A DNA stretch of 64,000 nt from Methylococcaceae bacterium. GTDB lineage: Bacteria; Pseudomonadota; Gammaproteobacteria; Methylococcales; Methylomonadaceae. The notes beneath the pieces are model-generated. The model was not told the DNA's origin, ran no database searches, and worked only from the letters and a program-made list of their open reading frames with translations. Position 1 is the first letter of the stretch. Each line of letters opens with the position of its first letter. The stretch is from assembly GCA_013140705.1 (NCBI GenBank), contig JABFSH010000031.1:1-64000 (forward strand), written 5' to 3'. Shown in pieces: positions 1 through 64,000 of the stretch. Both the position numbers and the translations under genes were made by a program.

Positions 1-86
1 CGTGTGCCGCTATGCGTAAGTTAATTCATATCGCCTTCGGCGTAATCAAATCCGGCAAGCCTTTTGACCCTAGCTATGCCATCTAA
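1..86 (+). mobile_element. IS110-family transposase, C-terminal end only (cut by window start)
   Basis: Reading from base 3, an open frame runs from the window edge to TAA at 84-86. It ends in about 27 residues including AAMRKLIHIAFGV and KSGKPFDPSYAI. I recognise this as the C-terminal end of IS110/IS1111-type DEDD transposases, which is typically an (A)MRKL...hI..G(V)LKSG.PF pattern. Only the tail is visible, so activity cannot be judged. The recognisable sequence stops about 20 bases before a palindromic repeat found elsewhere in the window, which fits the preference of this family for palindromic repeats. The family assignment rests on the motif alone. Confidence 0.7.
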
Positions 87-588
87 ATATCGCTTGCTTT
101 TAGGCCGGCAAGACGGTATCTGCCGGAGAGACGATATTGGGGAATTAGTGAGATCATCACCATTTCTATTTCGGCTGAAGTTTATACGTAATCAGGTAAG
201 TCTAAGCACTGCGGCCGAAATGAGGAAATTCGTTCGTACTGAACCTGGTCGAGATATGAGCGGAATTTGGGTTGGCTCAACTACTCTTTCTATGGATTCG
301 GCCCTGTGAAGTTTTAACTCCGCTCGCCTTGAGCTTGTTGAAAGGCCAGAGAGCTTCGACAAGCTCAGCTCGAACGGTTTAAAATACCATCAGGCCGAAT
401 CAATAGGTTAATAGATGCACTGGCAATGCGGGGTTTCAGATTCGAAGAAACACCGAGTTATGATGATGATAAGAAAATTGCTCATTGTAGTTTTCTGCAA
501 CGGAGCTATCGGCACGACTGTGGTCATGCCATTGAAATGATTTTTTAAACTTCCAAAGCCAAAAACCAAAAGAGAAGAGGAATCCATC
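87..588. other. Intergenic region without a supported gene
   Basis: It holds the truncated repeat (105-195) and a second palindrome at 331-366 with arms GAGCTTGTTGAA and TTCGACAAGCTC. This is the TTCGACAAGCTC-type sequence that recurs near 9.7, 14.9, 43.8 and 52.9 kb. A 41-codon open frame at 415-540 has no clear ribosome binding site or recognisable motif and is not called. A purine-rich site (AGAGGA) precedes the sulfatase start at 589. Confidence 0.6.
105..195. repeat. Truncated copy of the repeat family with CTGATTACGTA ends (copy 0)
   Basis: Bases 107-126 are identical to the core of the repeat at 46545-46689. Bases 173-195 match the right arm of that family (GGCTGAAG...CGTAATCAG). No left arm is visible; its place is taken by the IS110 transposase end. 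Intact copies lie at 46545-46689 and 60916-61131. Confidence 0.65.
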
Positions 589-2961
589 ATGAAATCAAAT
601 CTTCTAGTCGTTTTAATGACGGCTGCCTTGTGCTGCATTTGGACATCAAGCCAAGCTGCGCAAGAACAATCTTCAGGTACTTCCGCTACACTTGACCGCG
701 CGACGCTTCCCATCAAAGAACCCACTTATCCGGCCATTACCGAATTGGATGCGCGGAAAGTAACGGCCCCAGCTCGATTTCAGTTGAAACCACCAGAAAA
801 TGCGCCGAACATTGTTATCGTATTGATCGACGATATTGGCTTTGGACATTCCAGTGCGTTTGGTGGTCCCATTCATACGCCGACACTGGAAAAACTGGCG
901 GCAAATGGCTTGAAATACAATCGCTTTCATACCACGGCGTTGTGCTCGCCAACTCGGACAGCATTGCTGACAGGCTATAATCATCATTCCAATAATGCCG
1001 GAGCCATAATGGAACTGGCTACGGCATTTCCTGGTAATACGGGTATTCGGCCACAAAGCATCACCCCGATTGCCCAAGTGCTGCGTATGAACGGTTATAG
1101 CACAGCCGCCTTCGGCAAATATCATGAAACGCCGCCTTGGGAAGGCTCAGTATCTGGCCCGTATGACCGCTGGCCGACGGGCTCAGGTTTTGATAAGTTT
1201 TACGGCTTTATTGGTGGCGAAACCAATCAGTGGCATCCGATGGTTTATGACGGTATAACCCGCGTGTATCCCGATTTGAACAACCCTAAATATCATTTCA
1301 CTAACGATATGACCGACCAGGCGATTGGCTGGATGAATACTCAACAATCATTGACACCCGACAAACCCTTTTTTATGTATTTCGCTACGGGTGCGACCCA
1401 CGCGCCACATCATGCACCCAAAGCATATTCAGATAAATACAAAGGAAAATTTTCACAGGGTTGGGATAAGTTGCGAGAAGAAACTTTGGCAAGGCAAAAG
1501 CAATTGGGTGTCGTGCCACAAAACACGGTACTTGCCCACAAACCCACCGATATAAAAGATTGGGATAAATTGTCCGCCGATGAAAAACGTTTGTTTGAAC
1601 GGCAAATGGAAGTGTTTGCTGGCTTTGGTGAACATACTGATGCGCAGGTTGGCAGATTGGTGGACGCTTTGTCAGCGCGAGGCAAACTGGATAACACGCT
1701 GATTTTTTACATTGTCGGCGACAACGGTTCCAGTGCCGAAGGCGGCATGATCGGCATGTACAACGAAAGCACCATTTTCAACGGCGTACCCGAAACATTG
1801 GCAATGCAGTTAAAGAAAATCAGTGAACTGGGAACGGAACATACCTACAATCATTTTGCGGCAGGCTGGGCGGTGGCAGGCAATACGCCGTTCACCTGGA
1901 CAAAACAGGTTGCATCCAATTTTGGCGGCACGCGCAACGGCATGGTGGTTCACTGGCCTGCGGGTATTAAAGCCAAAAATGAAGTGCGTTCTCAGTTTCA
2001 TCATGTCATTGATATTGCCCCGACAATTTATGCCGCAGTAGGCATCCCCGCCCCCCGAAGCGTTGATGGCATTGAGCAACGTCCGATGGAAGGGGCGGGC
2101 ATGAACTATTCGTTTGACAATGCTAACGCTCCCGATACTCATAAGACACAGTATTTTGAAATGTTTGGCAACAGAGCCATATACCATGAGGGCTGGTTTG
2201 CCGGAACCGTTCACCGGCTGCCTTGGGTAACCAAACCAGACCATGCATTGGTTGACGATGTTTGGGAGCTTTACAATGTCAATGACGATTTTAGTCAGGC
2301 CAACAATCTGGTTGATAAAAATCCTGAAAAACTGGCGGAGCTCCAAAAGCGTTTCATGGATGAAGCGCTTAAATATAATGTGTTGCCGATTGATGATCGC
2401 TCTATCGAGCGTTTTGATCCAAAGATTGCCGGTCGCCCTGATTTGATGAATGGCAAGACGAGCTTAACCTTGTATGAAGGTGCGAAAGGCATACCGGAGA
2501 ATGCTTTTATTAACATCAAAAATACCTCTCTGAGCATTGATGCAGAAGTCGAGGTCCCGGGCAACGCGTCTGGCGTGATGCTTTGCCAAGGCGGGGATTT
2601 TGGGGGCTGGACGTTCTACATGAAAGACGGCAAGCCTGCTTATACTTACAATTGGTTAGGTCTGGAACAATTCACTATTAGTTCAAAACAAAAACTGACC
2701 GCTGGCAAACACAACCTGAAATTTGCTTTTGCTTATGATGGTGGCAGAGGTGCAGGTGGCACGGGTACTATTTTACTGGAAGGGAAGAAGATAGCAGAAG
2801 GTAAGATCGGCAAAACGCATAGCAATGCCTTTGGAATTGATGAAACAGCTGATGTAGGGGAAGACCAAAACACGCCTGTAAATCCTGCTTACAAAGGCAA
2901 AAGCCAGTTCACCGGCAAGATTAACAAAATAACGTTGGAAACATTCCCCGCTAAAAAATAG
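589..2961 (+). CDS. Secreted type I arylsulfatase (long, 790 residues), tandem paralogue 1
   Basis: The product is predicted to hydrolyse sulfate esters in the periplasm. A signal peptide covers about residues 1-24 (cleavage near QAA-QEQ). The alkaline-phosphatase-fold sulfatase domain begins around residue 73. It has the metal-binding DD pair at 81-82 and the sulfatase signature C119-S-P-T-R123, whose cysteine would become formylglycine. Conserved GKYHE, DNGSSAEGG and HAPHHAP stretches follow. About 200 residues after the core form a beta-rich C-terminal domain, making it longer than the roughly 540-residue Pseudomonas AtsA type. Start: ATG preceded by AGAGGA. It is followed by a palindrome and a decayed DUF2490 gene, so it is one half of a duplicated sulfatase/DUF2490 unit. 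The substrate is unknown. No formylglycine-generating enzyme is encoded in the window. Confidence 0.92.
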   Translation: MKSNLLVVLMTAALCCIWTSSQAAQEQSSGTSATLDRATLPIKEPTYPAITELDARKVTAPARFQLKPPENAPNIVIVLIDDIGFGHSSAFGGPIHTPTLEKLAANGLKYNRFHTTALCSPTRTALLTGYNHHSNNAGAIMELATAFPGNTGIRPQSITPIAQVLRMNGYSTAAFGKYHETPPWEGSVSGPYDRWPTGSGFDKFYGFIGGETNQWHPMVYDGITRVYPDLNNPKYHFTNDMTDQAIGWMNTQQSLTPDKPFFMYFATGATHAPHHAPKAYSDKYKGKFSQGWDKLREETLARQKQLGVVPQNTVLAHKPTDIKDWDKLSADEKRLFERQMEVFAGFGEHTDAQVGRLVDALSARGKLDNTLIFYIVGDNGSSAEGGMIGMYNESTIFNGVPETLAMQLKKISELGTEHTYNHFAAGWAVAGNTPFTWTKQVASNFGGTRNGMVVHWPAGIKAKNEVRSQFHHVIDIAPTIYAAVGIPAPRSVDGIEQRPMEGAGMNYSFDNANAPDTHKTQYFEMFGNRAIYHEGWFAGTVHRLPWVTKPDHALVDDVWELYNVNDDFSQANNLVDKNPEKLAELQKRFMDEALKYNVLPIDDRSIERFDPKIAGRPDLMNGKTSLTLYEGAKGIPENAFINIKNTSLSIDAEVEVPGNASGVMLCQGGDFGGWTFYMKDGKPAYTYNWLGLEQFTISSKQKLTAGKHNLKFAFAYDGGRGAGGTGTILLEGKKIAEGKIGKTHSNAFGIDETADVGEDQNTPVNPAYKGKSQFTGKINKITLETFPAKK

Positions 2962-3005
2962 CTATAGGTCAGGAGATAGCCTTGGCCCACACAGAAGCGA
3001 CAAAT

Positions 3006-3032
3006 GCTGGGTTACGCTATTGCGAACCCAGC
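3006..3032. repeat. GCTGGGTT/AACCCAGC palindrome after sulfatase 1
   Basis: An 8-base perfect inverted repeat with an 11-base loop. The same hairpin with near-identical flanks follows the second sulfatase at 6180-6206, so it belongs to the duplicated unit. There is no T-run, so it is a weak terminator at best and may act as a REP-like or mRNA-stabilising stem. Confidence 0.7.
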
Positions 3033-3039
3033 GTTGAGG

Positions 3040-3180
3040 AATCAACATCAATGCAAAATTGTCCGAACTATAACGTGGTATTTTTTGAACTCCAGCCACG
3101 AATTGTCGATTACGTTTCAAATCTAATCGCCATGATGGTGAGGCCTTCTGGTGGCTAGGCATTTTTAATATCTCGCCTCC
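3040..3180 (+). pseudogene. Decayed DUF2490 gene remnant
   Basis: The sequence matches the start of the intact DUF2490 gene at 6222-6932. Shared stretches include the leader (GTTGAGGAATC), the FFELQPRI-coding segment, the ATGATGGT segment and the segment ending near ATTTTTAATATCT. About 110 bases around the start codon are missing. The junction falls between two similar short repeats (AATCGACATT and AATCAACATT in the intact copy), so slippage or recombination between them probably removed the signal-peptide region. A second internal loss and in-frame stops follow. No open frame remains. Confidence 0.75.
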
Positions 3181-3394
3181 GGATGAGAAAACCTGATTAA
3201 AATAACTGTCGCGTTAGCGACACATACTTTTAACAAGTCCTGCACTTTTACATGTGTGCGTAATATCGGTTATTGATTACTTTTTCAACAGAAACCCTAA
3301 GTGCTATTGCCTCAATAGCAAGCAACACAAAACTGTGGGGAGTAGTATTTTATCAAGCTATGGATCCATTTAATGCCATAAAGGAGCTTACCCT

Positions 3395-3432
3395 AAAGTC
3401 CAATAGCCGATAACTACGAATGCAGGTAAATT
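3395..3432 (+). promoter_or_regulatory. Conserved AAAGTCCAATAG promoter motif, copy A
   Basis: AAAGTCCAATAG at 3395-3406, then exactly 20 bases, then TAAATT (-10-like) at 3427-3432. The same 12-mer, 20 or 21 bases before a -10-like hexamer, lies upstream of genes at 15152, 46949 and 51076. Relative to a start about 7 bases after the -10 box, the 12-mer spans roughly -44 to -33. It could be the target of an activator or of an alternative sigma factor. The predicted transcript would cross the MITE at 3454-3582 before reaching the second sulfatase. Confidence 0.6.
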
Positions 3433-3453
3433 GCACCAGTGCCGTTAAAAAAC

Positions 3454-3582
3454 TTAAGGGAACCTCTAAAAACTGGTTACGTTAATGGTACGGCAAGCTC
3501 ACCACGAACGTAACTTTCTAATTTTATTGAGATCGTTCGCGCTGAGATTGTCGAAGTACATAATTTTTAGAGGTTCCCTTAA
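3454..3582. repeat. MITE-like element, TTAAGGGAACC family, copy A1
   Basis: A perfect 19-base terminal inverted repeat (TTAAGGGAACCTCTAAAAA) bounds 129 bases with no coding capacity. The ends begin with TTAA, which may be part of the target. A related 130-base copy lies at 9658-9787 and a lone right end at 55509-55528. It sits between the predicted promoter at 3395-3432 and the sulfatase at 3763, lengthening that leader. Confidence 0.8.
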
Positions 3583-3762
3583 AAGTATGGATTGACATTG
3601 CAGTATTTTAAAATCACCGGCATCAAGCTGGATTAGAGGATACGACATCTATATAAAGCGCTTTTGTGTAAACCTTGTTAAAAAGATGCGAAGATGAAAA
3701 TCTATGCCCGAAACGATCTTTTATCTTACGAAAGAAAAAAACCAACAAAGAAGGACACTATG

Positions 3763-6135
3763 ATGAATTCAAAACTGTTAGCTGTTTTAATAATGACTAC
3801 TTTGTATTGCTTTTTGACACCAATCCAAGCAGCACAAGAACAGCCTTCAGGCTTTTCCAGTACTATTGACCGTAAGACACTTCCCATAAAGGAACCCACT
3901 TATCCTGCTATAACCGAATTGGATGCGCGGAATGCCAAAGCGCCTCCTCGGTTTGAGGTCAAACCACCCGAAAAAGCACCGAACGTCGTGGTGATACTGA
4001 TCGACGATATGGGCTTTGGACACTCTAGTGCGTTTGGTGGACCTATTAATATGCCAACTGTTGAAAAACTGGCAGCCAGTGGTCTGAAGTACAACCGTTT
4101 TCATACGACCGCACTGTGTTCACCCAGCCGAACTGCATTGTTGACGGGCTATAATCATCATAGTAATAATATGAGTTCTATCACGGAAACGGCGACAGGC
4201 TTTCCTGGTGGCACGGGCATCCGTCCACAAGCCATCACCCCGATGGCAGAAGTGTTACGCCAAAATGGTTATAGCACCGCCGCTTTTGGTAAATATCATG
4301 AAACGCCACCTTGGGAAGCGACGGTCTCAGGGCCGTTTGACCGTTGGCCCACGCACTCAGGTTTTGATAAGTTTTACGGTTTTATCGGTGGCGAAACCAG
4401 TCAATGGCATCCGATGGTGTATGACGGCACAACGCGCGTTTTTCCTGATTTGAATAATCCCAATTATCATTTCACCACGGATATGACTAATCAAGCGATT
4501 GCGTGGATGAATACCCAACAATCACTTACTCCCAGTAAACCGTTTTTCATGTATTTCGCGACAGGCGCAACGCACGCGCCGCATCATGCTCCGAAAAAGT
4601 TTATTGAAAAATACCAAGGTAAATTTCCCGAAGGTTGGGATAAGCTCCGCGAAGCCACCCTGGCAAAACAAAAACAATTGGGCATCGTGCCGCAAAATAC
4701 CGTACTTGCACCAAAACCACCTGAGATTAAAGATTGGAATAAGCTAACAGCAGTTGAAAAACGTTTGTTTGCAAAGCAAATGGAGGTATTTGCAGGTTTT
4801 GGCGAACATACTGATCACGAAATAGGGCGCTTGATTGCCTCGTTGCAGGATAGAAAACTGTTAGACAATACGCTGGTTTTTTATATTCTCGGCGATAACG
4901 GTTCTAGTGCTGAAGGCGGCATGATTGGTATGGCAAATGAAAACACTTATTTCAATGCTGTACCTGAAACCTTGGATATGCAGTTAAAGAAAATCAATGA
5001 ACTCGGCTCAGAACATGCCTACAATCATTTTGCCGCAGGCTGGGCAGTCGCTGGTAATACGCCATTTACCTGGACTAAACAAGTTGCCTCCAATTTTGGT
5101 GGTACCCGCAACGGTTTGGTCGTGCATTGGCCAGCGGGAATCAAAACAAAAAATGAAGTGCGTTCACAGTTTCATCACCTCATCGACATCGCGCCTACTG
5201 TTTATCAAGCGGTCGGTATTCCCGCGCCGCGAAGCGTCAATGGTATAGAACAGCGTCCTATCGAAGGTATGAGCATGAATTATTCTTTTGATAATGCTAG
5301 CGCCCCCGATACCCGTAAAACCCAATATTTTGAGATATTTGGCAATCGCGGACTTTATCATGACGGCTGGTTTGCGGGCACGTTACACAGAGCGCCGTGG
5401 GAAAGAACGCCCAGACGACCTTTAACGGAAGATATATGGGAACTTTACAATGTCAATGAGGATTTTAGTCAAGCCATTAATCTGGTGGATAAAAATCCTG
5501 AGAAACTGGCAGAACTGCAAAAACTGTTCATGGACGAAGCCGTAAAATACAACGTATTGCCGATTGATGACCGTTTACTCATCCGCCTTGATCCTGTCGC
5601 AGCGGGTCGTCCTGATTTGATGGGTGGAAGGACGAGCTTAACTTTATATGAAGGTGCGGTTGGCTTGCCCGAAAATGCGTTTATCAATGTCAAAAATAAG
5701 TCAGTGACGATAACGGCTGATGTCACTGTTCCTGCTAAAGCATCGGGTGTCATGATTGTTCAAGGCGGTGATTTTGGCGGTTGGACGTTCTTTATGAAAA
5801 ATGGTCTGCCAAGTTACACTTATAACTGGTTAGGTCTTGAACAATTTGATGTTGTTGCAAAACAAAAAGTACCCGCAGGTCAACACATGCTTAAACTGGA
5901 TTTTGTTTATGAAGGCGATGGTGGTGGCAAGGGCGGTACGGCCACTATTTTCATGGATGGTACCAAAATTGGTGAAGGCAAGATAACTAAAACCCAAGGT
6001 GGTATGTTCGGAGTTGATGAAACCGCTGATGTCGGCGTAGACCAAAATACCCCTGTGAATCCAGCATATAAAGGTAAAAGCAAATTTACCGGCAAGATTA
6101 ATAAAATAACGGTGGAAACATTTCCCAAGAAATAG
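3763..6135 (+). CDS. Secreted type I arylsulfatase (long, 790 residues), tandem paralogue 2
   Basis: A close paralogue of the gene at 589-2961. From ATG 3763 it has the same length (790 residues), the same signal-peptide layout ending QAA-QEQ, DD at 81-82 and the formylglycine motif C119-S-P-S-R123. An upstream frame from 3694 and an ATG at 3760 exist. The start at 3763 has AAGGA seven bases upstream and gives residue-for-residue register with the paralogue, so it is preferred. The core sulfatase domain spans about residues 73-560 and a beta-rich tail runs to about 790. Predicted role: periplasmic sulfate-ester hydrolysis. It is preceded by the AAAGTCCAATAG promoter motif and a MITE. An intact DUF2490 barrel gene follows. 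Its substrate may differ from that of copy 1. Confidence 0.92.
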   Translation: MNSKLLAVLIMTTLYCFLTPIQAAQEQPSGFSSTIDRKTLPIKEPTYPAITELDARNAKAPPRFEVKPPEKAPNVVVILIDDMGFGHSSAFGGPINMPTVEKLAASGLKYNRFHTTALCSPSRTALLTGYNHHSNNMSSITETATGFPGGTGIRPQAITPMAEVLRQNGYSTAAFGKYHETPPWEATVSGPFDRWPTHSGFDKFYGFIGGETSQWHPMVYDGTTRVFPDLNNPNYHFTTDMTNQAIAWMNTQQSLTPSKPFFMYFATGATHAPHHAPKKFIEKYQGKFPEGWDKLREATLAKQKQLGIVPQNTVLAPKPPEIKDWNKLTAVEKRLFAKQMEVFAGFGEHTDHEIGRLIASLQDRKLLDNTLVFYILGDNGSSAEGGMIGMANENTYFNAVPETLDMQLKKINELGSEHAYNHFAAGWAVAGNTPFTWTKQVASNFGGTRNGLVVHWPAGIKTKNEVRSQFHHLIDIAPTVYQAVGIPAPRSVNGIEQRPIEGMSMNYSFDNASAPDTRKTQYFEIFGNRGLYHDGWFAGTLHRAPWERTPRRPLTEDIWELYNVNEDFSQAINLVDKNPEKLAELQKLFMDEAVKYNVLPIDDRLLIRLDPVAAGRPDLMGGRTSLTLYEGAVGLPENAFINVKNKSVTITADVTVPAKASGVMIVQGGDFGGWTFFMKNGLPSYTYNWLGLEQFDVVAKQKVPAGQHMLKLDFVYEGDGGGKGGTATIFMDGTKIGEGKITKTQGGMFGVDETADVGVDQNTPVNPAYKGKSKFTGKINKITVETFPKK

Positions 6136-6179
6136 CTTTAGATCAGGCGATAGCCTTGGCCCTCACAGAAGCGACAAAT

Positions 6180-6206
6180 GCTGGGTTACGCTATCGCTAA
6201 CCCAGC
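6180..6206. repeat. GCTGGGTT/AACCCAGC palindrome after sulfatase 2
   Basis: Same hairpin and flanks as at 3006-3032, located 16 bases before the DUF2490 start. It may modulate read-through from the sulfatase into the barrel gene. It has no T-run. Confidence 0.65.
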
Positions 6207-6221
6207 GTTGAGGAATCGACA

Positions 6222-6932
6222 TTGATATTAAAACGCCAAACAAATTGGATTCGATCTGTCATGCTGTTATTGGCGATCATGGTAAGCACTAAGGTGCAGG
6301 CTACTGATGACTTTCAGATATGGATTCCAATCAACATTAATGCAAAGTTGACAGAACAATTACGTGGTTTTTTTGAACTTCAGCCACGAATTGGCGATAA
6401 CGCATCAAATCTAACCTCCATGATGGTCAGGCCTGCTCTTGGCTGGGCGATTAATGACCGTGCGACTCTTTGGGTGGGCTATTTAATGTCTGCCGATTCT
6501 GTTACCCCCGATTCGGACACCTACCGGTTTGAAAACCGCGCATTCCAAGGATTTACATGGAAGGATACGGCTAATAAAAAGCAGTTTATATGGGAAGTCC
6601 GCAATAGACTGGAAGAGCGTTTTTTACCCAGAAACTCTGATCCCAGTATCCGTTGGCGAACACGTTTCAGGGTAGAGCAGTTAATTCCTGACCGGTCGTC
6701 CTGGTCTGTTATTGCCTCTGATGAAATATTCGTGACGCTAAACGACAATTCTAATGATGCCCAATTACAAGCAGGCGCACAACAAAATCGCTTATATGTG
6801 GGCGTCGGTTATCGTTTTACTTCGGAAGTTCAAGTAGAGACAGGCTATTTATACCAGCATGTATGGAAAAATCGGCCAACGCCCGATCAAAACAACAATA
6901 TTTGGGTGACAAATCTTAATTTTTCTTTCTAA
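6222..6932 (+). CDS. DUF2490 outer-membrane protein
   Basis: A protein of 236 residues matching the DUF2490 pattern: a signal peptide ending near KVQA, then DFQIWIPI, GFFELQPRIGD, MVRPALGW and alternating amphipathic strands ending in a terminal F. It is probably a small outer-membrane beta-barrel. The start is TTG at 6222 with GAGGA about eight bases upstream. An ATG at 6261 would leave a signal peptide with no charged N-region. It lies directly downstream of the second sulfatase, and a decayed copy lies downstream of the first, so sulfatase and barrel form a unit. A role in passing substrate or product across the outer membrane is inference only. Confidence 0.8.
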   Translation: MILKRQTNWIRSVMLLLAIMVSTKVQATDDFQIWIPININAKLTEQLRGFFELQPRIGDNASNLTSMMVRPALGWAINDRATLWVGYLMSADSVTPDSDTYRFENRAFQGFTWKDTANKKQFIWEVRNRLEERFLPRNSDPSIRWRTRFRVEQLIPDRSSWSVIASDEIFVTLNDNSNDAQLQAGAQQNRLYVGVGYRFTSEVQVETGYLYQHVWKNRPTPDQNNNIWVTNLNFSF

Positions 6933-6984
6933 AGGACTACCGAAAGTTTGGAACAGGCCGAGTCAACTGAATCAGGACATATCA

Positions 6985-7581
6985 ATGAATATACAAAAAA
7001 AATTCGAACAGATTGAACGCTTCGGAACGGATTGGAAGCGTTTGTTGATTCGCGGGTCCATCATGCTTTGCGTTGGCGCCATGCTGGTAATTGCAGCCTT
7101 GTTCAAACCGGATGTTATGCTTTTGAGCACGAGGGAATTTTCCTGGCTCCCTGCTGTCGCATTTGTAATATTGACGGTTGGACTTTTGGAGTGTTTCGAC
7201 GCGTTCATAGCAAAAGAATTGAGAGATTTTTTTCTAAATCTGCAAAATGGCGTCTTCGATGTCGTTGTCGCCTTCTTGATTATTGCCAGTGTAGGCGAAG
7301 ACCCATCCAGATTAAATCTCATGATTGCGGCGTTTCTAATGGTCAAGGGCATTCTCAGGACTATCATCGCTCATGCAACGCAGATGCCGCATAAAATTTC
7401 GACCATGATCGGAGCTTGCGTATCTTTTTTACTGGGATTATTGATCTGGCTGGAATGGCCGTCTTCCTCTGCCTGGTTTCTTGCCGTTGGTCTGAGTGCC
7501 GACATCGGCTTCAGGGGCTGGTCACTGATGATGTTCGGGTTTTGGGTGAAGATGCAGAAGGCAAAGGAACTGGCGAGCTGA
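6985..7581 (+). CDS. HdeD/DUF308-like integral membrane protein
   Basis: A protein of 198 residues with about six hydrophobic helices (near 24-42, 56-74, 88-104, 110-128, 140-156, 165-188). It has the RGW-SLMMFG-type ending seen in DUF308/HdeD proteins, which in enterobacteria are linked to acid resistance. The soluble N-terminus (about 20 residues) is amphipathic. Start: ATG with AGGA seven bases upstream. It lies 52 bases after the DUF2490 gene on the same strand and may be in the same transcript. The biochemical activity of the family is not known to me. Confidence 0.6.
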   Translation: MNIQKKFEQIERFGTDWKRLLIRGSIMLCVGAMLVIAALFKPDVMLLSTREFSWLPAVAFVILTVGLLECFDAFIAKELRDFFLNLQNGVFDVVVAFLIIASVGEDPSRLNLMIAAFLMVKGILRTIIAHATQMPHKISTMIGACVSFLLGLLIWLEWPSSSAWFLAVGLSADIGFRGWSLMMFGFWVKMQKAKELAS

Positions 7582-7695
7582 TTTTTATGCCCTGCCGAAT
7601 ATTGAAACCTGTTCGGATCGGAGTGAATCCCATTGATCAAGGATGATAGATCGTTTAACCGTAGATATTTGATACACATCAAAGAGGAGAATATT

Positions 7696-8556
7696 ATGTC
7701 CAAATGTAAATGGAGCTTTAAACGCGCGGTCCTTTATGCAATCGTCCCGTTAATCGTGACAAGCTGCGCTCAGGATCAGGCGGCAATCCGGCCACAACCC
7801 CCAACCTCCGTTAGCTCAGCGGCAACGCCGGCTGCTGAAACGGAGCTCGACGCGAAAACAATACTCATGCGCATGGCCCAACTTCTGGGCAACACCGAGC
7901 AGTTTAGCGTAAACCTCAATGGAAGTTACGAAGTCCTGCAGGAAACGGGACAGAAAATCGAATTCGGCGAGAACCGAAGGATCATCGTGAGCCGTCCCAA
8001 CGGTTTGCGCGTTGAATTGGAACACAGCAACGGCGAAAAACATCTCGTCCTTTACGATGGCAAGGAAATCACAACGTTTAGTCCTGCGCAAAATGTTTAT
8101 GCGCAGACGTCCAAACCCGGAGGGATCGACGCTGCGATCATATATTTCCTAAAGGATCTGGGTATGCGTCTGCCGCTCGCCATGCTTTTGACCAGTCGGT
8201 TTCCGGCCGAACTTGAAGGCCGTACCCAAACACTCGATTACGTGGAGAGGAATGTTATTGATGGGACACCGACCCATCACCTGGCGGGGCGCACCGAAAC
8301 GGTCGATTATCAGGTCTGGATTACGGAAGGGGCTCAACCATTGTTGCTTCGCGCAGTGTTGACCTACAAGAATGCAGAAGGGCAACCGACGTTCAGAGCT
8401 CATTTTTCCGATTGGAACCTGAAGCCCGACGTCAAAGATACCCAGTTCGCGTTTATTCCGCCTGAAGGCGCGCGGAAGATTGCCTTTCTCGCTGAACTCC
8501 CCAAAGTCGCGCTAGAGGGAGCGGTAAATACAAAAAAAACCGGAGCACAGAAATGA
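7696..8556 (+). CDS. DUF2092-type periplasmic lipoprotein
   Basis: A protein of 286 residues. The lipobox (VTSC) ends the signal near residue 24, followed by a Pro/Ala/Ser-rich linker and then a DUF2092-like domain: LLGNTEQFSVNL, RRIIVSRPNGLRVEL, LVLYDGKEITTFSP, and VDYQVWITEGAQPLLLRAV. The family resembles LolA/LolB-fold proteins with a hydrophobic half-barrel, so binding of a lipid or other hydrophobic ligand is possible. ATG 7696 is chosen because GAGGAGA lies just upstream; a longer frame from 7633 lacks this. The stop overlaps the start of the next gene (ATGA), so the two are translationally coupled. Confidence 0.75.
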   Translation: MSKCKWSFKRAVLYAIVPLIVTSCAQDQAAIRPQPPTSVSSAATPAAETELDAKTILMRMAQLLGNTEQFSVNLNGSYEVLQETGQKIEFGENRRIIVSRPNGLRVELEHSNGEKHLVLYDGKEITTFSPAQNVYAQTSKPGGIDAAIIYFLKDLGMRLPLAMLLTSRFPAELEGRTQTLDYVERNVIDGTPTHHLAGRTETVDYQVWITEGAQPLLLRAVLTYKNAEGQPTFRAHFSDWNLKPDVKDTQFAFIPPEGARKIAFLAELPKVALEGAVNTKKTGAQK

Positions 8557-9446
8557 ATACCAAACCTTACTTGATAGTTACGGTTATGACAGCCGCAATC
8601 GTTTTACTAACAGGAACCGTGGATGATGCAGTCGCCCGTGGATTCGGAGGCGGTGGTGGTGGCGGTGGCGGTTTTTCCGGTGGCGGCGGCGGTTTTTCCC
8701 GCAGTGGCGCCGCTGCGAGCGGCAGTTTCTCGTCCGGCGCGGGACAATACGGCTCAAGGAGTGCCGGAGGGGCGGCTACCGCTTCGCAGTCGGCTAGCCG
8801 GTCGCAGGCCGCACAGACCGCTTCCACGAACCGGTCTCAGACTGCGCAGGCCACTTCTGCGAATCGATCCGAAGCGTATTCGACAGCATCGACGAATCGC
8901 GCGACAACCCAACAAGGTCGTCAGGCAACTTCGACTGAGAATCAGGCACAACGGCAGTCAACCTCGACCACAAACCAAGGGCAGCGGCAGCAAGCTGCTG
9001 GACAATACTCTCAAGGAGCATACCCTTCTGGCTACCGTCCACCGGCTGGAGCCTATCCACCCGGTTACCGCCCGCCTGCGGGCTACTACCCACCTGCCGG
9101 CTATCATCCACCCGCAGGCTACTACCCACCCCCCAATTATCACTATGATAATAACAACTGGGATGATGGCGAAGTTGCTGCCGTGGCCGTCGGTGCGGCG
9201 GTGGTGGGTTACGTGGCGGGTCAGTCTTCGTCGAACACGACAACGACAACTACAACGGCGGCCCCATCCACGACAGTCGTCTATGCGCCGCCTCCGTCCA
9301 CGGGCTCTGCGGGTCTGCCATGTAATCCCAGCACGGCCGTAGTCAAGGGTGTGACCTATTATCAGTGCGGTTCTTCCTGGTATACCCAGGCCTACGGTAA
9401 TTCAGGTGTTATTTATATGCCGGTAACACCACCCGCCGGATATTAG
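8553..9446 (+). CDS. Glycine-rich, proline-rich secreted protein
   Basis: A protein of 297 residues. A signal peptide (about 1-28) is followed by a Gly/Ser-rich stretch (about 30-75), a Ser/Thr/Gln/Asn-rich stretch (about 75-150), several YPPAGY-like repeats (about 152-195) and a glycine/alanine-rich hydrophobic segment. A Thr-run linker leads to a C-terminal domain with two cysteines (GLPC, YYQCGSSWY). The C-terminal YYQC...VYMPV pattern resembles small secreted domains such as DUF6515, but I am not certain. It overlaps the DUF2092 gene by 4 bases. The layout suggests an extended surface or matrix protein. Low complexity makes it open in other frames, which are shadows. Confidence 0.7.
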   Translation: MNTKPYLIVTVMTAAIVLLTGTVDDAVARGFGGGGGGGGGFSGGGGGFSRSGAAASGSFSSGAGQYGSRSAGGAATASQSASRSQAAQTASTNRSQTAQATSANRSEAYSTASTNRATTQQGRQATSTENQAQRQSTSTTNQGQRQQAAGQYSQGAYPSGYRPPAGAYPPGYRPPAGYYPPAGYHPPAGYYPPPNYHYDNNNWDDGEVAAVAVGAAVVGYVAGQSSSNTTTTTTTAAPSTTVVYAPPPSTGSAGLPCNPSTAVVKGVTYYQCGSSWYTQAYGNSGVIYMPVTPPAGY

Positions 9447-10246
9447 TCCAGACCCTGTGCCAGTTGTTGCAGTCTTGATTCCAACGGTTGCGAGGGAGAT
9501 CCTTCGTGGCCGGAGGTGTCGAGAATGTCATTGAGTCTTAATTTGCTGGAATTGGGTTTCGAGGTATGAAATCACTAAATTCATAGCTTCAGAGTCAATG
9601 GCTATAGAAGAGAATAAATCATGAATACCGATTTTCATCAGTCACACTGAGCAAGACTTAAGGGGACCTCTAAAAATTGCACTTCGACAGGCTCGGTGCG
9701 AACGATAATATTTTATAAATCATCGACTTATTCGTTCGTGCTGAGCCTGTCGAAGCATGAATAGATAATTTTTAGAGGCCCCCTTAAGAATATTCGTAAC
9801 CGTTATTCCACGAGGCGTTTTGCCTGATCATACTCATAGCCATGCAGAAACAAACGTCGGACCAATCACTTCAGGGATAAGAATTGAGTCATTACATTTC
9901 GTGGCTATCGGGTTGGCATTCCCGGTTGGCCATTCAACAGCTCGGAACACGCAGACCTAGCTGGCGAAGCCGGATCTTAACTCGTTGACCAGCTTCAACA
10001 GAGTGCTGATCGAAGCATATGCAAAGTTGGGTTTTCAGCCAGCACAATCATGTATTAAATTTTCAGGAGATTCATGCGTTGATACCTTTTAAGCTAAATG
10101 AAGACGGGAGCCTATTTTCGCGGGCAGTCAATCCGATAGTACATCTTTCCTGCCCTAAGAAACTCGGTGATTTGAGCGATAGCTTCCGGCAATTCTTTCC
10201 GACATCGACGAGTGGGGCTCAGTTCATCTTGGGTCGTCAGTGCTTA
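9447..10246. other. Intergenic region with one MITE
   Basis: It contains the 130-base element at 9658-9787 and no recognisable gene. The frame of the following channel gene is open back to 10019, but this part has no homology-like features or signal sequence and is taken as untranslated. Confidence 0.55.
9658..9787. repeat. MITE-like element, TTAAGGGG family, copy A2
   Basis: Terminal inverted repeats of 21 bases with one mismatch (left begins TTAAGGGGACCTC, right ends CCCCCTTAA). Inside, further complementary arms carry CTTCGACAGGCTC and GAGCCTGTCGAAG, so the whole element can fold into one long stem. It is a non-autonomous relative of 3454-3582. Confidence 0.8.
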
Positions 10247-12658
10247 ATGAAATCTCACGCTTCGAGCTGTCAAATTAAAAAGGTTTGGTTGTTGTTTGTC
10301 CCGCTTTTCCTGTTTTTGATTTTTATTGCTTTTGATGTTTCGGCGCAGCCAAGCCCCCTTTTAACTAATATCCAGCCTAAACAGGATGAGGCGGCAAAAA
10401 ATGCTATACCAAAACTGGATATACCGGTTGGGGAGCAATTAGTTGCCGTAAAGGCCCGGTTGGCTGACGCTCGGCAAAAACTGTCTGTCATTGGCGGTGT
10501 AATCCAGCAACATGTCGGCGCAACCTCGGAAGAGGCCGATGAGTACAAAAGTCTATGGGAGCGGCTAATTCAGTCGTACGAATTGCAAAACAGGGCGCTG
10601 GAGCAAATGCAGGTCATTGGAGCAGCAACGGATGATCTTCGGCAACAAATGGCCTCGTGGTCGGGTTTTGGTGAGGCACCGCCTTATCCCCTTGAATTGG
10701 GGGACGACTTATGGCGAGAAATTAGAAACAAGGAGCAAGATAACAGGGCTCTCCACATGGCCCTCTTGATTTTCGAAAATGATCTGGCGGATTCTAAAGA
10801 ACGCTTAAAGCCTGCGACTTTGGCCATGCAGCAAAGCGCCGAACAGCTCAATCAGATTCAGCCCGATGAGAATGCCGCACGCCCACGCTGGCTACTGGAA
10901 CTCAATCAACTCAGACTGAGAGTGGCCGAAGTTGAAGTCGCCACGCACGAAATGGAACGCCGGATGATGAGTTCGCGCATTGCTGAAAAAGAATTGGAGA
11001 ATGACTTTCTCGCCAGAAAGCTGGATGAGGCTGATGCTCATATTCATTTCTCCCAGCAGGAGTTGAGTGAAAAAATTATTAAATTGGATCAGGAACGATT
11101 GGTTATACAGAAGGAAATCATGCAGGCCAAACAAGATGACGAACCTGTTTACCTTGAGCATACCAGAGCTCAGGAACGACTTGATCGTCTAAAAGCGGGA
11201 TCAAAAGATACCACAAGCATGGGATCCGGGAGCGAAATCATTCGTCTGGAGCAGTTGGTAAATCTTCTGAACGTACGAACCGAAGCCTCTACGATGCGTA
11301 GGCGTGCATTGTTGGAGATGGAGCGGACTTTCGACAGGATACAGGCTATATGGAAAGAGCGTTTTGTTTTGATGAACAAACCTAATGCCGTCACGCTCAA
11401 AGGCAGTCTAAACAGCCTGCAAACAGAACAGGATCGCTATAAACAGCAACGCGATATTCTCTTATCAATACAAGCTGCCATTCAAACAAAGCTGGTCTAC
11501 GAGCAGTCGCGGTCCAAGGACCCGTCTTTATCTGCAGCGGATCGCGAGCAAAGCAGAAAACTCGCTGAAGCTTATCGGCAACAGATTGACACATGGATAC
11601 CTTTACAGACCAGGCTCGCAAGTTTCGGCGACTTGCTGGAGCGGACGTTGCAGGAAGCCGAACGCCGCAAAGCTAGTCTGTCGTTGACGGAACGCACGAG
11701 AAACCTGTTTGCAATAGTGGCTGACGCAGCCACCCAGCTTACTGATTTTGAAATCTATTCCGTAACCGATACGATAACCGTTGAAGGCGAAGAGATTTCT
11801 GGCACGCACCGTGTAACGCTAGGTCAGATTCTGTTATTTCTACTCATCATTACCGCCGGTTTTTGGATATCCACCCACGCTGTAAGACTCAGCCAGCGAA
11901 CGGTAAGGTATCTCTTCAAGCTGAGCACAGACAGCACGGCTTTGTTCGCCCGACTGGCTCATATGATTCTGGCTCTGGCCGTAGTGGTAGCTGCGTTGAC
12001 CACGATGAAGATCCCCGTCACCGTTTTCGCCTTCCTCGGAGGTGCTATGGCGTTGGCGATCGGCTTTGGTGCCCAGAACTTACTGAATAATTTTGTCAGC
12101 GGTTTGATATTGCTCATCGAACGTCCGGTCAAAACCGGCGATATCGTTGATGTGGAAGGAGTTACCGGGCGGATTACTCAGGTTGGCGCGCGCTGTTGCC
12201 AGATCAGGCGTATGGATGGTGTGGAAATGTTGGTGCCGAACAGCGCAATGATCGAAAAAACCGTCACCAATTGGACCTTGTCGGATCAAAAGCGACGTGC
12301 GTCGGTGACGATTGGTATAACCTATGATTCGCCGGTGGAACAAACACAAACATTGATTGAAGCAGTGACTCGAGCGCATCCTGATGTATTGACCAATCCT
12401 GGTCCTCTGGTTTTGTTCGAGGATTTCGGTGCTAGCGCTTTGATGTTCACTGTCTATTATTGGCTGGATCTGGCGCATGTGGCGGACAGGATGCTTGTGG
12501 CCAGCGAAATCCGGGTCAGTCTCAACCAGCGCTTGCCCGAAGCAGGCATAGTTATCGCCCATCCACAACGCGATGTGTATCTGCATAATACTCAGCCTTT
12601 TGAAGTGGTCATCGCGAATCCGGTGACGAGTGAGCCAGACGTTGGTAGCAGTGTCTAG
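10247..12658 (+). CDS. Large MscS-family mechanosensitive channel (MscK/MscM-like)
   Basis: A protein of 803 residues from ATG 10247. This start is chosen because a signal peptide follows at once (VWLLFVPLFLFLIFIAF...SAQP); the frame is open upstream to 10019. A long periplasmic coiled-coil region (about 60-480) precedes transmembrane helices near 515-640. The MscS pore helix carries an alternating Gly/Ala pattern (GGAMALAIGFGAQNLLNNFVSG). A beta domain with ERPVKTGDIV and MLVPNS follows, then a cytoplasmic C-terminal domain. This is the layout of MscK/KefA- and MscM-type channels, which release solutes on hypo-osmotic shock. No strong ribosome binding site is visible. It stands alone between repeat-rich spacers. 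Confidence 0.85.
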   Translation: MKSHASSCQIKKVWLLFVPLFLFLIFIAFDVSAQPSPLLTNIQPKQDEAAKNAIPKLDIPVGEQLVAVKARLADARQKLSVIGGVIQQHVGATSEEADEYKSLWERLIQSYELQNRALEQMQVIGAATDDLRQQMASWSGFGEAPPYPLELGDDLWREIRNKEQDNRALHMALLIFENDLADSKERLKPATLAMQQSAEQLNQIQPDENAARPRWLLELNQLRLRVAEVEVATHEMERRMMSSRIAEKELENDFLARKLDEADAHIHFSQQELSEKIIKLDQERLVIQKEIMQAKQDDEPVYLEHTRAQERLDRLKAGSKDTTSMGSGSEIIRLEQLVNLLNVRTEASTMRRRALLEMERTFDRIQAIWKERFVLMNKPNAVTLKGSLNSLQTEQDRYKQQRDILLSIQAAIQTKLVYEQSRSKDPSLSAADREQSRKLAEAYRQQIDTWIPLQTRLASFGDLLERTLQEAERRKASLSLTERTRNLFAIVADAATQLTDFEIYSVTDTITVEGEEISGTHRVTLGQILLFLLIITAGFWISTHAVRLSQRTVRYLFKLSTDSTALFARLAHMILALAVVVAALTTMKIPVTVFAFLGGAMALAIGFGAQNLLNNFVSGLILLIERPVKTGDIVDVEGVTGRITQVGARCCQIRRMDGVEMLVPNSAMIEKTVTNWTLSDQKRRASVTIGITYDSPVEQTQTLIEAVTRAHPDVLTNPGPLVLFEDFGASALMFTVYYWLDLAHVADRMLVASEIRVSLNQRLPEAGIVIAHPQRDVYLHNTQPFEVVIANPVTSEPDVGSSV

Positions 12659-13402
12659 GCTCCGATTCATAAAACCATGTCCAAAATGCTTTTTGGTGAG
12701 CTAGATTATTTTTGATGGGCTACTTTGCACCCTGTGCATCAAAATAAGACAGGGGGTTGGCCTTGGCTTAAAGCCAATAGGAACCTTATTGGCGCGGATA
12801 TGGAATGCTTACATTTCCGTTTTGGCGTAACAAATCCTCTTCTGACAAATAATGCATTATGAAACACCTTGCTGTTTGATAAAATGAATCAAGGAAAAGG
12901 CTTGTTTTCAGGCCCCCAAACCATCAATTGCCGACGGATTTTGGAATCCCCAGCCGTTAAAGCGAGTTGATTTAGTGAAAGGAGCCTAACAAACAGCTAG
13001 CCCGCACACAATAAGGCAATAGATTATCGAGAATACGATCGGTCGGTTAAAGAAACTCATAAACGTGATTGAACATCGATGTGGCGTACATAAAGAACGT
13101 TATCAATTTAGGATGTGACCCATAATAACTTCCCTGAAGATTTTTAAAAGTCATACAGGAAAACGTAGGAGCGGCGCCTCGCCGCGGAGTACCCAGAATG
13201 CCCTGTTCGCGGCGAGGGCAGCCGCTCCTACGAAGATTTCAGGAGACTGCGGCTTCGGAAAGTTATTTTTTACCATATCCTTAAGTTCAGATAATGCAAA
13301 AGGAGAGAAGTAGTGAACAACAGAAAAAAACTGGTTCGATAATTCTGCAGAAGGTAACTTACCTTAATGGTTTGGATATGGTCATGGGGGGAGGTGGTGG
13401 CT
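12659..13402. other. Intergenic region with nested palindromic repeats
   Basis: It holds a GCCAATAGG/CTTATTGGC hairpin near 12774-12794 and the composite repeat 13108-13284. A strong G-rich ribosome binding site lies just before 13403. No gene was recognised. Confidence 0.55.
13108..13284. repeat. AATAACTT-end repeat (copy B3) with a REP palindrome nested inside
   Basis: The ends are TTAGGAT...AATAACTTCCC and, on the other strand, TTAAGGATATGG...AATAACTT, like the ends of the repeats at 14636-14979 and 52827-52956. Inside lies a large palindrome: CGTAGGAGCGGC (13164-13175) pairs with 13221-13232, and CCTCGCCGCG (13177-13186) pairs with 13208-13217. The inner palindrome has a REP-like sequence unrelated to the ends, so one element probably entered another. 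Confidence 0.7.
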
Positions 13403-14509
13403 ATGAGTGCACCGAATATTCCATTGGCATCAGGTGGTGGCAAACAGGCGGTTTATGAGATGATGTGCCGTGATCAGGCTAAATGTATTGCTTTTGCGCA
13501 GGCCGGGCGTGCTTTGGAAGGTAGGCAATTACGTGACATGTTGATAATGTGTGGAGCATGGCCTGAGCGCGTGTTGTACCTTGTTGTCGACACCTTCGTA
13601 TCTCGTTTCGCCAAGCTGATCGTGTTGGCGATCCTTGGGCTGGCGAGTTCGTGGGTGCGCGCGACGGATATTGAACCCAGATCCTATTCCAACATACCCA
13701 TTGGACTCAATTTTCTAATCGCCGGATACGTTTACACCAAAGGTAATGTGACGTTCGCCCCGTCTGTGCCCATCACCAACGGTAAAATGGAAATTCAAAG
13801 CACCGTCCTTGCCTATGTTCGTTCACTGGATATTTGGGGAAAGTCAGGTAAGGTTGACATAATCATTCCCCAGGCCTGGATTTCTGGTCAGGCGGAAGTG
13901 GCGGGCGAGCAGCGAAGCCGGGAAATCTCTGGTTTTGCTGATCCGATAGTGCGTTTTTATGTGAATCTTTACGGCGCCCCCGCCTTGTCGATGAAAGAGT
14001 TTGCCAAGTACAAGCAGGACACTATCATAGGTGCCAGCCTTGCAGTTTCGGCGCCGGGCGGGCAATACGATCCGCAGAAACTCATCAACGTCGGCACTAA
14101 CCGCTGGTCCATCAAGCCCGAAATTGGTATTTCCAAGGCGTGGGGACCATTGATCACCGAGGTTGCTGCCAGTGTGTTCGTCTTTACTGATAACGACCAA
14201 CCTTTCCAGGGAAAAACGTTAGAGCAGGATCCGATCTACTCTCTGCAAGGGCACCTGATTTATAGTTTCGGAAAGGGCATTTGGGGCGCTCTCGACGCAA
14301 ATTATTTCACCGGTGGTCGTACCACCAAGGACGACAGGATGGCTGATGATCTTCAGCAGACTTGGCGCGTTGGCGCCACGCTTACGTTTCCGGTCAGCCG
14401 ACAGCACTCCATCAAGCTTTATGGCAATACCACCGTTTTCTCACAACTCGGGAAAAACTTTGACACGATTGGAATTGCCTGGCAGTACCGCTGGGGTGAA
14501 GGTTTATAG
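13403..14509 (+). CDS. PF13557-type outer-membrane transporter-like barrel with unusual N-terminal leader
   Basis: A protein of 368 residues from ATG 13403. From about residue 80 it matches the family annotated as a putative MetA-pathway phenol-degradation (SphA-like) outer-membrane transporter: YVYTKGNVTFAPS, VDIIIPQAW, DPIVRFYVNLYGAP, then a barrel ending WQYRWGEGL. A classic signal peptide (KLIVLAILGLASSWVRA) occurs only about 70 residues after the start. ATG 13403 has an excellent Shine-Dalgarno (GGGGAGG) seven bases upstream. Internal ATGs at 13538 and 13547 would give a more ordinary signal peptide but lack a good site. The leader (about 60 residues, two cysteines) is not recognised. 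The substrate is unknown. Confidence 0.7.
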   Translation: MSAPNIPLASGGGKQAVYEMMCRDQAKCIAFAQAGRALEGRQLRDMLIMCGAWPERVLYLVVDTFVSRFAKLIVLAILGLASSWVRATDIEPRSYSNIPIGLNFLIAGYVYTKGNVTFAPSVPITNGKMEIQSTVLAYVRSLDIWGKSGKVDIIIPQAWISGQAEVAGEQRSREISGFADPIVRFYVNLYGAPALSMKEFAKYKQDTIIGASLAVSAPGGQYDPQKLINVGTNRWSIKPEIGISKAWGPLITEVAASVFVFTDNDQPFQGKTLEQDPIYSLQGHLIYSFGKGIWGALDANYFTGGRTTKDDRMADDLQQTWRVGATLTFPVSRQHSIKLYGNTTVFSQLGKNFDTIGIAWQYRWGEGL

Positions 14510-14635
14510 GGATTGAACACGGCAGGGAGGCAAGTAATGGCATCAAATATAAAAGATCTTCGGCTAGCTCAAATGTCGTTATACCTGCAGCTGTGTATTT
14601 CGCCAATCCCTGTTGTCATGACGAGCCTACGTAAC

Positions 14636-14979
14636 TTAGGATTTCGTTAAAAATAACTTCCCGAAATCGCAAAATCGCCCGGCAATCCGTTCGTGCTGAG
14701 TAAAATAAGCCCCCCTTCGGAGACATGGTGTAACCATGAAACAGTCGCTGTTCGACGTACTTTTTTGTGTTTTCATATCTTTGCAAGTCATTGATTTTAC
14801 AAATACAAAAAAGCTGTTTCTTGAGAGCTTGTCGAAGCATGAATGGCTTGCCGCTTTGGAGTGGAATTTTTCCATTCATCCTTCGACAAGGCTCTCCTGA
14901 GCGCAGTCGAAGGGCTCAGGACGAACGGAAAAATTTTCTCGGCACCCAATCGGTAAGTTATTTTTTGCCATATCCTTAA
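14636..14979. repeat. AATAACTT-end repeat, copy B1
   Basis: The left end reads TTAGGATTTCGTTAAAAATA... and the right end, on the complementary strand, TTAAGGATATGGCAAAAAAT... Both continue AACTT(C/A)CCGA. Inside are CTTCGACAAG-type palindromic pieces. The termini match the 130-base element at 52827-52956, so this is a longer or compound member of the same family. Confidence 0.65.
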
Positions 14980-15052
14980 TGGCAACGAGCTACATGCTCA
15001 TTCTTGCGAGTTTACATCAATAATGGCGTTTCGGCGACTTTGATATTGGTCT

Positions 15053-15091
15053 AAAGTCCAATAGTGAATACTCTTAATATATTGGTATCAT
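15053..15091 (+). promoter_or_regulatory. Conserved AAAGTCCAATAG promoter motif, copy D
   Basis: AAAGTCCAATAG at 15053-15064, then 21 bases, then TATCAT at 15086-15091 (or GTATCA at exactly 20). The predicted transcript start is about 54 bases before the sulfatase ATG at 15152. See 3395, 46785 and 50998 for the other copies. Confidence 0.6.
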
Positions 15092-15151
15092 TGAGCCAAT
15101 TTACCCTAAAGTAAAAAACCGTCTTACAACCAACCCTGAAAGGAGATTTAT

Positions 15152-16708
15152 ATGCTTCCAATCCACCGGCTTTACCGTCCGGCGGCGCTTGCGCTTTTCG
15201 CGCTGTCAGCCTGCCTCCCGTTTCTATCCGCGCAAGCAGCAGACAAGAAACCCAACATCCTGATTATTTGGGGGGATGACATCGGCCAGTTCAATGTCAG
15301 TGCCTACAACCGGGGTATGATGGGTTACAAGACACCCAATATAGACAGTATTGCCAACCAGGGCGCCCTGTTCACCGACTGGTATGGCCAGCAAAGCTGC
15401 ACCGCCGGTCGCGCGGCGTTTATCACCGGTCAGTCGCCCATCCGTACCGGTCTAACCAAAGTCGGTCTGCCGGGTGCGAAAGAGGGTATGAAGAAAGAAG
15501 ATCCAACGATCGCCGAATTACTCAAGGCACAAGGTTATATGACCGGCCAGTTTGGCAAGAATCACCTCGGAGATCGTGACGATATGCTGCCGAGCAACCA
15601 TGGTTTCGACGAGTTCTTCGGCAACCTCTACCACTTGAACGCCGAGGAGGAGCCCGAAAATCCAGACTATCCGAAGGATCCTGCCTTCAAGAAGAAATTT
15701 GGCCCGCGTGGCGTCATCCACAGCTTCGCCGATGGCAAGATTGAAGATACCGGTCCGTTGAACAAAAAGCGTATGGAAACGATTGACGAAGAAGTCACTG
15801 TCAAGGCGCTCGATTTCATGGAGCGCGCAAAGAAAGCAGACAAACCGTTCTTCCTATGGTGGAACTCCACCCGCATGCACGTTTTTACGCACCTGAAGAA
15901 AGAGTCCGAGGGCAAGACCGGTCTGGGCATCTATGCTGACGGTATGGTCGAGCATGACGGTCATGTCGGTCAGGTGTTAAATAAACTTAAAGAATTGGGT
16001 CTGGAAGATAACACCATTGTGATGTATTCAACTGATAATGGCTCGGAATCCTTTTCCTGGCCGGATGGTGGCACGACCATGTTCCGCGGCGAAAAGAATA
16101 CTCAGTGGGAAGGCGGCTATCGGGTTCCGACCGTCATTCGCTGGCCCGGCGTCATCAAGCCTGGCACGATTATCAATGACATTGGTGCCCATGAAGACAT
16201 GTTGCCGACATTGCTGGCCGCCGTAGGCGACACCAGCGTCAAAGACGAATTGCTGAAGGGTAAGAAAGTCGGCAACGCCAAATTCAAAGTCCATCTTGAT
16301 GGCTATAACCTGCTGCCTGCACTCAAGGGCGAAGGCGAATGGCCCCGTAAGGAATTCATCTACTGGACCGATGACGGCAGTGTTGCGGCATTGCGTTATA
16401 GCAACTTTAAAGTCACCTTCATGCGCCAGGACCACGAAGGTCGTCACGTCTGGCAGGAACCGTTCGTTAAATTACGCGCACCAATGCTGACCAACCTGCG
16501 TATGGATCCTTTCGAACTCGCTGATGAAATTGGTATGGGCTATGACCGTTGGTTTGTCGATCACATGTTCATTTTTGCTCCGGCGGCTGGCTATGTCGGG
16601 CAGTGGCTGCAAAGCTTCCGTGAATTCCCCCCACGTCAGAAGCCAGGTAGCTTCAACCTCGATCATGTCATGGAAGCAGTGACCAGCGGCAGTGCCGGCA
16701 AGCAGTAA
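15152..16708 (+). CDS. Secreted arylsulfatase with C-x-A-x-R signature
   Basis: A protein of 518 residues. The signal peptide (about 1-30) ends AQA-ADKK. The sulfatase fold starts at KPNILIIWGDD (DD at 42-43). The formylglycine motif is C83-T-A-G-R87, the less common C-x-A-x-R form that is also accepted by formylglycine-generating systems. GKNHLGD, DNGSESFSWPDGG and RWPGVIKPG follow. The family contains arylsulfatases and related esterases, and the core needs Ca2+. It is only distantly related to the 790-residue pair. A GAAAGGAG-like site precedes the ATG and promoter motif D lies about 60 bases upstream. A terminator follows before the moxR gene. It is the likely client of that downstream module, by inference from context. 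Confidence 0.9.
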   Translation: MLPIHRLYRPAALALFALSACLPFLSAQAADKKPNILIIWGDDIGQFNVSAYNRGMMGYKTPNIDSIANQGALFTDWYGQQSCTAGRAAFITGQSPIRTGLTKVGLPGAKEGMKKEDPTIAELLKAQGYMTGQFGKNHLGDRDDMLPSNHGFDEFFGNLYHLNAEEEPENPDYPKDPAFKKKFGPRGVIHSFADGKIEDTGPLNKKRMETIDEEVTVKALDFMERAKKADKPFFLWWNSTRMHVFTHLKKESEGKTGLGIYADGMVEHDGHVGQVLNKLKELGLEDNTIVMYSTDNGSESFSWPDGGTTMFRGEKNTQWEGGYRVPTVIRWPGVIKPGTIINDIGAHEDMLPTLLAAVGDTSVKDELLKGKKVGNAKFKVHLDGYNLLPALKGEGEWPRKEFIYWTDDGSVAALRYSNFKVTFMRQDHEGRHVWQEPFVKLRAPMLTNLRMDPFELADEIGMGYDRWFVDHMFIFAPAAGYVGQWLQSFREFPPRQKPGSFNLDHVMEAVTSGSAGKQ

Positions 16709-16741
16709 TATGTCGCGCTGACGGTACGCATCTAGCGCATG

Positions 16742-16770
16742 AACCGCACTCAGCTTTGAGTGCGGTTTTT
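16742..16770 (+). terminator. Intrinsic terminator between sulfatase and moxR
   Basis: Perfect 11-base arms AACCGCACTCA and TGAGTGCGGTT with a GCTT loop, followed by a T-run. It should end most sulfatase transcripts. The MoxR operon starting at 16811 would then depend on read-through or its own promoter. Confidence 0.85.
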
Positions 16771-16810
16771 CTGTAACCAAACACAGAGTTCTTTTCATCA
16801 AGGACACCGA

Positions 16811-17770
16811 ATGAATACTCGTGAAGCCTTTCAACAAATAGCCGCTGCGATGAACGCTGCGGTCATCGGCCAGGAAACCGTGGTCGAGCGCTTACTTATC
16901 GCCTTTCTCGCCGATGGTCATGTCCTGATGGAAGGGCTTCCCGGCGTTGCTAAAACCCGCTCCATTAAAACGCTCAGCAAACTAGTCGAGAGCCAGTTTA
17001 GCCGAGTACAGTTTACCCCGGATCTGCTACCTTCTGATGTCACCGGTTCCGAGATTTACCGCGAACAAAACGGTAGCTTCGATTTTCAACCCGGTCCCAT
17101 CTTCGGCAACCTCGTGCTGGCTGACGAGATCAACCGAGCCCCGGCAAAAGTGCAGGCCGCCTTGCTTGAAGCAATGGAAGAGCGACAAGTCACCGTCGCC
17201 GGTACCACGCACAAATTACCCGAGCTGTTTCTGGTTCTCGCAACCCAAAATCCCATCGAACAGGAAGGCACCTATCCGTTGCCGGAGGCACAGATGGACC
17301 GCTTTCTGCTCTACGTTAATGTGCCCTATCCGCCGCCGGAAAACGAGGCTGCGATCATGCGGCTGGTGCGTGGGGAGAAAGCAGGTAACGCCAGCCTGGC
17401 GTCACCGATTATTCCACAGGCGCTGATATTTGCTGCTCGCCAGGAGGTGAATGCAATTCACGTTGCCGAAGCCGCGGAACGCTACATTGTTGATCTCATC
17501 GTCGGGACCCGCGAACCTCAGCGCCATGGCGGTGACCTGGCACGCTGGATTCGTCTTGGCGCCAGTCCGCGTGGCACCTTGGCACTTGATGCCGCCGCTC
17601 GCGCTCATGCCTGGCTACAGGGACAGGATTTCGTTGCACCGGAAAACATCCGCGCTATCGCTCCGGCCTGCCTGGCTCATCGTGTACATCTGACTTATGA
17701 AGCCGAAGCTGCCGGCAAGACCCGAACGGATGTCATCGAGGCTCTACTGCAAGCCGTAGTGTCTATCTAA
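16811..17770 (+). CDS. moxR: MoxR-family AAA+ ATPase
   Basis: A protein of 319 residues with Walker A at 42-50 (GLPGVAKTR, K48) and Walker B at 101-106 (LVLADE). Sensor 1 lies in LATQNPIEQEGTYPLPEAQ(M)DRF and sensor 2 in the C-terminal helical lid (GASPRGTLAL). MoxR proteins are chaperone-like ATPases that act with VWA-domain partners to mature or activate other proteins. MxaR, for instance, is needed for active methanol dehydrogenase. The ATG at 16811 has AAGGA upstream; an ATG-less extension to 16760 lies in the terminator. It is the first gene of a run with DUF58, DUF4381, VWA, TPR and BatD-like genes, the usual MoxR partners. Confidence 0.93.
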   Translation: MNTREAFQQIAAAMNAAVIGQETVVERLLIAFLADGHVLMEGLPGVAKTRSIKTLSKLVESQFSRVQFTPDLLPSDVTGSEIYREQNGSFDFQPGPIFGNLVLADEINRAPAKVQAALLEAMEERQVTVAGTTHKLPELFLVLATQNPIEQEGTYPLPEAQMDRFLLYVNVPYPPPENEAAIMRLVRGEKAGNASLASPIIPQALIFAARQEVNAIHVAEAAERYIVDLIVGTREPQRHGGDLARWIRLGASPRGTLALDAAARAHAWLQGQDFVAPENIRAIAPACLAHRVHLTYEAEAAGKTRTDVIEALLQAVVSI

Positions 17771-17781
17771 CTATTTCGAGC

Positions 17782-18708
17782 ATGAATGCGCACGTCACTA
17801 TTGCCCTCGATGAATTGATCCAGCTCAAGGCCGACGCGCGGGGCTTTACTTTTCTGCCTCGCCAGCCGGTGAACTCACTGCTGTCCGGGCGCCATGCCTC
17901 GCGCTTGCGTGGACGCGGTTTGGCTTTTGAGGAATTGCGTCAGTATCGGCCGGGTGACGACATCCGTACCATGGACTGGCGGGCCACTGCCCGCTTGCGC
18001 TCGCCGCACGTGCGTGTTTACAGCGAGGAGCGGGAACGTCCTGTGCTGCTGCTGGTAGATCAACGCCGCCCGATGTTCTTCGGCAGCCGCCGTGCCATGA
18101 AATCCGTGGCTGCCGCCGAGATTGCCGCCCTGGGCGCATGGCGCGCACTGGCCGCAGGTGACCGCGTTGGTGGCATTGTCTTCAACGACGACGAGATCAT
18201 CGATCTGCCGCCCCATCGCAGCCAGGCCCGTGTACTTCGACTGCTTCACGAGGTGGTAAGGCTTAATCAAGCGCTGGTTGGTAGCATGTATTCGCCTAAC
18301 TCAAGCCAGGTCCCCCTGAATCAGATACTTCAAGCTGCATTGCGGCGCGCCACCCACGACCATCTGGTGGTGCTCGTCAGCGATCTCGATGGTGCCGATG
18401 ACGAGACCCAGCGTTTGGCTACACTGCTCGCCGCACATAACGACATGCTCGTGGTTGCAATTTACGATCCACTGGGCGCTTCACTGCAAGGCAGTCCCGG
18501 CATGCTCGCCACGGATCGCGGCACCACGTTCGAGGTTCCTTTGGGTAACGAGTTTACTGCATCCTTCCAGCGTGCCTTTTCGGTACTCCTGTATCAGTGG
18601 ACGGAGATCTTCAGTGCCCTGCAAGTACCCGTGCTGCCGATAGCCTGCACCGAGTCGCCCGCCGAGCAACTGCGTAACCTCTTTGGTCAACGTTTAGCCA
18701 CCCGATGA
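17782..18708 (+). CDS. DUF58 protein (MxaS/BatA-cluster type)
   Basis: A protein of 308 residues with the DUF58 hallmark RGRGLAFEELRQYRPGDDIRTMDW at about residues 40-63, split here over two conserved blocks (RGRGLAFEE and RPGDDIRTMDW). A VWA-like fold follows, with the VLLLVDQRRPMFFGS and VVLVSDLDGADDE strands. The first MIDAS-like site reads D-Q-R-R-P rather than D-x-S-x-S, as is usual in DUF58. It starts 11 bases after moxR and overlaps the next gene by 4 bases. DUF58 proteins are standard partners of MoxR ATPases. It is probably cytoplasmic, with no signal or membrane helix. Confidence 0.9.
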   Translation: MNAHVTIALDELIQLKADARGFTFLPRQPVNSLLSGRHASRLRGRGLAFEELRQYRPGDDIRTMDWRATARLRSPHVRVYSEERERPVLLLVDQRRPMFFGSRRAMKSVAAAEIAALGAWRALAAGDRVGGIVFNDDEIIDLPPHRSQARVLRLLHEVVRLNQALVGSMYSPNSSQVPLNQILQAALRRATHDHLVVLVSDLDGADDETQRLATLLAAHNDMLVVAIYDPLGASLQGSPGMLATDRGTTFEVPLGNEFTASFQRAFSVLLYQWTEIFSALQVPVLPIACTESPAEQLRNLFGQRLATR

Positions 18709-19163
18709 ACGATTCAGCCACTAGCCTTGACACACTCAATGATGTGATCCTGCCGTCTGCCGTGCCATGGTGGCCCTTGGCGCCAGGCTGGTATGGAATT
18801 CTCGGCGTGTTATTCCTGGCGATAATTTGGCAAATTTGCCGACTCTGGCAACGCTGGCAGGCCAATGCCTACCGGCGTGCCGCATTACACGAACTTTCCG
18901 GACTGGAAGATGCCGTTGCAATCGCCGAATTGCTTCGCCGCACTGCACTCGCCATCGTGCCACGTAAGGTCGTTGCGGAATTGACCGGCACCACCTGGAC
19001 GGACTGGCTCGCAGCGGGATATAACGAAGCGATGCCTCCGAACGTGCGCCAGTTGCTCGCCGTCGGCATCTATGGTCTTGGTGCAACCGAACAAGAGATT
19101 CATATATTGCGTACCTACGCTGCCGCGTGGATAGTTCATCACCGTCTGCCTTTGAACTCATGA
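18705..19163 (+). CDS. DUF4381 small membrane protein
   Basis: A protein of 152 residues with one transmembrane helix (about 28-46, GWYGILGVLFLAIIWQI) after a short VPWWPLAPG segment. A helical cytoplasmic part follows, with the LPR(R)xAL...LTGTTWTDWL pattern typical of DUF4381. This family occurs almost only inside MoxR/DUF58/VWA gene sets. Its start overlaps the DUF58 stop (ATGA). It probably anchors or couples the complex to the inner membrane, as inferred from context. Confidence 0.85.
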   Translation: MNDSATSLDTLNDVILPSAVPWWPLAPGWYGILGVLFLAIIWQICRLWQRWQANAYRRAALHELSGLEDAVAIAELLRRTALAIVPRKVVAELTGTTWTDWLAAGYNEAMPPNVRQLLAVGIYGLGATEQEIHILRTYAAAWIVHHRLPLNS

Positions 19164-19230
19164 AATGATCAACGGCTAATCGGCCTAACAATAATTTAAA
19201 TAGCGTACGAAATATATAGGAGACACAATT

Positions 19231-21198
19231 ATGAAAAACCCATCTCAACAACCAGTCGAAGCATTGGATAATGATGACCCATTCAACACTATTTCACGTA
19301 GAGCATTGTCCCGCCGTGAATTCCTGGCTGGCGCAGCGGCATTCGGTGTGACGATCATCTGGCCCGGATTCCTTGCCTCAGCACCCACCGGGGCGAAGAC
19401 CTTCACTATTCTACACACCAACGATCTTCACTCGAACTTTCTCGGGCTTGGGCCGGCCGCGGACTATTCGCCGTTCACACTCAATGATGATGCGACCCGT
19501 GGCGGGTACGCGCGTCAGGCCGCGCTGATCACGCAGCGGAAACAAGCGCTCAATGCTCAGGGTCCTGTGCTGGTGCTGTGCGCAGGCGACTACAGCATGG
19601 GCACTCCCTTCGGTGCCGCCACTCGCGAGACGGGTGGCGAACTGCAACTCATGTCCCGGATGGGCTACGACGCCACCACCCTCGGCAACCATGAGTTCGA
19701 TCTCGGGCCTGAAGGGCTGGGCAAGTCTATCAGCGTAGCCGTGAAGGCGGGCCATATGCCGGCCCTGCTCGCCTCGAATACAGATTTCACGGCGAAGGAT
19801 CCCACGCTGGCTGGTCTCCAACGTTTGGCTAAAAAGGGCGTAATCCGCCGATACCGGGTTATCGAGCGGGGAGGTCTTCGCTTCGGCCTGTTCGGATTAC
19901 TCGGCAAAGAGGCCGTGTCAGTCGCTGTCGGTGCTGGCGCTGTAAAGTTCGCCGATCCTGTCGAAACCGCCAAAGAGATGGTGAAGCTCCTCCGAGAAAA
20001 GGAGAAGGTGGATGTGGTCATCGCGCTCAGTCACGGCGGTATGGTGAAAGACAAGGATGGGCTTTACACCGACGGCGAAGACGTGCACCTGGCCAGAGAT
20101 GTGCCAGGCATCGACGTGGTGATCAGCGGCCACAGCCACACCGCTTTGAAGGAAGCTATGATCGTCAATGACCACACACCCGTAGTGCAGGCTGGAAAGA
20201 ACGGCGAGTATCTGGGTGAACTGGTCATCGCAATGGATGGAGGCAAGCCGAAGGTCGTGTCCTACAATCTTCTCCCGATCGACGACACCATCGTCGGAGA
20301 TCGAGTCATCGCCCAAGAGATCGAAAAGCTCAAGAAGAAAGTCAACAAGGCGGTATTCGCGTCGCGCGGTTACAGCATCGATCAGCCGCTGGCGATTGCG
20401 CCGCAGGATCTGCCCAACACCTTCACTGACATTACCGCCAGCACACTCTTGGCCAACCTCTGCACCGACGCCTTCCGGGCAGCCACGAAGGCAGACATCG
20501 GCTTCAGTATCAACGGGCTGATGCGCGCCAGCCTTACCCGAGGGAAGTCGGGCGTTCAAACTGTGTACGACGTGTTCGCCGTAGCACCGCTCGGCGCCGG
20601 GGTGGTGGATTCTACCGCCGGCAGCGCCCTAGTGACGGGCTACTTTACCGGCCAGGATCTGAAGACCCTGCTCGAGTACTGGCTTGTGGACAACCCGACC
20701 CACCCCGGCGAGTGGTATCCGCGTGCGTCCGGCATGAGGTTCAACTATGACTTGTCGCGCCCACAGTACGACGCCGTCACGGCCATCGAGCTGGGCGACC
20801 TCGACCGAGGCTACCAGCCCATCGACATCAGTGGCAAGGACGTACGCTTGTACAGCCTCACCTGTCCCTTGATGCTTGCACCGATCATCATGGCTATTTC
20901 CAAACTCACCAAGGGTAAGCTGACGCTTGTGCCTAAAAACAAAGAAGGTCAGCCCCTCAAGTCCCGGGTCGAGGCCCTCGAACTCCCAGCCAGCACGCCA
21001 GAAATACTGCCGCCGCCAGGCATTACGGACAAGGCGAGCTTGGCCACCATGACAGGAAAGGGCGCCGTACGCGAGATCAAGGAGTGGCAGGCAATCATGG
21101 ATCATTTGCGTGGTCTGCCGGTCAAGACCAAGGGCGAACTCCCCGTGATCCCAGTCGATGAGCGCGCCGCAGAAGTCCGAGCAATCAAGGCAGGCTGA
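19231..21198 (+). CDS. Tat-exported 5'-nucleotidase/UshA-type metallophosphoesterase
   Basis: A protein of 655 residues. A twin-arginine signal (SRREFLAGAAAFG, about 28-50) is followed by the calcineurin-like domain. Its metal-binding motifs are LHTNDLHSN, GNHEFDLG, ALSHGG and SGHSHT. A 5'-nucleotidase C-terminal domain covers about 390-580 (NGLMRASL, VYDVFAVAPLGAG). Such enzymes hydrolyse nucleotides, UDP-sugars or related phosphoesters in the periplasm. SoxB is in the same superfamily, but the UshA-like TNDLH(S/G)N signature fits ordinary nucleotidases better. Tat export suggests cofactor loading before export. It has its own good ribosome binding site (TAGGAGA) and 67- and 96-base spacers on each side, and it interrupts the MoxR/VWA run, so it may be a later insertion. 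Confidence 0.85.
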   Translation: MKNPSQQPVEALDNDDPFNTISRRALSRREFLAGAAAFGVTIIWPGFLASAPTGAKTFTILHTNDLHSNFLGLGPAADYSPFTLNDDATRGGYARQAALITQRKQALNAQGPVLVLCAGDYSMGTPFGAATRETGGELQLMSRMGYDATTLGNHEFDLGPEGLGKSISVAVKAGHMPALLASNTDFTAKDPTLAGLQRLAKKGVIRRYRVIERGGLRFGLFGLLGKEAVSVAVGAGAVKFADPVETAKEMVKLLREKEKVDVVIALSHGGMVKDKDGLYTDGEDVHLARDVPGIDVVISGHSHTALKEAMIVNDHTPVVQAGKNGEYLGELVIAMDGGKPKVVSYNLLPIDDTIVGDRVIAQEIEKLKKKVNKAVFASRGYSIDQPLAIAPQDLPNTFTDITASTLLANLCTDAFRAATKADIGFSINGLMRASLTRGKSGVQTVYDVFAVAPLGAGVVDSTAGSALVTGYFTGQDLKTLLEYWLVDNPTHPGEWYPRASGMRFNYDLSRPQYDAVTAIELGDLDRGYQPIDISGKDVRLYSLTCPLMLAPIIMAISKLTKGKLTLVPKNKEGQPLKSRVEALELPASTPEILPPPGITDKASLATMTGKGAVREIKEWQAIMDHLRGLPVKTKGELPVIPVDERAAEVRAIKAG

Positions 21199-21294
21199 TT
21201 GGTTCAGGCACAATTATGAAAACTATCCGCATACAATTGATACTCGCGACCTTATTTGTATCTGTAAGAGTGATTAATCACAACGGGCTCTGAT

Positions 21295-22326
21295 ATGCTC
21301 AATTTCGCCCATCATTGGTTATTTTTATTGCTGCCGTTACCGTGGCTGCTGGGGGCAATCCTGCCGCCGCGCGGTGTGATTCCATTGGCGGTCCGTGTAC
21401 CCTTTGGCGGGCGTCTGCATGCGGCGGCTTCAGCAGGCGGTTCTGTAGCCGTTGCTGCGAAAAGTGGCTTGCGACATATCGTTCCTGCACTGATCTGGTT
21501 GCTGGTGCTCGCATCGCTGGCGCGTCCGCAGTGGCTGGAACCGCCGGTGACTCGCGATTTACCAACCCGCGAACTGTTATTGCTTGTGGATCTGTCGGGA
21601 TCGATGCGCCAGGATGATTTCACAAATGCCACCGGTGCCCATGTGGACCGTCTCACTGCGGTGAAAGAAGTGCTGGGTGATTTTCTGGTTCGCCGACAAG
21701 GCGACCGTGTTGGACTGGTTGTATTTGGCGATGCGCCATTCTTGCAGGCACCATTTTCCACCGATCTCGGTCTGTCGCGACGCCTGCTGGATGAAACCGC
21801 CATCGGCATGGCTGGTCCTCGCACGGCCTTCGGTGATGCTATTGGTTTGGGTGTCACGTTGTTCGAGCACAGCGATACACCGGATAAGACCATCATTGCC
21901 TTGACCGACGGTAACGACACCGCCAGCCAGGTGCCGCCCAACGAGGCTGCTCGCGTGGCTAAAGAGCGTGGTATCCGTATTCATACAGTGGCAATTGGCG
22001 ATCCAACTACGGCGGGTGAGGATAAGCTGGATGAAGTGGCGTTACGCGCAGTTTCTGAAGGCAGTGGTGGTCGTTATTTCTTCGCATCGGATCGTCAGAG
22101 TCTGTCAGGGATTTATGACGAGTTGGACAGTATAGAGACACATAAGGTTAAAGTTATCCGTCATCGCCCGCGCCGCGATCTTTTTCATTGGCCGCTGCTT
22201 GCGGCTTTACTGATTTCTCTGAGTGAAAAGCTGTTCGTGGTGCTGCGCTGTTCGCGTGACGCTTTTAACAAGCAAGCATCCGCAAGTGTTCGCGTCGATC
22301 CGCACAGCGGTCGCTTGAAGATATAA
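21295..22326 (+). CDS. VWA-domain membrane protein with intact MIDAS (BatA/MxaC-like)
   Basis: A protein of 343 residues. Two N-terminal hydrophobic helices (about 8-24 and 62-76) precede a von Willebrand A domain at about 93-285, and a further helix lies at about 300-318. The MIDAS metal site is complete: D99-L-S101-G-S103, a threonine in GPRTAFGDAI and TDGNDT. Such BatA-like proteins sit in the inner membrane with the VWA domain exposed and bind partners through a divalent metal. It is the first of four tightly spaced genes; the next starts 5 bases after its stop. No strong ribosome binding site is visible. Confidence 0.88.
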   Translation: MLNFAHHWLFLLLPLPWLLGAILPPRGVIPLAVRVPFGGRLHAAASAGGSVAVAAKSGLRHIVPALIWLLVLASLARPQWLEPPVTRDLPTRELLLLVDLSGSMRQDDFTNATGAHVDRLTAVKEVLGDFLVRRQGDRVGLVVFGDAPFLQAPFSTDLGLSRRLLDETAIGMAGPRTAFGDAIGLGVTLFEHSDTPDKTIIALTDGNDTASQVPPNEAARVAKERGIRIHTVAIGDPTTAGEDKLDEVALRAVSEGSGGRYFFASDRQSLSGIYDELDSIETHKVKVIRHRPRRDLFHWPLLAALLISLSEKLFVVLRCSRDAFNKQASASVRVDPHSGRLKI

Positions 22327-22331
22327 ATGTT

Positions 22332-23255
22332 ATGAACATAATCATGGCATTGGCAAATTTTCACTTTATCCGGCCTTTCTGGTTGCTACTGGTGCCGCTA
22401 GCCATTGTTCTGTGGTGGCAATGGCAGCGTCAAGTCGATCCCTTACGCGGCTGGCGTAAACAAATAGCTCCTGAGCTATTGGCTGCTTTGGTAGTTGGCG
22501 GAGACGATGCGCATAGGTGTCCAACAAAATGGCTACTTGCTGCCTGGTTATTGACGATTATAATCATCGCCGGTCCGACCTGGAAGTTGGAACCGAGTCC
22601 TTTTGCAGATGATGCCACGCCACTGATGATTATACTCAAGGCTGATATCAGCATGGAAACGCCCGATCCGGCACCGTCACGACTGGAACGCGCCCGGTTG
22701 AAAATAGCCGACCTTGCAGAAGCCCGCAAAGGCCAGCCACTGGGTCTGATTGCTTACGCCGGTTCTGCTCATCTGGTGTTGCCACCGACCCGGGATACTT
22801 CCATTGTCACACGCATGGCCGAGGAAATTAGCCCAGAAATCATGCCAATGCCCGGCGACCGTCTGGATCTGGCGCTCAGCGAAGCGGCCAGGGTGCTGGC
22901 CGAAGGTAAACTCGGGGGTAGTATTGTGGTACTAGCCGATAGCGTGGGCACCGATACCGCCGCGCTGCAAGCCTTGAAACAGGACTTTTCGCTGCCGGTG
23001 CAATTTCTAGTCATTAACTCTGTTGATTCTTCACAGGATGAGTCATTACGTGCTGCCGCGAATATACTGAATGCCTCGGTACAGACCCTTGATGTCGAGG
23101 GCGGCGATGTTTCTGCCATTGCCCGCCGTGCTGCCAGAACGCCGATTGCGCAAAGCGGTGAGCAGGGAGAGCGCTGGCAAGAGGCGGGTTACTGGCTGCT
23201 GCCGCTTCTGGCTTTGCTGGTGCTGGTGTCGTTTCGGCGGGAAAGTACATCATGA
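22332..23255 (+). CDS. VWA-like membrane protein with degenerate MIDAS (BatB/MxaL-like)
   Basis: A protein of 307 residues with helices near 14-30, 64-80 and 283-300, and a VWA-like region between. Aligning the conserved SM and PSRLERA blocks with BatB proteins puts K-A-D-I-S at the usual D-x-S-x-S positions, so the first aspartate is lost and MIDAS metal binding is doubtful. The remaining fold blocks (GLIAYAGSAHLVLPPT, MPGDRLDLALSEA, GSIVVLADS) are present. ATG 22332 is used; 22344 is an alternative. Its stop overlaps the next start (ATGA). It probably heterodimerises with the upstream VWA protein. Confidence 0.82.
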   Translation: MNIIMALANFHFIRPFWLLLVPLAIVLWWQWQRQVDPLRGWRKQIAPELLAALVVGGDDAHRCPTKWLLAAWLLTIIIIAGPTWKLEPSPFADDATPLMIILKADISMETPDPAPSRLERARLKIADLAEARKGQPLGLIAYAGSAHLVLPPTRDTSIVTRMAEEISPEIMPMPGDRLDLALSEAARVLAEGKLGGSIVVLADSVGTDTAALQALKQDFSLPVQFLVINSVDSSQDESLRAAANILNASVQTLDVEGGDVSAIARRAARTPIAQSGEQGERWQEAGYWLLPLLALLVLVSFRRESTS

Positions 23256-23836
23256 AAAACTTTATTATCATGCTGATGGCCGCATGGAGCTGCTTATGGC
23301 TTACACCCGATCAACAAGGTCAACGCTATTTTGAGCGCGGCGAGTTCGTACGGGCGGCAGAGGCCTTTCACGATCCGCTCTGGCAAGGTGCCGCCTGGTA
23401 TCGCGCAGGTGAATTTTTAAAAGCGGCCCAGATCTTTGCTCGCCGTGACAGCGCCGAGGCGCAATACAATCAAGGGAATGCCTGGCTGATGCACGGTGAT
23501 TATGCGGCTGCCATCATCAGTTATAATCGCGCACTGGAAAAGCATCCTGACTGGAAACAGGCCGCAGATAATCGTGCGATTGCCGTTGCCCGCGCCAAAA
23601 TGACCGAGCTGAAAGGAGGTGAAATGGGCGATCAGAAGATAGGCGCCGACAAAATCGTCTTCGATAAGCAGGCAAAAAATTCGGGCCAGGATACCGAAAC
23701 CACGGGTGGCAAGGCACTATCCGATCATGAAATACAAGCCTTGTGGTTAAGGCGTGTGCAGACACGTCCAGCGGATTTTTTAAAAGCCAAGTTTGCTTAT
23801 CAACAGGCAAGCCAGGCGGACACTGATAAGCAATGA
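23252..23836 (+). CDS. TPR protein of the Bat cluster (BatC-like)
   Basis: A protein of 194 residues with a short N-terminal hydrophobic segment (about 4-18), probably a signal or anchor. TPR-type repeats follow at about 22-125 (QRYFERGEFVRAAEAF, YNQGNAWLMHGDYAAAIISYNRAL). A charged C-terminal tail ends LWLRRVQTRPADFLKAKFAYQ, a pattern common at the end of Bat-cluster TPR proteins. It overlaps both neighbours by 4 bases, so it is strictly co-translated with the VWA and BatD-like genes. It is probably a periplasmic protein-protein adaptor. Confidence 0.82.
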   Translation: MKNFIIMLMAAWSCLWLTPDQQGQRYFERGEFVRAAEAFHDPLWQGAAWYRAGEFLKAAQIFARRDSAEAQYNQGNAWLMHGDYAAAIISYNRALEKHPDWKQAADNRAIAVARAKMTELKGGEMGDQKIGADKIVFDKQAKNSGQDTETTGGKALSDHEIQALWLRRVQTRPADFLKAKFAYQQASQADTDKQ

Positions 23837-25068
23837 AGACTTGCCTGAAATTATTCATCCTTTTTTTAATGTTCTCTGGCACGGTATGGGCAGAGGTTGA
23901 GCCGGTGAAAGTGCAAGTGCCAGAGACGACCGCATGGATTGGGCAGCGTGTACCGTTCTTTGTCGAGTTGCGCAGTGCCGGTTCTTTTGCAGGTGCCGCC
24001 AGTTTCGATCTGCCTCAACTTCCGGGAAGTTTGCTGCTAAACGTTGGCGCCCCGGTAATGGATACTCAAATTATTGAAGGTCAGAGCTGGAATTTACAAG
24101 TACACGAATTTGCGTTGTTTTCACAAAAGTCGGGTGACCTGGAAATTCCAAAAATTTCCGTGCGCTTTTCTCGCCGCGACGCTTTCACTGGACCAGCCAT
24201 GGAAATTCAAGCTGAAGTTCCTAGCTGGCAAGTACACATCAAGCGACCTCCCGGCACTAAATCGATTCCTTTTCTGATTACTACAGAAACCCTGGAACTT
24301 AGCGAAAACTGGGAGCCGGAGCCAGGCCCGACGCAAGCTGGAACGATATTCAAACGCACCATCGTGCAACAGGCATCCGGCGTCAGTGGCATGGCACTTG
24401 TACCGGCTCCAGTCTATGCTCCCGATAGCGTCCGAGTCTATTCGGGGCAGGCGGAGACAAACGATAAGCTCGAACGTGGCGATTTTTTCGGCGAGCGTCG
24501 CGAGACCCTGACTTATCTCTTGCAAAAGTCCGGCACTGTTACGCTGCCTGAAATTCGTTATGTCTGGTGGAATCCGAAAACCGAGCAACTCCAGTCACTA
24601 ATTCTGCCGGCCGTCAGTTTAGAGGTTACGCCACTGTCGACTGTGTCGATGCCTGGAAAAATAGTTTCCCGCTATGCCTGGTTGTGGTTATTGGTTTTGG
24701 CTACTGGTTTGGTTGCAATACAATGGCGACGCCTTGCCGGTTGGACTACGCATTTCAGAGAATTCATAAATCCACCGCAGCGGAGTGCTGCGCGAAAGCT
24801 GCTTCAAGCTTGCCGCCTGCATGATGCCGCGATTGCCGAACATGCATGGAGCGCGTGGCGCAACGTTCAAACTACCGGTTTTACGCCGACGGCTGAATTG
24901 AGTTCATCGGTTCTTGACTTACAGCGCCACTTATATGGTTTTAAACCCACCGAATCTTGGCGGGGCGACTCACTTGCCAAAGCTTTTAGCGCACAACTTG
25001 ATGCTGCATCCAGACACTCCAGGTATACGCCAGTATCAATCCTGCCTTTGCTCAATCCCGGAGAGTGA
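23833..25068 (+). CDS. BatD-like membrane-anchored protein
   Basis: A protein of 411 residues. A signal peptide (about 1-20, ending TVWA) precedes beta-sandwich repeats of the oxygen-tolerance BatD type (WIGQRVPFFVEL, QSWNLQVHEFALFSQKSGDLEIP, ERRETLTYLLQKSGTVTLPEIRYVWW). One transmembrane helix at about 278-296 and a cytoplasmic helical tail follow. It ends the operon that starts with moxR. BatD proteins are periplasmic partners of the VWA pair. Overlap with the upstream gene is 4 bases. Confidence 0.85.
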   Translation: MKTCLKLFILFLMFSGTVWAEVEPVKVQVPETTAWIGQRVPFFVELRSAGSFAGAASFDLPQLPGSLLLNVGAPVMDTQIIEGQSWNLQVHEFALFSQKSGDLEIPKISVRFSRRDAFTGPAMEIQAEVPSWQVHIKRPPGTKSIPFLITTETLELSENWEPEPGPTQAGTIFKRTIVQQASGVSGMALVPAPVYAPDSVRVYSGQAETNDKLERGDFFGERRETLTYLLQKSGTVTLPEIRYVWWNPKTEQLQSLILPAVSLEVTPLSTVSMPGKIVSRYAWLWLLVLATGLVAIQWRRLAGWTTHFREFINPPQRSAARKLLQACRLHDAAIAEHAWSAWRNVQTTGFTPTAELSSSVLDLQRHLYGFKPTESWRGDSLAKAFSAQLDAASRHSRYTPVSILPLLNPGE

Positions 25069-25437
25069 TTTGATGAAGACTGCATTAGATGGATTTATTC
25101 TCGATAACAAGGCTGTGCGAAGCTTTGACATCAGCGTACAATTTGAGTATTGAATCAAGTTACAGTTTTTTCTCGAAGTGCAAGTAACCCAGTGGAAGAA
25201 AATACTGGCTTTATGGTGAATAAATCAAACAACATACTTTTAAATGACTATTAACTTTTTACAGGTTGTTTCCTAACCGGCCTTCAAAACACGGCGTGAA
25301 TGTATCCGTGTAGCCTTGACGACAGCATCCGTGCTGTCGACAGTTTTGAAAACCGGTCAGGAAAGAACACTCAAATTAAAGTAGCCTGCAATTTGTTTAT
25401 AGCCATTTACTTTTAATCTACAGAAGGAATCTTCACC
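25069..25437. other. Intergenic region with an inverted-repeat element
   Basis: A 26-codon open frame (25073-25153) directly follows the BatD-like stop but has no motif. An inverted repeat fills 25269-25364. GAAGGAAT just before 25438 serves the next gene. Confidence 0.55.
25269..25364. repeat. 96-base inverted-repeat element
   Basis: The outer arms of 22 bases (25269-25290 and 25343-25364, TTTCCTAACCGG... / ...CCGGTCAGGAAA) have 19 of 22 bases complementary. An inner hairpin GACAGCA/TGCTGTC lies at 25321-25338. It is non-coding and has the size and shape of a MITE. No second copy was seen in the window. Confidence 0.7.
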
Positions 25438-25836
25438 ATGTCTTTTACAATGCGACAATTCGTTTTTTGGTCCGGCGCTTACAATGCTGGACTGGCTTTG
25501 TTCTTGTTATTTCCGCCCTTATATTTGGCATTTGGCCTTAATATTCCAGCGCCTCTTTGGGGCTGGTTGCTTGCCAGTTTTCTTGGCTTTACCAGTGCTG
25601 TGCTGATTCTAGCGTCGCGTGACCTGCGTACCCGATTTTCCCTGGTCTACTGGGAATCATTACTGCGTTATATTGCCGCGCTGTTGTTGATACCCGCCGG
25701 CCTTTTCGGCGACCTGGGCTTGATTGCCGTGCCGCTGGGTTTGGGCGATCTCGCTATCGGTCTGGTATATATGTTCGGATTACCCAAGGAACTCGGCTTG
25801 CCGCACTCGGCTTTGTTGTGGGATCGTTGCAGTTGA
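25438..25836 (+). CDS. Small four-helix integral membrane protein of unknown function
   Basis: A protein of 132 residues with about four hydrophobic helices (near 10-32, 40-58, 70-90, 95-113). I do not recognise the family. Start: ATG with GAAGGAA seven or more bases upstream. It lies 22 bases before a Rossmann-fold gene on the same strand and is probably in the same transcript, with the 168-residue membrane protein and MscS channel further on. Confidence 0.7.
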   Translation: MSFTMRQFVFWSGAYNAGLALFLLFPPLYLAFGLNIPAPLWGWLLASFLGFTSAVLILASRDLRTRFSLVYWESLLRYIAALLLIPAGLFGDLGLIAVPLGLGDLAIGLVYMFGLPKELGLPHSALLWDRCS

Positions 25837-25858
25837 ACATCATCGGGAGTCGCGACTT

Positions 25859-26515
25859 ATGAAAACGGCACTCATTCTTGGCGCCACGGGACAAGTAGGG
25901 CAAGAGTTGCTACAACTGGCCTTGAGACATCCCGAAATTTCCCGGGTAGTTGCACCTACTCGCCGCCCGCTGCCACCTCATGCTAAACTGGAAAATCCGC
26001 TAGTTGATTTCGAAGTGTTGCCGGAGGGTGCGCCGTGGTGGAAGGCAGACCTGGCCCTCTCTGCATTGGGTACAACGTTACGACAAACGAAATCCAGAGA
26101 GGGTTTCTACCACGTCGATCACGATTATAATCTGGCAGCGGCTGAGCTGGCCAGGCGATCAGGTACGCCGGTTTTCGGTCTGGTTTCTTCCCTGGGCGCT
26201 AATGCATCGTCCTGCCTGTTTTATCTCAGGGTCAAAGGCGAAACCGAGCGGGATCTGTCCGCCTTGGGATTTGATTCACTGACCTTGGTGAGACCCTCGC
26301 TGCTGATCGGCGGTCCACGATCCAGCGCCAGACGGATGGAGGCTTTCGGGCTGTTTCTTGGTAAACATCTGGCATCGATACTGCCCCGACGTTATCGGGC
26401 GGTGACAACTTTCCAGGTGGCGCACGCGTTACTTGAAAACACGCTTCGTGCACCCTTAGGAATAAATGTGATTGAATCGGAACAATTACATGAGATTATC
26501 GCCTCATCACAGTAA
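25859..26515 (+). CDS. NAD(P)-binding Rossmann-fold oxidoreductase (HTATIP2/SDR-like)
   Basis: A protein of 218 residues with the dinucleotide motif G8-A-T-G11-Q-V-G14 at the N-terminus. The stretches ALSALGTTLRQT, FGLVSSLGAN and Y-L-R-V-K-GE (an atypical-SDR Y-x3-K) and VRPSLLIG follow. This is the pattern of HTATIP2/TIP30-like and NmrA-like atypical short-chain dehydrogenases. Substrate unknown. ATG 25859 is chosen because GGGAG lies upstream and the Rossmann strand begins at residue 3. The frame extends upstream to 25724 across the previous gene but that part has no signal. Confidence 0.82.
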   Translation: MKTALILGATGQVGQELLQLALRHPEISRVVAPTRRPLPPHAKLENPLVDFEVLPEGAPWWKADLALSALGTTLRQTKSREGFYHVDHDYNLAAAELARRSGTPVFGLVSSLGANASSCLFYLRVKGETERDLSALGFDSLTLVRPSLLIGGPRSSARRMEAFGLFLGKHLASILPRRYRAVTTFQVAHALLENTLRAPLGINVIESEQLHEIIASSQ

Positions 26516-26534
26516 ACCATAAGGAAACCCAGGT

Positions 26535-27041
26535 ATGAAACTCATCGAAAAATTGAAACACGAATTTTTTCTCGTATTACCGCCAACAATCTTTTTTTTC
26601 ATTGCCTTTACATTGTTAGTGACCACTCAGCGCCTGATTTTTCGCCAATACGGGATTCCGCTTACGGGATTCGGCGCGGCGCTTATCGGTGCCCTGCTAG
26701 TCGGGAAGGTCGTCCTTGTTGCTGACAAGCTTTCTTTCATGAATAAATTTCCTGATAAACCGCTGATCTATAATATTGCCTGGAAAAGCGGCATTTATTT
26801 TTTGACAACTTTCATTGTTCGCTATATCGAACATATCGTTGGCTTTCTGCGAGAGTATGGCGGGGTCATGGAGGCCAATCGGCACCTGTTTGCGGAAATG
26901 GTTTGGCCGCATTTCTTGTTGATTCAGATGTGGATGGCGGTTTTATTTCTGGTTTATTGTACTCTGCAGGAACTGGTACATGCCCTTGGTAAAAAGCAGG
27001 TTATTCGCCTATTTCTCGGCAGGGACACCTTCTTAGGATAA
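26535..27041 (+). CDS. Conserved-looking membrane protein of unknown function
   Basis: A protein of 168 residues with four predicted helices (about 12-30, 42-62, 78-96, 122-144) and a positively charged C-terminus. I do not recognise the family. Start: ATG with AAGGAAA upstream, 20 bases after the oxidoreductase stop. It probably belongs to the same transcription unit. Confidence 0.7.
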   Translation: MKLIEKLKHEFFLVLPPTIFFFIAFTLLVTTQRLIFRQYGIPLTGFGAALIGALLVGKVVLVADKLSFMNKFPDKPLIYNIAWKSGIYFLTTFIVRYIEHIVGFLREYGGVMEANRHLFAEMVWPHFLLIQMWMAVLFLVYCTLQELVHALGKKQVIRLFLGRDTFLG

Positions 27042-27233
27042 ACTCTGCAACGCCAGATAGACACATGATCATAGTCCGGTTCACGTTTGAAGGAGAAAAG
27101 CCTCAACGGTTGATAGTACTCCTCTATTTGAAACGGTCAATTTGTCTGTCTACCTGTTATTCGCGTAGAAATTCGAAAGTCCCGACTATCAGCGGTAGAA
27201 CTATTTTTTAAAGCATTGGAGGATGGAAGTAGA

Positions 27234-28862
27234 ATGACCGTTCGATTATTGCTACTGTTTGGACTTGTTTTTATCAATGTATGTGGCGCAGCCAGTTCGG
27301 GCGAAATAAATACGGCTCTAGCGCCGCCAGCGGCGGTCGAACTGGACGGAGAAACGCTGTTCCAGGTACGCGGCATCAAAAACTACACGGCGCAGTTTCG
27401 GGCCAACGGCATCGCGGAGCGTATCAAGCGTTTAGCCGAAGACCCTTACCTGAGCATAGAAAGTATAAAGTTGGCCAGTGACGAACTGTCTACGGATGTT
27501 ATTGCCGGGGATATTATTATCGTCTCGGTGCTGGATCCGGATGCTGCTGCAGAAGGTGTTTCCCGGCAGGAACTTGCTGGTCGCATGGCGGATAAAATTC
27601 GTGCCGGAATCAATAAATACAGGGAAGAGCACAGCATACGCAACCTGATTCATGGTTTGCTGTTCGCCTTCATGGCGACCGCCTTGTTGGTTGCATTTAT
27701 TTACGCGCTTTTCTGGCTTTTCCGTAGGATAGAATGTGCTCTTGATGTGAGAGTTCGCCGCTGGCTAGATACTACCCGCATTCGAATTTTCGAGTTCATG
27801 ATCGAGAGTGCGTTGGTCGGGGCGGTAAAGTTATTGCGCTTACTGATTTTGGCTGGGATTCTCTATCTGTATTTCAGTCTGATTCTCAGTTTCTTTCCCT
27901 GGACGCGGACTATCGCTGACCATTTAATAAGCTATGTAGTCGATCCCATCAAGCATATCGGTCTGGATATATGGAACGATCTGCCTAATTTGATTTTTCT
28001 CATTATTTTAATTCTTGTCGTCCGCTGGGTGCTGGGCTTATTGCGATTCTTCTTTACGGCGATTGAAAGAAAGGAACTGGAAATTGCGGGATTCTATCCC
28101 GAGTGGTCTGCGCCCACTTATAATATTTGCCGCTTTATGATCATTATTTTTGCCATTGCCGTCGCTTATCCCTATATTCCAGGATCCAAATCACGTGCCT
28201 TCGAAGGCATTTCAATTTTCCTCGGCGTGCTGTTTTCTTTGGGATCGACATCCCTCATTGCCAATATGGTCGCCGGTGTCGTGCTCACCTATATGCGCGG
28301 CTTTCGTGTTGGAGATATTGTCAAAATTGCTGATACGACCGGTAAGGTGACAGCGGTAACATTACTGGTAACGCGGCTGCGCACCCCTAAGAATGTGGAA
28401 ATAACGATACCCAATTCCATATTGATGGGTAATCAGATAACCAATTACAGTTTTGCGGCCGGGGAGGGAAGACTTATTCTCCCGGTCAGCATCACCATCG
28501 GTTACGATGCGCCATGGCGGCAGGTACACGGCATGTTGCTGCTGGCAGCCGAACGAACCGGCCAGGCGCTGCGGGAACCTGCGCCGTTTGTGCTGCAAAA
28601 CGCTTTGGATGATTTCTATGTCAAATATGAGTTAAATGTTTACGTCGCTTCTTCCGACGATATGCCGCGCTTTTATTCAGAGCTGCATCAGAATATCCAG
28701 GATGCGTTCAATGAATACAGTGTTCAGATAATGTCGCCCCATTATGTGGGGGATCCTGCGTCAGCGAAAATCGTTCCTCGCGAGCATTGGCGTCAGCCGC
28801 CTGCGTGTAACTCCGAGCTTAGCGATAACGCGTTTCCGAATCATTCAGGCCCCAAAGATTGA
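27234..28862 (+). CDS. MscS-family mechanosensitive channel with periplasmic N-domain
   Basis: A protein of 542 residues. A signal peptide (about 1-21) precedes a periplasmic domain of about 115 residues. Helices follow near 140-165, 190-220, 245-270 and 295-315, then the MscS core with pore-like GISIFLGVLFSLGSTSLIANMVAG and MRGFRVGDIVKIAD. The beta domain (TIPNS) and C-terminal domain come last. The pore helix is less Gly/Ala-regular than in the channel at 10247. ATG 27234 is preferred to the in-frame TTG 27216, since GGAGGA (27218-27223) is correctly placed for the former. It is a second, differently built MscS-type channel in the window. Confidence 0.85.
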   Translation: MTVRLLLLFGLVFINVCGAASSGEINTALAPPAAVELDGETLFQVRGIKNYTAQFRANGIAERIKRLAEDPYLSIESIKLASDELSTDVIAGDIIIVSVLDPDAAAEGVSRQELAGRMADKIRAGINKYREEHSIRNLIHGLLFAFMATALLVAFIYALFWLFRRIECALDVRVRRWLDTTRIRIFEFMIESALVGAVKLLRLLILAGILYLYFSLILSFFPWTRTIADHLISYVVDPIKHIGLDIWNDLPNLIFLIILILVVRWVLGLLRFFFTAIERKELEIAGFYPEWSAPTYNICRFMIIIFAIAVAYPYIPGSKSRAFEGISIFLGVLFSLGSTSLIANMVAGVVLTYMRGFRVGDIVKIADTTGKVTAVTLLVTRLRTPKNVEITIPNSILMGNQITNYSFAAGEGRLILPVSITIGYDAPWRQVHGMLLLAAERTGQALREPAPFVLQNALDDFYVKYELNVYVASSDDMPRFYSELHQNIQDAFNEYSVQIMSPHYVGDPASAKIVPREHWRQPPACNSELSDNAFPNHSGPKD

Positions 28863-29012
28863 GATTGATTGCGAGGTTGGAAATGAGAGCAATGATCGGT
28901 AGTACCGATTGCTATAGTTCGGCGAAAATGTTTAAAACGCGTTCTAAGAAAACCCTGAACAAGCCATTGGACTGTCAGGTCACAAACAACTAATTTCAGA
29001 GTGAGTTATTTC

Positions 29013-29729
29013 ATGACAAATCCCCTTATGACCCGAAGACAGTGGCTGTTCGGCGCCTGTTGCTTAAGTTTAGGCATGAGCTCTTGCGTTTCATCCGAAA
29101 CAATAGAACCTGTAGCCATAGACATGGAAGCTTATCCTCGGGACGCCAATGAGGCCCTGGCGCGATTAATACAAGGTAACCAGCGATTCATGGCCGATAA
29201 GCCGCACCATTTTCATGAAAAATCCTCCTGGCGCAGTCTGCTTGTCAATGCCCAAAAGCCTTACGCGACGGTTGTCGGTTGCAGCGATTCGCGTGTGCCT
29301 CCCGAGCTTATCTTCGACGTCGGCTTTGGCGATCTTTTCACCGTTCGCCTGGCCGGTAACATTATTGAGGAAGACGTGATTGGTTCGTTGCAGTATGCCG
29401 TCGCGCATCTCCATACTCATCTGGTGATTGTGCTGGGTCATGAAGGTTGCGGGGCTGTTACCGCTACTGTGGAGGAGATGCTGAATAAAGCCGAAGAGCC
29501 CAAACATATCGAATCATTGATCAAATCAATCAAACCAGGGTTAAGTAAACTCGATTTAAAACAGGATAGAGAGAGTCTGCTGCGTGCAGCCGTTGAGGCA
29601 AACGTGCGTTGGTCAATGAAACAACTGCTGGCGCTTCCGGAAGCAAAACGGGCGATACAGGAAAGACATGTGGTCTTGCTAGGCGCCGTCTATGAACTCA
29701 ACACCGGACAGGTTCGTTTTCTCGATTAA
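29013..29729 (+). CDS. Beta-class carbonic anhydrase with Tat and lipoprotein-type signal
   Basis: A protein of 238 residues. The zinc-site residues of beta carbonic anhydrases are present: C90-S-D92-S-R94 and H143-E-G-C146. The enzyme converts CO2 and water to bicarbonate. Unusually, it begins with a twin-arginine-like signal (TRRQWLFGACC, R8-R9) followed by a lipobox-like GMSSC (C25), so it is predicted to be exported folded and perhaps lipid-anchored. ATG 29013 is used; a GTG at 29001 only adds residues before the signal. It precedes the multihaem cytochrome gene, from which a REP-like palindrome separates it. Confidence 0.88.
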   Translation: MTNPLMTRRQWLFGACCLSLGMSSCVSSETIEPVAIDMEAYPRDANEALARLIQGNQRFMADKPHHFHEKSSWRSLLVNAQKPYATVVGCSDSRVPPELIFDVGFGDLFTVRLAGNIIEEDVIGSLQYAVAHLHTHLVIVLGHEGCGAVTATVEEMLNKAEEPKHIESLIKSIKPGLSKLDLKQDRESLLRAAVEANVRWSMKQLLALPEAKRAIQERHVVLLGAVYELNTGQVRFLD

Positions 29730-29751
29730 TCCAGTCAAACCCGCTAAGCTC

Positions 29752-29820
29752 TGTAGGGTGCGCATCGCGCACATAAACGAATACTGGAGGATTGGATGGG
29801 TGCGCGATGCGCACCCTACA
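29752..29820. repeat. TGTAGGGTGCGCATCGCGCA palindrome
   Basis: A perfect 20-base inverted repeat (29752-29771 with 29801-29820) separated by 29 bases. It has the form of a REP/BIME element and lies between the carbonic anhydrase and cytochrome genes. It could act as a transcript stabiliser or weak terminator. Confidence 0.8.
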
Positions 29821-29885
29821 TGACTATTTCCTTATACATAAGCCACACAAACATTCTCCCAACATTTGAACAAAAAAGAACCAAA

Positions 29886-32312
29886 ATGAGCCGACGCAAG
29901 ACAACTAAACCTATCAAGATCGACAAAAAACAGCCGCACGCTGCCTCGATAGGCGGAAAGCGCCGGATCGTAATAATCCTCGGTTTTGCTATGATCGCAG
30001 TGGTGATTGCGGCCGTCCTATATTTTATACCGCCGTCTAAAGCGCCGCAGCAGCCGCTGACAGAAACTGTCCCGATAAAACCTGAATCTATGCCTGCCTT
30101 AGCACATAAGGATTATGTCGGAGCAAAGACGTGTATTGAGTGCCATAAGAAAGAGGTCGAGGCGTGGACGGGTTCGCACCATGCCCTTGCGATACAGGTC
30201 GCGAATGCGCAAACAGTGCTCGGCGACTTCAATAACACAACTTTCAAGCACTTCGGTGTCGAGTCCACATTTTTCAAACATGACGGCGATTTCATGGTGC
30301 GGACGGACGGCCCGGACGGCAAACTCACCGAATATGCCATCAAATACACGTTTGGCGTTACGCCGCTGCAGCAATATCTGATCGAATTTCCGGGCGGCCG
30401 CTATCAGGTACTCGGGATCGCCTGGGACAGTCGACCGAAATCCGAAGGCGGGCAGCGCTGGTTCCACCTTTATCCCCATGAAAAAGTCGATCATACCGAC
30501 CAGTTGCACTGGACAGGGCGCTATCAGAACTGGAATCTGCAATGTGCCGAGTGTCATTCGACCCATCTAAAAAAAGGATACGATGCAGTAACGGACAGTT
30601 ATAAAACAACATTTAATGAATTGAATGTTGCTTGCGAGTCGTGCCACGGCCCTGCGTCGCAGCATATAGCCTGGGCAAAAGGGGCGAAGCTGCCTTATAC
30701 CGAAGCCGACGACAAGGGGCTGGCGGTGCATCTGCAGAGCCGCTGGCGTGACGCGTGGAAATTTCCGGCAAGCGATGCGAAATTTGCGCAGCGTGATCTG
30801 CCTGCCGCCGATACGCTGATGAATACCTGCTGGGCCTGTCATGTGCGCCGCTCGACGCTGAGCGAAAACGGCTTGCCGGGCGCGCCGCTCGAAGATTCGC
30901 ATCGCCCGGCGCTACTGACGCAGCCGACCTATTACGCCGACGGGCAACAGCGTGACGAGGATTATACCTGGGGATCATTTCGCCAGAGCAAAATGTTCCA
31001 GAAAGGCGTCACCTGCCTGGACTGTCACGAACCGCACGCGCTTAAATTGCGCGCAGAAGGCAATGCATTGTGCGTCCGTTGCCATAATGCCGCCGAATTT
31101 GACAGCAGCAAGCACCATTTCCACAAGTTCGACTCTAAAGGCGCGCAATGTATCGATTGCCACGCGCCGGAACAGAACTACATGGTTATCGACGGCCGGC
31201 ACGATCATAGTTTCCGTTTGCCAAGACCCGACTTATCGCAGTCCCTGGGAAGTCCGAATGCTTGTACGCAGTGTCACCAAAACCGCAAGCCGGAATGGGC
31301 TGCCTCGACGCTGGACAAATGGTATGGCAAATCCTGGAGGCAGCGCCCGCATTACGGAACCGTATTGCACGCTGGTGCGACGCAAGGCGCCAAAGCCATG
31401 CCCGCGTTGCTCGAACTCGCGCAAGACAGCAATAGTCCGGCAGTCGTTCGCGCCACCGCGACGGCGCTCGCAGAGCCCCTGATGCGACCTGAATTCATCG
31501 CTGCGGCGCGGCAATTGTTAAAAGATGCCGATCCCACTATACGCATCTCGGCGCTAGGCTTCATTGAAATGATTGATCCGGTCAACCGTGTTCTGGCTGC
31601 AGCGCCTCTACTGGCTGATCCGATACGCGGTGTTCGCATTGAGGCTGTACGCATCCTTGCCGATGTGCCTGACAGTCAGTTTCCATCAAGTCGGCTTAGC
31701 GCCCGAGAAAACGCGACAAAGGAGTATCAGGATTACTTGACGATCAATGCCGATTGGCCATCGGAAAACGTTAATCAGGGTAATTTTTCGTTGCGGCAAG
31801 GCCGGGTAGATACCGCGATCGCGGCCTATGAACGGGCACTCAAGCTTGATCCGCTCTTTGCCGGAGCATACGTCAATCTTGCCGATGCCTATCGGCAACA
31901 GGGACGCGAAAACGACGGCGAGAATTTATTGCGCCGGGGCTTGGCATTGCTGCCGAATGCAGCTGATTTACACCATGCATTGGGCTTGGTGTTGGTACGG
32001 CAGGGCAACTCGCCCGCCGCACTTCAGGAGCTTTCGACAGCATCAAAGCTCGTTCCCGAAAACGGCCGCTACGCCTATGTCTATGCCGTGGGCCTGCATT
32101 CGGCAGGCAAGCGGCGCGAGGCATTGGCGGTTTTGAAAGCTGCCGATGCGCGCAGGCCCTATGATCTCGATATTCTCAGTACACTCATTTCAATGCAGCG
32201 CGAGGCTGGTGATGCTAAAGCCGCGCTGTTTTATGCGCGGAAAGCCGCCGAAGCACTTCCGGACGATGCCGGTGTAAAGCAGTTGGTGGAGGAACTCGAA
32301 GGGAAGAATTAA
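29886..32312 (+). CDS. Octahaem cytochrome c with C-terminal HEAT and TPR repeats
   Basis: A protein of 808 residues from ATG 29886. An uncleaved N-terminal helix (about 27-48) is followed by eight C-x-x-C-H haem sites, from about 83 to 465: CIECH, CAECH, CESCH, CWACH, CLDCH, CVRCH, CIDCH and CTQCH. About 100 residues of HEAT-like helices follow (VVRATATALAEPL, IRISALGFIE, VRIEAVRILAD), then TPR repeats to the end (QGRVDTAIAAYERALKLDP). The haem part resembles the cytochrome c554/octahaem reductase superfamily. It is membrane-tethered and periplasmic. The frame is open upstream into the palindrome; ATG 29820 is an alternative, but the charged MSRRKTTKP start just before the helix looks right. 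Redox partner unknown. Confidence 0.88.
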   Translation: MSRRKTTKPIKIDKKQPHAASIGGKRRIVIILGFAMIAVVIAAVLYFIPPSKAPQQPLTETVPIKPESMPALAHKDYVGAKTCIECHKKEVEAWTGSHHALAIQVANAQTVLGDFNNTTFKHFGVESTFFKHDGDFMVRTDGPDGKLTEYAIKYTFGVTPLQQYLIEFPGGRYQVLGIAWDSRPKSEGGQRWFHLYPHEKVDHTDQLHWTGRYQNWNLQCAECHSTHLKKGYDAVTDSYKTTFNELNVACESCHGPASQHIAWAKGAKLPYTEADDKGLAVHLQSRWRDAWKFPASDAKFAQRDLPAADTLMNTCWACHVRRSTLSENGLPGAPLEDSHRPALLTQPTYYADGQQRDEDYTWGSFRQSKMFQKGVTCLDCHEPHALKLRAEGNALCVRCHNAAEFDSSKHHFHKFDSKGAQCIDCHAPEQNYMVIDGRHDHSFRLPRPDLSQSLGSPNACTQCHQNRKPEWAASTLDKWYGKSWRQRPHYGTVLHAGATQGAKAMPALLELAQDSNSPAVVRATATALAEPLMRPEFIAAARQLLKDADPTIRISALGFIEMIDPVNRVLAAAPLLADPIRGVRIEAVRILADVPDSQFPSSRLSARENATKEYQDYLTINADWPSENVNQGNFSLRQGRVDTAIAAYERALKLDPLFAGAYVNLADAYRQQGRENDGENLLRRGLALLPNAADLHHALGLVLVRQGNSPAALQELSTASKLVPENGRYAYVYAVGLHSAGKRREALAVLKAADARRPYDLDILSTLISMQREAGDAKAALFYARKAAEALPDDAGVKQLVEELEGKN

Positions 32313-32366
32313 GCCGCTCTGGAGATCCGAGTTTTAAACGTGCGAAATAAACGGGGGAATTTAATA

Positions 32367-33329
32367 ATGAAATCCAATAAATTATCAGCGCTCATAGTCT
32401 CGATGATTCTTGTCCTGGACACGGCATGTAGCAGTATCCCCAGTGGAAATATAACCGAATCAAGTCAAAGTGTTGCAAACCGGATTTTGACGGAGAATGA
32501 CCTTGCCAATGCCATTTACGAGATCAATGGATTGGGCAGGTTTCAACTCGACAAAGGCGAGTTTAATCGACAATACGGCGAAGGCATGACACAGAGGCAT
32601 AAGGTTACTTTGGAGAAAGTGGCTTTCGGTGATCTGGACCATGACGGAGTCAGCGATGGCGCAGTCATTCTTGCATGGCAAAGTGGTGGTTCGGGAACAT
32701 TCAAATACCTGAGTGCCATGCGAAATATCGGTAATTCACTCCGCCAGCAAGACAGCATTTTACTGGGCGACCGAGTTCATATTAGTGCATTGTCGATACA
32801 CGCCGGTGAGGTTGACATGGAAGCGATCACGACTGGCTCACATGATCCGGCCTGCTGCGCTAGTCAGCAGGTTAAACAAACGTATATTCTGCGTGATGGT
32901 AAGTGGACACAACGTGGTGCCAATATTGCGGAATCGGCGAAGATAACTGCTTCGAACCCAAATATTTTCGGGACTGTCTGGAAATGGGTGCGTTTTGAAA
33001 GTGCATCGAAATCACATGATTTCGTTATTGACGATCCCAACAAATACACACTGATATTACTTCAGAACGGCTCCTATCAGGCCAAAGCCGATTGTAACCG
33101 GATGCAAGGTCAATTCACGCTTGAAGACAGGCGCATCAAGATAGAGTCGGGGGCGACGACGTTGGCCGAATGTCCGCCGGGATCACGGTATGCAGACTAT
33201 CTGAAGTATTTGACCGAAGCCATCAGTTTCGCTTTACACGAGCATCAAGTGGAATTGAGACTGATGACAAACGGGCAAAGCTTGGTTTTCGAAAAGGGCG
33301 GCGAGGTGCCCCAAAATCATCCACATTAG
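32367..33329 (+). CDS. META-domain envelope protein
   Basis: A protein of 320 residues. A signal peptide of about 20 residues ends DTACSS; the cysteine suggests a lipoprotein, although the lipobox is imperfect (Asp at -3). An N-terminal domain of about 180 residues with an aspartate-rich GDLDHDGVSDGAV motif looks like a calcium-binding or FG-GAP-like turn. The C-terminal META/HslJ-type domain runs from about 203 to 310 (GTVWKWV, YTLILLQNGSYQAKADCNRMQGQF, LRLMTNGQSLVFEK). The ATG at 32367 is preceded by GGGGGA. It is 54 bases after the cytochrome gene and probably co-transcribed. Function unknown. Confidence 0.75.
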   Translation: MKSNKLSALIVSMILVLDTACSSIPSGNITESSQSVANRILTENDLANAIYEINGLGRFQLDKGEFNRQYGEGMTQRHKVTLEKVAFGDLDHDGVSDGAVILAWQSGGSGTFKYLSAMRNIGNSLRQQDSILLGDRVHISALSIHAGEVDMEAITTGSHDPACCASQQVKQTYILRDGKWTQRGANIAESAKITASNPNIFGTVWKWVRFESASKSHDFVIDDPNKYTLILLQNGSYQAKADCNRMQGQFTLEDRRIKIESGATTLAECPPGSRYADYLKYLTEAISFALHEHQVELRLMTNGQSLVFEKGGEVPQNHPH

Positions 33330-33376
33330 ACTAAGGTCCAGTATCGCTGGTAGGCTAAACCAGTTAAAGTTAGGAC

Positions 33377-33763
33377 ATGAATATTGATGAAGCCATTATA
33401 GCCGTCATAGATGATGAAGCATCCGTTTGCAAAGGACTTGAGCGATTATTGCGTTCTGCGGGACGCACGGCAAAAACATTCTTGACGGCCTCTGATTTTC
33501 TGAAGTTTCTGAAAACCGGTCGGCTGGATTGCGTTGTGCTTGATCTGAATATGCCGTTTATGAACGGTTTTGCAGTATTGGAACAGCTGGCTCTGGAACA
33601 TTCGAAATTGCCGGTCATTATCATCACCGGTGACGGTGACGAGGAAGCTTACGAAAACGCAATGAATTACAGCATTGCGGCCTATTTAAGCAAGCCGGTT
33701 GATGGCCAGGTATTGCTTGATGCCATTGCCAGCGCTATTGTTCGTGGAACGAATCCCGAGTAA
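33377..33763 (+). CDS. Stand-alone FixJ-type receiver domain
   Basis: A protein of 128 residues with a complete receiver: acidic D12-D13, phospho-acceptor D56 in VVLDLNMP, T84 in IITGDGD and K106 in LSKPV. No output domain follows, so it acts on a partner protein or as a phosphate sink. The numbering of D56, T84 and K106 is the same as in the full FixJ-type regulator at 43934-44575. No kinase is adjacent. Confidence 0.9.
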   Translation: MNIDEAIIAVIDDEASVCKGLERLLRSAGRTAKTFLTASDFLKFLKTGRLDCVVLDLNMPFMNGFAVLEQLALEHSKLPVIIITGDGDEEAYENAMNYSIAAYLSKPVDGQVLLDAIASAIVRGTNPE

Positions 33764-34145
33764 GTGCAAGCAATGCCCTGAATGACTTTCCGAATGTTCA
33801 TGGGTTTTTCAGCGAAACAACATGGAATGATAATACAAGGGGTCGACCACGAAACCCCGGTGTCGGAAGATTATAAAGAGGGCGATAATAAATTCACAGG
33901 CAAGCTTCAAAAAGTAACGATTGAGAATTTGTCGGGTAAGAAATAATCTAGTTCTGTAGTTTTATAGCTTGGTTGCGATAGAGCTGCAACCTACTCACGA
34001 CGCCATTTTTTAAAAACAATTACTTTACCGAATTTGATGCTTAAGCTCGACCTCAAGGTATTTATGCTGGTTTGACCGCATTCGTTTGGTTTTAGTAAGC
34101 ACCGTTACAAGTTTTCAAGTAATCGATTACCAATGGACCACAACC
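33764..34145. other. Intergenic region with sulfatase remnant
   Basis: Apart from the remnant at 33782-33946, nothing is recognised. No clear promoter or AAAGTCCAATAG motif was seen before the sulfatase at 34146. Confidence 0.5.
33782..33946 (+). pseudogene. C-terminal remnant of a long arylsulfatase
   Basis: A 54-codon frame whose last 35 or so residues (VDHETPVSEDYKEGDNKFTGK...KVTIENL...KK) correspond to the C-terminal end of the 790-residue sulfatases (VDQNTPVNPAYKGKSKFTGK...KITVE...KK). The region before it is unrelated, so only the tail of a third long sulfatase gene survives. It is more diverged than the two intact copies are from each other. It sits 200 bases before a different sulfatase gene. 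Confidence 0.7.
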
Positions 34146-35564
34146 ATGAACACCGCACACAAACAAAATCTTATTGCCGCGCTGGTGGCACTTATGCTGT
34201 TCAATATAGCGGCGCCAACTTACGCTGCCGATAAGAAACCCAACATCGTATTCATCCTGGCTGACAACCTCGGCTACGGTGAAATCGGCAGTTACGGCGG
34301 TGGACTTACGCGCGGCGCAGCCACGCCGCGCATTGACTCGTTAGCCAATGAGGGTACACAGCTCCTGAACATGAACATGGAGGCGCAATGTACACCGAGC
34401 CGCGCCAGTCTGATGACTGGCCGCTGGGCGATTCGCTCTGGAACTCATTCCGTGCCGTTTGGCGGCGTGGCTGACGGTCTGACGCGTTGGGAAACGACAA
34501 TCGGCGAAGCCCTGTCGGATGCGGGCTATGCGACTGGGTATTACGGCAAGTGGCATCTCGGCAGTCATGATGGACGGCTACCCAACGATCAGGGCTTTGA
34601 TGAATGGTTCGGCATTCCGCGCACAACAGATGAGGCACTCTGGCCGACCGCGTCAGGGTGGTCACCTGATATCATGCCGCCTGAAAAGACGATGGAAGGC
34701 AAAAAAGGCGAGAAGAGTCACGAGTTGGCTATTTATGACGTGGTGCAACGGCGGCTGATCGATGCTGAAATTACTAAGCGTTCGGTCGCGTTCATTGAAC
34801 GAGAGGCGAAGGCATCTAAACCATTCTTCGCTTATGTGGCTCTCAGTCAACCGCATCTACCCACGCTGCCAAATCCCGCCTTTACTGGAAAAACTGGCAA
34901 CGGTGACTGGGCGGATATGCTCGCGGAAATGGATGCCAATGTCGGTCAATTGCTCGACGCAGTGGACAAGGCGGGCGTGCGTGATAACACTATCGTCATC
35001 TTTACCAGCGACAATGGTGCAGAATTCGTCAAACCTTGGGACGGCTGGTCTGGTCCCTGGCGCGGCCAGTATTTCACCGCGTTGGAAGGCGGTATTCGTG
35101 TGCCATTTCTGATACGCTGGCCTGGCAAGATTGCCGCTCGGCACGTGAGTAACGAGATCGTGCATGGCGTAGATATGTTCGCAACACTTGCAAGGATCGC
35201 AAGTGCCAAAGTGCCTACAGACCGCCCTATGGACAGTGTTGATCAATCCGACTTCATTCTTGGCAAGTCTGAAAAATCTGCACGCGAAGGATTTCCTATC
35301 TGGTGCGCTGATCGTCTGACTGCTGTCAAATGGCGTAACTGGAAAATGCACTTCATTCGGCAGGACACCATGTTTGACCCGCCAGTGAAGAATCCCGTGC
35401 CGACGATTTATAACCTTTACACCGATCCGCGGGAGGAGAAGCCAACGGCGGACACGTGGGTGGTGGGGCCGATGTTAAAAATCGTGGGGGCATTTGACCA
35501 GAGTGTGAAGCACTATCCACTCATTCTGATGGGTACGCCTGATCCTTACACACCAAAGAAGTAA
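34146..35564 (+). CDS. Secreted arylsulfatase (C-T-P-S-R type, 472 residues)
   Basis: The signal peptide (about 1-28) ends TYA-ADKK. The sulfatase core opens with KPNIVFILADN (D40-N41 in place of the DD pair; N is common in some subfamilies). The formylglycine site is C82-T-P-S-R86. GKWHLGSHDGRLPNDQGFDEWFG, TSDNGAEF and FLIRWPGKI motifs follow in order. Predicted role: periplasmic sulfate-ester hydrolysis; it is a compact arylsulfatase-A-like enzyme without the extra C-terminal domain of the 790-residue pair. The start is ATG 34146; an upstream TTG at 34086 only adds unrelated residues. It is followed 42 bases later by a small lipoprotein gene. Confidence 0.9.
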   Translation: MNTAHKQNLIAALVALMLFNIAAPTYAADKKPNIVFILADNLGYGEIGSYGGGLTRGAATPRIDSLANEGTQLLNMNMEAQCTPSRASLMTGRWAIRSGTHSVPFGGVADGLTRWETTIGEALSDAGYATGYYGKWHLGSHDGRLPNDQGFDEWFGIPRTTDEALWPTASGWSPDIMPPEKTMEGKKGEKSHELAIYDVVQRRLIDAEITKRSVAFIEREAKASKPFFAYVALSQPHLPTLPNPAFTGKTGNGDWADMLAEMDANVGQLLDAVDKAGVRDNTIVIFTSDNGAEFVKPWDGWSGPWRGQYFTALEGGIRVPFLIRWPGKIAARHVSNEIVHGVDMFATLARIASAKVPTDRPMDSVDQSDFILGKSEKSAREGFPIWCADRLTAVKWRNWKMHFIRQDTMFDPPVKNPVPTIYNLYTDPREEKPTADTWVVGPMLKIVGAFDQSVKHYPLILMGTPDPYTPKK

Positions 35565-35606
35565 AATAACCATACTAATAAATACATAACTTAATAAGGT
35601 TTAATT

Positions 35607-36266
35607 ATGCAAACAAAAAATCATTGGAAAATCCTTGGTCTTACTGCCTTGATCACTGTATCGGTTTTATCAGGATGCGCCGGTCCTGAGAGTAAAGATC
35701 AGCCGGTTGTTGCCACGACGACAGCGCCGACTATTGAACCAGCTCCACAGCAACAAGCGCCAGAGACGCAAATTGGGGATAAACCCGGTGTTATTGAAGG
35801 CGAGCTACTCGACATCTTTGCAACCGTGAAAGCCATCAACAAGAAAAAAAGGGTGGTTACTTTGAAATATGCCGACGGCAAAGAGTCGAAAGTGAAATGC
35901 GGCCCCGAGGTTCGTAATTTTGCGCAAATTCGCGTCGGTGACGAGGTCAGGGCATCATTTTTGGATTCCGTTGAGTTATTCGTGACTGGAAAGAGCATTC
36001 CCTCTGCGGATCGCACAACGCAAGTCAGCCGTGCTCCCCTGGGCAGCAAACCAGGCTATTCAGCCATTGATGCGGTCGAAATAAAAGCTACCGTTGAAGC
36101 CATCAATTACCAAACACGGGAAGTGATGTTGAAAGGCCCCGAGGGCAATGTCGTAAAGATAAAAGCCGGTCCTGAAGTAAGACGTCTCAACGAGGTCCTA
36201 AAAGGAGATACGGTGGTGGCGCGCTTGACGCGTGCGGTTTCCATAGAGGTTAGCAAGCCTGATTAA
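35607..36266 (+). CDS. Lipoprotein with two repeated small beta domains
   Basis: A protein of 219 residues. The lipobox LSGC (Cys about 25) is followed by a Pro/Thr/Gln linker, then two copies of a domain of about 55 residues: AT(V)KAINKKKRVVTLKYADG...GPEVRNFAQIRVGDEV and ATVEAINYQTREVMLKGPEG...GPEVRRLNEVLKGDTV. The repeat resembles OB- or SH3-like barrels that bind small ligands or metals, but the family is not identified. Start: ATG with AATAAGG upstream. It is probably co-transcribed with the sulfatase at 34146. Confidence 0.75.
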   Translation: MQTKNHWKILGLTALITVSVLSGCAGPESKDQPVVATTTAPTIEPAPQQQAPETQIGDKPGVIEGELLDIFATVKAINKKKRVVTLKYADGKESKVKCGPEVRNFAQIRVGDEVRASFLDSVELFVTGKSIPSADRTTQVSRAPLGSKPGYSAIDAVEIKATVEAINYQTREVMLKGPEGNVVKIKAGPEVRRLNEVLKGDTVVARLTRAVSIEVSKPD

Positions 36267-36469
36267 TTAGCACCTCGAAAAAACCTGAATTTCGATAAGA
36301 TCAGTGCGAACGGTATGTTATAAGTCAACCTGTTACGTTCGTGGTGAGCGTTTCGAACCATGACCGTAATAGTCAGTTTAGTCGGGTGGGCAGGCAAAAA
36401 AACATTTGCCCATCTTGCTTGGCTGTAAAGTTGCAAAAAACTGAACGTATAAACACAGAAAGGAAAACG

Positions 36470-37318
36470 ATGAAAATCAAGCTTATACAGTATCTCACAG
36501 CCGTTGCGCTAATGGCGGGGATGGGGCTTGTTTCTAGCGGCGTCAATGCTGAGGAAGATCGCTCAGCACCGCCTCAAGCCAATGCCTCCGGTGAAAGTTC
36601 TGAAGAACTGGCAATGAAGCTGCAAAATCCTGTTGCCAACCTGATCAGTGTGCCAATCCAGAACAACTGGGATTTTGGCATTGGTTCTGTAGACGCTATG
36701 CAATACAAGGTTAATGTGCAGCCGGTGATACCGTTTTCGATTGGTGATGACTGGAATCTTATCACCCGCACTATCCTGCCGATTATTCATTCAGAATCGG
36801 CTGTTGCCGGCGGAGCGGATGTCAATGGATTGGGTGATATTGTGCAGAGTTTTTTCTTTTCGCCAAAAGCACCGGTTGGTGGCTGGATCATGGGTGCTGG
36901 CCCGGTATTCCTGTATCCCAGCGCCTCTGACGATGCGCTTGGCGCTAAAAAATGGGGCGCGGGACCGACGGCGCTATTGCTGAAGCAGAAAAGCGGCTGG
37001 ACTTATGGCGTACTGACCAATCACATCGAATCGTTCGCAGGTACCTCCGGTCGCCAAAATGTTAGCGCAACCTTCTTGCAGCCGATCCTGTCCTATACCA
37101 CGAAAACCTATACGACATTTGGGCTGAACACGGAATCAACGTATGACTGGCAGATTAGCCAGTGGACGGTGCCCATTAATGCGACTGTCAGTCAACTCGT
37201 TAAGTTAGGTCAGCAGCCGGTGCAATTTACGCTCGGCGGGCGCTATTATCCCGAGAAACCTAACGGCGGAGCCGATTGGGGCTTGCGTTTTGTCGTAACG
37301 CTGCTGTTTCCGAAATAA
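36470..37318 (+). CDS. Outer-membrane transporter-like barrel (PF13557-like)
   Basis: A protein of 282 residues. A signal peptide (about 1-26, ending VNA) precedes a beta-barrel pattern: LQNPVANLISVPIQNNWDFG, DWNLITRTILPII, GLGDIVQSFFFSP, LGGRYYPEKP and a terminal LLFPK. This family is often annotated as a transporter or neuromedin-U-like protein, without a known substrate. The ATG at 36470 has AAAGGA upstream. The 37318 stop lies 14 bases before the next start, so the two are probably co-transcribed. It is the second gene of this fold type in the window (see 13403). Confidence 0.75.
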   Translation: MKIKLIQYLTAVALMAGMGLVSSGVNAEEDRSAPPQANASGESSEELAMKLQNPVANLISVPIQNNWDFGIGSVDAMQYKVNVQPVIPFSIGDDWNLITRTILPIIHSESAVAGGADVNGLGDIVQSFFFSPKAPVGGWIMGAGPVFLYPSASDDALGAKKWGAGPTALLLKQKSGWTYGVLTNHIESFAGTSGRQNVSATFLQPILSYTTKTYTTFGLNTESTYDWQISQWTVPINATVSQLVKLGQQPVQFTLGGRYYPEKPNGGADWGLRFVVTLLFPK

Positions 37319-37332
37319 TCTTATAACTTGAC

Positions 37333-38532
37333 ATGAGAAACTCCATGAATCATGTATCCGAAAAAAAACGCGATGACTTTTCTCTGGTACTCGGCGGCCC
37401 GCTTTATCAGCTTTTCATCCGCACGCGGATGGGTACTGACACGCTAGGTTTGCTCAAGCGCCGGATAATTATCATTTCCCTGTTAACCTGGCTGCCGTTG
37501 CTGTTGCTTTCGGTTTTGGCGGGGGAGGCGGCGGGAGGCGATGTTAAAGTGCCATTTCTTTATGACGTCGAGGTGCATATCCGGTTTCTGCTGGCCTTGC
37601 CGTTGTTGCTGGTGGCGGAACTCGTGGTCCACCAGCGGCTCAGACCGGTTATCCTGCAATTTGTGGAGCGCGGGATTGTTCTTCCTGAAGCAATTCCGCA
37701 GTTCGAGTCCATTATTGGCTCCGCGTTGCGCCTGCGCAATTCGGTCATGATAGAGGTATTGATGATTGCCCTGGTATTTACCGGAGGACATTATGTATGG
37801 TCAAGTCAGATGGCATTGCAAGCGGCCACCTGGTTTTCGGTCATGGCGGATGGGAGTCACCGGCTTTCTCTTGCTGGCTTTTGGTACGCCTATGTCAGCA
37901 TTCCGGTTTTCCAGTTCTTGTTATTTCGTTGGTATTTTCGCATTTTTATCTATGCGCGATTTTTATGGCAGGTTTCCCGACTGGATCTACATCTCGTGCC
38001 GACCCATCCCGACCGCTCCGGAGGTCTAGGCTTTCTTGCGGGTAGCATAGCCGCTTTTATTCCGTTGCTCCTGGCTCAGGGCGTTTTACTTGCTGGAATG
38101 ATCGGCAACCGTATTTTCTATGGAGGCGCAACGCTACTTGAATTCAAGCAGGAGATCGCCGCCACCGTGGTCTTTCTTTTGTTGCTCGTGCTCGGCCCCC
38201 TGTGCGCGTTCGCACCCCGACTCGCGCAAGTCAAACGTAAGGGCTTGCTTGAGTATGGCGCACTGGCGAGCAGCTACGTTTGTGAATTTGACCGGAAATG
38301 GCTGCGTGGCGCGCCTCCGCAAGATGAACCTTTAGTCGGTAGCGGCGATATTCAATCGTTGAACGACCTGGCGGGCAGCTTTGAAGTCGTCCATAGTATG
38401 CGGTTATTTCCGTTCGGCAAGACCGCCGTGCTGCAAACCGCTGTCGTGACGCTTTTGCCGGTGTTACCGCTGGCGCTTACACTGATTTCGCTGGAAGATT
38501 TAATCAAGAGGCTGATCGGTATACTTTTATAA
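37333..38532 (+). CDS. Polytopic membrane protein of unknown function
   Basis: A protein of 399 residues with about six to eight hydrophobic helices (near 46-66, 83-102, 140-158, 178-205, 238-262, 277-298, 366-390) and a C-terminal part containing SFEVVHSMRLFPFG. I do not recognise a named domain. ATG 37333 is used and 37345 is possible; neither has a clear ribosome binding site. It follows the barrel gene by 14 bases. Confidence 0.7.
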   Translation: MRNSMNHVSEKKRDDFSLVLGGPLYQLFIRTRMGTDTLGLLKRRIIIISLLTWLPLLLLSVLAGEAAGGDVKVPFLYDVEVHIRFLLALPLLLVAELVVHQRLRPVILQFVERGIVLPEAIPQFESIIGSALRLRNSVMIEVLMIALVFTGGHYVWSSQMALQAATWFSVMADGSHRLSLAGFWYAYVSIPVFQFLLFRWYFRIFIYARFLWQVSRLDLHLVPTHPDRSGGLGFLAGSIAAFIPLLLAQGVLLAGMIGNRIFYGGATLLEFKQEIAATVVFLLLLVLGPLCAFAPRLAQVKRKGLLEYGALASSYVCEFDRKWLRGAPPQDEPLVGSGDIQSLNDLAGSFEVVHSMRLFPFGKTAVLQTAVVTLLPVLPLALTLISLEDLIKRLIGILL

Positions 38533-38759
38533 AAAAATACTTATTATCCTTCAAAATCGGAATTTTGATGGTTTAAGAAAAAATAAATTGACCGTTTATT
38601 TCTAACCGGATGAGTTACTGAAAGTACGCAAAATATGCATGTTCAGAGACTAAAGCACTATGAAAGCGTTATAATTTTGATCTTGAATTTCTGTGAATTT
38701 CGAGGAAGTCTGTTTAATATTTTCAACAACCATAATATTTATCTTTAAAGGAGAAAATG

Positions 38760-39485
38760 ATGATAAACCATAACACTGTTGCAAAACGTAGCGCGAAAGC
38801 CTGGGCTCCCGTTTCGGCGATGGCTCTGGGTGTTTTGCTGGTGAGCGCGTGTACGACAACACAGAAGGCGCCGATTGATCAGACATCGTTGAATTGCGGT
38901 CTGCTGGGCGATGTCTGCGGCAAACTGACACCGGGCGGAAAGGATCAGACGAGCTTGCGCTATATCAACCCAACCGCACAGTGGACAAAGTACAACAAGA
39001 TATTAATTGAGCCTGTCACCTTTTGGGGAGGCGACTCTACGTCGGTTTCTGCCGCCGATCAGCAAATGCTCGTGAACTATTTTTCCCAACAACTCAAAGA
39101 GCAGCTTGGGAAGAAATTACAAATTGCCGACCAGGCAGGGCCCGGAGTCCTGAAGCTGACGGTTGCGATGACCGATGGCGAAACGGCAACGCCGGTACTG
39201 CGCAGTATTTCGATGATCATTCCGCAAGCCCATATGTTGAGCAATCTGAAATATCTGGCCACGGGTACTTTTCCGTTTGTCGGTGGGGCTCAAGCAGAAG
39301 CGAAAATTACCGACTCGGCATCGGGAGTCTTGCTGGCGGCGGCAGTGGATAAACGCATCGGCGGCGGAAGCTTTACAACGGGATTCCAGTGGCAATGGGG
39401 CGATGCTGAAAATGCCATCGACAAATGGTGTGAATTAACCGCAGAGCGTTTGTCTGCCTGGACTACAGGTACTGCAATGCCTTAA
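38760..39485 (+). CDS. DUF3313 lipoprotein
   Basis: A protein of 241 residues. The lipobox (LVSAC) gives a lipidated cysteine at about 31. The DUF3313 pattern follows: KYNKILIEPVTFW, LVNYFSQQLKEQLGKKLQI, GPGVLKLTVAMTD, AQAEAKITDSASGVLLAAAVDKRIGG. The function of the family is unknown; proteins are in the outer-membrane inner leaflet. ATG 38757 and 38760 are adjacent; AGGAG is six bases before the latter. A second DUF3313 gene lies at 41333. Confidence 0.8.
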   Translation: MINHNTVAKRSAKAWAPVSAMALGVLLVSACTTTQKAPIDQTSLNCGLLGDVCGKLTPGGKDQTSLRYINPTAQWTKYNKILIEPVTFWGGDSTSVSAADQQMLVNYFSQQLKEQLGKKLQIADQAGPGVLKLTVAMTDGETATPVLRSISMIIPQAHMLSNLKYLATGTFPFVGGAQAEAKITDSASGVLLAAAVDKRIGGGSFTTGFQWQWGDAENAIDKWCELTAERLSAWTTGTAMP

Positions 39486-39513
39486 TCCGGTTCTAAATTC
39501 ATGATTATTGGCG

Positions 39514-39531
39514 AATGAACGAGTGTTCATT
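39514..39531. promoter_or_regulatory. AATGAAC-GAGT-GTTCATT operator-like palindrome
   Basis: A perfect 7-base inverted repeat with a 4-base spacer, the size of TetR-type operators. It lies 151 bases upstream of the DUF2252 gene. No TetR-family gene is present in the window. Confidence 0.45.
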
Positions 39532-39681
39532 ACACTTTTCTCTTTACCTGATGATCATGAAAATGATTTCATCGCCACGGAAAATGAAAGCCATGCAGGA
39601 TGTGCCGATAAAGGAGGCGCATCGATGCCGTCGTCGGCACAACCTGCAAACCATGTACTTTCAAGTTAAGGAGATAAAGTT

Positions 39682-41115
39682 ATGACCAAAAAAGACACTT
39701 CCAAAAAACATGCTCATAAAGACACTGCCACCATCAAGATCGCTGAACCGATTCCGGTAGATAGGCGCTCGCGAGCAGACCGCAAGGCAGAAGGTAAGGC
39801 GATACGTCTTGCCGTACCATTGGCAAGCCATGCCCAATGGCAGGCACCAGTCCATCGCCGCGACCCCATCGATCAATTAGTCGAATCCGGCGCCGGGCGA
39901 GTAGCGGAATTGCTGCCGATCCGCTATGGGCGAATGCTGCAATCGCCGTTCGCTTTCTATCGGGGCGGTGCAGCCATTATGGCGGCCGATCTCGCCGGTT
40001 TACCGTCCACCGGTATTCGTGTGCAAGCCTGCGGCGATTGCCATTTGCTTAACTTCGGCGCTTTCGGCACGCCGGAACGGCGGCTGATTTTCGCTATCAA
40101 CGACTTCGATGAAACCCTGCCGGCGCCGTGGGAATGGGACATCAAACGGCTTGCCGCCAGTTTCGTCGTGGCCGGACGACACAATGGTTTCAGCGCCGGC
40201 GAAGCGCGCGATTCGGCCCAGGCATGCGTGCGCAGCTACCGCGAGCGCATGCGCGAATTCGCCAAAATGCGGGCGCTCGATTTGTGGTATTTCAGCATTG
40301 ACGCAGAGGCTCTGATCGAAACTATCGAGGATGAGGCAGCCAGGGCACGCGGCAAAAAACGTTTAGCCAAAGCCCGCGACCGCGATGTGCTGGATGAGGA
40401 TTTTCCCGAACTGGTCACCTTCGAGGATGGTGCGCATCGCATTCGCGACAATCCGCCGCTGATCTATCACCTTCAGGGTGGTGAAGAGTCGGTAATTGAA
40501 GCGCGCGTGCGTGAGGCTTTTGAAGGCTACCGCGCTACGCTGCCAGAGGACCGGCGGGTATTGCTGGATCGCTATGAGCTCAAGGATTTCGCGATGAAAG
40601 TGGTCGGCGTCGGCAGTGTCGGTACCCGTTGCGCCATAACGCTGTTGATGGGCGGGGCAGACGACCCGTTGTTTCTGCAGGTCAAGCAAGCGCAGGCTTC
40701 TGTGCTGGAGCCATATGCCGGAAAAAGTATCTACTCGAACCACGGGCAGCGCGTGGCGATGGGGCAAAGGCTGATGCAGTCGGCGACCGACATCTTTCTC
40801 GGCTGGACTGAGACTGATATTGGAAACCATTTCTATATCAGGCAAATGCGCGACATGAAAATCAAGCCGCTGGTCGAGCTGTTCGGACCAGCATTGATGA
40901 ATCATTACGCTGAAGCCTGTGGTTGGGCGTTGGCGCGCGCCCATGCCCGTTCCGGCGATGCAGCGAAAATCGCCGGCTATCTGGGCAAGAAAGAAGAGTT
41001 CGATGTGGCATTGGCGGATTTTGCCGAAGCCTACGCCGACCAGAACGAGCTGGATCACCAGGTGCTCTTGCATGCCGTGCAACAGGGACGTTTGGAAGTT
41101 TATATCGAGCGCTGA
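39682..41115 (+). CDS. DUF2252 family protein
   Basis: A protein of 477 residues. Conserved DUF2252 blocks are present: MLQSPFAFYRGGAA, GDCHLLNFGAFGTPERRLIFAINDFDET, PWEWDIKRLAASF, VVGVGSVGTR and the C-terminal AEACGWALARAHARSGD. The GDCHLxNFG and NDFDE motifs resemble the catalytic loop and metal-binding aspartate of the kinase fold (HxDxxxxN / DFD), so a phosphotransferase activity is likely but unproven. It has no signal peptide, so it is cytoplasmic. Start: ATG with AAGGAGA upstream. An inverted-repeat operator-like site lies 150 bases upstream. The gene is monocistronic by position. Confidence 0.85.
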   Translation: MTKKDTSKKHAHKDTATIKIAEPIPVDRRSRADRKAEGKAIRLAVPLASHAQWQAPVHRRDPIDQLVESGAGRVAELLPIRYGRMLQSPFAFYRGGAAIMAADLAGLPSTGIRVQACGDCHLLNFGAFGTPERRLIFAINDFDETLPAPWEWDIKRLAASFVVAGRHNGFSAGEARDSAQACVRSYRERMREFAKMRALDLWYFSIDAEALIETIEDEAARARGKKRLAKARDRDVLDEDFPELVTFEDGAHRIRDNPPLIYHLQGGEESVIEARVREAFEGYRATLPEDRRVLLDRYELKDFAMKVVGVGSVGTRCAITLLMGGADDPLFLQVKQAQASVLEPYAGKSIYSNHGQRVAMGQRLMQSATDIFLGWTETDIGNHFYIRQMRDMKIKPLVELFGPALMNHYAEACGWALARAHARSGDAAKIAGYLGKKEEFDVALADFAEAYADQNELDHQVLLHAVQQGRLEVYIER

Positions 41116-41130
41116 CAAGTGCAGATAGCG

Positions 41131-41211
41131 TCATACCACCAATCCAGAAACCAAGGAGAACTGCTCTACTCCTATCTCTGTTTCTGGATGCCGGCATCCG
41201 TGCTGGTATGA
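41131..41211. repeat. Inverted repeat after the DUF2252 gene
   Basis: TCATACCA (41131-41138) with TGGTATGA (41204-41211), and ATCCAGAAAC (41142-41151) with GTTTCTGGAT (41180-41189). The right arm has an extra GCCGGCATCCGTGC segment. It resembles short GGCATCC-type palindromes common in bacterial spacers. Confidence 0.6.
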
Positions 41212-41332
41212 CTCCTTAACTTATGGTACTTGGATGTTAGAAAGTTACGATGCAAAAAAATTACGTTAAACGATTATCGTATCAGTATCCTCAGACGGTA
41301 GTGATGCGCTTTTATTAAAACTGGAGAAAAAA

Positions 41333-42130
41333 TTGAAAATGCTTATTAAAATTATGAAAAAACCGGGCATGTTATTTGTGCCGATTTGGCTTATTGGTTC
41401 ACTGCTCTCGGGGTGTAGCTCCGTGCAGTCGGGATCGAACGATGTAAAAGCCGCAATGGTTGAACCGGCACCCGACGCCGGCTTTATCGAGCATCCCGAA
41501 CTGCAGACCAAACGGACTGATCTACCGTTTCAGAAGGTCTGGATCAAGCCCGGCTTCGATATGAACACTTACAGGGATTTGTTTGTCGCCCCCGTTAATA
41601 CCGAACACATGCTGAAAATGGATTGGCTGCACAGTACGAGTTCGGCTAACTGGCTTGGTGATGTCCATAAAGACATCAAAGAACTTGCACAATACTTTCA
41701 AGACCGGGTAATCAAGGAATTCAAGGAGGATCCCAATCATCGCCTGCAGATCATAGAGTATGCCGAGCGGCCGACGCATCCGGCTCTGCGCCTGGAACTG
41801 GCACTGATCGAAATAGACCCTTCGCAACCGGTACTCCATGCGTTGAGCTGGGCAGGTCCTCCTGGAACCGGTACGGCCGCCGGCATGGTCAATCAACGTA
41901 GAGCGGCTTTCGAAGGCCGCTTGCGCGACCTGCAAACCGGAGAGGTGGTCGCGACCTTTGCCGACCGCGATATGGCTGATGCCGGCCCCATCGATCTGAC
42001 TCGCCTGACCTGGTACGGACCTGCCAAAGGCATCATGGATCAGTGGGCGAAGCAATTCGTGCAAATTGCCAATAGAAAACCCGGTGAAATGGTTACCGAT
42101 CCCATTCCGTTCACGTTGAGGCCTTTCTAG
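41333..42130 (+). CDS. DUF3313-like lipoprotein
   Basis: A protein of 265 residues. The lipobox LLSGC gives a lipidated cysteine at about 29. The mature part follows the DUF3313 plan: WIKPGFDMNTYRDLFVAPV, LAQYFQDRVIKEFKED, ALRLELALIEIDPSQP, AAFEGRLRDLQTGEVVATFADRD. It is a distant paralogue of 38760-39485. GGAG lies six bases before TTG 41333 and twelve before ATG 41339, so the TTG is slightly favoured; the difference is two residues. Confidence 0.75.
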   Translation: MKMLIKIMKKPGMLFVPIWLIGSLLSGCSSVQSGSNDVKAAMVEPAPDAGFIEHPELQTKRTDLPFQKVWIKPGFDMNTYRDLFVAPVNTEHMLKMDWLHSTSSANWLGDVHKDIKELAQYFQDRVIKEFKEDPNHRLQIIEYAERPTHPALRLELALIEIDPSQPVLHALSWAGPPGTGTAAGMVNQRRAAFEGRLRDLQTGEVVATFADRDMADAGPIDLTRLTWYGPAKGIMDQWAKQFVQIANRKPGEMVTDPIPFTLRPF

Positions 42131-42218
42131 TACTTTGTAGTGCAATCCTAAATTACTATACATAGGCAAGGATGCCTTCCGGCTATAAAGCAACCATTAC
42201 AAATAAGAAGGATCAACA

Positions 42219-42605
42219 ATGTCCTATCAACTCATTAAATCGTTTGATAGCGAGAGCTGGATCAAACTCAGCGGTAAACTCACTGTACATGACTTTCAGG
42301 AGCTTCAGTCGCTGGCCAAGTTGAGTCTGGAACGTTTCGGCCAGTTTCGGCTATTAGTGGAGCTGGATGGTTTTCAAGGCTGGAGCAGGGAACCCGGTTG
42401 GGAGGACTCTTTTTTCATCGAGGAAGACGGAAACCAAATATCCAGGATTGCATTTATTGGTGACGAGCACTGGAAAGATGACGTCTATATGTTTACTGGA
42501 AAACCAATGCGCAAAACGGCTATCGAATTCTTTTCACAAGAACAATTTGTCCAGGCAAAAGCCTGGTTATCAGAAAAAAACGCTCATTCCATATTCCTTG
42601 AGTAG
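42219..42605 (+). CDS. SpoIIAA-like (STAS-fold) protein
   Basis: A protein of 128 residues that matches the small SpoIIAA-like family (PF11964): an early beta strand, FRLLVELDGFQGW, ISRIAFIGDEHWKDDV, and a C-terminal FFSQEQFVQAKAWL helix. It is cytoplasmic. These proteins have a STAS fold but usually lack the phospho-serine of true anti-anti-sigma factors; their role is unclear. Start: ATG with AAGGATC upstream. It lies ten bases before the next gene and is probably co-transcribed with it. Confidence 0.8.
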   Translation: MSYQLIKSFDSESWIKLSGKLTVHDFQELQSLAKLSLERFGQFRLLVELDGFQGWSREPGWEDSFFIEEDGNQISRIAFIGDEHWKDDVYMFTGKPMRKTAIEFFSQEQFVQAKAWLSEKNAHSIFLE

Positions 42606-42614
42606 ATAAATAAC

Positions 42615-43628
42615 ATGTCATATCAAAATAATACTGCAAGCATATTTTGCCGCCAGTTGGTTCTTGTTGTTGGTTTGATCGGCGTAATTCCGGCCCACGC
42701 TGCAAACCTGCCGGACTCGCAAGAATTAATGCAATTGCTCGGCATCAAACAGCAGGAGCTTGCCGATCTCGATCAGGGAAAAACCGTTTCCTTTGATGTT
42801 GCAGAGGGGGACGAAAAAGAATTGGCGGCAGGCATTGTCATCTATTTGCCGGCAGCACCCTCCAAGATTATCGGGTTTTTCAAGAACAAGGGCGCAATAG
42901 CCATAGATGCCGATGTCACAGCGCAAGGCACTATTCCCCTGCAGGTAACGCTCGATACCTTCAAAGGCTTCAGTTTCAAATCGGGTGATGAAGCAACAAA
43001 TTTTTTGCAGGCGGCGCCCGGCAGTCAATTTAATTTGTCGACGCAGGAATTTCAAACGCTTAAGGCTACTGATTCCACGCAACCTGATGCGGCAACACAA
43101 GCCTATCGGAAGATTTTATTGCAACGTTGGCAAACTTACCGTAAAAATGGTCTGAAGGGAATTGCAACGTATGACCGCGGTAACGGTACGGAAGCCAATC
43201 CAAAAGGAGAGCTGCAGACAGCGACCCAGGATAGCAAAGTGCTGGCGCGTTACTTTCCAGAACTTTATCAGGCCTGGCTTGAACATCCCGCCGCTATGCC
43301 GACAGGCGCCAATGAGCAATATTTCTGGCTTAATCGCAAGGTAGAAGGCCGCCCCACGGCGATACTTGGCCATAGAGTCATGATGACGACGGCTACGGGC
43401 GAGGTGCTACTGTCCCGTCAGTTTTACGTCGGACACTCCTATAACTCCAGTCAGCTCAGCATTGCCTGTCTGCCTCATCGCGATGGGTCGCTGGTTTTCT
43501 TCGCAATTCGAAGTTTTACCGATCAGGTTGCCGGTTTCGGCAGTAGCCTTAAACATTCTATCGGTCGTGAGCAAATGGTGGGCGCAATTGTCAAACAACT
43601 GACCAACTTGCGTAAGTTACTCAAATAA
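42615..43628 (+). CDS. Periplasmic protein of unknown function
   Basis: A protein of 337 residues with a signal peptide (about 1-29, ending AHAA). The mature part is mixed alpha/beta with the conserved-looking stretches LPAAPSKIIGFFKN, GLKGIATYDRGNGTEANPKGEL, YFWLNRKVEGRPTAILGHRV and SRQFYVGHSYNSSQLS. I do not recognise a domain. It starts ten bases after the SpoIIAA-like gene. A palindromic region separates it from the convergent two-component genes. Confidence 0.7.
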   Translation: MSYQNNTASIFCRQLVLVVGLIGVIPAHAANLPDSQELMQLLGIKQQELADLDQGKTVSFDVAEGDEKELAAGIVIYLPAAPSKIIGFFKNKGAIAIDADVTAQGTIPLQVTLDTFKGFSFKSGDEATNFLQAAPGSQFNLSTQEFQTLKATDSTQPDAATQAYRKILLQRWQTYRKNGLKGIATYDRGNGTEANPKGELQTATQDSKVLARYFPELYQAWLEHPAAMPTGANEQYFWLNRKVEGRPTAILGHRVMMTTATGEVLLSRQFYVGHSYNSSQLSIACLPHRDGSLVFFAIRSFTDQVAGFGSSLKHSIGREQMVGAIVKQLTNLRKLLK

Positions 43629-43668
43629 ACCTATAAAAATCAGTTGAAAGGCGTGAAATCCGTTTGTG

Positions 43669-43743
43669 CTCGACTGCAGGGATGCAGGAGGTAGAGCACC
43701 GACAGTAGGCGCTTTAGGCGACGCATGGAGCAGTTGCCGAGAG
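43669..43743. repeat. 75-base repeat, copy D1
   Basis: It begins CTCGACTGCA and ends TTGCCGAGAG minus the last base. It matches 55415-55489 in 74 of 75 positions (G versus T at position 11). Both copies are intergenic and in the same orientation. Confidence 0.8.
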
Positions 43744-43784
43744 TTTATCGAAGCATGAGCTGATTTCACAACAAACCTACTGGG

Positions 43785-43848
43785 TGAGCATTCCAAATCC
43801 CGTACATCCTTCGACTGCGCTCAAGACGAACGGGATTTGGAATGCTCA
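43785..43848. repeat. 19-base perfect inverted repeat
   Basis: TGAGCATTCCAAATCCCGT (43785-43803) is the exact complement of 43830-43848. The 26-base loop carries a CTTCGACTGCGCTCAAG segment. It lies between convergent genes. Confidence 0.75.
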
Positions 43849-43933
43849 TCTGATTTTTCTAGGATAAATGGAGCTTTTTGCCATCGATGCGCAGGATGAT
43901 CTTCAGGTTAATATGTCGTTTTAACCCTGAGTT

Positions 43934-44575
43934 TCAAGCTTTCTGATCCGGAGGAAGTTTGGACTTAATTCCCCCACGTTCTGCCAGACGAACCAGATCG
44001 GCCAACGACCGGACTTTTAATTTCGTCATCAGATGCGCACGGTGGACCTTGATGGTTTTTTCGACCGTACCGAGGTCAGCAGCGATTTGCTTGTTTAACC
44101 TGCCAGAAACGACGTGTGCCAGAACTTCCCGCTCGCGCGGCGTCAGCGTTGCGAGCCTCTGAAGAATTTCGGCCAATTCGGCGCGCGTTCGCCGATTCAG
44201 GCGGTCTTTTTCGAAGGCGGCATGGATGGCTTCGATCAAGTCCTGGTCAAGCACGGGTTTTGTGAGAAAATCGACGGCGCCCTGCTTCATCGCTTGTACA
44301 CTCAAAGGTATGTCGCCGTGGCCGGTAAGAAAGATTACCGGTAATCCGATGTCCCTGGCGGTAAGTTCCTGTTGCAACTCCAGTCCATTAAAATTCGGCA
44401 TGGAATAATCAAGCACCAGACAGCCGTGGGTTTCCGGTTGGTATTGTTCAAGAAATTCATGCGGGGAACAGAACGCAGCCACTTTCATTTCCATGGATCG
44501 CAGCAGCAGCGACAGTGCTTTCAACACGGAAGGGTCGTCGTCGATCACAAGCACGGTTGGGGCGGCGTTGTTCAT
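43934..44575 (-). CDS. FixJ/TodT-type response regulator
   Basis: A protein of 213 residues. The N-terminal receiver has D12-D13-D14, the phospho-acceptor D56 (LVLDYSMP), T84 and K106 (FLTKPV). The C-terminal LuxR-type helix-turn-helix is at about 145-205 (LTPREREVLAHVVSGRLNKQIAADLGTVEKTIKVHRAHL). It overlaps the sensor kinase gene by 4 bases (ATGA) and is the cognate regulator. Targets are unknown; the divergent OprB porin gene is a candidate. Confidence 0.93.
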   Translation of the reverse strand: MNNAAPTVLVIDDDPSVLKALSLLLRSMEMKVAAFCSPHEFLEQYQPETHGCLVLDYSMPNFNGLELQQELTARDIGLPVIFLTGHGDIPLSVQAMKQGAVDFLTKPVLDQDLIEAIHAAFEKDRLNRRTRAELAEILQRLATLTPREREVLAHVVSGRLNKQIAADLGTVEKTIKVHRAHLMTKLKVRSLADLVRLAERGGIKSKLPPDQKA

Positions 44576-46428
44576 ACACTTACTCCGGGTGATGCCGGAA
44601 GCGTGAAATGTAAGACGGCGCCGCCGCCGACGCTATTGCTGGCCCGGAGTTGTCCTTCGTGGGCGCTGATGATGTTACGGCAAATAGTTAGACCTAGACC
44701 CATACCCTGCTTTTTGGTCGTAAAGAACGGCTGAAAGATGCTTTCCAGGCTTTCGGGGGAAATTCCCGGCCCCCGATCGCCTACCGATACCTTGATGAGA
44801 TCGGTGTCGGCCCGTTCAGTGCGGACAGACAACTGACGATTGCTTGTCTTGCTGCGGGACATCGCTTCACAAGCATTCAATATCAGGTTAAGGAGCACTT
44901 GTTGGAGTTGCACCCGATCGCCATTAACGACAGGCAATTTTTGATCGAGGTCGATGGTCACGGTAATGCTTTGGTTCACCAAGTCACTTTGAAGCAGTTT
45001 CAAAACATCCTTCACTACCTTATTGACATCCAGCGGCAGGCGCCGCACCTCGCCCTTCCTGAGCAGAATACGCAAGCGCTGGATGATTGCACCGGCGCGC
45101 CTGTCTTCGGATACGATGTCCTTGAGAATGTCCAGCACCTCAGCAATATCGGCCTTGTCGCGCGCGAGGAAACGTTGTGCGGCCTGAGCATTGCTGAGAA
45201 TGGCTGCCAGCGGCTGGTTCAACTCATGCGCCAGTGATCCGGATAGCTCGCCTAACAGGTTTACGCGTGAAAGGTGGGTCAGTTCGTTCCGTTGCTGTTG
45301 CACTTCAAGTTCCGCTTGTTTGCGCCGGGTAATATCGATCGAAACGCCAAGCATACGCAACGGCTGACCGTTGTCGAATTCGATGCGTCCACGGGCTGCT
45401 ACCCAGATTATTCGACCATCCGGATACACGATGCGGTATTCGCTTTCAAAATGACCGTTTCCTTTTAGCGACTTTTCAACCGAAAGTCTCACCCGTTCAC
45501 GATCTTCGTCATGAAGGACGCTCAGAAAGTGTTCGAAACTAATTTTCTCCGACAGGGCAATGCCGAATAACATACGTTGCTTATCGGTACTCCAGATTTC
45601 GTCATGGACGATGTCCCACTCCCACAACCTGAGATCAGCGGCACTCGCCGCCAGGCTCATGCGTTGTTCGCTTAAACGCAATTCGGCTTCATTTGCTTGC
45701 AACTGATGAGCAAGCTGCACCGAATGGAATAAGTCATGGCTTAGCTCATAGGACATCGCGAAAAGAATCGGCATGAAGGAAAGTCCGACGATATAGGGTG
45801 AGTCAAGTACTCCGGCGTTCACCAATGCGGTATGGCCGACTGCTGTGAGCATGAAGAAAATAATACTGCTACTGAAAATGATGGCTCGGCGGCGGCCGTT
45901 ATCCGTTCCTCTGCGCCACATCGTAAATGCTGCGTCCAGCACAAACCCCGCAAGCGCCAGAGTGCTGAGTGGACCGACTACATACCAGGGATTGAGTGTG
46001 CCCTCAGCGATGGATATCGTATCACTGCCCAAAATCGTGACCGGCTTGAGACCGGTGATTTCGTCGAAAAACAGGTTCTGCCCGGTGGTCAGGCTCAGGA
46101 TTAACGCAAGCCCGCGCAGAATACCGACCGTCCAGGCCAGCCAGGGGCGACCGGCATCGAAGTAACAGCGCACGAAACCAACAATTGCTACCCAAAGAAT
46201 TAGAACGGGAAGATGGGCCCAGCGCAGAATCATCGCCAGTTGTTCGATGGATGCCGCCCGCATGGCCATCAATTCCATGCCGGTGATGACAGCGGCAGCG
46301 GTTGCGGCGACTGCGAACGATAAATTCGCCCAGGGTTGTATGCCTTTGGCCCAGATAAAAAGGTGCAGCAGCGCAAAGGTCAGGCACGCCGACGCCAGCA
46401 TGGACCATAGCACAGTAATCCAGCTCAT
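44572..46428 (-). CDS. Membrane PAS sensor histidine kinase (FixL-like)
   Basis: A protein of 618 residues. About seven N-terminal helices (roughly 5-230) form a membrane sensor. A PAS domain covers about 258-370 (DLRLWEWD, YRIVYPDGRIIWVAARG, GVSIDITRRK). HisKA carries the phospho-acceptor H401 in LAHELNQPLAAI. The HATPase domain has VLLNLILNACEAM, GDRGPGIS and KKQGMGLGL boxes. The type that pairs with FixJ/TodT-like regulators is confirmed by the overlapping regulator gene. No haem-binding motif is visible in the PAS domain. The signal is unknown. Confidence 0.92.
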   Translation of the reverse strand: MSWITVLWSMLASACLTFALLHLFIWAKGIQPWANLSFAVAATAAAVITGMELMAMRAASIEQLAMILRWAHLPVLILWVAIVGFVRCYFDAGRPWLAWTVGILRGLALILSLTTGQNLFFDEITGLKPVTILGSDTISIAEGTLNPWYVVGPLSTLALAGFVLDAAFTMWRRGTDNGRRRAIIFSSSIIFFMLTAVGHTALVNAGVLDSPYIVGLSFMPILFAMSYELSHDLFHSVQLAHQLQANEAELRLSEQRMSLAASAADLRLWEWDIVHDEIWSTDKQRMLFGIALSEKISFEHFLSVLHDEDRERVRLSVEKSLKGNGHFESEYRIVYPDGRIIWVAARGRIEFDNGQPLRMLGVSIDITRRKQAELEVQQQRNELTHLSRVNLLGELSGSLAHELNQPLAAILSNAQAAQRFLARDKADIAEVLDILKDIVSEDRRAGAIIQRLRILLRKGEVRRLPLDVNKVVKDVLKLLQSDLVNQSITVTIDLDQKLPVVNGDRVQLQQVLLNLILNACEAMSRSKTSNRQLSVRTERADTDLIKVSVGDRGPGISPESLESIFQPFFTTKKQGMGLGLTICRNIISAHEGQLRASNSVGGGAVLHFTLPASPGVSV

Positions 46429-46544
46429 TAAATGCTCGCAGAATCGGGGTTCATTTTGGTAGTCTTATCACTAACCCAGGTAGTTAGGAGCAGGGGAGTC
46501 ATCCTGATTATCCAATAGGTCATTATTATTGTTTTTTGTTTTTC

Positions 46545-46689
46545 CTGATTACGTAGAAGTTTCAGCCAAAATAGAACCGTTGATGTTCTCACGAATTCCC
46601 CCAAGATCGTCACCCCGGCAAGACGGTATCTGCCGGTATGACGGTTACTTGAAGGAGTATCACTTTGGCTGAGGGTTGTACGTAATCAG
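46545..46689. repeat. MITE-like repeat with CTGATTACGTA ends, copy C1
   Basis: Imperfect 23-base terminal inverted repeats (CTGATTACGTAGAAGTTTC... and ...GTTGTACGTAATCAG) enclose a core with the palindromic CCGGCAAGACGGTATCTGCC segment. The same family occurs at 105-195 (truncated) and 60916-61131. It is non-coding, 145 bases. Confidence 0.75.
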
Positions 46690-46735
46690 ATTGCTTTTTG
46701 TAATGGGCTCAATACCGAAACGTGAAGCCAATTAA

Positions 46736-46753
46736 ACAAACCGTTCGGTTTGT
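46736..46753. promoter_or_regulatory. ACAAACCG-TT-CGGTTTGT operator-like palindrome
   Basis: A perfect 8-base inverted repeat with a 2-base centre, the classic form of a TetR-family operator. It lies 32 bases before promoter motif C of the porin gene, so it could control that promoter. No TetR-family gene is present in the window. Confidence 0.6.
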
Positions 46754-46784
46754 AATTGCGCTTTTATTCAAATGGGGTTAGCCC

Positions 46785-46822
46785 AAAGTCCAATAGTCGC
46801 GAATAACAAACAGAAGTACTAT
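46785..46822 (+). promoter_or_regulatory. Conserved AAAGTCCAATAG promoter motif, copy C
   Basis: AAAGTCCAATAG at 46785-46796, exactly 20 bases, then TACTAT at 46817-46822. The predicted transcript starts about 120 bases before the OprB porin ATG at 46949. Confidence 0.6.
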
Positions 46823-46948
46823 AACATGAAAAATTTGTGTTATTAACTGTTAGAATCCCCTGAGCTGACAACTAATCAGGGTACTTGACTTTTTTTCACA
46901 ATCACATGAAGTTATTTCATAACTATTTTTTATAACAGGGCATTAACC

Positions 46949-48331
46949 ATGCGTACGATCATTAAAATTGCATTATTGAGCTTGCTGGCATTGAGTCATG
47001 CCGCACAATGTGATGAGACCGCCGGCGGAGTAACATTTTCCGGGGATCTATTATCGCGTTCCAAATTGACTGGCGATTGGGGAGGTATTCGTAATGATAT
47101 GGCCGATCACGGCGTGAGACTGGATTTGGATGCGACCCATGTGACCCAACATGTCGCATCCGGCGGTTATGACGGAGAGCTTTTAAGCCGATTCCCCGGC
47201 AATCGCATCAGCCAATTGTTGCCACATGGTAGTGAGACTACAAGCGATGCAATGTTCAACATGCTGTTAAAGGTGGATACCGGCAAGGCCGGGCTTTGGC
47301 CGGGCGGCTTTTTGACGGTGCGCGGAGAGGGAAGGGTTGGCAAATCGTTGGGGATTCGTTCAGGCGGTTTGATGCCAACCAACGGCGATGCTTTATCGCC
47401 GAATGTGCCGGGGCATGCGAATCAAGATGTACTGGCGCTCACTGAATTGACTTATGCCCAGTTTTTGTCGGAACATTTCGGCGTAGCCTTCGGATTGATC
47501 AACGCGGCGGATGCGGACAAGAATGAATTTGCCGGATCACTGCGTTCCCGTTCCAGCTTTATGAATATTGGAATGCGCATTTCGCCGGTCCTTGGTGCCG
47601 CCGCACCGTTGTTAGCGACTTTAGGGGCGACGGCCATTTTTCTGCCGACTAAAAATATTATCGGTACGATGGGATTTATTAATGCCGAAGAAACCACTGG
47701 CTACGATCCTTTCGAACGAGACAACGGCACCACTTTTATGACCGAATGGCAAGTCAAACACAACCTTTTCGGTTTGCCCGGCAAGCAAACGGCAGGCTTT
47801 GTTTATGGCTTCGACCGGAAGAAACTCGATTTTGGCACGGCTCCCCAATATCATCTGGCATCACTGTTAAGAACAGGAGAGGCAGTCCAGACCAACGCAG
47901 ATACCTGGGCACTTTATTATAATGCCCATCAATATATTCAAGGCGATTCCAAGGGAGGATGGGGGCCTTTTGTGCGCGCCGGGTTTTCTGATGGACATCC
48001 CAATCCCATCAAGTGGAATGTCGCTTTCGGTCTGGGCGGTGTCGGTGTCGGATCCTGGCGACCCAATGACAATTGGGGGATAGGCGGTTATGCCCTGGGC
48101 GCCAGCAATGAACCTGTGCTCAACCGCTTGGGAATCCAGGACGAAACCGGTTTCGAAGCATTTTATAATGCGGCCTTCACACAATGGCTGCATGTAACAG
48201 CGGATGTGCAGTACATCGATTCGGCCCTGACCGGAGCCAACCTGTCGGGGTTGGGTCCGCTACCGGCAGTAAACCTGCCCGGACCGAAGGAGGCATGGGT
48301 GGTTGGTGTGAGAACAAACCTGAATTTTTGA
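46949..48331 (+). CDS. OprB-family carbohydrate porin
   Basis: A protein of 460 residues. A signal peptide (about 1-21) is followed by the OprB opening LTGDWGGIRNDMADHGVRLDLD, then alternating strands, VLALTELTYAQFLSEHFGVAFG, and a terminal phenylalanine (VGVRTNLNF). OprB porins form outer-membrane channels often selective for sugars, though substrates vary. It stands alone behind promoter motif C and an operator-like palindrome, and it is divergent from the FixJ-type two-component genes, which may regulate it. Confidence 0.88.
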   Translation: MRTIIKIALLSLLALSHAAQCDETAGGVTFSGDLLSRSKLTGDWGGIRNDMADHGVRLDLDATHVTQHVASGGYDGELLSRFPGNRISQLLPHGSETTSDAMFNMLLKVDTGKAGLWPGGFLTVRGEGRVGKSLGIRSGGLMPTNGDALSPNVPGHANQDVLALTELTYAQFLSEHFGVAFGLINAADADKNEFAGSLRSRSSFMNIGMRISPVLGAAAPLLATLGATAIFLPTKNIIGTMGFINAEETTGYDPFERDNGTTFMTEWQVKHNLFGLPGKQTAGFVYGFDRKKLDFGTAPQYHLASLLRTGEAVQTNADTWALYYNAHQYIQGDSKGGWGPFVRAGFSDGHPNPIKWNVAFGLGGVGVGSWRPNDNWGIGGYALGASNEPVLNRLGIQDETGFEAFYNAAFTQWLHVTADVQYIDSALTGANLSGLGPLPAVNLPGPKEAWVVGVRTNLNF

Positions 48332-48378
48332 TTGGAGCGTCATGAATAGGGGCAATTGCACTATGTCTAAAAAATAGT

Positions 48379-49374
48379 ATGGGAAAGCTTATCAAAGCGA
48401 TACTAATGGGATTGTTCCTGATAGGAACCACTCTATGGGGTGCGTTGGCTGTTTATTTTGGCAATTCCCATAGTGGCACTATCCAGATGACTGTGGCTGC
48501 CGGATTTGGTTTTTTCGGTCTGGCAACGTTGATTTGTTTGGGTTTTCCGCGTTGGCGCGAGCGGTTATTGCCGGCTTGTTTGATTCTGTTTACGGCAATT
48601 CTCACGTGGTGGTGTTTCATTAGTCCATCCAATGAGCGTCAATGGCAACCGGATGTCGCCAAACTGGCCTCAGCCAGTTTCGAAGGTGATATCGTCACGG
48701 TGCACAATATCCGCAATTTTGATTACCGGAGTGAATTTGATTATCAGCCTGGGTATTACACCAAAACCTATGATTTGAACAAGTTGGAGGGAGTGGATCT
48801 GATGGCTGTTTATTGGATGGGGCCCGCCATTGCGCATACAATTCTCAGTTTTAATTTCGGCGACAATGATCATCTGGCTGTCTCCATCGAAGCGCGCAAA
48901 GAGCATAACGAAGGCTATTCGACAATCAAAGGTTTTTTCCGGCAGTATGAACTGATTTACATCGTGGCGGATGAGCGCGATGTGATTCGCCTGCGCACCA
49001 ATTACCGTAAGGATCCACCGGAACAGGTTTATCTCTACCGGATTCAAGGTCCGCAACAAAACGCCCGGCGCCTGTTTTTGGAGTACATGAAAAAGATCAA
49101 TGGCTTGAATACAGAACCGGAATTTTACAATACCTTGCTGGACAATTGCACCACGTCTATCTGGTTTAATGCCCGCATCAATCCGGAACATCTGCCGTTT
49201 TCATGGAAAATTCTGCTGAGCGGTTATGTGCCTGAATATTTGTATGAATCCAGGCGACTTGATTCTCAAGTCCCTTTTCCCGAATTACAGCAACAAGCAC
49301 TTATTAATAGCCGGGCTCAGGCGGCCGATCAGGCGTCTGATTTTTCCACGCGCATACGGTCGGTTATCAAGTAA
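48379..49374 (+). CDS. DUF4105 membrane-anchored periplasmic protein
   Basis: A protein of 331 residues. Three N-terminal helices (about 7-27, 36-56, 65-82) precede a domain of about 230 residues that matches the DUF4105/Lnb N-terminal periplasmic family. It contains DFDYRSEFDYQPGYYTKTYDL, IAHTILSFNF, the conserved H-N-E-G-Y segment and the LLDNCTTSIWFNARI block, with a cysteine next to N and T as in cysteine-peptidase-like folds. An enzymatic role at the inner-membrane surface is plausible but unproven. It starts 47 bases after the porin stop. Confidence 0.8.
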   Translation: MGKLIKAILMGLFLIGTTLWGALAVYFGNSHSGTIQMTVAAGFGFFGLATLICLGFPRWRERLLPACLILFTAILTWWCFISPSNERQWQPDVAKLASASFEGDIVTVHNIRNFDYRSEFDYQPGYYTKTYDLNKLEGVDLMAVYWMGPAIAHTILSFNFGDNDHLAVSIEARKEHNEGYSTIKGFFRQYELIYIVADERDVIRLRTNYRKDPPEQVYLYRIQGPQQNARRLFLEYMKKINGLNTEPEFYNTLLDNCTTSIWFNARINPEHLPFSWKILLSGYVPEYLYESRRLDSQVPFPELQQQALINSRAQAADQASDFSTRIRSVIK

Positions 49375-49385
49375 TCAAAGTCCGA

Positions 49386-49535
49386 ATGAGCTTTTATACT
49401 GAGAAAATCAAGGCAGCGACATGGCTTTGCACGGTTTATTTATTTCAGATATTGATAAAGCTAACTGTGATCGCGATACTAACAGGATTCACCTCGTGTT
49501 GCCTTATTTGCCCGCAAACACTATCAATCAGATGA
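49386..49535 (+). CDS. Possible 49-residue secreted peptide
   Basis: An open frame of 50 codons with a basic N-terminus, a hydrophobic core (about 17-35) and TGFTSCC, a lipobox-like stretch. It starts 11 bases after the DUF4105 stop but has no clear ribosome binding site. It could be a small entericidin-like lipoprotein or noise. Confidence 0.25.
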   Translation: MSFYTEKIKAATWLCTVYLFQILIKLTVIAILTGFTSCCLICPQTLSIR

Positions 49536-49571
49536 CAAACCCATTTTTTAATAAACAGGAATTACAAGCGA

Positions 49572-50873
49572 ATGAATATTTTTTCTAAATGCAAAACTGT
49601 CAAAACCGGATGGTTAATTTCATCTTTGTCACTGGCCCTGTTTTTATCCGGATGCACCGGTATTGGAAAAGGCGTGGCCGAAGCCATCCTGGAAAAAACC
49701 GAAAAGGAAGATACAAGAGTATGCCAGGTCTGGGGGAAGCCTTTTACCGGCATTGATGTCGATCTTGCCAAAAGCAAAGGAAAAACCAAGGTACTGTTTG
49801 TCCATGGTGTCGGCGATCACATACCGGGCTATACCACCGAATTTCTGGAGAAATTGGCCAAGCAGCTGGACTTGAATGCACGTTCGGATGGACAGAAAAA
49901 TATTAAGCTGTCAACTCCCATGATTCCAGACAAGGACCTTGGAAATTTGCGTGTTACGCACCTGCTGAACGAGAAAACTGGCAAGGAGCTGACTTTTTAC
50001 GAGCTTACCTGGTCGGAAATTACCCGAAAAGAAAAAGAACTTTTGGCTTTCGACAATTCCGGAGAATACGATTTCCGGCGGGCCAAGATCAACGGTATGT
50101 TGAAAAAATTCAGCAATGATACCGGCCCCGATCCGATAATTTATCTGGGAAAAAGCAGAGAATCGATTCTGGCGGCTTACGGGCAGTCATTCTGCTGGAT
50201 GGCGACAGGCGATTGGCAAGATCTTCCCGAAAGCGGACAACATGCTTGCACTAATTTGGATGATTCCAATATCGAGCATATCGCGAACGATGACTATGTG
50301 GTTATTTCTCATAGCCTGGGGAGTCGTATCGTGATTGACGGCATGCAGCGTATTGCGCATATCCTGGCAAATACGGCGAAATACACTGATGTAAGCCGTA
50401 AAATGGTCGTTACTGAAAAATCAATCCAGGCACTTCAGAACAAGCACATTCCTATTTTTATGCTTTCCAATCAGCTTCCGATGCTGCAATTGGGTCGGGA
50501 GCTTCCCGAAGTTACTGGTCAATACGCGAATTATTGTGATCCTCAGGGTGATCATTACAACAAACGCATGGTCAGAGAAACATCGATTATCGCCTTCAGT
50601 GATCCCAATGACTTGTTGAGTTACGGGATACCTCCCGGATATAGTGAAAAATATCTGGACTCCCGATTATGCGCCAATATCACCAACATTAATATTAATA
50701 TAGCCAAGGTCATGGATGCCTTCGGTCTCAGCGATCTTGCCAATCCGATGCAGGCGCATGTGGGTTATGATCAAGATGACCGCGTGATAGCTCTGATTGC
50801 CAATGGCATAGGTAATCCGAAAACTTCGCCACTGATCAAGCAAAGATGTGAATTTACCAAAACGGTTAAATGA
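49572..50873 (+). CDS. Lipoprotein with alpha/beta-hydrolase features
   Basis: A protein of 433 residues. The lipobox FLSGC gives a lipidated cysteine at about 28. KVLFVHGVGDH at about 73-83 is an oxyanion-loop-like strand, and DYVVISHSLGSRIVIDG at about 240-256 contains S-H-S-L-G-S, close to the nucleophile elbow G-x-S-x-G. Later aspartate (AFSDPNDL) and histidine (QAHVGYD) could complete a triad. It is probably a surface- or periplasm-facing esterase or lipase-like enzyme, but the first glycine of the elbow is replaced by serine and the family is not named. Two large insertions separate the core strands. It is monocistronic by spacing. Confidence 0.7.
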   Translation: MNIFSKCKTVKTGWLISSLSLALFLSGCTGIGKGVAEAILEKTEKEDTRVCQVWGKPFTGIDVDLAKSKGKTKVLFVHGVGDHIPGYTTEFLEKLAKQLDLNARSDGQKNIKLSTPMIPDKDLGNLRVTHLLNEKTGKELTFYELTWSEITRKEKELLAFDNSGEYDFRRAKINGMLKKFSNDTGPDPIIYLGKSRESILAAYGQSFCWMATGDWQDLPESGQHACTNLDDSNIEHIANDDYVVISHSLGSRIVIDGMQRIAHILANTAKYTDVSRKMVVTEKSIQALQNKHIPIFMLSNQLPMLQLGRELPEVTGQYANYCDPQGDHYNKRMVRETSIIAFSDPNDLLSYGIPPGYSEKYLDSRLCANITNININIAKVMDAFGLSDLANPMQAHVGYDQDDRVIALIANGIGNPKTSPLIKQRCEFTKTVK

Positions 50874-50997
50874 GTTGTTGGCCACTTTTACTCCGACGGA
50901 AAGGGATGGTTTGTACTCGTCTGTATTCTGGAAGAAAAAGAGTTCTGATGTGGCGCAGGTATCGGTCCCTTGTCAACTGACAACGCAGGATTAACCT

Positions 50998-51035
50998 AAA
51001 GTCCAATAGCCGCGATTAACGAATGTGAGTATATT
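50998..51035 (+). promoter_or_regulatory. Conserved AAAGTCCAATAG promoter motif, copy B
   Basis: AAAGTCCAATAG at 50998-51009, exactly 20 bases, then TATATT at 51030-51035. The predicted transcript starts about 34 bases before the DUF3300 ATG at 51076, the shortest of the four leaders. Confidence 0.6.
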
Positions 51036-51075
51036 GCCAGTCATTCATGAAATGAGACTTTAAGCGGAGCAAGCC

Positions 51076-52800
51076 ATGAGGCATTCTGAAAAAAACAATA
51101 AGGGCATGGCGAAGCCGGTAGTGCTTGCCTTGTCGGCCGCAGTGGTGGGCGCACTGTCGGTGTTTGTAGTGATGAAATGGACGCAAAGGCCGGTAGAGCA
51201 GTCGCCGCCCGTTGCTGCGGGAATTCCGGCGACGCCAATTCCGAATACCGCTTTATCGGCCGTGCAGGAAACGCCCGCAGCAAAACCTACCGACCTGGAA
51301 ACCTTGGTGGCTCCGATCGCCTTATATCCCGACCCCCTGCTTGCTCAGCTTCTTCCTGCCACCACGTATCCGCTGGAGGTGGTGCAGGCAGCCCGCTGGC
51401 TGCAAACCAGGCCGGATCCGGCTCAATCTAGCGGACAGGATTGGGCGCCCAGTATTGTCGTGCTGCTCCAGTTTCCTCAGGTCATTACCATGATGAACGA
51501 CCGGCTCGATTGGACGACCCAACTGGGTGACAGATTCCTGGCCGAGCCCGAATCCGTGCTCGGCGCCATTCAAACCATGCGTACCAGAGCCATGACGGCC
51601 GGGTTGCTGAAAAATACACCGGAACAAAAAGTAACAAAAGCTGCCGTCACCAAGGTATCGACTACCGGTCAGGCAGACCAGGGGGCATGGATTCAAGCCC
51701 CAGCCGCGCAGTCGTCAGGTCAGACAAAAAAGGCCGAGGTCATTCGGATTGAACCGGCGAATCCGCAGGTCATATACGTTCCGCAATATAATCCGCAAGT
51801 ACTGTATACCGCACAACCTGTACAGACCTATAGTACTACCACGACAACCACCACATCTCAGGCTTCGCCTTGGCTGACTTACGGCGCGGGAGTGGCTACC
51901 GGCGCGTTGCTCGGTTGGGCAATTTCCGAATGGAATGATGACGATTGGGACGATCATTACCACGGTTATTATCACTACCCGCCCATTTCCCATTACTCCG
52001 GCTACGGCTACCATTCTGGCTATAGTGGCTGGAGCGGCAACAATGTCAATATCGATCGTAATGTAAACATTTCCGGCAACGAGATTAATGTCAATCGTCA
52101 AAATATGATTAACAACCGTCCGGCGCCGACAGCCTGGGTTCACGATCCTCAGCATCGCCGCGGTTATCGTTATACACCACAAGCGCAAAAACGCCTGACT
52201 GCTGCGCAGCCTAAATCACAACCGGCGCTCGCAGGACAGCGGCAAGCAACAGGCCAGGCCGCCAATCAAGATTATGCCGGTTATAACCGGGATCAACTGG
52301 ATCGTGCCCGACAAGCTCAGGTAGAAAAAACCCTGGGGCAGGGTGGTGCTGCATCCAGCCGAAAAAGACAGGACAGTGTCGCGCAACAGAGAGTCACTCA
52401 GCCTCAAAATCAATTGGGTAAAAAGCAGGGTGTTTCGCAGCAACAGGCGCGGCAAGGGATAAAACAGGATACTTACCCAGGAACTCAGAGAAACAAACCG
52501 GCCACCGCAGAAAGTCAGCAACGTAAAACACGCCCCACTACCCAGCAACAAGAACGCCTGTCAACCCTTAAGCCGAGCGAGTCATTCAAAGCAAAGCCAC
52601 CAACAGCACAGTCTTTCGGTCAAGCAACGGCCCGGCGGAGTTTTACCGGCAGCGATTATGCATCAGGAAGTGCATTTGGTGGCGTTAGCGATGGCGGGAG
52701 AGCGCAAGCCTACAGCCAAAGAGGTCAGTCGAGCCGGGCGCAAGCCACTGGAAGAGCGGCGGGCGGAGGCAGGTCGGGCGGCAGTTTTAGAAGACGTTAG
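51076..52800 (+). CDS. DUF3300 envelope protein with Gln-rich tail
   Basis: A protein of 574 residues. An N-terminal hydrophobic anchor (about 14-33) and a linker lead to the DUF3300 domain (about 72-290): LVAPIALYPDPLLAQLLPATTYPLEVVQAARWL, split by conserved P and D residues, then VLLQFPQVITMMNDRLDWTTQLGD and VIYVPQYNPQVLY. A Gly/Ala helix and a His/Tyr-rich segment follow, then a long Gln/Arg/Ser-rich disordered tail ending GGGRSGGSFRRR. It is exported or membrane-anchored. The family often pairs with DUF2950, as here. It is driven by motif B. Function unknown. Confidence 0.85.
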   Translation: MRHSEKNNKGMAKPVVLALSAAVVGALSVFVVMKWTQRPVEQSPPVAAGIPATPIPNTALSAVQETPAAKPTDLETLVAPIALYPDPLLAQLLPATTYPLEVVQAARWLQTRPDPAQSSGQDWAPSIVVLLQFPQVITMMNDRLDWTTQLGDRFLAEPESVLGAIQTMRTRAMTAGLLKNTPEQKVTKAAVTKVSTTGQADQGAWIQAPAAQSSGQTKKAEVIRIEPANPQVIYVPQYNPQVLYTAQPVQTYSTTTTTTTSQASPWLTYGAGVATGALLGWAISEWNDDDWDDHYHGYYHYPPISHYSGYGYHSGYSGWSGNNVNIDRNVNISGNEINVNRQNMINNRPAPTAWVHDPQHRRGYRYTPQAQKRLTAAQPKSQPALAGQRQATGQAANQDYAGYNRDQLDRARQAQVEKTLGQGGAASSRKRQDSVAQQRVTQPQNQLGKKQGVSQQQARQGIKQDTYPGTQRNKPATAESQQRKTRPTTQQQERLSTLKPSESFKAKPPTAQSFGQATARRSFTGSDYASGSAFGGVSDGGRAQAYSQRGQSSRAQATGRAAGGGRSGGSFRRR

Positions 52801-52826
52801 TGTCCTACTTACTGTTGATACGGGTG

Positions 52827-52956
52827 TTAGACTTTGGCAAAAAATAACTTACCGATCTGGCATCAAAAAAATTTTTTCGTTCATCCTGAGCTTGTCGAAG
52901 GACGGATTGCCGTGCGACTTTGCTATTTCGGGAAGTTATTTTTAACGGAACCCTAA
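52827..52956. repeat. AATAACTT-end MITE-like element, copy B2
   Basis: The 130-base element starts TTAGACTTTGGC and, on the other strand, TTAGGGTTCCGT. Both ends run on into AAAATAACTT(A/C)CCGA. The interior has a TTCATCCTGAGCTTGTCGAA segment. It lies between the DUF3300 and DUF2950 genes. The same ends occur at 13108-13284 and 14636-14979. Confidence 0.7.
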
Positions 52957-52985
52957 TTTTTCCAAACTATAAAGAGAGAGTTCAT

Positions 52986-53942
52986 GTGAACCGCTTAATA
53001 TTTTCCAGCACACAGGCTTTATGCCTGTTATCAAAAATTGTGGGGCTTACAGCCATTCTTGGCTTGACTGACGCGCTAGCGTTTGCAGCGAGCGATCAGC
53101 AATACTTTGCGTCGCCGGAACAAGCCGTGCAAAGCCTGCTGGAAGCTCTAAAAGCTGATAATGTCGATGCCTTACCTGCCCTGTTCGGACAGCAATACCA
53201 GGAACAGTTATTTAGTGGCGATCCAGTCGAAGACAAAAATAATCGCCAACAGTTCGTGGCTGCTGCCGCACTCAAACAGCATATCGAAAAACAGGGAGAC
53301 AGCCGCGCAATTCTGATAGTCGGCAATGACGATTGGCCATTGCCGATTCCCATTGTCAAAGAGGGGAATAACTGGCGCTTCGATACCGATTCCGGTATTG
53401 ATGAAATATTGAGCCGACGTATTGGCCGCAACGAACTCAGTGCCATTAACGTAGCGAAAGCCTATGCCGAGGCCCAATTCAATTATGCCGCCAAGGATAG
53501 GGACCAAGACGATGTTCTCGAGTACGCGCAGAAATTCCGCAGTAGCTCAGGGCAACAGGATGGCCTTTATTGGGAAAATGATGCCAGTGGGGAGCCCAGT
53601 CCGCTCGGCCCGCTGATGGCCGAAGCGAGGGCTGAGGCTTATTTTTCGTCCAAGAACAGTGAGCCACAGCCCTACCATGGGTATTACTACAAGATATTGA
53701 CCCGGCAAGGAAAAGGCGCAGCTGGCGGAAAGTACGATTATGTGATTAACGGCAATATGATCGCCGGTTTCGGTTTGATCGCCTTTCCCGCCAAATACGG
53801 TTCGTCCGGTATTATGACCTTCATGATCAATCATCAGGGTAAAGTCTACGAAAAAGACCTCGGTGAAAAGACCAGCCTTTTGGTAAATGATATCAAGGCA
53901 TTTAATCAGGAAGGCTGGAAGCTTGCTGAAAATCCGCAATAA
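52986..53942 (+). CDS. DUF2950 family protein
   Basis: A protein of 318 residues. A signal peptide (about 1-35, ending LAFA) precedes the DUF2950 domain: FASPEQAVQSLLEALKADN, FDTDSGIDEILSRRIGRNELSAI, VNVAKAY(A)EAQFNYAAKD, YHGYYYKILTRQG and FPAKYGSSGIMTFMINHQGKVYEKDLG. It is periplasmic and its function is unknown; it commonly occurs next to DUF3300, which is the upstream gene here. GTG 52986 with GAGAGAG upstream is preferred. The frame extends to 52920 but into the MITE. The MITE at 52827-52956 splits the pair. Confidence 0.85.
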   Translation: MNRLIFSSTQALCLLSKIVGLTAILGLTDALAFAASDQQYFASPEQAVQSLLEALKADNVDALPALFGQQYQEQLFSGDPVEDKNNRQQFVAAAALKQHIEKQGDSRAILIVGNDDWPLPIPIVKEGNNWRFDTDSGIDEILSRRIGRNELSAINVAKAYAEAQFNYAAKDRDQDDVLEYAQKFRSSSGQQDGLYWENDASGEPSPLGPLMAEARAEAYFSSKNSEPQPYHGYYYKILTRQGKGAAGGKYDYVINGNMIAGFGLIAFPAKYGSSGIMTFMINHQGKVYEKDLGEKTSLLVNDIKAFNQEGWKLAENPQ

Positions 53943-54016
53943 CCGCGGATTCCAGTTTTGCAGCCATGAGACGTTAAAGCTGCATTTACAACCATCAATA
54001 TCAAAGTGAGGACACT

Positions 54017-54583
54017 ATGTTAATTAATAAACGGCTGTATATCCTGCTGATCAGCTTGCTGGTTCTTGTCGGCTGTCAGTCCAGCGGTGGCACAAGAATG
54101 GCGAACTCTTCCGCAGAGATTAACCGTGACGTCGACCATGCGCTGCACAAACTCTATGCGAGCACCCCCGCCGCCAGAACGTTGGCGGCGCGGGCGAAAG
54201 GTATTCTGGTATTCCCCAGCATTGTCAAAGCCGGCTTCATGGTCGGTGCGCAATACGGCCGTGGCGGTGCTCTACGCGTCAAGGGCCGAACTGTCGGCTA
54301 TTACAACAGCGTTGCAGCATCCTATGGCCTGCAGGCCGGTGTGCAGTCCTTCGGTTACGCGCTGTTTTTCATGAACAATGCCGCAATGAACTATCTGAAT
54401 CGTAGCGAAGGCTGGGAAATCGGCGTTGGGCCGAGCATTGTTGTTGTTGATGCAGGCGTGGCCAGATCGTTAACAACCACGACAGCAAAAGATAATGTTT
54501 ATGCATTCATTTTTGACCAGAAAGGCTTGATGGCGGGACTGGGTTTGCAGGGTTCCAAAATCACCCGCATTTATCCGGACTAG
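54017..54583 (+). CDS. SYLF/YSC84-domain lipoprotein
   Basis: A protein of 188 residues. The lipobox LVGC gives a lipidated cysteine at about 20. The SYLF (lipid-binding, YSC84-like) domain covers the rest: ALHKLYASTPAARTLAARAKGILVFPSIVKAGFMVGAQYG, split by an alanine hinge, then YYNSVAASYGLQAGVQSFGYALFFMN and the C-terminal GLMAGLGLQGSKITRI. SYLF proteins bind phosphoinositides in eukaryotes; bacterial members are periplasmic or outer-membrane-attached and of unclear function. Start: ATG with GTGAGGA upstream. Confidence 0.88.
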   Translation: MLINKRLYILLISLLVLVGCQSSGGTRMANSSAEINRDVDHALHKLYASTPAARTLAARAKGILVFPSIVKAGFMVGAQYGRGGALRVKGRTVGYYNSVAASYGLQAGVQSFGYALFFMNNAAMNYLNRSEGWEIGVGPSIVVVDAGVARSLTTTTAKDNVYAFIFDQKGLMAGLGLQGSKITRIYPD

Positions 54584-54779
54584 CCGATGCACCTATAGGA
54601 AGCGCCTGTTTATCATCAATACCGGGGAATTTACGCGGTCTGTCACCGTCATGAAAACCCGTATATTCGACCATATTCAAGACATGAGTCGACAAGTTGC
54701 TTAATCGCTTTGCATCAGGCGGTCCAGCACGCAATAAAAATACATAAAAATTTACCATTACTTTTTACGAGGCATCACG

Positions 54780-55247
54780 ATGAAAACAAGTTTAAAAAAT
54801 ATAAAAATTACCACCACTCTCTTGATGGCCGCTTTGCCGGTATCGGTATTTGCGCAGGGCGTAATGGTGTATCCAGCACAGGGGCAATCGCCGGACCAGT
54901 TGTCTAAAGACCGCTATGAATGTCACACCTGGGCTGTTCAGCAGAGCGGTTTCGATCCGAGCAGCGGCGCCCCTGCTCCGCAATCAAGCGCTCCTCAAGG
55001 CAGCGTGGGCAGGGAGACATTAAGAGGTGGATTTCGTGGTGCGGCGGCTGGAGCCGCGATCGGTGCCATCGCAGGAGATGCGGGTAAAGGCGCGGCCATC
55101 GGTGCGACTGCCGGAGGATTGAAACGAGCCTTCGGTCAAATAGACGCAAACAAGACAGCCTCGGCAACAGGATCGAGTGACGCCGCTAATAATTACAATC
55201 GTGCATTGGGTGCGTGTCTTTCAGGCCGCGGTTATTCCGTTCAATAA
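54780..55247 (+). CDS. Glycine-zipper envelope protein
   Basis: A protein of 155 residues. A signal peptide (about 1-25, ending VFAQ) precedes a segment with YECHTWAVQQSGFDPS, a pattern seen in YMGG/glycine-zipper proteins. The glycine zipper is at about 81-110 (RGGFRGAAAGAAIGAIAGDAGKG), and a C-terminal CLSGRGYSVQ closes the protein. The two cysteines (about 43 and 148) could form a disulfide. It is a typical small outer-membrane-associated stress protein. Start: ATG with ACGAGG upstream. Confidence 0.85.
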   Translation: MKTSLKNIKITTTLLMAALPVSVFAQGVMVYPAQGQSPDQLSKDRYECHTWAVQQSGFDPSSGAPAPQSSAPQGSVGRETLRGGFRGAAAGAAIGAIAGDAGKGAAIGATAGGLKRAFGQIDANKTASATGSSDAANNYNRALGACLSGRGYSVQ

Positions 55248-55414
55248 AATCGGGTGAAGTATTGATGAAAACTACGGAGGCCAGGATTTACAAGTCGTTT
55301 CGAGAGGTATCAGGCTTGAGCGCATCCGTAGCCGATTTCCAAGAATGAATTTATCCGAATTGTGCAGGATATTTATTCATTTAAGTCACTGAAATAAAAA
55401 AACTATCGTTCGCA

Positions 55415-55489
55415 CTCGACTGCATGGATGCAGGAGGTAGAGCACCGACAGTAGGCGCTTTAGGCGACGCATGGAGCAGTTGCCGAGAG
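55415..55489. repeat. 75-base repeat, copy D2
   Basis: Differs at one position from 43669-43743 and has the same orientation. Directly downstream it runs into a TTAAGGG-family end, unlike copy D1. Confidence 0.8.
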
Positions 55490-55508
55490 CTTGTCGATGT
55501 CGAAGTGC

Positions 55509-55528
55509 AATTTTTAGTGTTCCCTTAA
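55509..55528. repeat. Solitary right end of the TTAAGGG-family element
   Basis: AATTTTTAGTGTTCCCTTAA matches the right end of 3454-3582 with two changes. No matching left end is within 200 bases, so it is a remnant. Confidence 0.55.
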
Positions 55529-55925
55529 AGTCATATCCCAACTTGACGCTGCTCTCAAGTAGACGTTATAGCGGTTGCCACATCGATGGGATACTTGCAA
55601 AAAATCATGCATGGGGTTCGGAGGGCCCCAAACGGGAAAAAGTGCATAATTTCAAAACAGCACACGTTAATCCGAGTCCTTCGACTTCGCCGGATGACTT
55701 TGTCGAAGTCAGTTACCAGTGTTTTGCAGGTCTCTCACTTTGATGCTGAATAATTTTTCATCAGCTCATTGCCCGCATTTTGAAAATGTATAAAAAAATA
55801 AGCAATTTCTATAAAGATCGGGTAAATTGAAACTGATAACTGTTCCCTAAAAATTTTTCTATCAAACCAAATGATCCGGGTGCGGGGACATTGATAGAGA
55901 AAAATATAATAAGAATAAGGGGTGT

Positions 55926-57677
55926 ATGAAAAAATATTATTTAGGCTTGTCAGTCACTTACCATGACCCTGCTTTAGCCATCATCGATGAGCAGGGTTGC
56001 GTCTTATTCGCAGAAGCCACCGAGCGTTATCTTCAGAACAAGCGGGCCTTGAACAACGAACCGGATCAGTTGTTTTATATGCCGGCGCTTTTGGAAAGCT
56101 ATTGTGCGGATGCCGATGAATTTGTCATTGCCATTAACTGGCGAAAAAAACGTCCCTGTTACGAAACGCTGGTCTCCGGTTTAGGATTCTTATCGGCTCC
56201 GGGCTTATTGAAAACCGGCATCAAAAAATTGCGTTCGCCGCTGGAGAACTATCAACTACATCACATGATGGCCTGTCAGCGCACGAGTATTTCCACCGCA
56301 GGGATCAATTTGGTGCGTATTATCCGGGAAATTTATCCGCACTGTGCTGTGGCTTTTGCTGATTTTGATCACCACCTGACGCATGCCGCGACCGCTTGTT
56401 ACAGTAGTCCCTTTGAAGAAGCGGCTTGTGCCGTGATTGATTCATTTGGCGAAAACGGCGCGCTGGCATTTTACCATTACCGCCATCAAAAACTGGCAAG
56501 GCTGCACGAAACACGCGGTATGGCGACTGCCAGCCCTGGTTTGTATTTCATGAAAATCACCGAATTGTGCGGATTTAACTGGTTACAAGGCGAGGAATGG
56601 AAAGTCATGGGTTTGGCGTCTTACGGCACGCTCAATCCGGAGCTGTATGAACTACTTAATTCGACCCTGGTAGTTAACGGCTTTGATTGCAGACACCATC
56701 CCGAACGTTTGTTCGAGAAAATGGCTAACCTGAATCGCTTTAAAAGACCGCCGGACAGACCCGCAGAAGAAGCGGCGGATACCGCCTACACCGGACAGGT
56801 GTTTTTTGCCGATTGGCTGACACGTCTGTTGAATCATCTCCAGGAAGTAACCAGGTCCGATCATTTGGCACTGGTCGGCGGATGCGCGCTGAACTCCTCC
56901 TTCAATGGTCAGATCACGAGTCGTACTGCCTTTAAACGGGTGCATATTCCGTCTGCGCCCGCCGATGATGGTTGTGCACTGGGAGCCGCCTGGCTGGCTT
57001 TTCGCAATGATCATCCGAACTGGATCGCAAAACCGGATGTATTGTCGCCTTATTCCGGGGCAAGTATCCCGGATGAGGCCATACAGCAACTCATCCGTTT
57101 TAATCGCGCGCTGAACATTATGCATTTGCCGGAGACAATTTGTGAACAGACGGCCGAATTATTGACGCAAGGCTGTCTGGTCGGCTGGGTGCAGGGACGC
57201 GCAGAGTTTGGTCCGCGAGCCTTGGGAAATCGATCCATACTGGCTGATCCACGCCACGCCGCCACGCAGGATCATATCAATCAGCAAATTAAATTCAGGG
57301 AGCGCTTTCGTCCGTTTGCACCATCGATTTTGCATGAATACGGCGCAGACTATTTTGAGAATTATCAAGAATCGCCCTATATGGATAAAACGCTGCATAT
57401 TCGAACGCAGGTGCAGGATAAAATTGCCGCTGTTTGTCATGTCGATGGAACCGGGCGGCTGCAAACGGTCAAACGGGAATGGAATCCGCGTTTTTATCGC
57501 TTGATCAGCTGTTTTCATCAACTCACCCAAATTCCGCTGGTACTGAATACCAGCTTTAATGTGATGGGAAAGCCGCTGATTCACAGCCTGGAAGATGCGC
57601 TGGCCGTTTTTTTGACTACGGGCCTGGATGTGTTAGTGATCAATGACTATTTAATTACCAAACGCCGCGATGAATAA
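55926..57677 (+). CDS. Carbamoyltransferase (NodU/TobZ/CmcH family)
   Basis: A protein of 583 residues predicted to move a carbamoyl group from carbamoyl phosphate, via carbamoyl-adenylate, to a hydroxyl of a small molecule. The N-terminal Kae1-like half has YHDPALAIID, FADFDHHLTHAATACYSSPFEEA and AVIDSFGENGA, with the histidine-rich metal-site segment, then ALVGGCALNSSFNG. The C-terminal half has the hallmark VQGRAEFGPRALGNRSILADPR and LNTSFNVMGKP(L). Length fits the family. It starts with a strong AAGGGG site. Its stop overlaps the next gene by 8 bases, so product formation is coupled to the two oxygenase-like genes that follow. The substrate is unknown. Confidence 0.9.
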   Translation: MKKYYLGLSVTYHDPALAIIDEQGCVLFAEATERYLQNKRALNNEPDQLFYMPALLESYCADADEFVIAINWRKKRPCYETLVSGLGFLSAPGLLKTGIKKLRSPLENYQLHHMMACQRTSISTAGINLVRIIREIYPHCAVAFADFDHHLTHAATACYSSPFEEAACAVIDSFGENGALAFYHYRHQKLARLHETRGMATASPGLYFMKITELCGFNWLQGEEWKVMGLASYGTLNPELYELLNSTLVVNGFDCRHHPERLFEKMANLNRFKRPPDRPAEEAADTAYTGQVFFADWLTRLLNHLQEVTRSDHLALVGGCALNSSFNGQITSRTAFKRVHIPSAPADDGCALGAAWLAFRNDHPNWIAKPDVLSPYSGASIPDEAIQQLIRFNRALNIMHLPETICEQTAELLTQGCLVGWVQGRAEFGPRALGNRSILADPRHAATQDHINQQIKFRERFRPFAPSILHEYGADYFENYQESPYMDKTLHIRTQVQDKIAAVCHVDGTGRLQTVKREWNPRFYRLISCFHQLTQIPLVLNTSFNVMGKPLIHSLEDALAVFLTTGLDVLVINDYLITKRRDE

Positions 57678-59850
57678 TTCAAACCGTGCTTTCGATCCGT
57701 TACTGCAGCCGGTCTTTTCGGAGCCGATCAGTTCGGCTGAATTAAATATTCAGTCAAGCTGTCGACATTTGTTCTATCAACTGATGCAGGTGCAATCGCA
57801 TCCTCAGGTTTTACCTATTGCGCATGACTACCTAACACAGCATTTGTCGAACATTCGGTCGCGTTATGTCAACACCTATTCCAGTGCTTATTCGGTCGAT
57901 ACGTTGAAGGGTCTGCTTAACCTAACGGATGAGCGTTTTCCGTTGACCGTTTCAACGCCAGGGGACTACCTGCAACAGTGTGCGCCGATTTTTTTGACCG
58001 AGCCTTGCTGGTTGCAGGGCGTGTCACAGGCCGCGACGTGCCAGTCACCGATTGCCGTTAACTTGTTGTCCGTGTACTTAACACTTACCGGGGACAGGTC
58101 GTATAAATCATTGTATCAAGGCTTGTTAGCGGCAGAAGGCCGTGACATACCGGCATTACATTGCTGGGCATTTGCCGAACAAGCGACTATTGCTGACAGT
58201 GTGTTTGATTTTGCCGTCACGCAGTTGGCTTTGGCGGCGTTCCCACGCGTTTTTTTTCCGGAATTGCTGGGTTTTACCGTGGCGTATTGCCGTAAGCCAG
58301 CGCTGATGGACTATTTGCTGACCCTCGAAAAGTCACAAACAAACACGCTGTTGAGCCAGTTTATTTTGCTCAGAATGCAAATGCCAGCTGCGCAATCAGC
58401 ATCCGTTATTGACGTCATTCAGGATTACCTCCAGGTGTTTTCTGAGCACGAAGCAGCGCTATGGGGGCGTATTCAAACGGGTTTCTGGCTTTATCAGGAC
58501 CAGAATCAACGTTGTGATCACGAAAGGGAGCAGCAAGCGGGCGCTGAGTTAACCCCGGTGCAGGCAATGGCTAATTTATTGCAGCAGAAAGCGGCATCGG
58601 CGCGTGGACATCATGGCACCATTCAACTGGCTGGCGAATCGCTTGATGACTGGTTTTCACGGTTGCCGTCTGACAGCAATAAATTTTTGAAGGCATTAAG
58701 TCAGTCGACCTACGTCAATCATCAACTACCTGAAAACAGTCGCTTGCTCAAACTGTTCGATTTCAATGGGCCGATGTTTGGCGTTTTGAATGACGCCGAA
58801 AAAGATACTTTAAAAAACTGGCTACGCGTAACGGATTCCGATTTGGAGGCTTCCAGTCAGGTTTTTTCTTCAGTCATTAAAGCGATGGCTGTAAGCCCGG
58901 CAAGGCATGATGGCGCTGGGCGATCATCAATCAACTATGCCAGGTTGAACAATCGGGAATTGTATTATTACCTGGTGAATATTGATGTTTATCCGGATGC
59001 ATTGACTGCCGCGAAAAAGAAAGTAAATTGCGTTTTACGGTTATCCAGATTATTTTCTCGCATGCCATTCAGGCACTATAGCCATCAGGCTTTTGATGAC
59101 TACATCAACGCCATCTATCAAACAGAAGTGCGCAACTATGAACCGCTTGATAATTCGCCAAAACTGGGAAAAAAAGCGTATTTATGGGGGATTGAACAAC
59201 TGGCACCGACCATTTTAACGGATGGCTGCTGGTTGCAAAATGCTCATCGTGTCAGTACACACGCCAGTTCTACAATCACCGGCATACTAACCAATATTTA
59301 TAGGGATGAAATTGGCGCAGGTATTCTGGAACAAAACCATCCTTACATTTATCAGCAGTTGCTGGAGAGTCTGGATATCTCCGTTCCTCCCATTTCCACA
59401 CAGGCATTTATCAATTATTCGAGATTTTTGTCCAGTGCTTTTGATATACCGGTATATCTGCTTGCCATTTCCAATTTCACCAGCAGCTTGTTGCCTGAAT
59501 TATTAGGTTTGAATATGGCGATAGAATTAAGCGGCCTAGGCCGAGTGTACCTGCGCCTGGCCGAAGAGCTCAAGTTCTGGGGTATTAACCCGGCCATCGT
59601 CAATGTGCATATTTCGATCGATAATGTAGGGAATGGACATGCCGCTGGAGCAAAGCGTGCCATTCAGTTGTACCTGGATGACATATTGGCCGTTAACGGT
59701 GAGCGTGAAATGCAGGTTCACTGGCATCGGATTTATAGCGGGTATCGTTCGTTAGAGATTGCCAGCAGCCGTTTCAAATACGCATTGGTCATCTGTTATT
59801 TATGGAAACTGATAACGGATGCCTGTTTCAAATCATCCCCATCAACCTGA
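57670..59850 (+). CDS. Double haem-oxygenase-like di-iron protein (iron-containing redox enzyme family)
   Basis: A protein of 726 residues with two related halves. Repeat 1 (about 105-206: APIFLTEPCWLQGVSQAA...VFFPELLGF) and repeat 2 (about 511-622: APTILTDGCWLQNAHRVS...LLPELLGLN) share the same block order. Only repeat 2 keeps putative metal ligands: E547 in RDEIGAG, H557, E619, and H647-x3-D651-x5-H657 in VHISIDNVGNGH. This is the spacing type of HDO-fold (haem-oxygenase-like di-iron oxidase) enzymes such as UndA, CADD and SznF relatives. In repeat 1 the E and H positions are replaced (LTGDR, S). It would catalyse O2-dependent oxidation or C-C cleavage of a small molecule. Tightly coupled to both neighbours. 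Confidence 0.82.
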   Translation: MNNSNRAFDPLLQPVFSEPISSAELNIQSSCRHLFYQLMQVQSHPQVLPIAHDYLTQHLSNIRSRYVNTYSSAYSVDTLKGLLNLTDERFPLTVSTPGDYLQQCAPIFLTEPCWLQGVSQAATCQSPIAVNLLSVYLTLTGDRSYKSLYQGLLAAEGRDIPALHCWAFAEQATIADSVFDFAVTQLALAAFPRVFFPELLGFTVAYCRKPALMDYLLTLEKSQTNTLLSQFILLRMQMPAAQSASVIDVIQDYLQVFSEHEAALWGRIQTGFWLYQDQNQRCDHEREQQAGAELTPVQAMANLLQQKAASARGHHGTIQLAGESLDDWFSRLPSDSNKFLKALSQSTYVNHQLPENSRLLKLFDFNGPMFGVLNDAEKDTLKNWLRVTDSDLEASSQVFSSVIKAMAVSPARHDGAGRSSINYARLNNRELYYYLVNIDVYPDALTAAKKKVNCVLRLSRLFSRMPFRHYSHQAFDDYINAIYQTEVRNYEPLDNSPKLGKKAYLWGIEQLAPTILTDGCWLQNAHRVSTHASSTITGILTNIYRDEIGAGILEQNHPYIYQQLLESLDISVPPISTQAFINYSRFLSSAFDIPVYLLAISNFTSSLLPELLGLNMAIELSGLGRVYLRLAEELKFWGINPAIVNVHISIDNVGNGHAAGAKRAIQLYLDDILAVNGEREMQVHWHRIYSGYRSLEIASSRFKYALVICYLWKLITDACFKSSPST

Positions 59851-59852
59851 CC

Positions 59853-60923
59853 ATGTTTTCCTTGATCATTCATCGCTTAGGTTATCTGTTCGCATTTGTA
59901 TTGCCTGTCAGCACATTCTTTTTTTTAAGCACCGGACCGCACGACATAGCGGTCGCACTCGCCTGTACGCTACCTTTCTGGCTGATGCTCGCGGCTGATG
60001 GATTGATTCGCGACACTTCGCCTCAGCAGAATTCAAGGCTGAATAGCGGATATTACAACGGTATTTTATTACTATTGTCCCTGCTGCAATTTGTGAATGT
60101 CCTGTTGATGCTGGATGCAGTCAGCCTGTTACGCTGGGAGACACAGACGGATATTTTTCCCAACCTGGTGAATTTGATGGTGATCCGATTTTTGGTAGGA
60201 ACCAGTTCGGGGACGTCCGGCATAGTTGTTGCCCATGAATTGATTCACCGTCCTCAATGGGCACTGCAAGGGTTGGGACGCTTATTGCTTAGCACTGTGT
60301 GTTATGAGCATTTTGTCATTACCCACAAGCGAGGCCACCATCTCAGTATCGGCATGCCGGATGATATTGCATCGGCACGACTCGGTGAAAGTTTTAAGCA
60401 TTACTGGAAACGAGTCTATGGAGGCCATGTACGCTTTGCCTGGCGCTCGGAGGAAGAACGAATAGCCGGTAAACAAGGTCGTGTTTCAGGCTTTGCGGTT
60501 CTGAGAAATCAGGTATTTTGGGGGTTTTTGGCTGAGTTGATGCTCTGGGTATTGATCATACTGGTATTCGGATGGCTGGCGGCCTTTATGTTTCTATATC
60601 AGGCGCTGGCGGCTGTTCGTATACTGGAAGCAGTAAATTATTTTCAACACTGGGGCCTTGATGACGAGCGCTATGCCAATACCTATGGCTGGGTGAGTCA
60701 TTCGCCCATTAGTCGTTACGCGTTGATCGGATTGTCTCACCACATTGGACATCACGAAAATGAACAAATGCATTTTCATAAGATCAAGTATTCAGATCAG
60801 GGTCCTAAAATGCCTTATGGATATTTTGTCATGAACTTTTGGGTCAAGCTTGATAACGCATCCTATCAGGCCATGGCTGTTCGGGAACTTGAGCGTTACT
60901 GTAACAAACGGATTCCTGATTAA
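59853..60923 (+). CDS. AlkB-like membrane di-iron monooxygenase / desaturase
   Basis: A protein of 356 residues with about six helices and the histidine boxes of alkane monooxygenases: HELIH (128-132), EHFVITHKRGHH (152-163), NYFQHWG (262-268) and SHHIGHH (295-301). AlkB itself has HELxHK, EHNxGHH, NYxEHYG and LQRHxxHH, so this is a divergent AlkB-type enzyme for hydroxylation of a lipophilic chain. The ATG at 59853 follows the upstream stop by two bases. ATG 59802 is possible but overlaps the upstream gene by 49 bases. Neither has a clear ribosome binding site, so it is probably translated by re-initiation. Its stop codon lies in the arm of the repeat at 60916-61131. Confidence 0.85.
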   Translation: MFSLIIHRLGYLFAFVLPVSTFFFLSTGPHDIAVALACTLPFWLMLAADGLIRDTSPQQNSRLNSGYYNGILLLLSLLQFVNVLLMLDAVSLLRWETQTDIFPNLVNLMVIRFLVGTSSGTSGIVVAHELIHRPQWALQGLGRLLLSTVCYEHFVITHKRGHHLSIGMPDDIASARLGESFKHYWKRVYGGHVRFAWRSEEERIAGKQGRVSGFAVLRNQVFWGFLAELMLWVLIILVFGWLAAFMFLYQALAAVRILEAVNYFQHWGLDDERYANTYGWVSHSPISRYALIGLSHHIGHHENEQMHFHKIKYSDQGPKMPYGYFVMNFWVKLDNASYQAMAVRELERYCNKRIPD

Positions 60924-61131
60924 GTATAAGCTTCAGCCAATATCAAAGAGCCATAAGTTTCCAGATACGTCGCCCCGGCATGGGCTGCCGGGGTCCAGGC
61001 TACACGGATGTAAACCCAGCGATTAGCTCTCCTGTTGAGTCACATCCCTGTGTTCTGGACCCCGGCAGTCCATGCCGGCATGACGGCTACTTGAGTGTCT
61101 GCTATTTCAGCTGAAACTTGTGGGTAATCAG
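60916..61131. repeat. MITE-like repeat with CTGATTA ends, copy C2
   Basis: A 216-base element with 23-base imperfect ends (CTGATTAAGTATAAGCTTC... and ...CTTGTGGGTAATCAG) and a core with GCATGGGCTGCCGGGGTCC and GGACCCCGGCAGTCCATGCC as complementary stretches. The left arm supplies the last bases and the TAA stop of the AlkB-like gene. Confidence 0.7.
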
Positions 61132-61338
61132 GAACCGATTTGATGCTCGCGTTGACGTAATAAGCTGTCAATTTTGGCAGACAAAACCTGACATCTCTGT
61201 CAGTTATGCCCGTCATTGAGTCAGTCGTTTTTGTTATAATAATTCAGCTTACATGTTGATTTTTAAATAATTAAATGAGTTGGCACCCTTATTGAATAAT
61301 ATCGGGTTCCTAGTATTAGTTATTTAGAGGTTTTCAGT
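60924..61338. other. Intergenic region after the AlkB-like gene
   Basis: The first half is the C2 repeat. The rest (61132-61338) is A/T-rich and shows no gene. TTAGAGG before 61339 is the ribosome binding site of the next small gene. Confidence 0.6.
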
Positions 61339-61524
61339 ATGTTAAATAAAGCATGGTATGAATTATCACCCGCGATCTATTTGATAGTGTCAGTTAATTG
61401 TTTAATCGGCGATAACCGGTTGGCCGCCTTTTCCGGATTCATCTTGTTCTTGGTTTCGCTTCTTATCGTTGTGATGCGTGTGCAATATCGAACAGCATCG
61501 AGACAGAGACAGTTTGTCAAGTGA
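61339..61524 (+). CDS. Small membrane protein (61 residues)
   Basis: A protein of 61 residues with two hydrophobic segments (about 10-24 and 29-47) separated by IGDNRLAAFSG, and a basic C-terminus (RTASRQRQFVK), probably cytoplasmic. AGAGG lies eight bases before the ATG. The family is not recognised. It converges with the mepA gene, separated by a stem-loop. Confidence 0.65.
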   Translation: MLNKAWYELSPAIYLIVSVNCLIGDNRLAAFSGFILFLVSLLIVVMRVQYRTASRQRQFVK

Positions 61525-61557
61525 AGTGCAGGCAAGAGGGAATGCAGTTGATTTAAT

Positions 61558-61604
61558 GCTTGCTCCTCTCACGCTTCGACGCCACCAGAGTGAAAGGAGC
61601 AAGC
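61558..61604. terminator. Stem-loop between convergent genes
   Basis: Arms GCTTGCTCCTCTCAC (61558-61572) and GTGAAAGGAGCAAGC (61590-61604), with one mismatch. Its position between the small membrane protein gene and mepA suggests a bidirectional terminator. There is no long T-run on either side. Confidence 0.55.
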
Positions 61605-61619
61605 GAAAGCCATTGTCGC

Positions 61620-62507
61620 TTAGTTTTTTAGTATTCTTTGGCAGAGTTCCGGCAAGGCCAAGGGTTTCGCCGGTTCCGGCTTTTTTGCAGCAGGTGCTTT
61701 CGCTTCATCGGAAAACCACCATGCCAACGAAGCATCACAGCCATCGCCCTGTGGCAGCGGTTCCTGTGCCTGGCAGTATTTACTTTGTGCCGGGCACTTT
61801 AAACGGACATGAAAGTGATCATCATGTTTCCACCAGGGGCGTATTTTTCTAAGCCAGTCATGTGCTGTGGCGCTCATACAAAGATGGCGCTTAACACTGG
61901 GATTGACAAAGATCCGGTCAACTTCGGGCATGCGAGCAGCAAGTTCAAGAATCTTTTCATTATTCAATGTCCATTGCGATAAGTTGATGGCATCTGAATC
62001 ATCAAGTAGTACCGAAGGGGCGCTCCAGGTTTCGCGTTCATTTAAGCCCAGTTTTCGGAAGGATGCCTGTTGAGAAAGCAAAAACCAGATGTCGACATCC
62101 AGGCCTGTTTGGTGGCTACGATGACCGGTTAACGTCGGTCCGCCGCGAGGTTGTCCCAAATCGCCAATCAAAAGCACGCCTAAATGCTGTTGAAATGCCT
62201 TACGCCCCAGATTTTCAATAAACTGTGTTAAGTCCGGATGGCCATAAAATCGCTTTCTTGATAAACGCATGACTTGATAGCCGAGTCCGTTTACAGGTAA
62301 TGTCACGGCGCCACTCAGACAGCCGGCATTATAGTTGCCGATGCTTTCAGCCCTGACGCCAAATTGGACAGGGGTTTTAACCGCAGCCCATTGCAATGCG
62401 ATTGGATTGGCGGAGCACTCGAAGCCCAGAGCCAGCAGCAGAACAATGACTATTGACTCAAACTTTATAGATGGCATTTGGCAGCGAAATATTGGCTTGC
62501 GGGACAT
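61620..62507 (-). CDS. mepA: Penicillin-insensitive murein endopeptidase
   Basis: A protein of 295 residues. A signal peptide (about 1-33) precedes the MepA/LAS metallopeptidase domain, with its zinc ligands: H129-R-S-H132-x4-D137 (GHRSHQTGLDVD) and H231/H233 in HDDHFHVRL. Preceding blocks AGCLSGAVTLPVNGLGYQVMR and GVLLIGDLGQPRGGP are typical. It cleaves the D-Ala-mesodiaminopimelate cross-link in peptidoglycan. The C-terminal extension is Pro/Ala/Lys-rich. ATG 62507 has GAGAAG upstream; the frame extends to 62582 but without a better start. It is transcribed toward the small membrane protein gene. Confidence 0.92.
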   Translation of the reverse strand: MSRKPIFRCQMPSIKFESIVIVLLLALGFECSANPIALQWAAVKTPVQFGVRAESIGNYNAGCLSGAVTLPVNGLGYQVMRLSRKRFYGHPDLTQFIENLGRKAFQQHLGVLLIGDLGQPRGGPTLTGHRSHQTGLDVDIWFLLSQQASFRKLGLNERETWSAPSVLLDDSDAINLSQWTLNNEKILELAARMPEVDRIFVNPSVKRHLCMSATAHDWLRKIRPWWKHDDHFHVRLKCPAQSKYCQAQEPLPQGDGCDASLAWWFSDEAKAPAAKKPEPAKPLALPELCQRILKN

Positions 62508-62855
62508 GACACTTCTCACTATAAATCGGTGATGATCAGACAAAACCCATTGTACCCCATGCAGGTTAGCGAGTTGCGTCAAGTTGTTTGGTGTTGAATA
62601 GATGATGCCGTACTGTTGAGAGATATTGTTTTCAGCGCTGCATGTGTTACCAGCGGCGATAACAATTTAGTGACAAGTTCTTCGTCAGGGGCAATATAAA
62701 GTCTTGCAATTACTTGAAAGTTAACTAGACTTCGAAGAAGTTTCGGATCACCCATGCTTGTGCCGAATCAATTTGGCCCCAGACCTGCCCTGTTAGTTTC
62801 GCAAGCAAAATAATCTGCGTTACTTTAGACTAAATTAGATTCTTAAGAAGAAAAA
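62508..62855. other. Divergent intergenic region
   Basis: It lies between mepA (minus) and the diguanylate cyclase gene (plus). Promoters for both must lie here, but no convincing box, repeat or small gene was recognised. A weak AAGAAG lies before 62856. Confidence 0.5.
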
Positions 62856-63884
62856 ATGGCGACCTTAAAATATTTCGAATCAACTTTGCGAAGCAAAGAA
62901 TTGCTCAAATACACAATATCCTTTATTGGAAATCACCGTTTATCGGCAAATCCGATCAATTACACAGTATGCTATGAATATCTGCTGGGTGGTAATTTGG
63001 GATTAAACCAAGTGATCGACAAGGCGATTTCGGATAATAGTCCACTCACTGACCAGATGATGGGAGCATGGTTCGAGGCATATCTTTCTGGATCTGGTCA
63101 GGCCGATGTGGGGCAATCACAAGCTGATCTGATGGGAGTAATCTCGAAGCTGAATGACTTTGTGACGGTTGCCGAAAAGGATGTCAATCAGTTCAACCAG
63201 GCTTTACGTTCCAGCGAAAATGAATTGGCCACCTCTAAAAATTCGCTTGAATCCGTGGTGGCGGATTTACTGCTGAACACACGAACCATGCAGGTTTCAA
63301 TGGAGATGATGAAACAACAGATGCAGGAAAGCAAACAGGAAATTACCTATCTGAAGGAACGGTTGGAGAAAGCCACTGAAGAAGCATTGACTGATCCTCT
63401 CACCAGCCTGACTAATCGTAAAGGACTGGCAAAGGCGATTGATCGGGTGTTGCTTGAAGAAGATATAAAAATATATCCCTGTTTACTGATGCTGGATATC
63501 GATCATTTTAAGAAAATTAACGATTCATTTGGACATTTACTGGGCGATCGCGTGATTAAAGTAGTTGCAAATACGGTAGGTAATCAAATCAAGGGGAAGG
63601 ATACCGCCGCTCGTTATGGAGGAGAAGAATTTTGTGTATTATTGCCGGAAACAGAACCCGGGGATGCCGTTAAGGTTGCTGAAAACATTCGGCTGGCCAT
63701 TGAAAAAACCCGGATCAATCGGTCCAGCGATAATCAGGAAATTTGTCGTGTGACCATTTCGATTGGTGTAGCCCGCTACAATCCGGAAGTTAATGAGCCC
63801 ACCATGTCAATGTTTGAGCGGGCAGATAATGCCTTGTATCAATCAAAAAATGAAGGGCGAAATCGAGTCACCTTTGCTGAATAG
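62856..63884 (+). CDS. Diguanylate cyclase (GGEEF), coiled-coil N-terminal sensor
   Basis: A protein of 342 residues. The N-terminal part (about 1-100) is helical and soluble; a long coiled coil (about 105-180) follows. The GGDEF domain starts at LTDPLTSLTNRKGL (about 180) and has the active-site GGEEF with LLMLDIDHFKKINDSFGHLLGD and VTISIGVA. It should make cyclic di-GMP from two GTP. The position of the usual RxxD inhibitory site reads K-G-K-D, so product inhibition may be weakened. Similar proteins with this N-terminus are common in gammaproteobacteria. No transmembrane helix is present. Confidence 0.92.
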   Translation: MATLKYFESTLRSKELLKYTISFIGNHRLSANPINYTVCYEYLLGGNLGLNQVIDKAISDNSPLTDQMMGAWFEAYLSGSGQADVGQSQADLMGVISKLNDFVTVAEKDVNQFNQALRSSENELATSKNSLESVVADLLLNTRTMQVSMEMMKQQMQESKQEITYLKERLEKATEEALTDPLTSLTNRKGLAKAIDRVLLEEDIKIYPCLLMLDIDHFKKINDSFGHLLGDRVIKVVANTVGNQIKGKDTAARYGGEEFCVLLPETEPGDAVKVAENIRLAIEKTRINRSSDNQEICRVTISIGVARYNPEVNEPTMSMFERADNALYQSKNEGRNRVTFAE

Positions 63885-64000
63885 CGAGCGTCATTCATAG
63901 CTTGAGAGATGACTCACAGCGTCACTGGGCCTTTACCGTCATAAACTTCAGCTCCTGTGCTTTCTGATCATGCCGGCAACCAGCAACATCAGCAGGGTGC

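Follow-up and report, generated by a model that had tools for sequence, protein, structure and literature searches.

The window (the whole stretch of 64,000 nucleotides analysed here) carries on its forward strand a compact trio of genes, which an earlier note on this DNA had described as three overlapping or abutting genes for a carbamoyltransferase (CT), a haem-oxygenase-like diiron (HDO) protein and an AlkB-type hydroxylase; open reading frames (ORFs) and Pfam domains confirm this. The first gene (55926..57677, + strand) encodes a CT of 583 aa, assigned from its ORF, Pfam domains, solved relatives and aligned motifs. CTs of the NodU/TobZ family use carbamoyl phosphate and ATP to form a carbamoyl-adenylate, whose carbamoyl group they transfer to a hydroxyl. 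Carbam_trans_N (6e-28) and Carbam_trans_C (2.8e-70) lie in one chain, both above the curated cut-off, as in the O-carbamoyltransferases NovN, GdmN and TobZ, and solved relatives match at 9.5e-69 to 3.2e-54. The motifs H149, H150, H153, G318-G319-C320, L322-N323 and most of 426-441, which we take to be the functional core, are invariant in 22/22 rows of alignment A4 (the window plus 21 of the 80 listed loci). Both domains, the solved relatives and these motifs uphold the assignment to the NodU/TobZ type. Unlike NovN, GdmN and TobZ, the window CT is not accompanied by antibiotic scaffold genes, none of which was seen near the trio among the neighbouring ORFs scanned.

The second gene (57670..59850, + strand) overlaps the CT gene by 8 bp and encodes a tandem HDO of 726 aa, recognized from its ORF, Pfam, a predicted model and fold matches. 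Pfam places Haem_oxygenas_2 (8.1e-15) on residues 509-688 only, and the predicted model (pLDDT 89.1, pTM 0.86) has a haem-oxygenase-like helical fold; hhalign shows the two halves of the protein to be homologous (E 8.9e-46). The C-terminal repeat (58921..59829, + strand; about residues 418-720) is a predicted diiron domain, in which three His and three carboxylates, E547, H557, E610, H647, D651 and H657 (codons within 59308..59640, + strand; from aligned rows), are present in 44/44 rows and invariant in 30/30 rows of alignment A1. A2, a quicker 43-row alignment (the window plus 42 of the 80 listed loci), keeps E547 in only 90% or more of its rows, against 44/44 in the other alignment. A1 contains 30 of 35 HDO ORFs, leaving out two paralogues, one 617-aa, one over-long and one partial ORF; the 44-row alignment and the tree built on it omit the HDO of G125 (L147), which is interrupted by stops. 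The three-His/three-carboxylate HDO motif is named in PMC13108848. The N-terminal HDO-like repeat (57877..58575, + strand; about residues 70-302) has the full ligand set in no row, only the E198 position among those mapped being kept (40/44 rows), and is therefore labelled a pseudo-domain. Its VIA Z scores of 10-11 to PqqC/TenA lie in a range that can reflect a common helical arrangement. Of the "two HDO repeats" in the earlier note, the homology of the halves stands, whereas the full ligand set is confined to the C-terminal repeat, so that the two active centres implied are not supported; the fold check proposed there gave an HDO fold, in the predicted model, with one complete ligand set, and not the refuting outcome it had named.

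The third gene (59853..60923, + strand) encodes an AlkB-like membrane hydroxylase of 356 aa from its likely start. The ORF is open from 59802 (373 aa); judged from the sequence, the ATG at 59853 (ORF residue 18), just 3' of the HDO stop, is the more likely start, since the alignments with most relatives begin no earlier than residue 19. FA_desaturase (4e-23) and the solved AlkB 8f6t (6.8e-30) both match the protein. AlkB uses nine His, and the nine histidines of this pattern (60234..60755, + strand; H128, H132, H158, H162, H163, H266, H297, H300 and H301, numbered from 59853) are invariant in 27/27 rows of alignment A3 (the window plus 26 of the 80 listed loci); orthologues are 31-63% identical to the window protein. 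The protein resembles the AlkB alkane 1-monooxygenase in sequence and in its nine His and differs from it in belonging to a CT/HDO cassette.

The three genes travel together. Among 61 related genomes of the same order, 35 have close homologues of all three (G018 is counted with partial AlkB and HDO) and 26 have none. All three are adjacent in 30/35 genomes despite two arrangements of the AlkB gene, and in 33/35 HDO and CT share a strand and lie no more than 1 kb apart; this adjacency is far beyond chance. Nothing was found in favour of the view that three unrelated genes are neighbours by accident, and the 35/26 joint presence or absence together with adjacency across two gene orders refutes it, leaving it a practically negligible probability. 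All three genes also occur in 59/80 of the named loci among the matches listed, out of at least 80, as scored with queries taken from the window, which may miss divergent partners. Methanotroph names stand on 72/80 named loci among the matches listed, including Methylococcus capsulatus Texas (L106), a share that is partly by construction, since an alignment of methanotrophs supplied the search patterns. The co-occurrence search suggested in the earlier note thus found conservation (35/61 genomes; 59 of the 80 named loci listed), not the lack of it that would have counted against the trio. The note's candidate new pathway is supported in that the three families form a compact cassette which is conserved and keeps its metal-ligand or core motifs intact; its reaction scheme is not favoured.

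Three points of the distribution count against our preferred explanation. HDO is absent from 18/36 other genomes of the same family, so the product is dispensable. In the HDO tree (44 rows) the trio rows do not form one group, and a minimum of two changes is forced. Tandem HDOs without a CT in the fetched flanks are present in Planctomycetota L092, Leucothrix L108, Crenothrix paralogue L104, L110, L112 and L114, and on Sinorhizobium and Streptomyces plasmids. Beyond the listed loci, HDO relatives were found in 8/369 class-level genomes and in 21/398 phylum-level genomes, most of the phylum-level ones with a shorter HDO, and thus exist elsewhere too. At class level, HDO (E <= 1e-10) occurs in 5/11 genomes with PF02461 versus 3/358 without (Fisher p 4.5e-7, 369 genomes). 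We place no weight on this link to copper monooxygenases; some of its carriers are related to one another (G000 and G039 belong to one order, G088 and G233 to one family). One carrier, G381, has three copies each of AMO and HAO and a gvg-like set without AlkB, and none of its proteins exceeds the cut-off for a PQQ alcohol dehydrogenase; with it set aside the counts are 4/11 (or 4/10) versus 3/358. Within the order no such link is seen, PF02461 being present in 25/26 trio-less and 28/35 trio genomes.

A CT paired with a tandem HDO has been described before, as the core of gvg-like clusters. One of these directs 4-formylaminooxyvinylglycine (FVG), an herbicide and aminooxy amino acid, and has CT and HDO at its core according to PMC8067088. 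In the gvg operon of Pseudomonas, knockouts of gvgC (Heme-oxygenase 2) and gvgF (NodU-family CT) lose the FVG phenotype (Table 1 of the same paper). That paper also reports that without gvgA or gvgC the whole cluster is expressed at a level lower by a factor of about 50 to 100 or more, for which its authors suggest a regulatory role; the knockouts are therefore no proof of a catalytic role. A tandem HDO with a CT (and an SGNH hydrolase) recurs in unrelated bacteria, and a Photobacterium locus with FVG-type content reads SGNH-HDO-CT-aminotransferase III-formyltransferase-LysE (the labels SGNH, LysE and ATP-grasp were assigned by eye from ORFs in L161-L163 and L168, except TauD in L162). The Photobacterium and window HDOs are homologous tandem proteins, 27% identical over 617 columns (5e-53), and it is through this homologue, not the Pseudomonas GvgC sequence, that the window pair is likened to a gvgC-type HDO adjoining a gvgF-type CT. 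The gvg/FVG cluster differs in having a gvgA SGNH esterase, a gvgH aminotransferase, a gvgI formyltransferase and a LysE exporter, none of which lies beside the window trio (ORFs 51076 to 63884), whereas the trio adds the AlkB-type hydroxylase.

The CTs of the two systems belong to different branches. In a tree of 40 rows, from which the 1068-aa SGNH-CT ORF of L148 was left out, methanotroph and gvg-like CTs separate (100/100 and 100/99), and the window CT falls outside the gvgF branch under a midpoint root with few outgroup CTs. Both branches include CTs without an adjoining HDO, which fits the pair having arisen more than once; as methanotroph and gvg-like CTs are not sister groups, descent does not show a common reaction. 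The earlier note's remark that no described pathway has this gene set fails for the CT-HDO pair, and stands for the addition of AlkB: the CT-HDO-AlkB trio was not found described in the open-licence papers searched.

The chemistry of the C-terminal HDO repeat is suggested by its predicted fold. VIA Z scores reach 21.8-22.3 to SznF, HrmI and RohS, at 12-15% identity, compared with 13.8 to BesC and 13.4 to UndA, so that in the model the closest solved folds are N-oxygenases, ahead of the fatty acid decarboxylase UndA, which shares the HDO fold and the three-His/three-carboxylate ligand type. To our knowledge, RohS, HrmI and SznF have neither a tandem ligand-free HDO-like repeat nor a CT partner. 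Two results count against N-oxidation: the best Foldseek E is 4.1e-3, and RohS, the nearest solved relative by profile, matches weakly (E 0.098). A different route, like that of UndA or BesC, would have the HDO desaturate or cleave a C-C bond, with the carbamate as leaving group or final decoration and an alkene or carbamoylated alcohol as product. AlkB-like enzymes act on alkyl chains, and UndA, BesC and PolF appear in the same fold list; their scores below the N-oxygenases and the pairing with a CT otherwise seen in gvg-type clusters make this route doubtful. For the same reasons (N-oxygenase folds nearest, UndA lower, the HDO-CT pair of gvg in an aminooxy pathway) the note's order, with oxidation first and carbamoylation last to give a hydroxyl or alkene, is not favoured.

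We propose instead, tentatively and at somewhat less than an even chance, that the trio is a three-enzyme tailoring cassette, conserved in gammaproteobacterial methanotrophs, which turns a precursor supplied by other pathways of the cell into a modified small molecule or lipid; the enzymes would act in the order AlkB, CT and HDO, the last likely by N-oxidation. Co-occurrence, adjacency, intact ligand, His and CT motifs, the N-oxygenase folds and the gvg-type pairing argue for it. At first, the AlkB-like membrane diiron enzyme would hydroxylate an unactivated carbon of a hydrophobic scaffold. Using carbamoyl phosphate and ATP, the CT would then make carbamoyl-adenylate and pass the carbamoyl group to the new hydroxyl (R-O-CO-NH2). 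Finally, the C-terminal diiron domain would oxidise this carbamoylated intermediate, most likely at nitrogen by fold rank and analogy. The product would be an N-hydroxycarbamate or, if this rearranges, an alkoxyamine R-O-NH2. The N-terminal repeat would have a structural role. CT and HDO would thus correspond in function to gvgF and gvgC in FVG-type clusters; that the HDO may act on a carbamoylated intermediate is suggested by the same pair in the gvg-like pathway to an aminooxy amino acid. We infer the substrate, the step order, the N-oxidation and the product.

Known methanotroph lipids offer two weak rivals as products of the trio. Methylene-ubiquinone is a quinone of type I methanotrophs, and its formation by hydroxylation, carbamoylation and elimination would suit a membrane hydroxylase with a leaving group for the exomethylene, as well as the methanotroph-centred distribution of the trio among the matches listed. 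This is very unlikely, as distribution data for methylene-ubiquinone were not found in the literature searched and ordinary UQ8:8 is the main quinone of Methylobacter and Methylovulum cultures according to PMC11844350. Even less probable is a role of the trio in making or feeding methylcarbamate amino-hopanoids, lipids that are reported for several genera of type I methanotrophs (PMC5100885) and for a Methylobacter enrichment (PMC11844350). MC-pentol is reported absent in M. capsulatus, of which strain Texas has the trio, a comparison of one strain pair in which the paper's strain is possibly different. The methylcarbamate group, moreover, sits on the C-35 amine, whereas TobZ-type CTs carbamoylate hydroxyls.

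The release of methane is limited by methanotrophs, among which M. capsulatus has long served as a model. The product of a trio present in 35/61 sampled genomes of the order is not named in the open-licence papers searched, and a compound widespread among methanotrophs probably still awaits discovery. If the cassette reading is true, the trio would lead to a new compound, possibly a marker for methane oxidisers, and to insight into how a CT and a tandem HDO cooperate, which also bears on the herbicide FVG. A more specific and unlikely version has type I methanotrophs, M. capsulatus and some animal symbionts among them, producing an N-oxidised lipid or metal ligand that derives from a carbamate and is as yet undescribed. 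It would be an N-hydroxycarbamate or alkoxyamine borne by an AlkB-hydroxylated chain, with the carbamoyl group as nitrogen donor for the N-O bond; in one clade with symbionts a B12 radical SAM enzyme would also C-methylate it.

Other protein clusters found in more than 4 of the 40 fetched loci are only c3 (7 loci; its window member is a GGDEF protein) and c4 (7 loci; radical SAM), the radical SAM neighbour scoring below every NCBIfam cut-off, including those of the hopanoid methylases. No NRPS, PKS or transporter was seen among the scanned neighbouring ORFs of the window, in agreement with the earlier note. An MFS transporter adjoins the CT in three relatives (L015, L016 and L028). No common operator was seen upstream of the CT by eye or by 7-mer counts in 23 upstream stretches; promoter-like sites number 13 and terminator-like sites 12, where shuffled sequences average 10.1 and 7.6.

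The carbamoyltransferase (CT) of the NodU/TobZ type (55926-57677), the tandem haem-oxygenase-like diiron protein (HDO, 57670-59850) and the AlkB-like hydroxylase (59802-60923) form a real, conserved cassette. ORF calls place all three on the forward strand at the positions first read from the sequence, with the CT and HDO frames sharing 8 bp, and Pfam together with solved relatives supports the families assigned then: a two-domain NodU/TobZ-type CT, a Haem_oxygenas_2 protein in which that match is confined to the second half, and an AlkB-like membrane enzyme. The third gene is present as claimed, but its start is better placed at 59853 than at 59802, because in most AlkB-like relatives the alignment begins no earlier than residue 19 of the longer ORF, and at 59853 an ATG stands in frame directly after the HDO stop. 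A penicillin-insensitive murein endopeptidase (M74) gene adjoins the trio both in the window (61620-62582) and at another locus (L022:5960-6832). The window's genome also has three PF02461 (AMO/pMMO subunit) genes, on contigs C46, C14 and C64.

The HDO search covered the window's own genome and 60 related ones and identified 35 carriers among these 61. The same 35 encode a CT of at least 49% identity and an AlkB-like protein of at least 31% (in pieces in genome G018); in the other 26, CTs reach at best 39% and AlkBs at best 27% identity. In 33 of the 35 carriers HDO and CT share a strand at a distance of no more than 1 kb, and in 30 all three genes are together. In 18 carriers the AlkB gene lies downstream of HDO and collinear with it (two of them, G029 and G035, have no adjacent CT); in 14 it is divergent and beside the CT; and in G046, G052 and G018, the last fragmented, it is apart. 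The trio is thus conserved in other genomes, as the earlier note's proposal required; it is a unit that has stayed associated through a change of gene order.

Seven of the 61 genomes (L030:12739-14400, L018:7722-9383 and five more loci) encode, upstream of the trio's CT and tied to it, a B12-type radical SAM protein (DUF4070); the distance is within 400 bp in six of them and 1.7 kb in G020. No other genome of the 61 has this protein at E ≤1e-60. It is a fair guess that it acts as a fourth enzyme, C-methylating the product in the clade of the seven. Another DUF4070 radical SAM protein (L171:1224-2816), 28% identical to the first, stands beside the second CT of G044, which is itself 49% identical to the window's CT.

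The AlphaFold2 model of the HDO, built from a 43-row alignment, has a mean pLDDT of 89.1 and a pTM of 0.86. With VIA-align its C-terminal half matches RohS (Z 22.3), HrmI (21.9) and SznF (21.8), followed at lower scores by FlcD (17.7), CADD (15.1), BesC (13.8) and UndA (13.4), so the model supports the HDO fold proposed earlier for the second gene. The N-terminal half matches only PqqC and TenA, at Z of about 10-11, a range given by the tool as possible for common helical arrangements; Foldseek returned no match at E <0.001; its top hit was SznF, at 4.1e-3. Profile comparison aligns the two halves over 261 columns at E 8.9e-46, and they are therefore true repeats. The ligand residues E547, H557, E610, H647, D651 and H657 are all present in 44 of 44 sequences, including Streptomyces and rhizobial ones. 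At the mapped positions of the N-terminal half only E198 is usual (40/44), the full ligand set appears in none of the 44 rows, L146 lacks this half and D651 has no mapped partner. The "two haem-oxygenase-like di-iron repeats" of the earlier note thus hold as homologous repeats but not as two metal sites: because the ligand set is confined to the C-terminal half, one diiron centre, not two, is predicted. In the partners, all 27 AlkB-like rows keep nine histidines in the order HxxxH, HxxxHH, H, HxxHH, and all 22 CT rows keep the core unchanged. Each of the three enzymes looks functional.

Searching one genome per species with the HDO alignment gave at least 80 loci. Of the best 80, 72 carry the name of a Methylococcales genus or family or of a methanotrophic symbiont; among the matches listed are Methylobacter, Crenothrix, Methyloglobulus, Methyloprofundus, Methylicorpusculum, Methylococcus, Methylocaldum and Methylothermaceae, and symbionts of sponges, Bathymodiolus and Gigantopelta. 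The remaining eight comprise four Gammaproteobacteria, a planctomycete, Leucothrix arctica, USCg_Taylor and a Methyloversatilis MAG. All three genes were found by tblastn with the window's proteins in 59 of the best 80 loci, some of the rest being cut by contig ends. The USCgamma record (L116, L146) has HDO and CT, and its contig ends soon beyond; a genome of its family, f36, has HDO alone (L114, L145), and in Leucothrix and the planctomycete the HDO comes without a CT. The contig labelled Methyloversatilis universalis (L129), whose trio is closest to that of Methylocaldum in the HDO tree, is perhaps mis-binned.

Outside the methanotroph trio, a tandem HDO with a CT and an SGNH hydrolase as neighbours recurs at listed loci in two genomes of the same phylum and another class (L161, L162), a genome of family f167 (L163), G125 and G381 (L147, L148), Agrobacterium vitis (L164), Acinetobacter (L168) and Photobacterium (L181). 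The Photobacterium order is SGNH hydrolase (under the Pfam cut-off), HDO, CT, class III aminotransferase, formyltransferase and LysE, which is the gene content of gvg, the Pseudomonas operon for 4-formylaminooxyvinylglycine (FVG). As listed in Table 1 of PMC8067088, that operon comprises gvgA (lipase/esterase), gvgC (Heme-oxygenase 2), gvgF (NodU-family CT), gvgH (aminotransferase), gvgI (formyltransferase) and LysE exporters. The antibacterial/herbicidal phenotype is lost when gvgA, gvgC, gvgF or gvgH is knocked out; deletion of gvgA or gvgC shuts down cluster expression, for which its authors proposed a regulatory role (PMC8067088), and the knockouts alone are therefore no demonstration of catalysis. 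Gvg-like clusters with a gvgA, B, C and F core are described as being, in their vast majority, uncharacterised (PMC8064604). The Photobacterium HDO is 27% identical to the window's over 617 columns, and the link to Pseudomonas GvgC runs via this homologue. Since the HDO-CT pairing at the core of the trio is already known from gvg-like clusters, the trio is a variant rather than a categorically new biosynthetic pathway.

In the CT tree (midpoint root, few outgroups) methanotroph and gvg-like CTs fall on separate branches (support 100/100 and 100/99), each of which also has CTs without HDO nearby, a pattern that fits repeated formation of the HDO-CT pair. In the HDO tree the gvg-like proteins form a group of their own (100/100); in its remaining rows trio members are mixed with CT-less paralogues and the deep forks are open. 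Two ATP-grasp-like proteins, recognised by eye and by a sub-threshold Pfam match, are encoded in the gvg-like clusters at L162:874-4440 and L163:2610-6193, together with a TauD-type oxygenase; the product of these clusters is perhaps peptide-like. The G381 locus (L148) carries tandem HDO, CT and an SGNH-CT ORF, and G381 is a probable ammonia oxidiser, as indicated by its three AMO and three HAO gene copies.

A CT of this type carbamoylates a hydroxyl group. FVG is, by its name, an aminooxy compound, and its phenotype requires both the CT gene and the HDO gene in the account of PMC8067088; together with the N-oxygenase-like fold, this suggests that the CT would put a carbamate on the substrate and that the HDO would then oxidise this carbamate at nitrogen. 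The methanotroph AlkB-type enzyme would provide the hydroxyl on a hydrophobic chain. We infer all of this beyond the carbamoylation of a hydroxyl by a CT, and offer the whole scheme tentatively, with its chances put slightly below even.

A second, CT-less tandem HDO is present in Crenothrix and a Methylobacter MAG (L104:7920-10244, L093:334-2664) and is sister to the Leucothrix protein (L108:7950-10223) in the HDO tree. TauD-like and Rieske genes are close to the Leucothrix gene, as is a gene for a 426-aa protein without Pfam match, and a similar 425-aa ORF lies near the Crenothrix CT-less copy. Many f167 genomes have a shorter HDO family with open frames of about 445-600 aa (e.g. L149:7955-9352 and L150), followed at L149 by a small-domain methyltransferase. 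On Streptomyces plasmids (L166, L167) a tandem HDO is accompanied by KAS III, acyl-CoA dehydrogenase, P450, saccharopine dehydrogenases and a SidA-type monooxygenase, which is another cluster type, with no CT in view.
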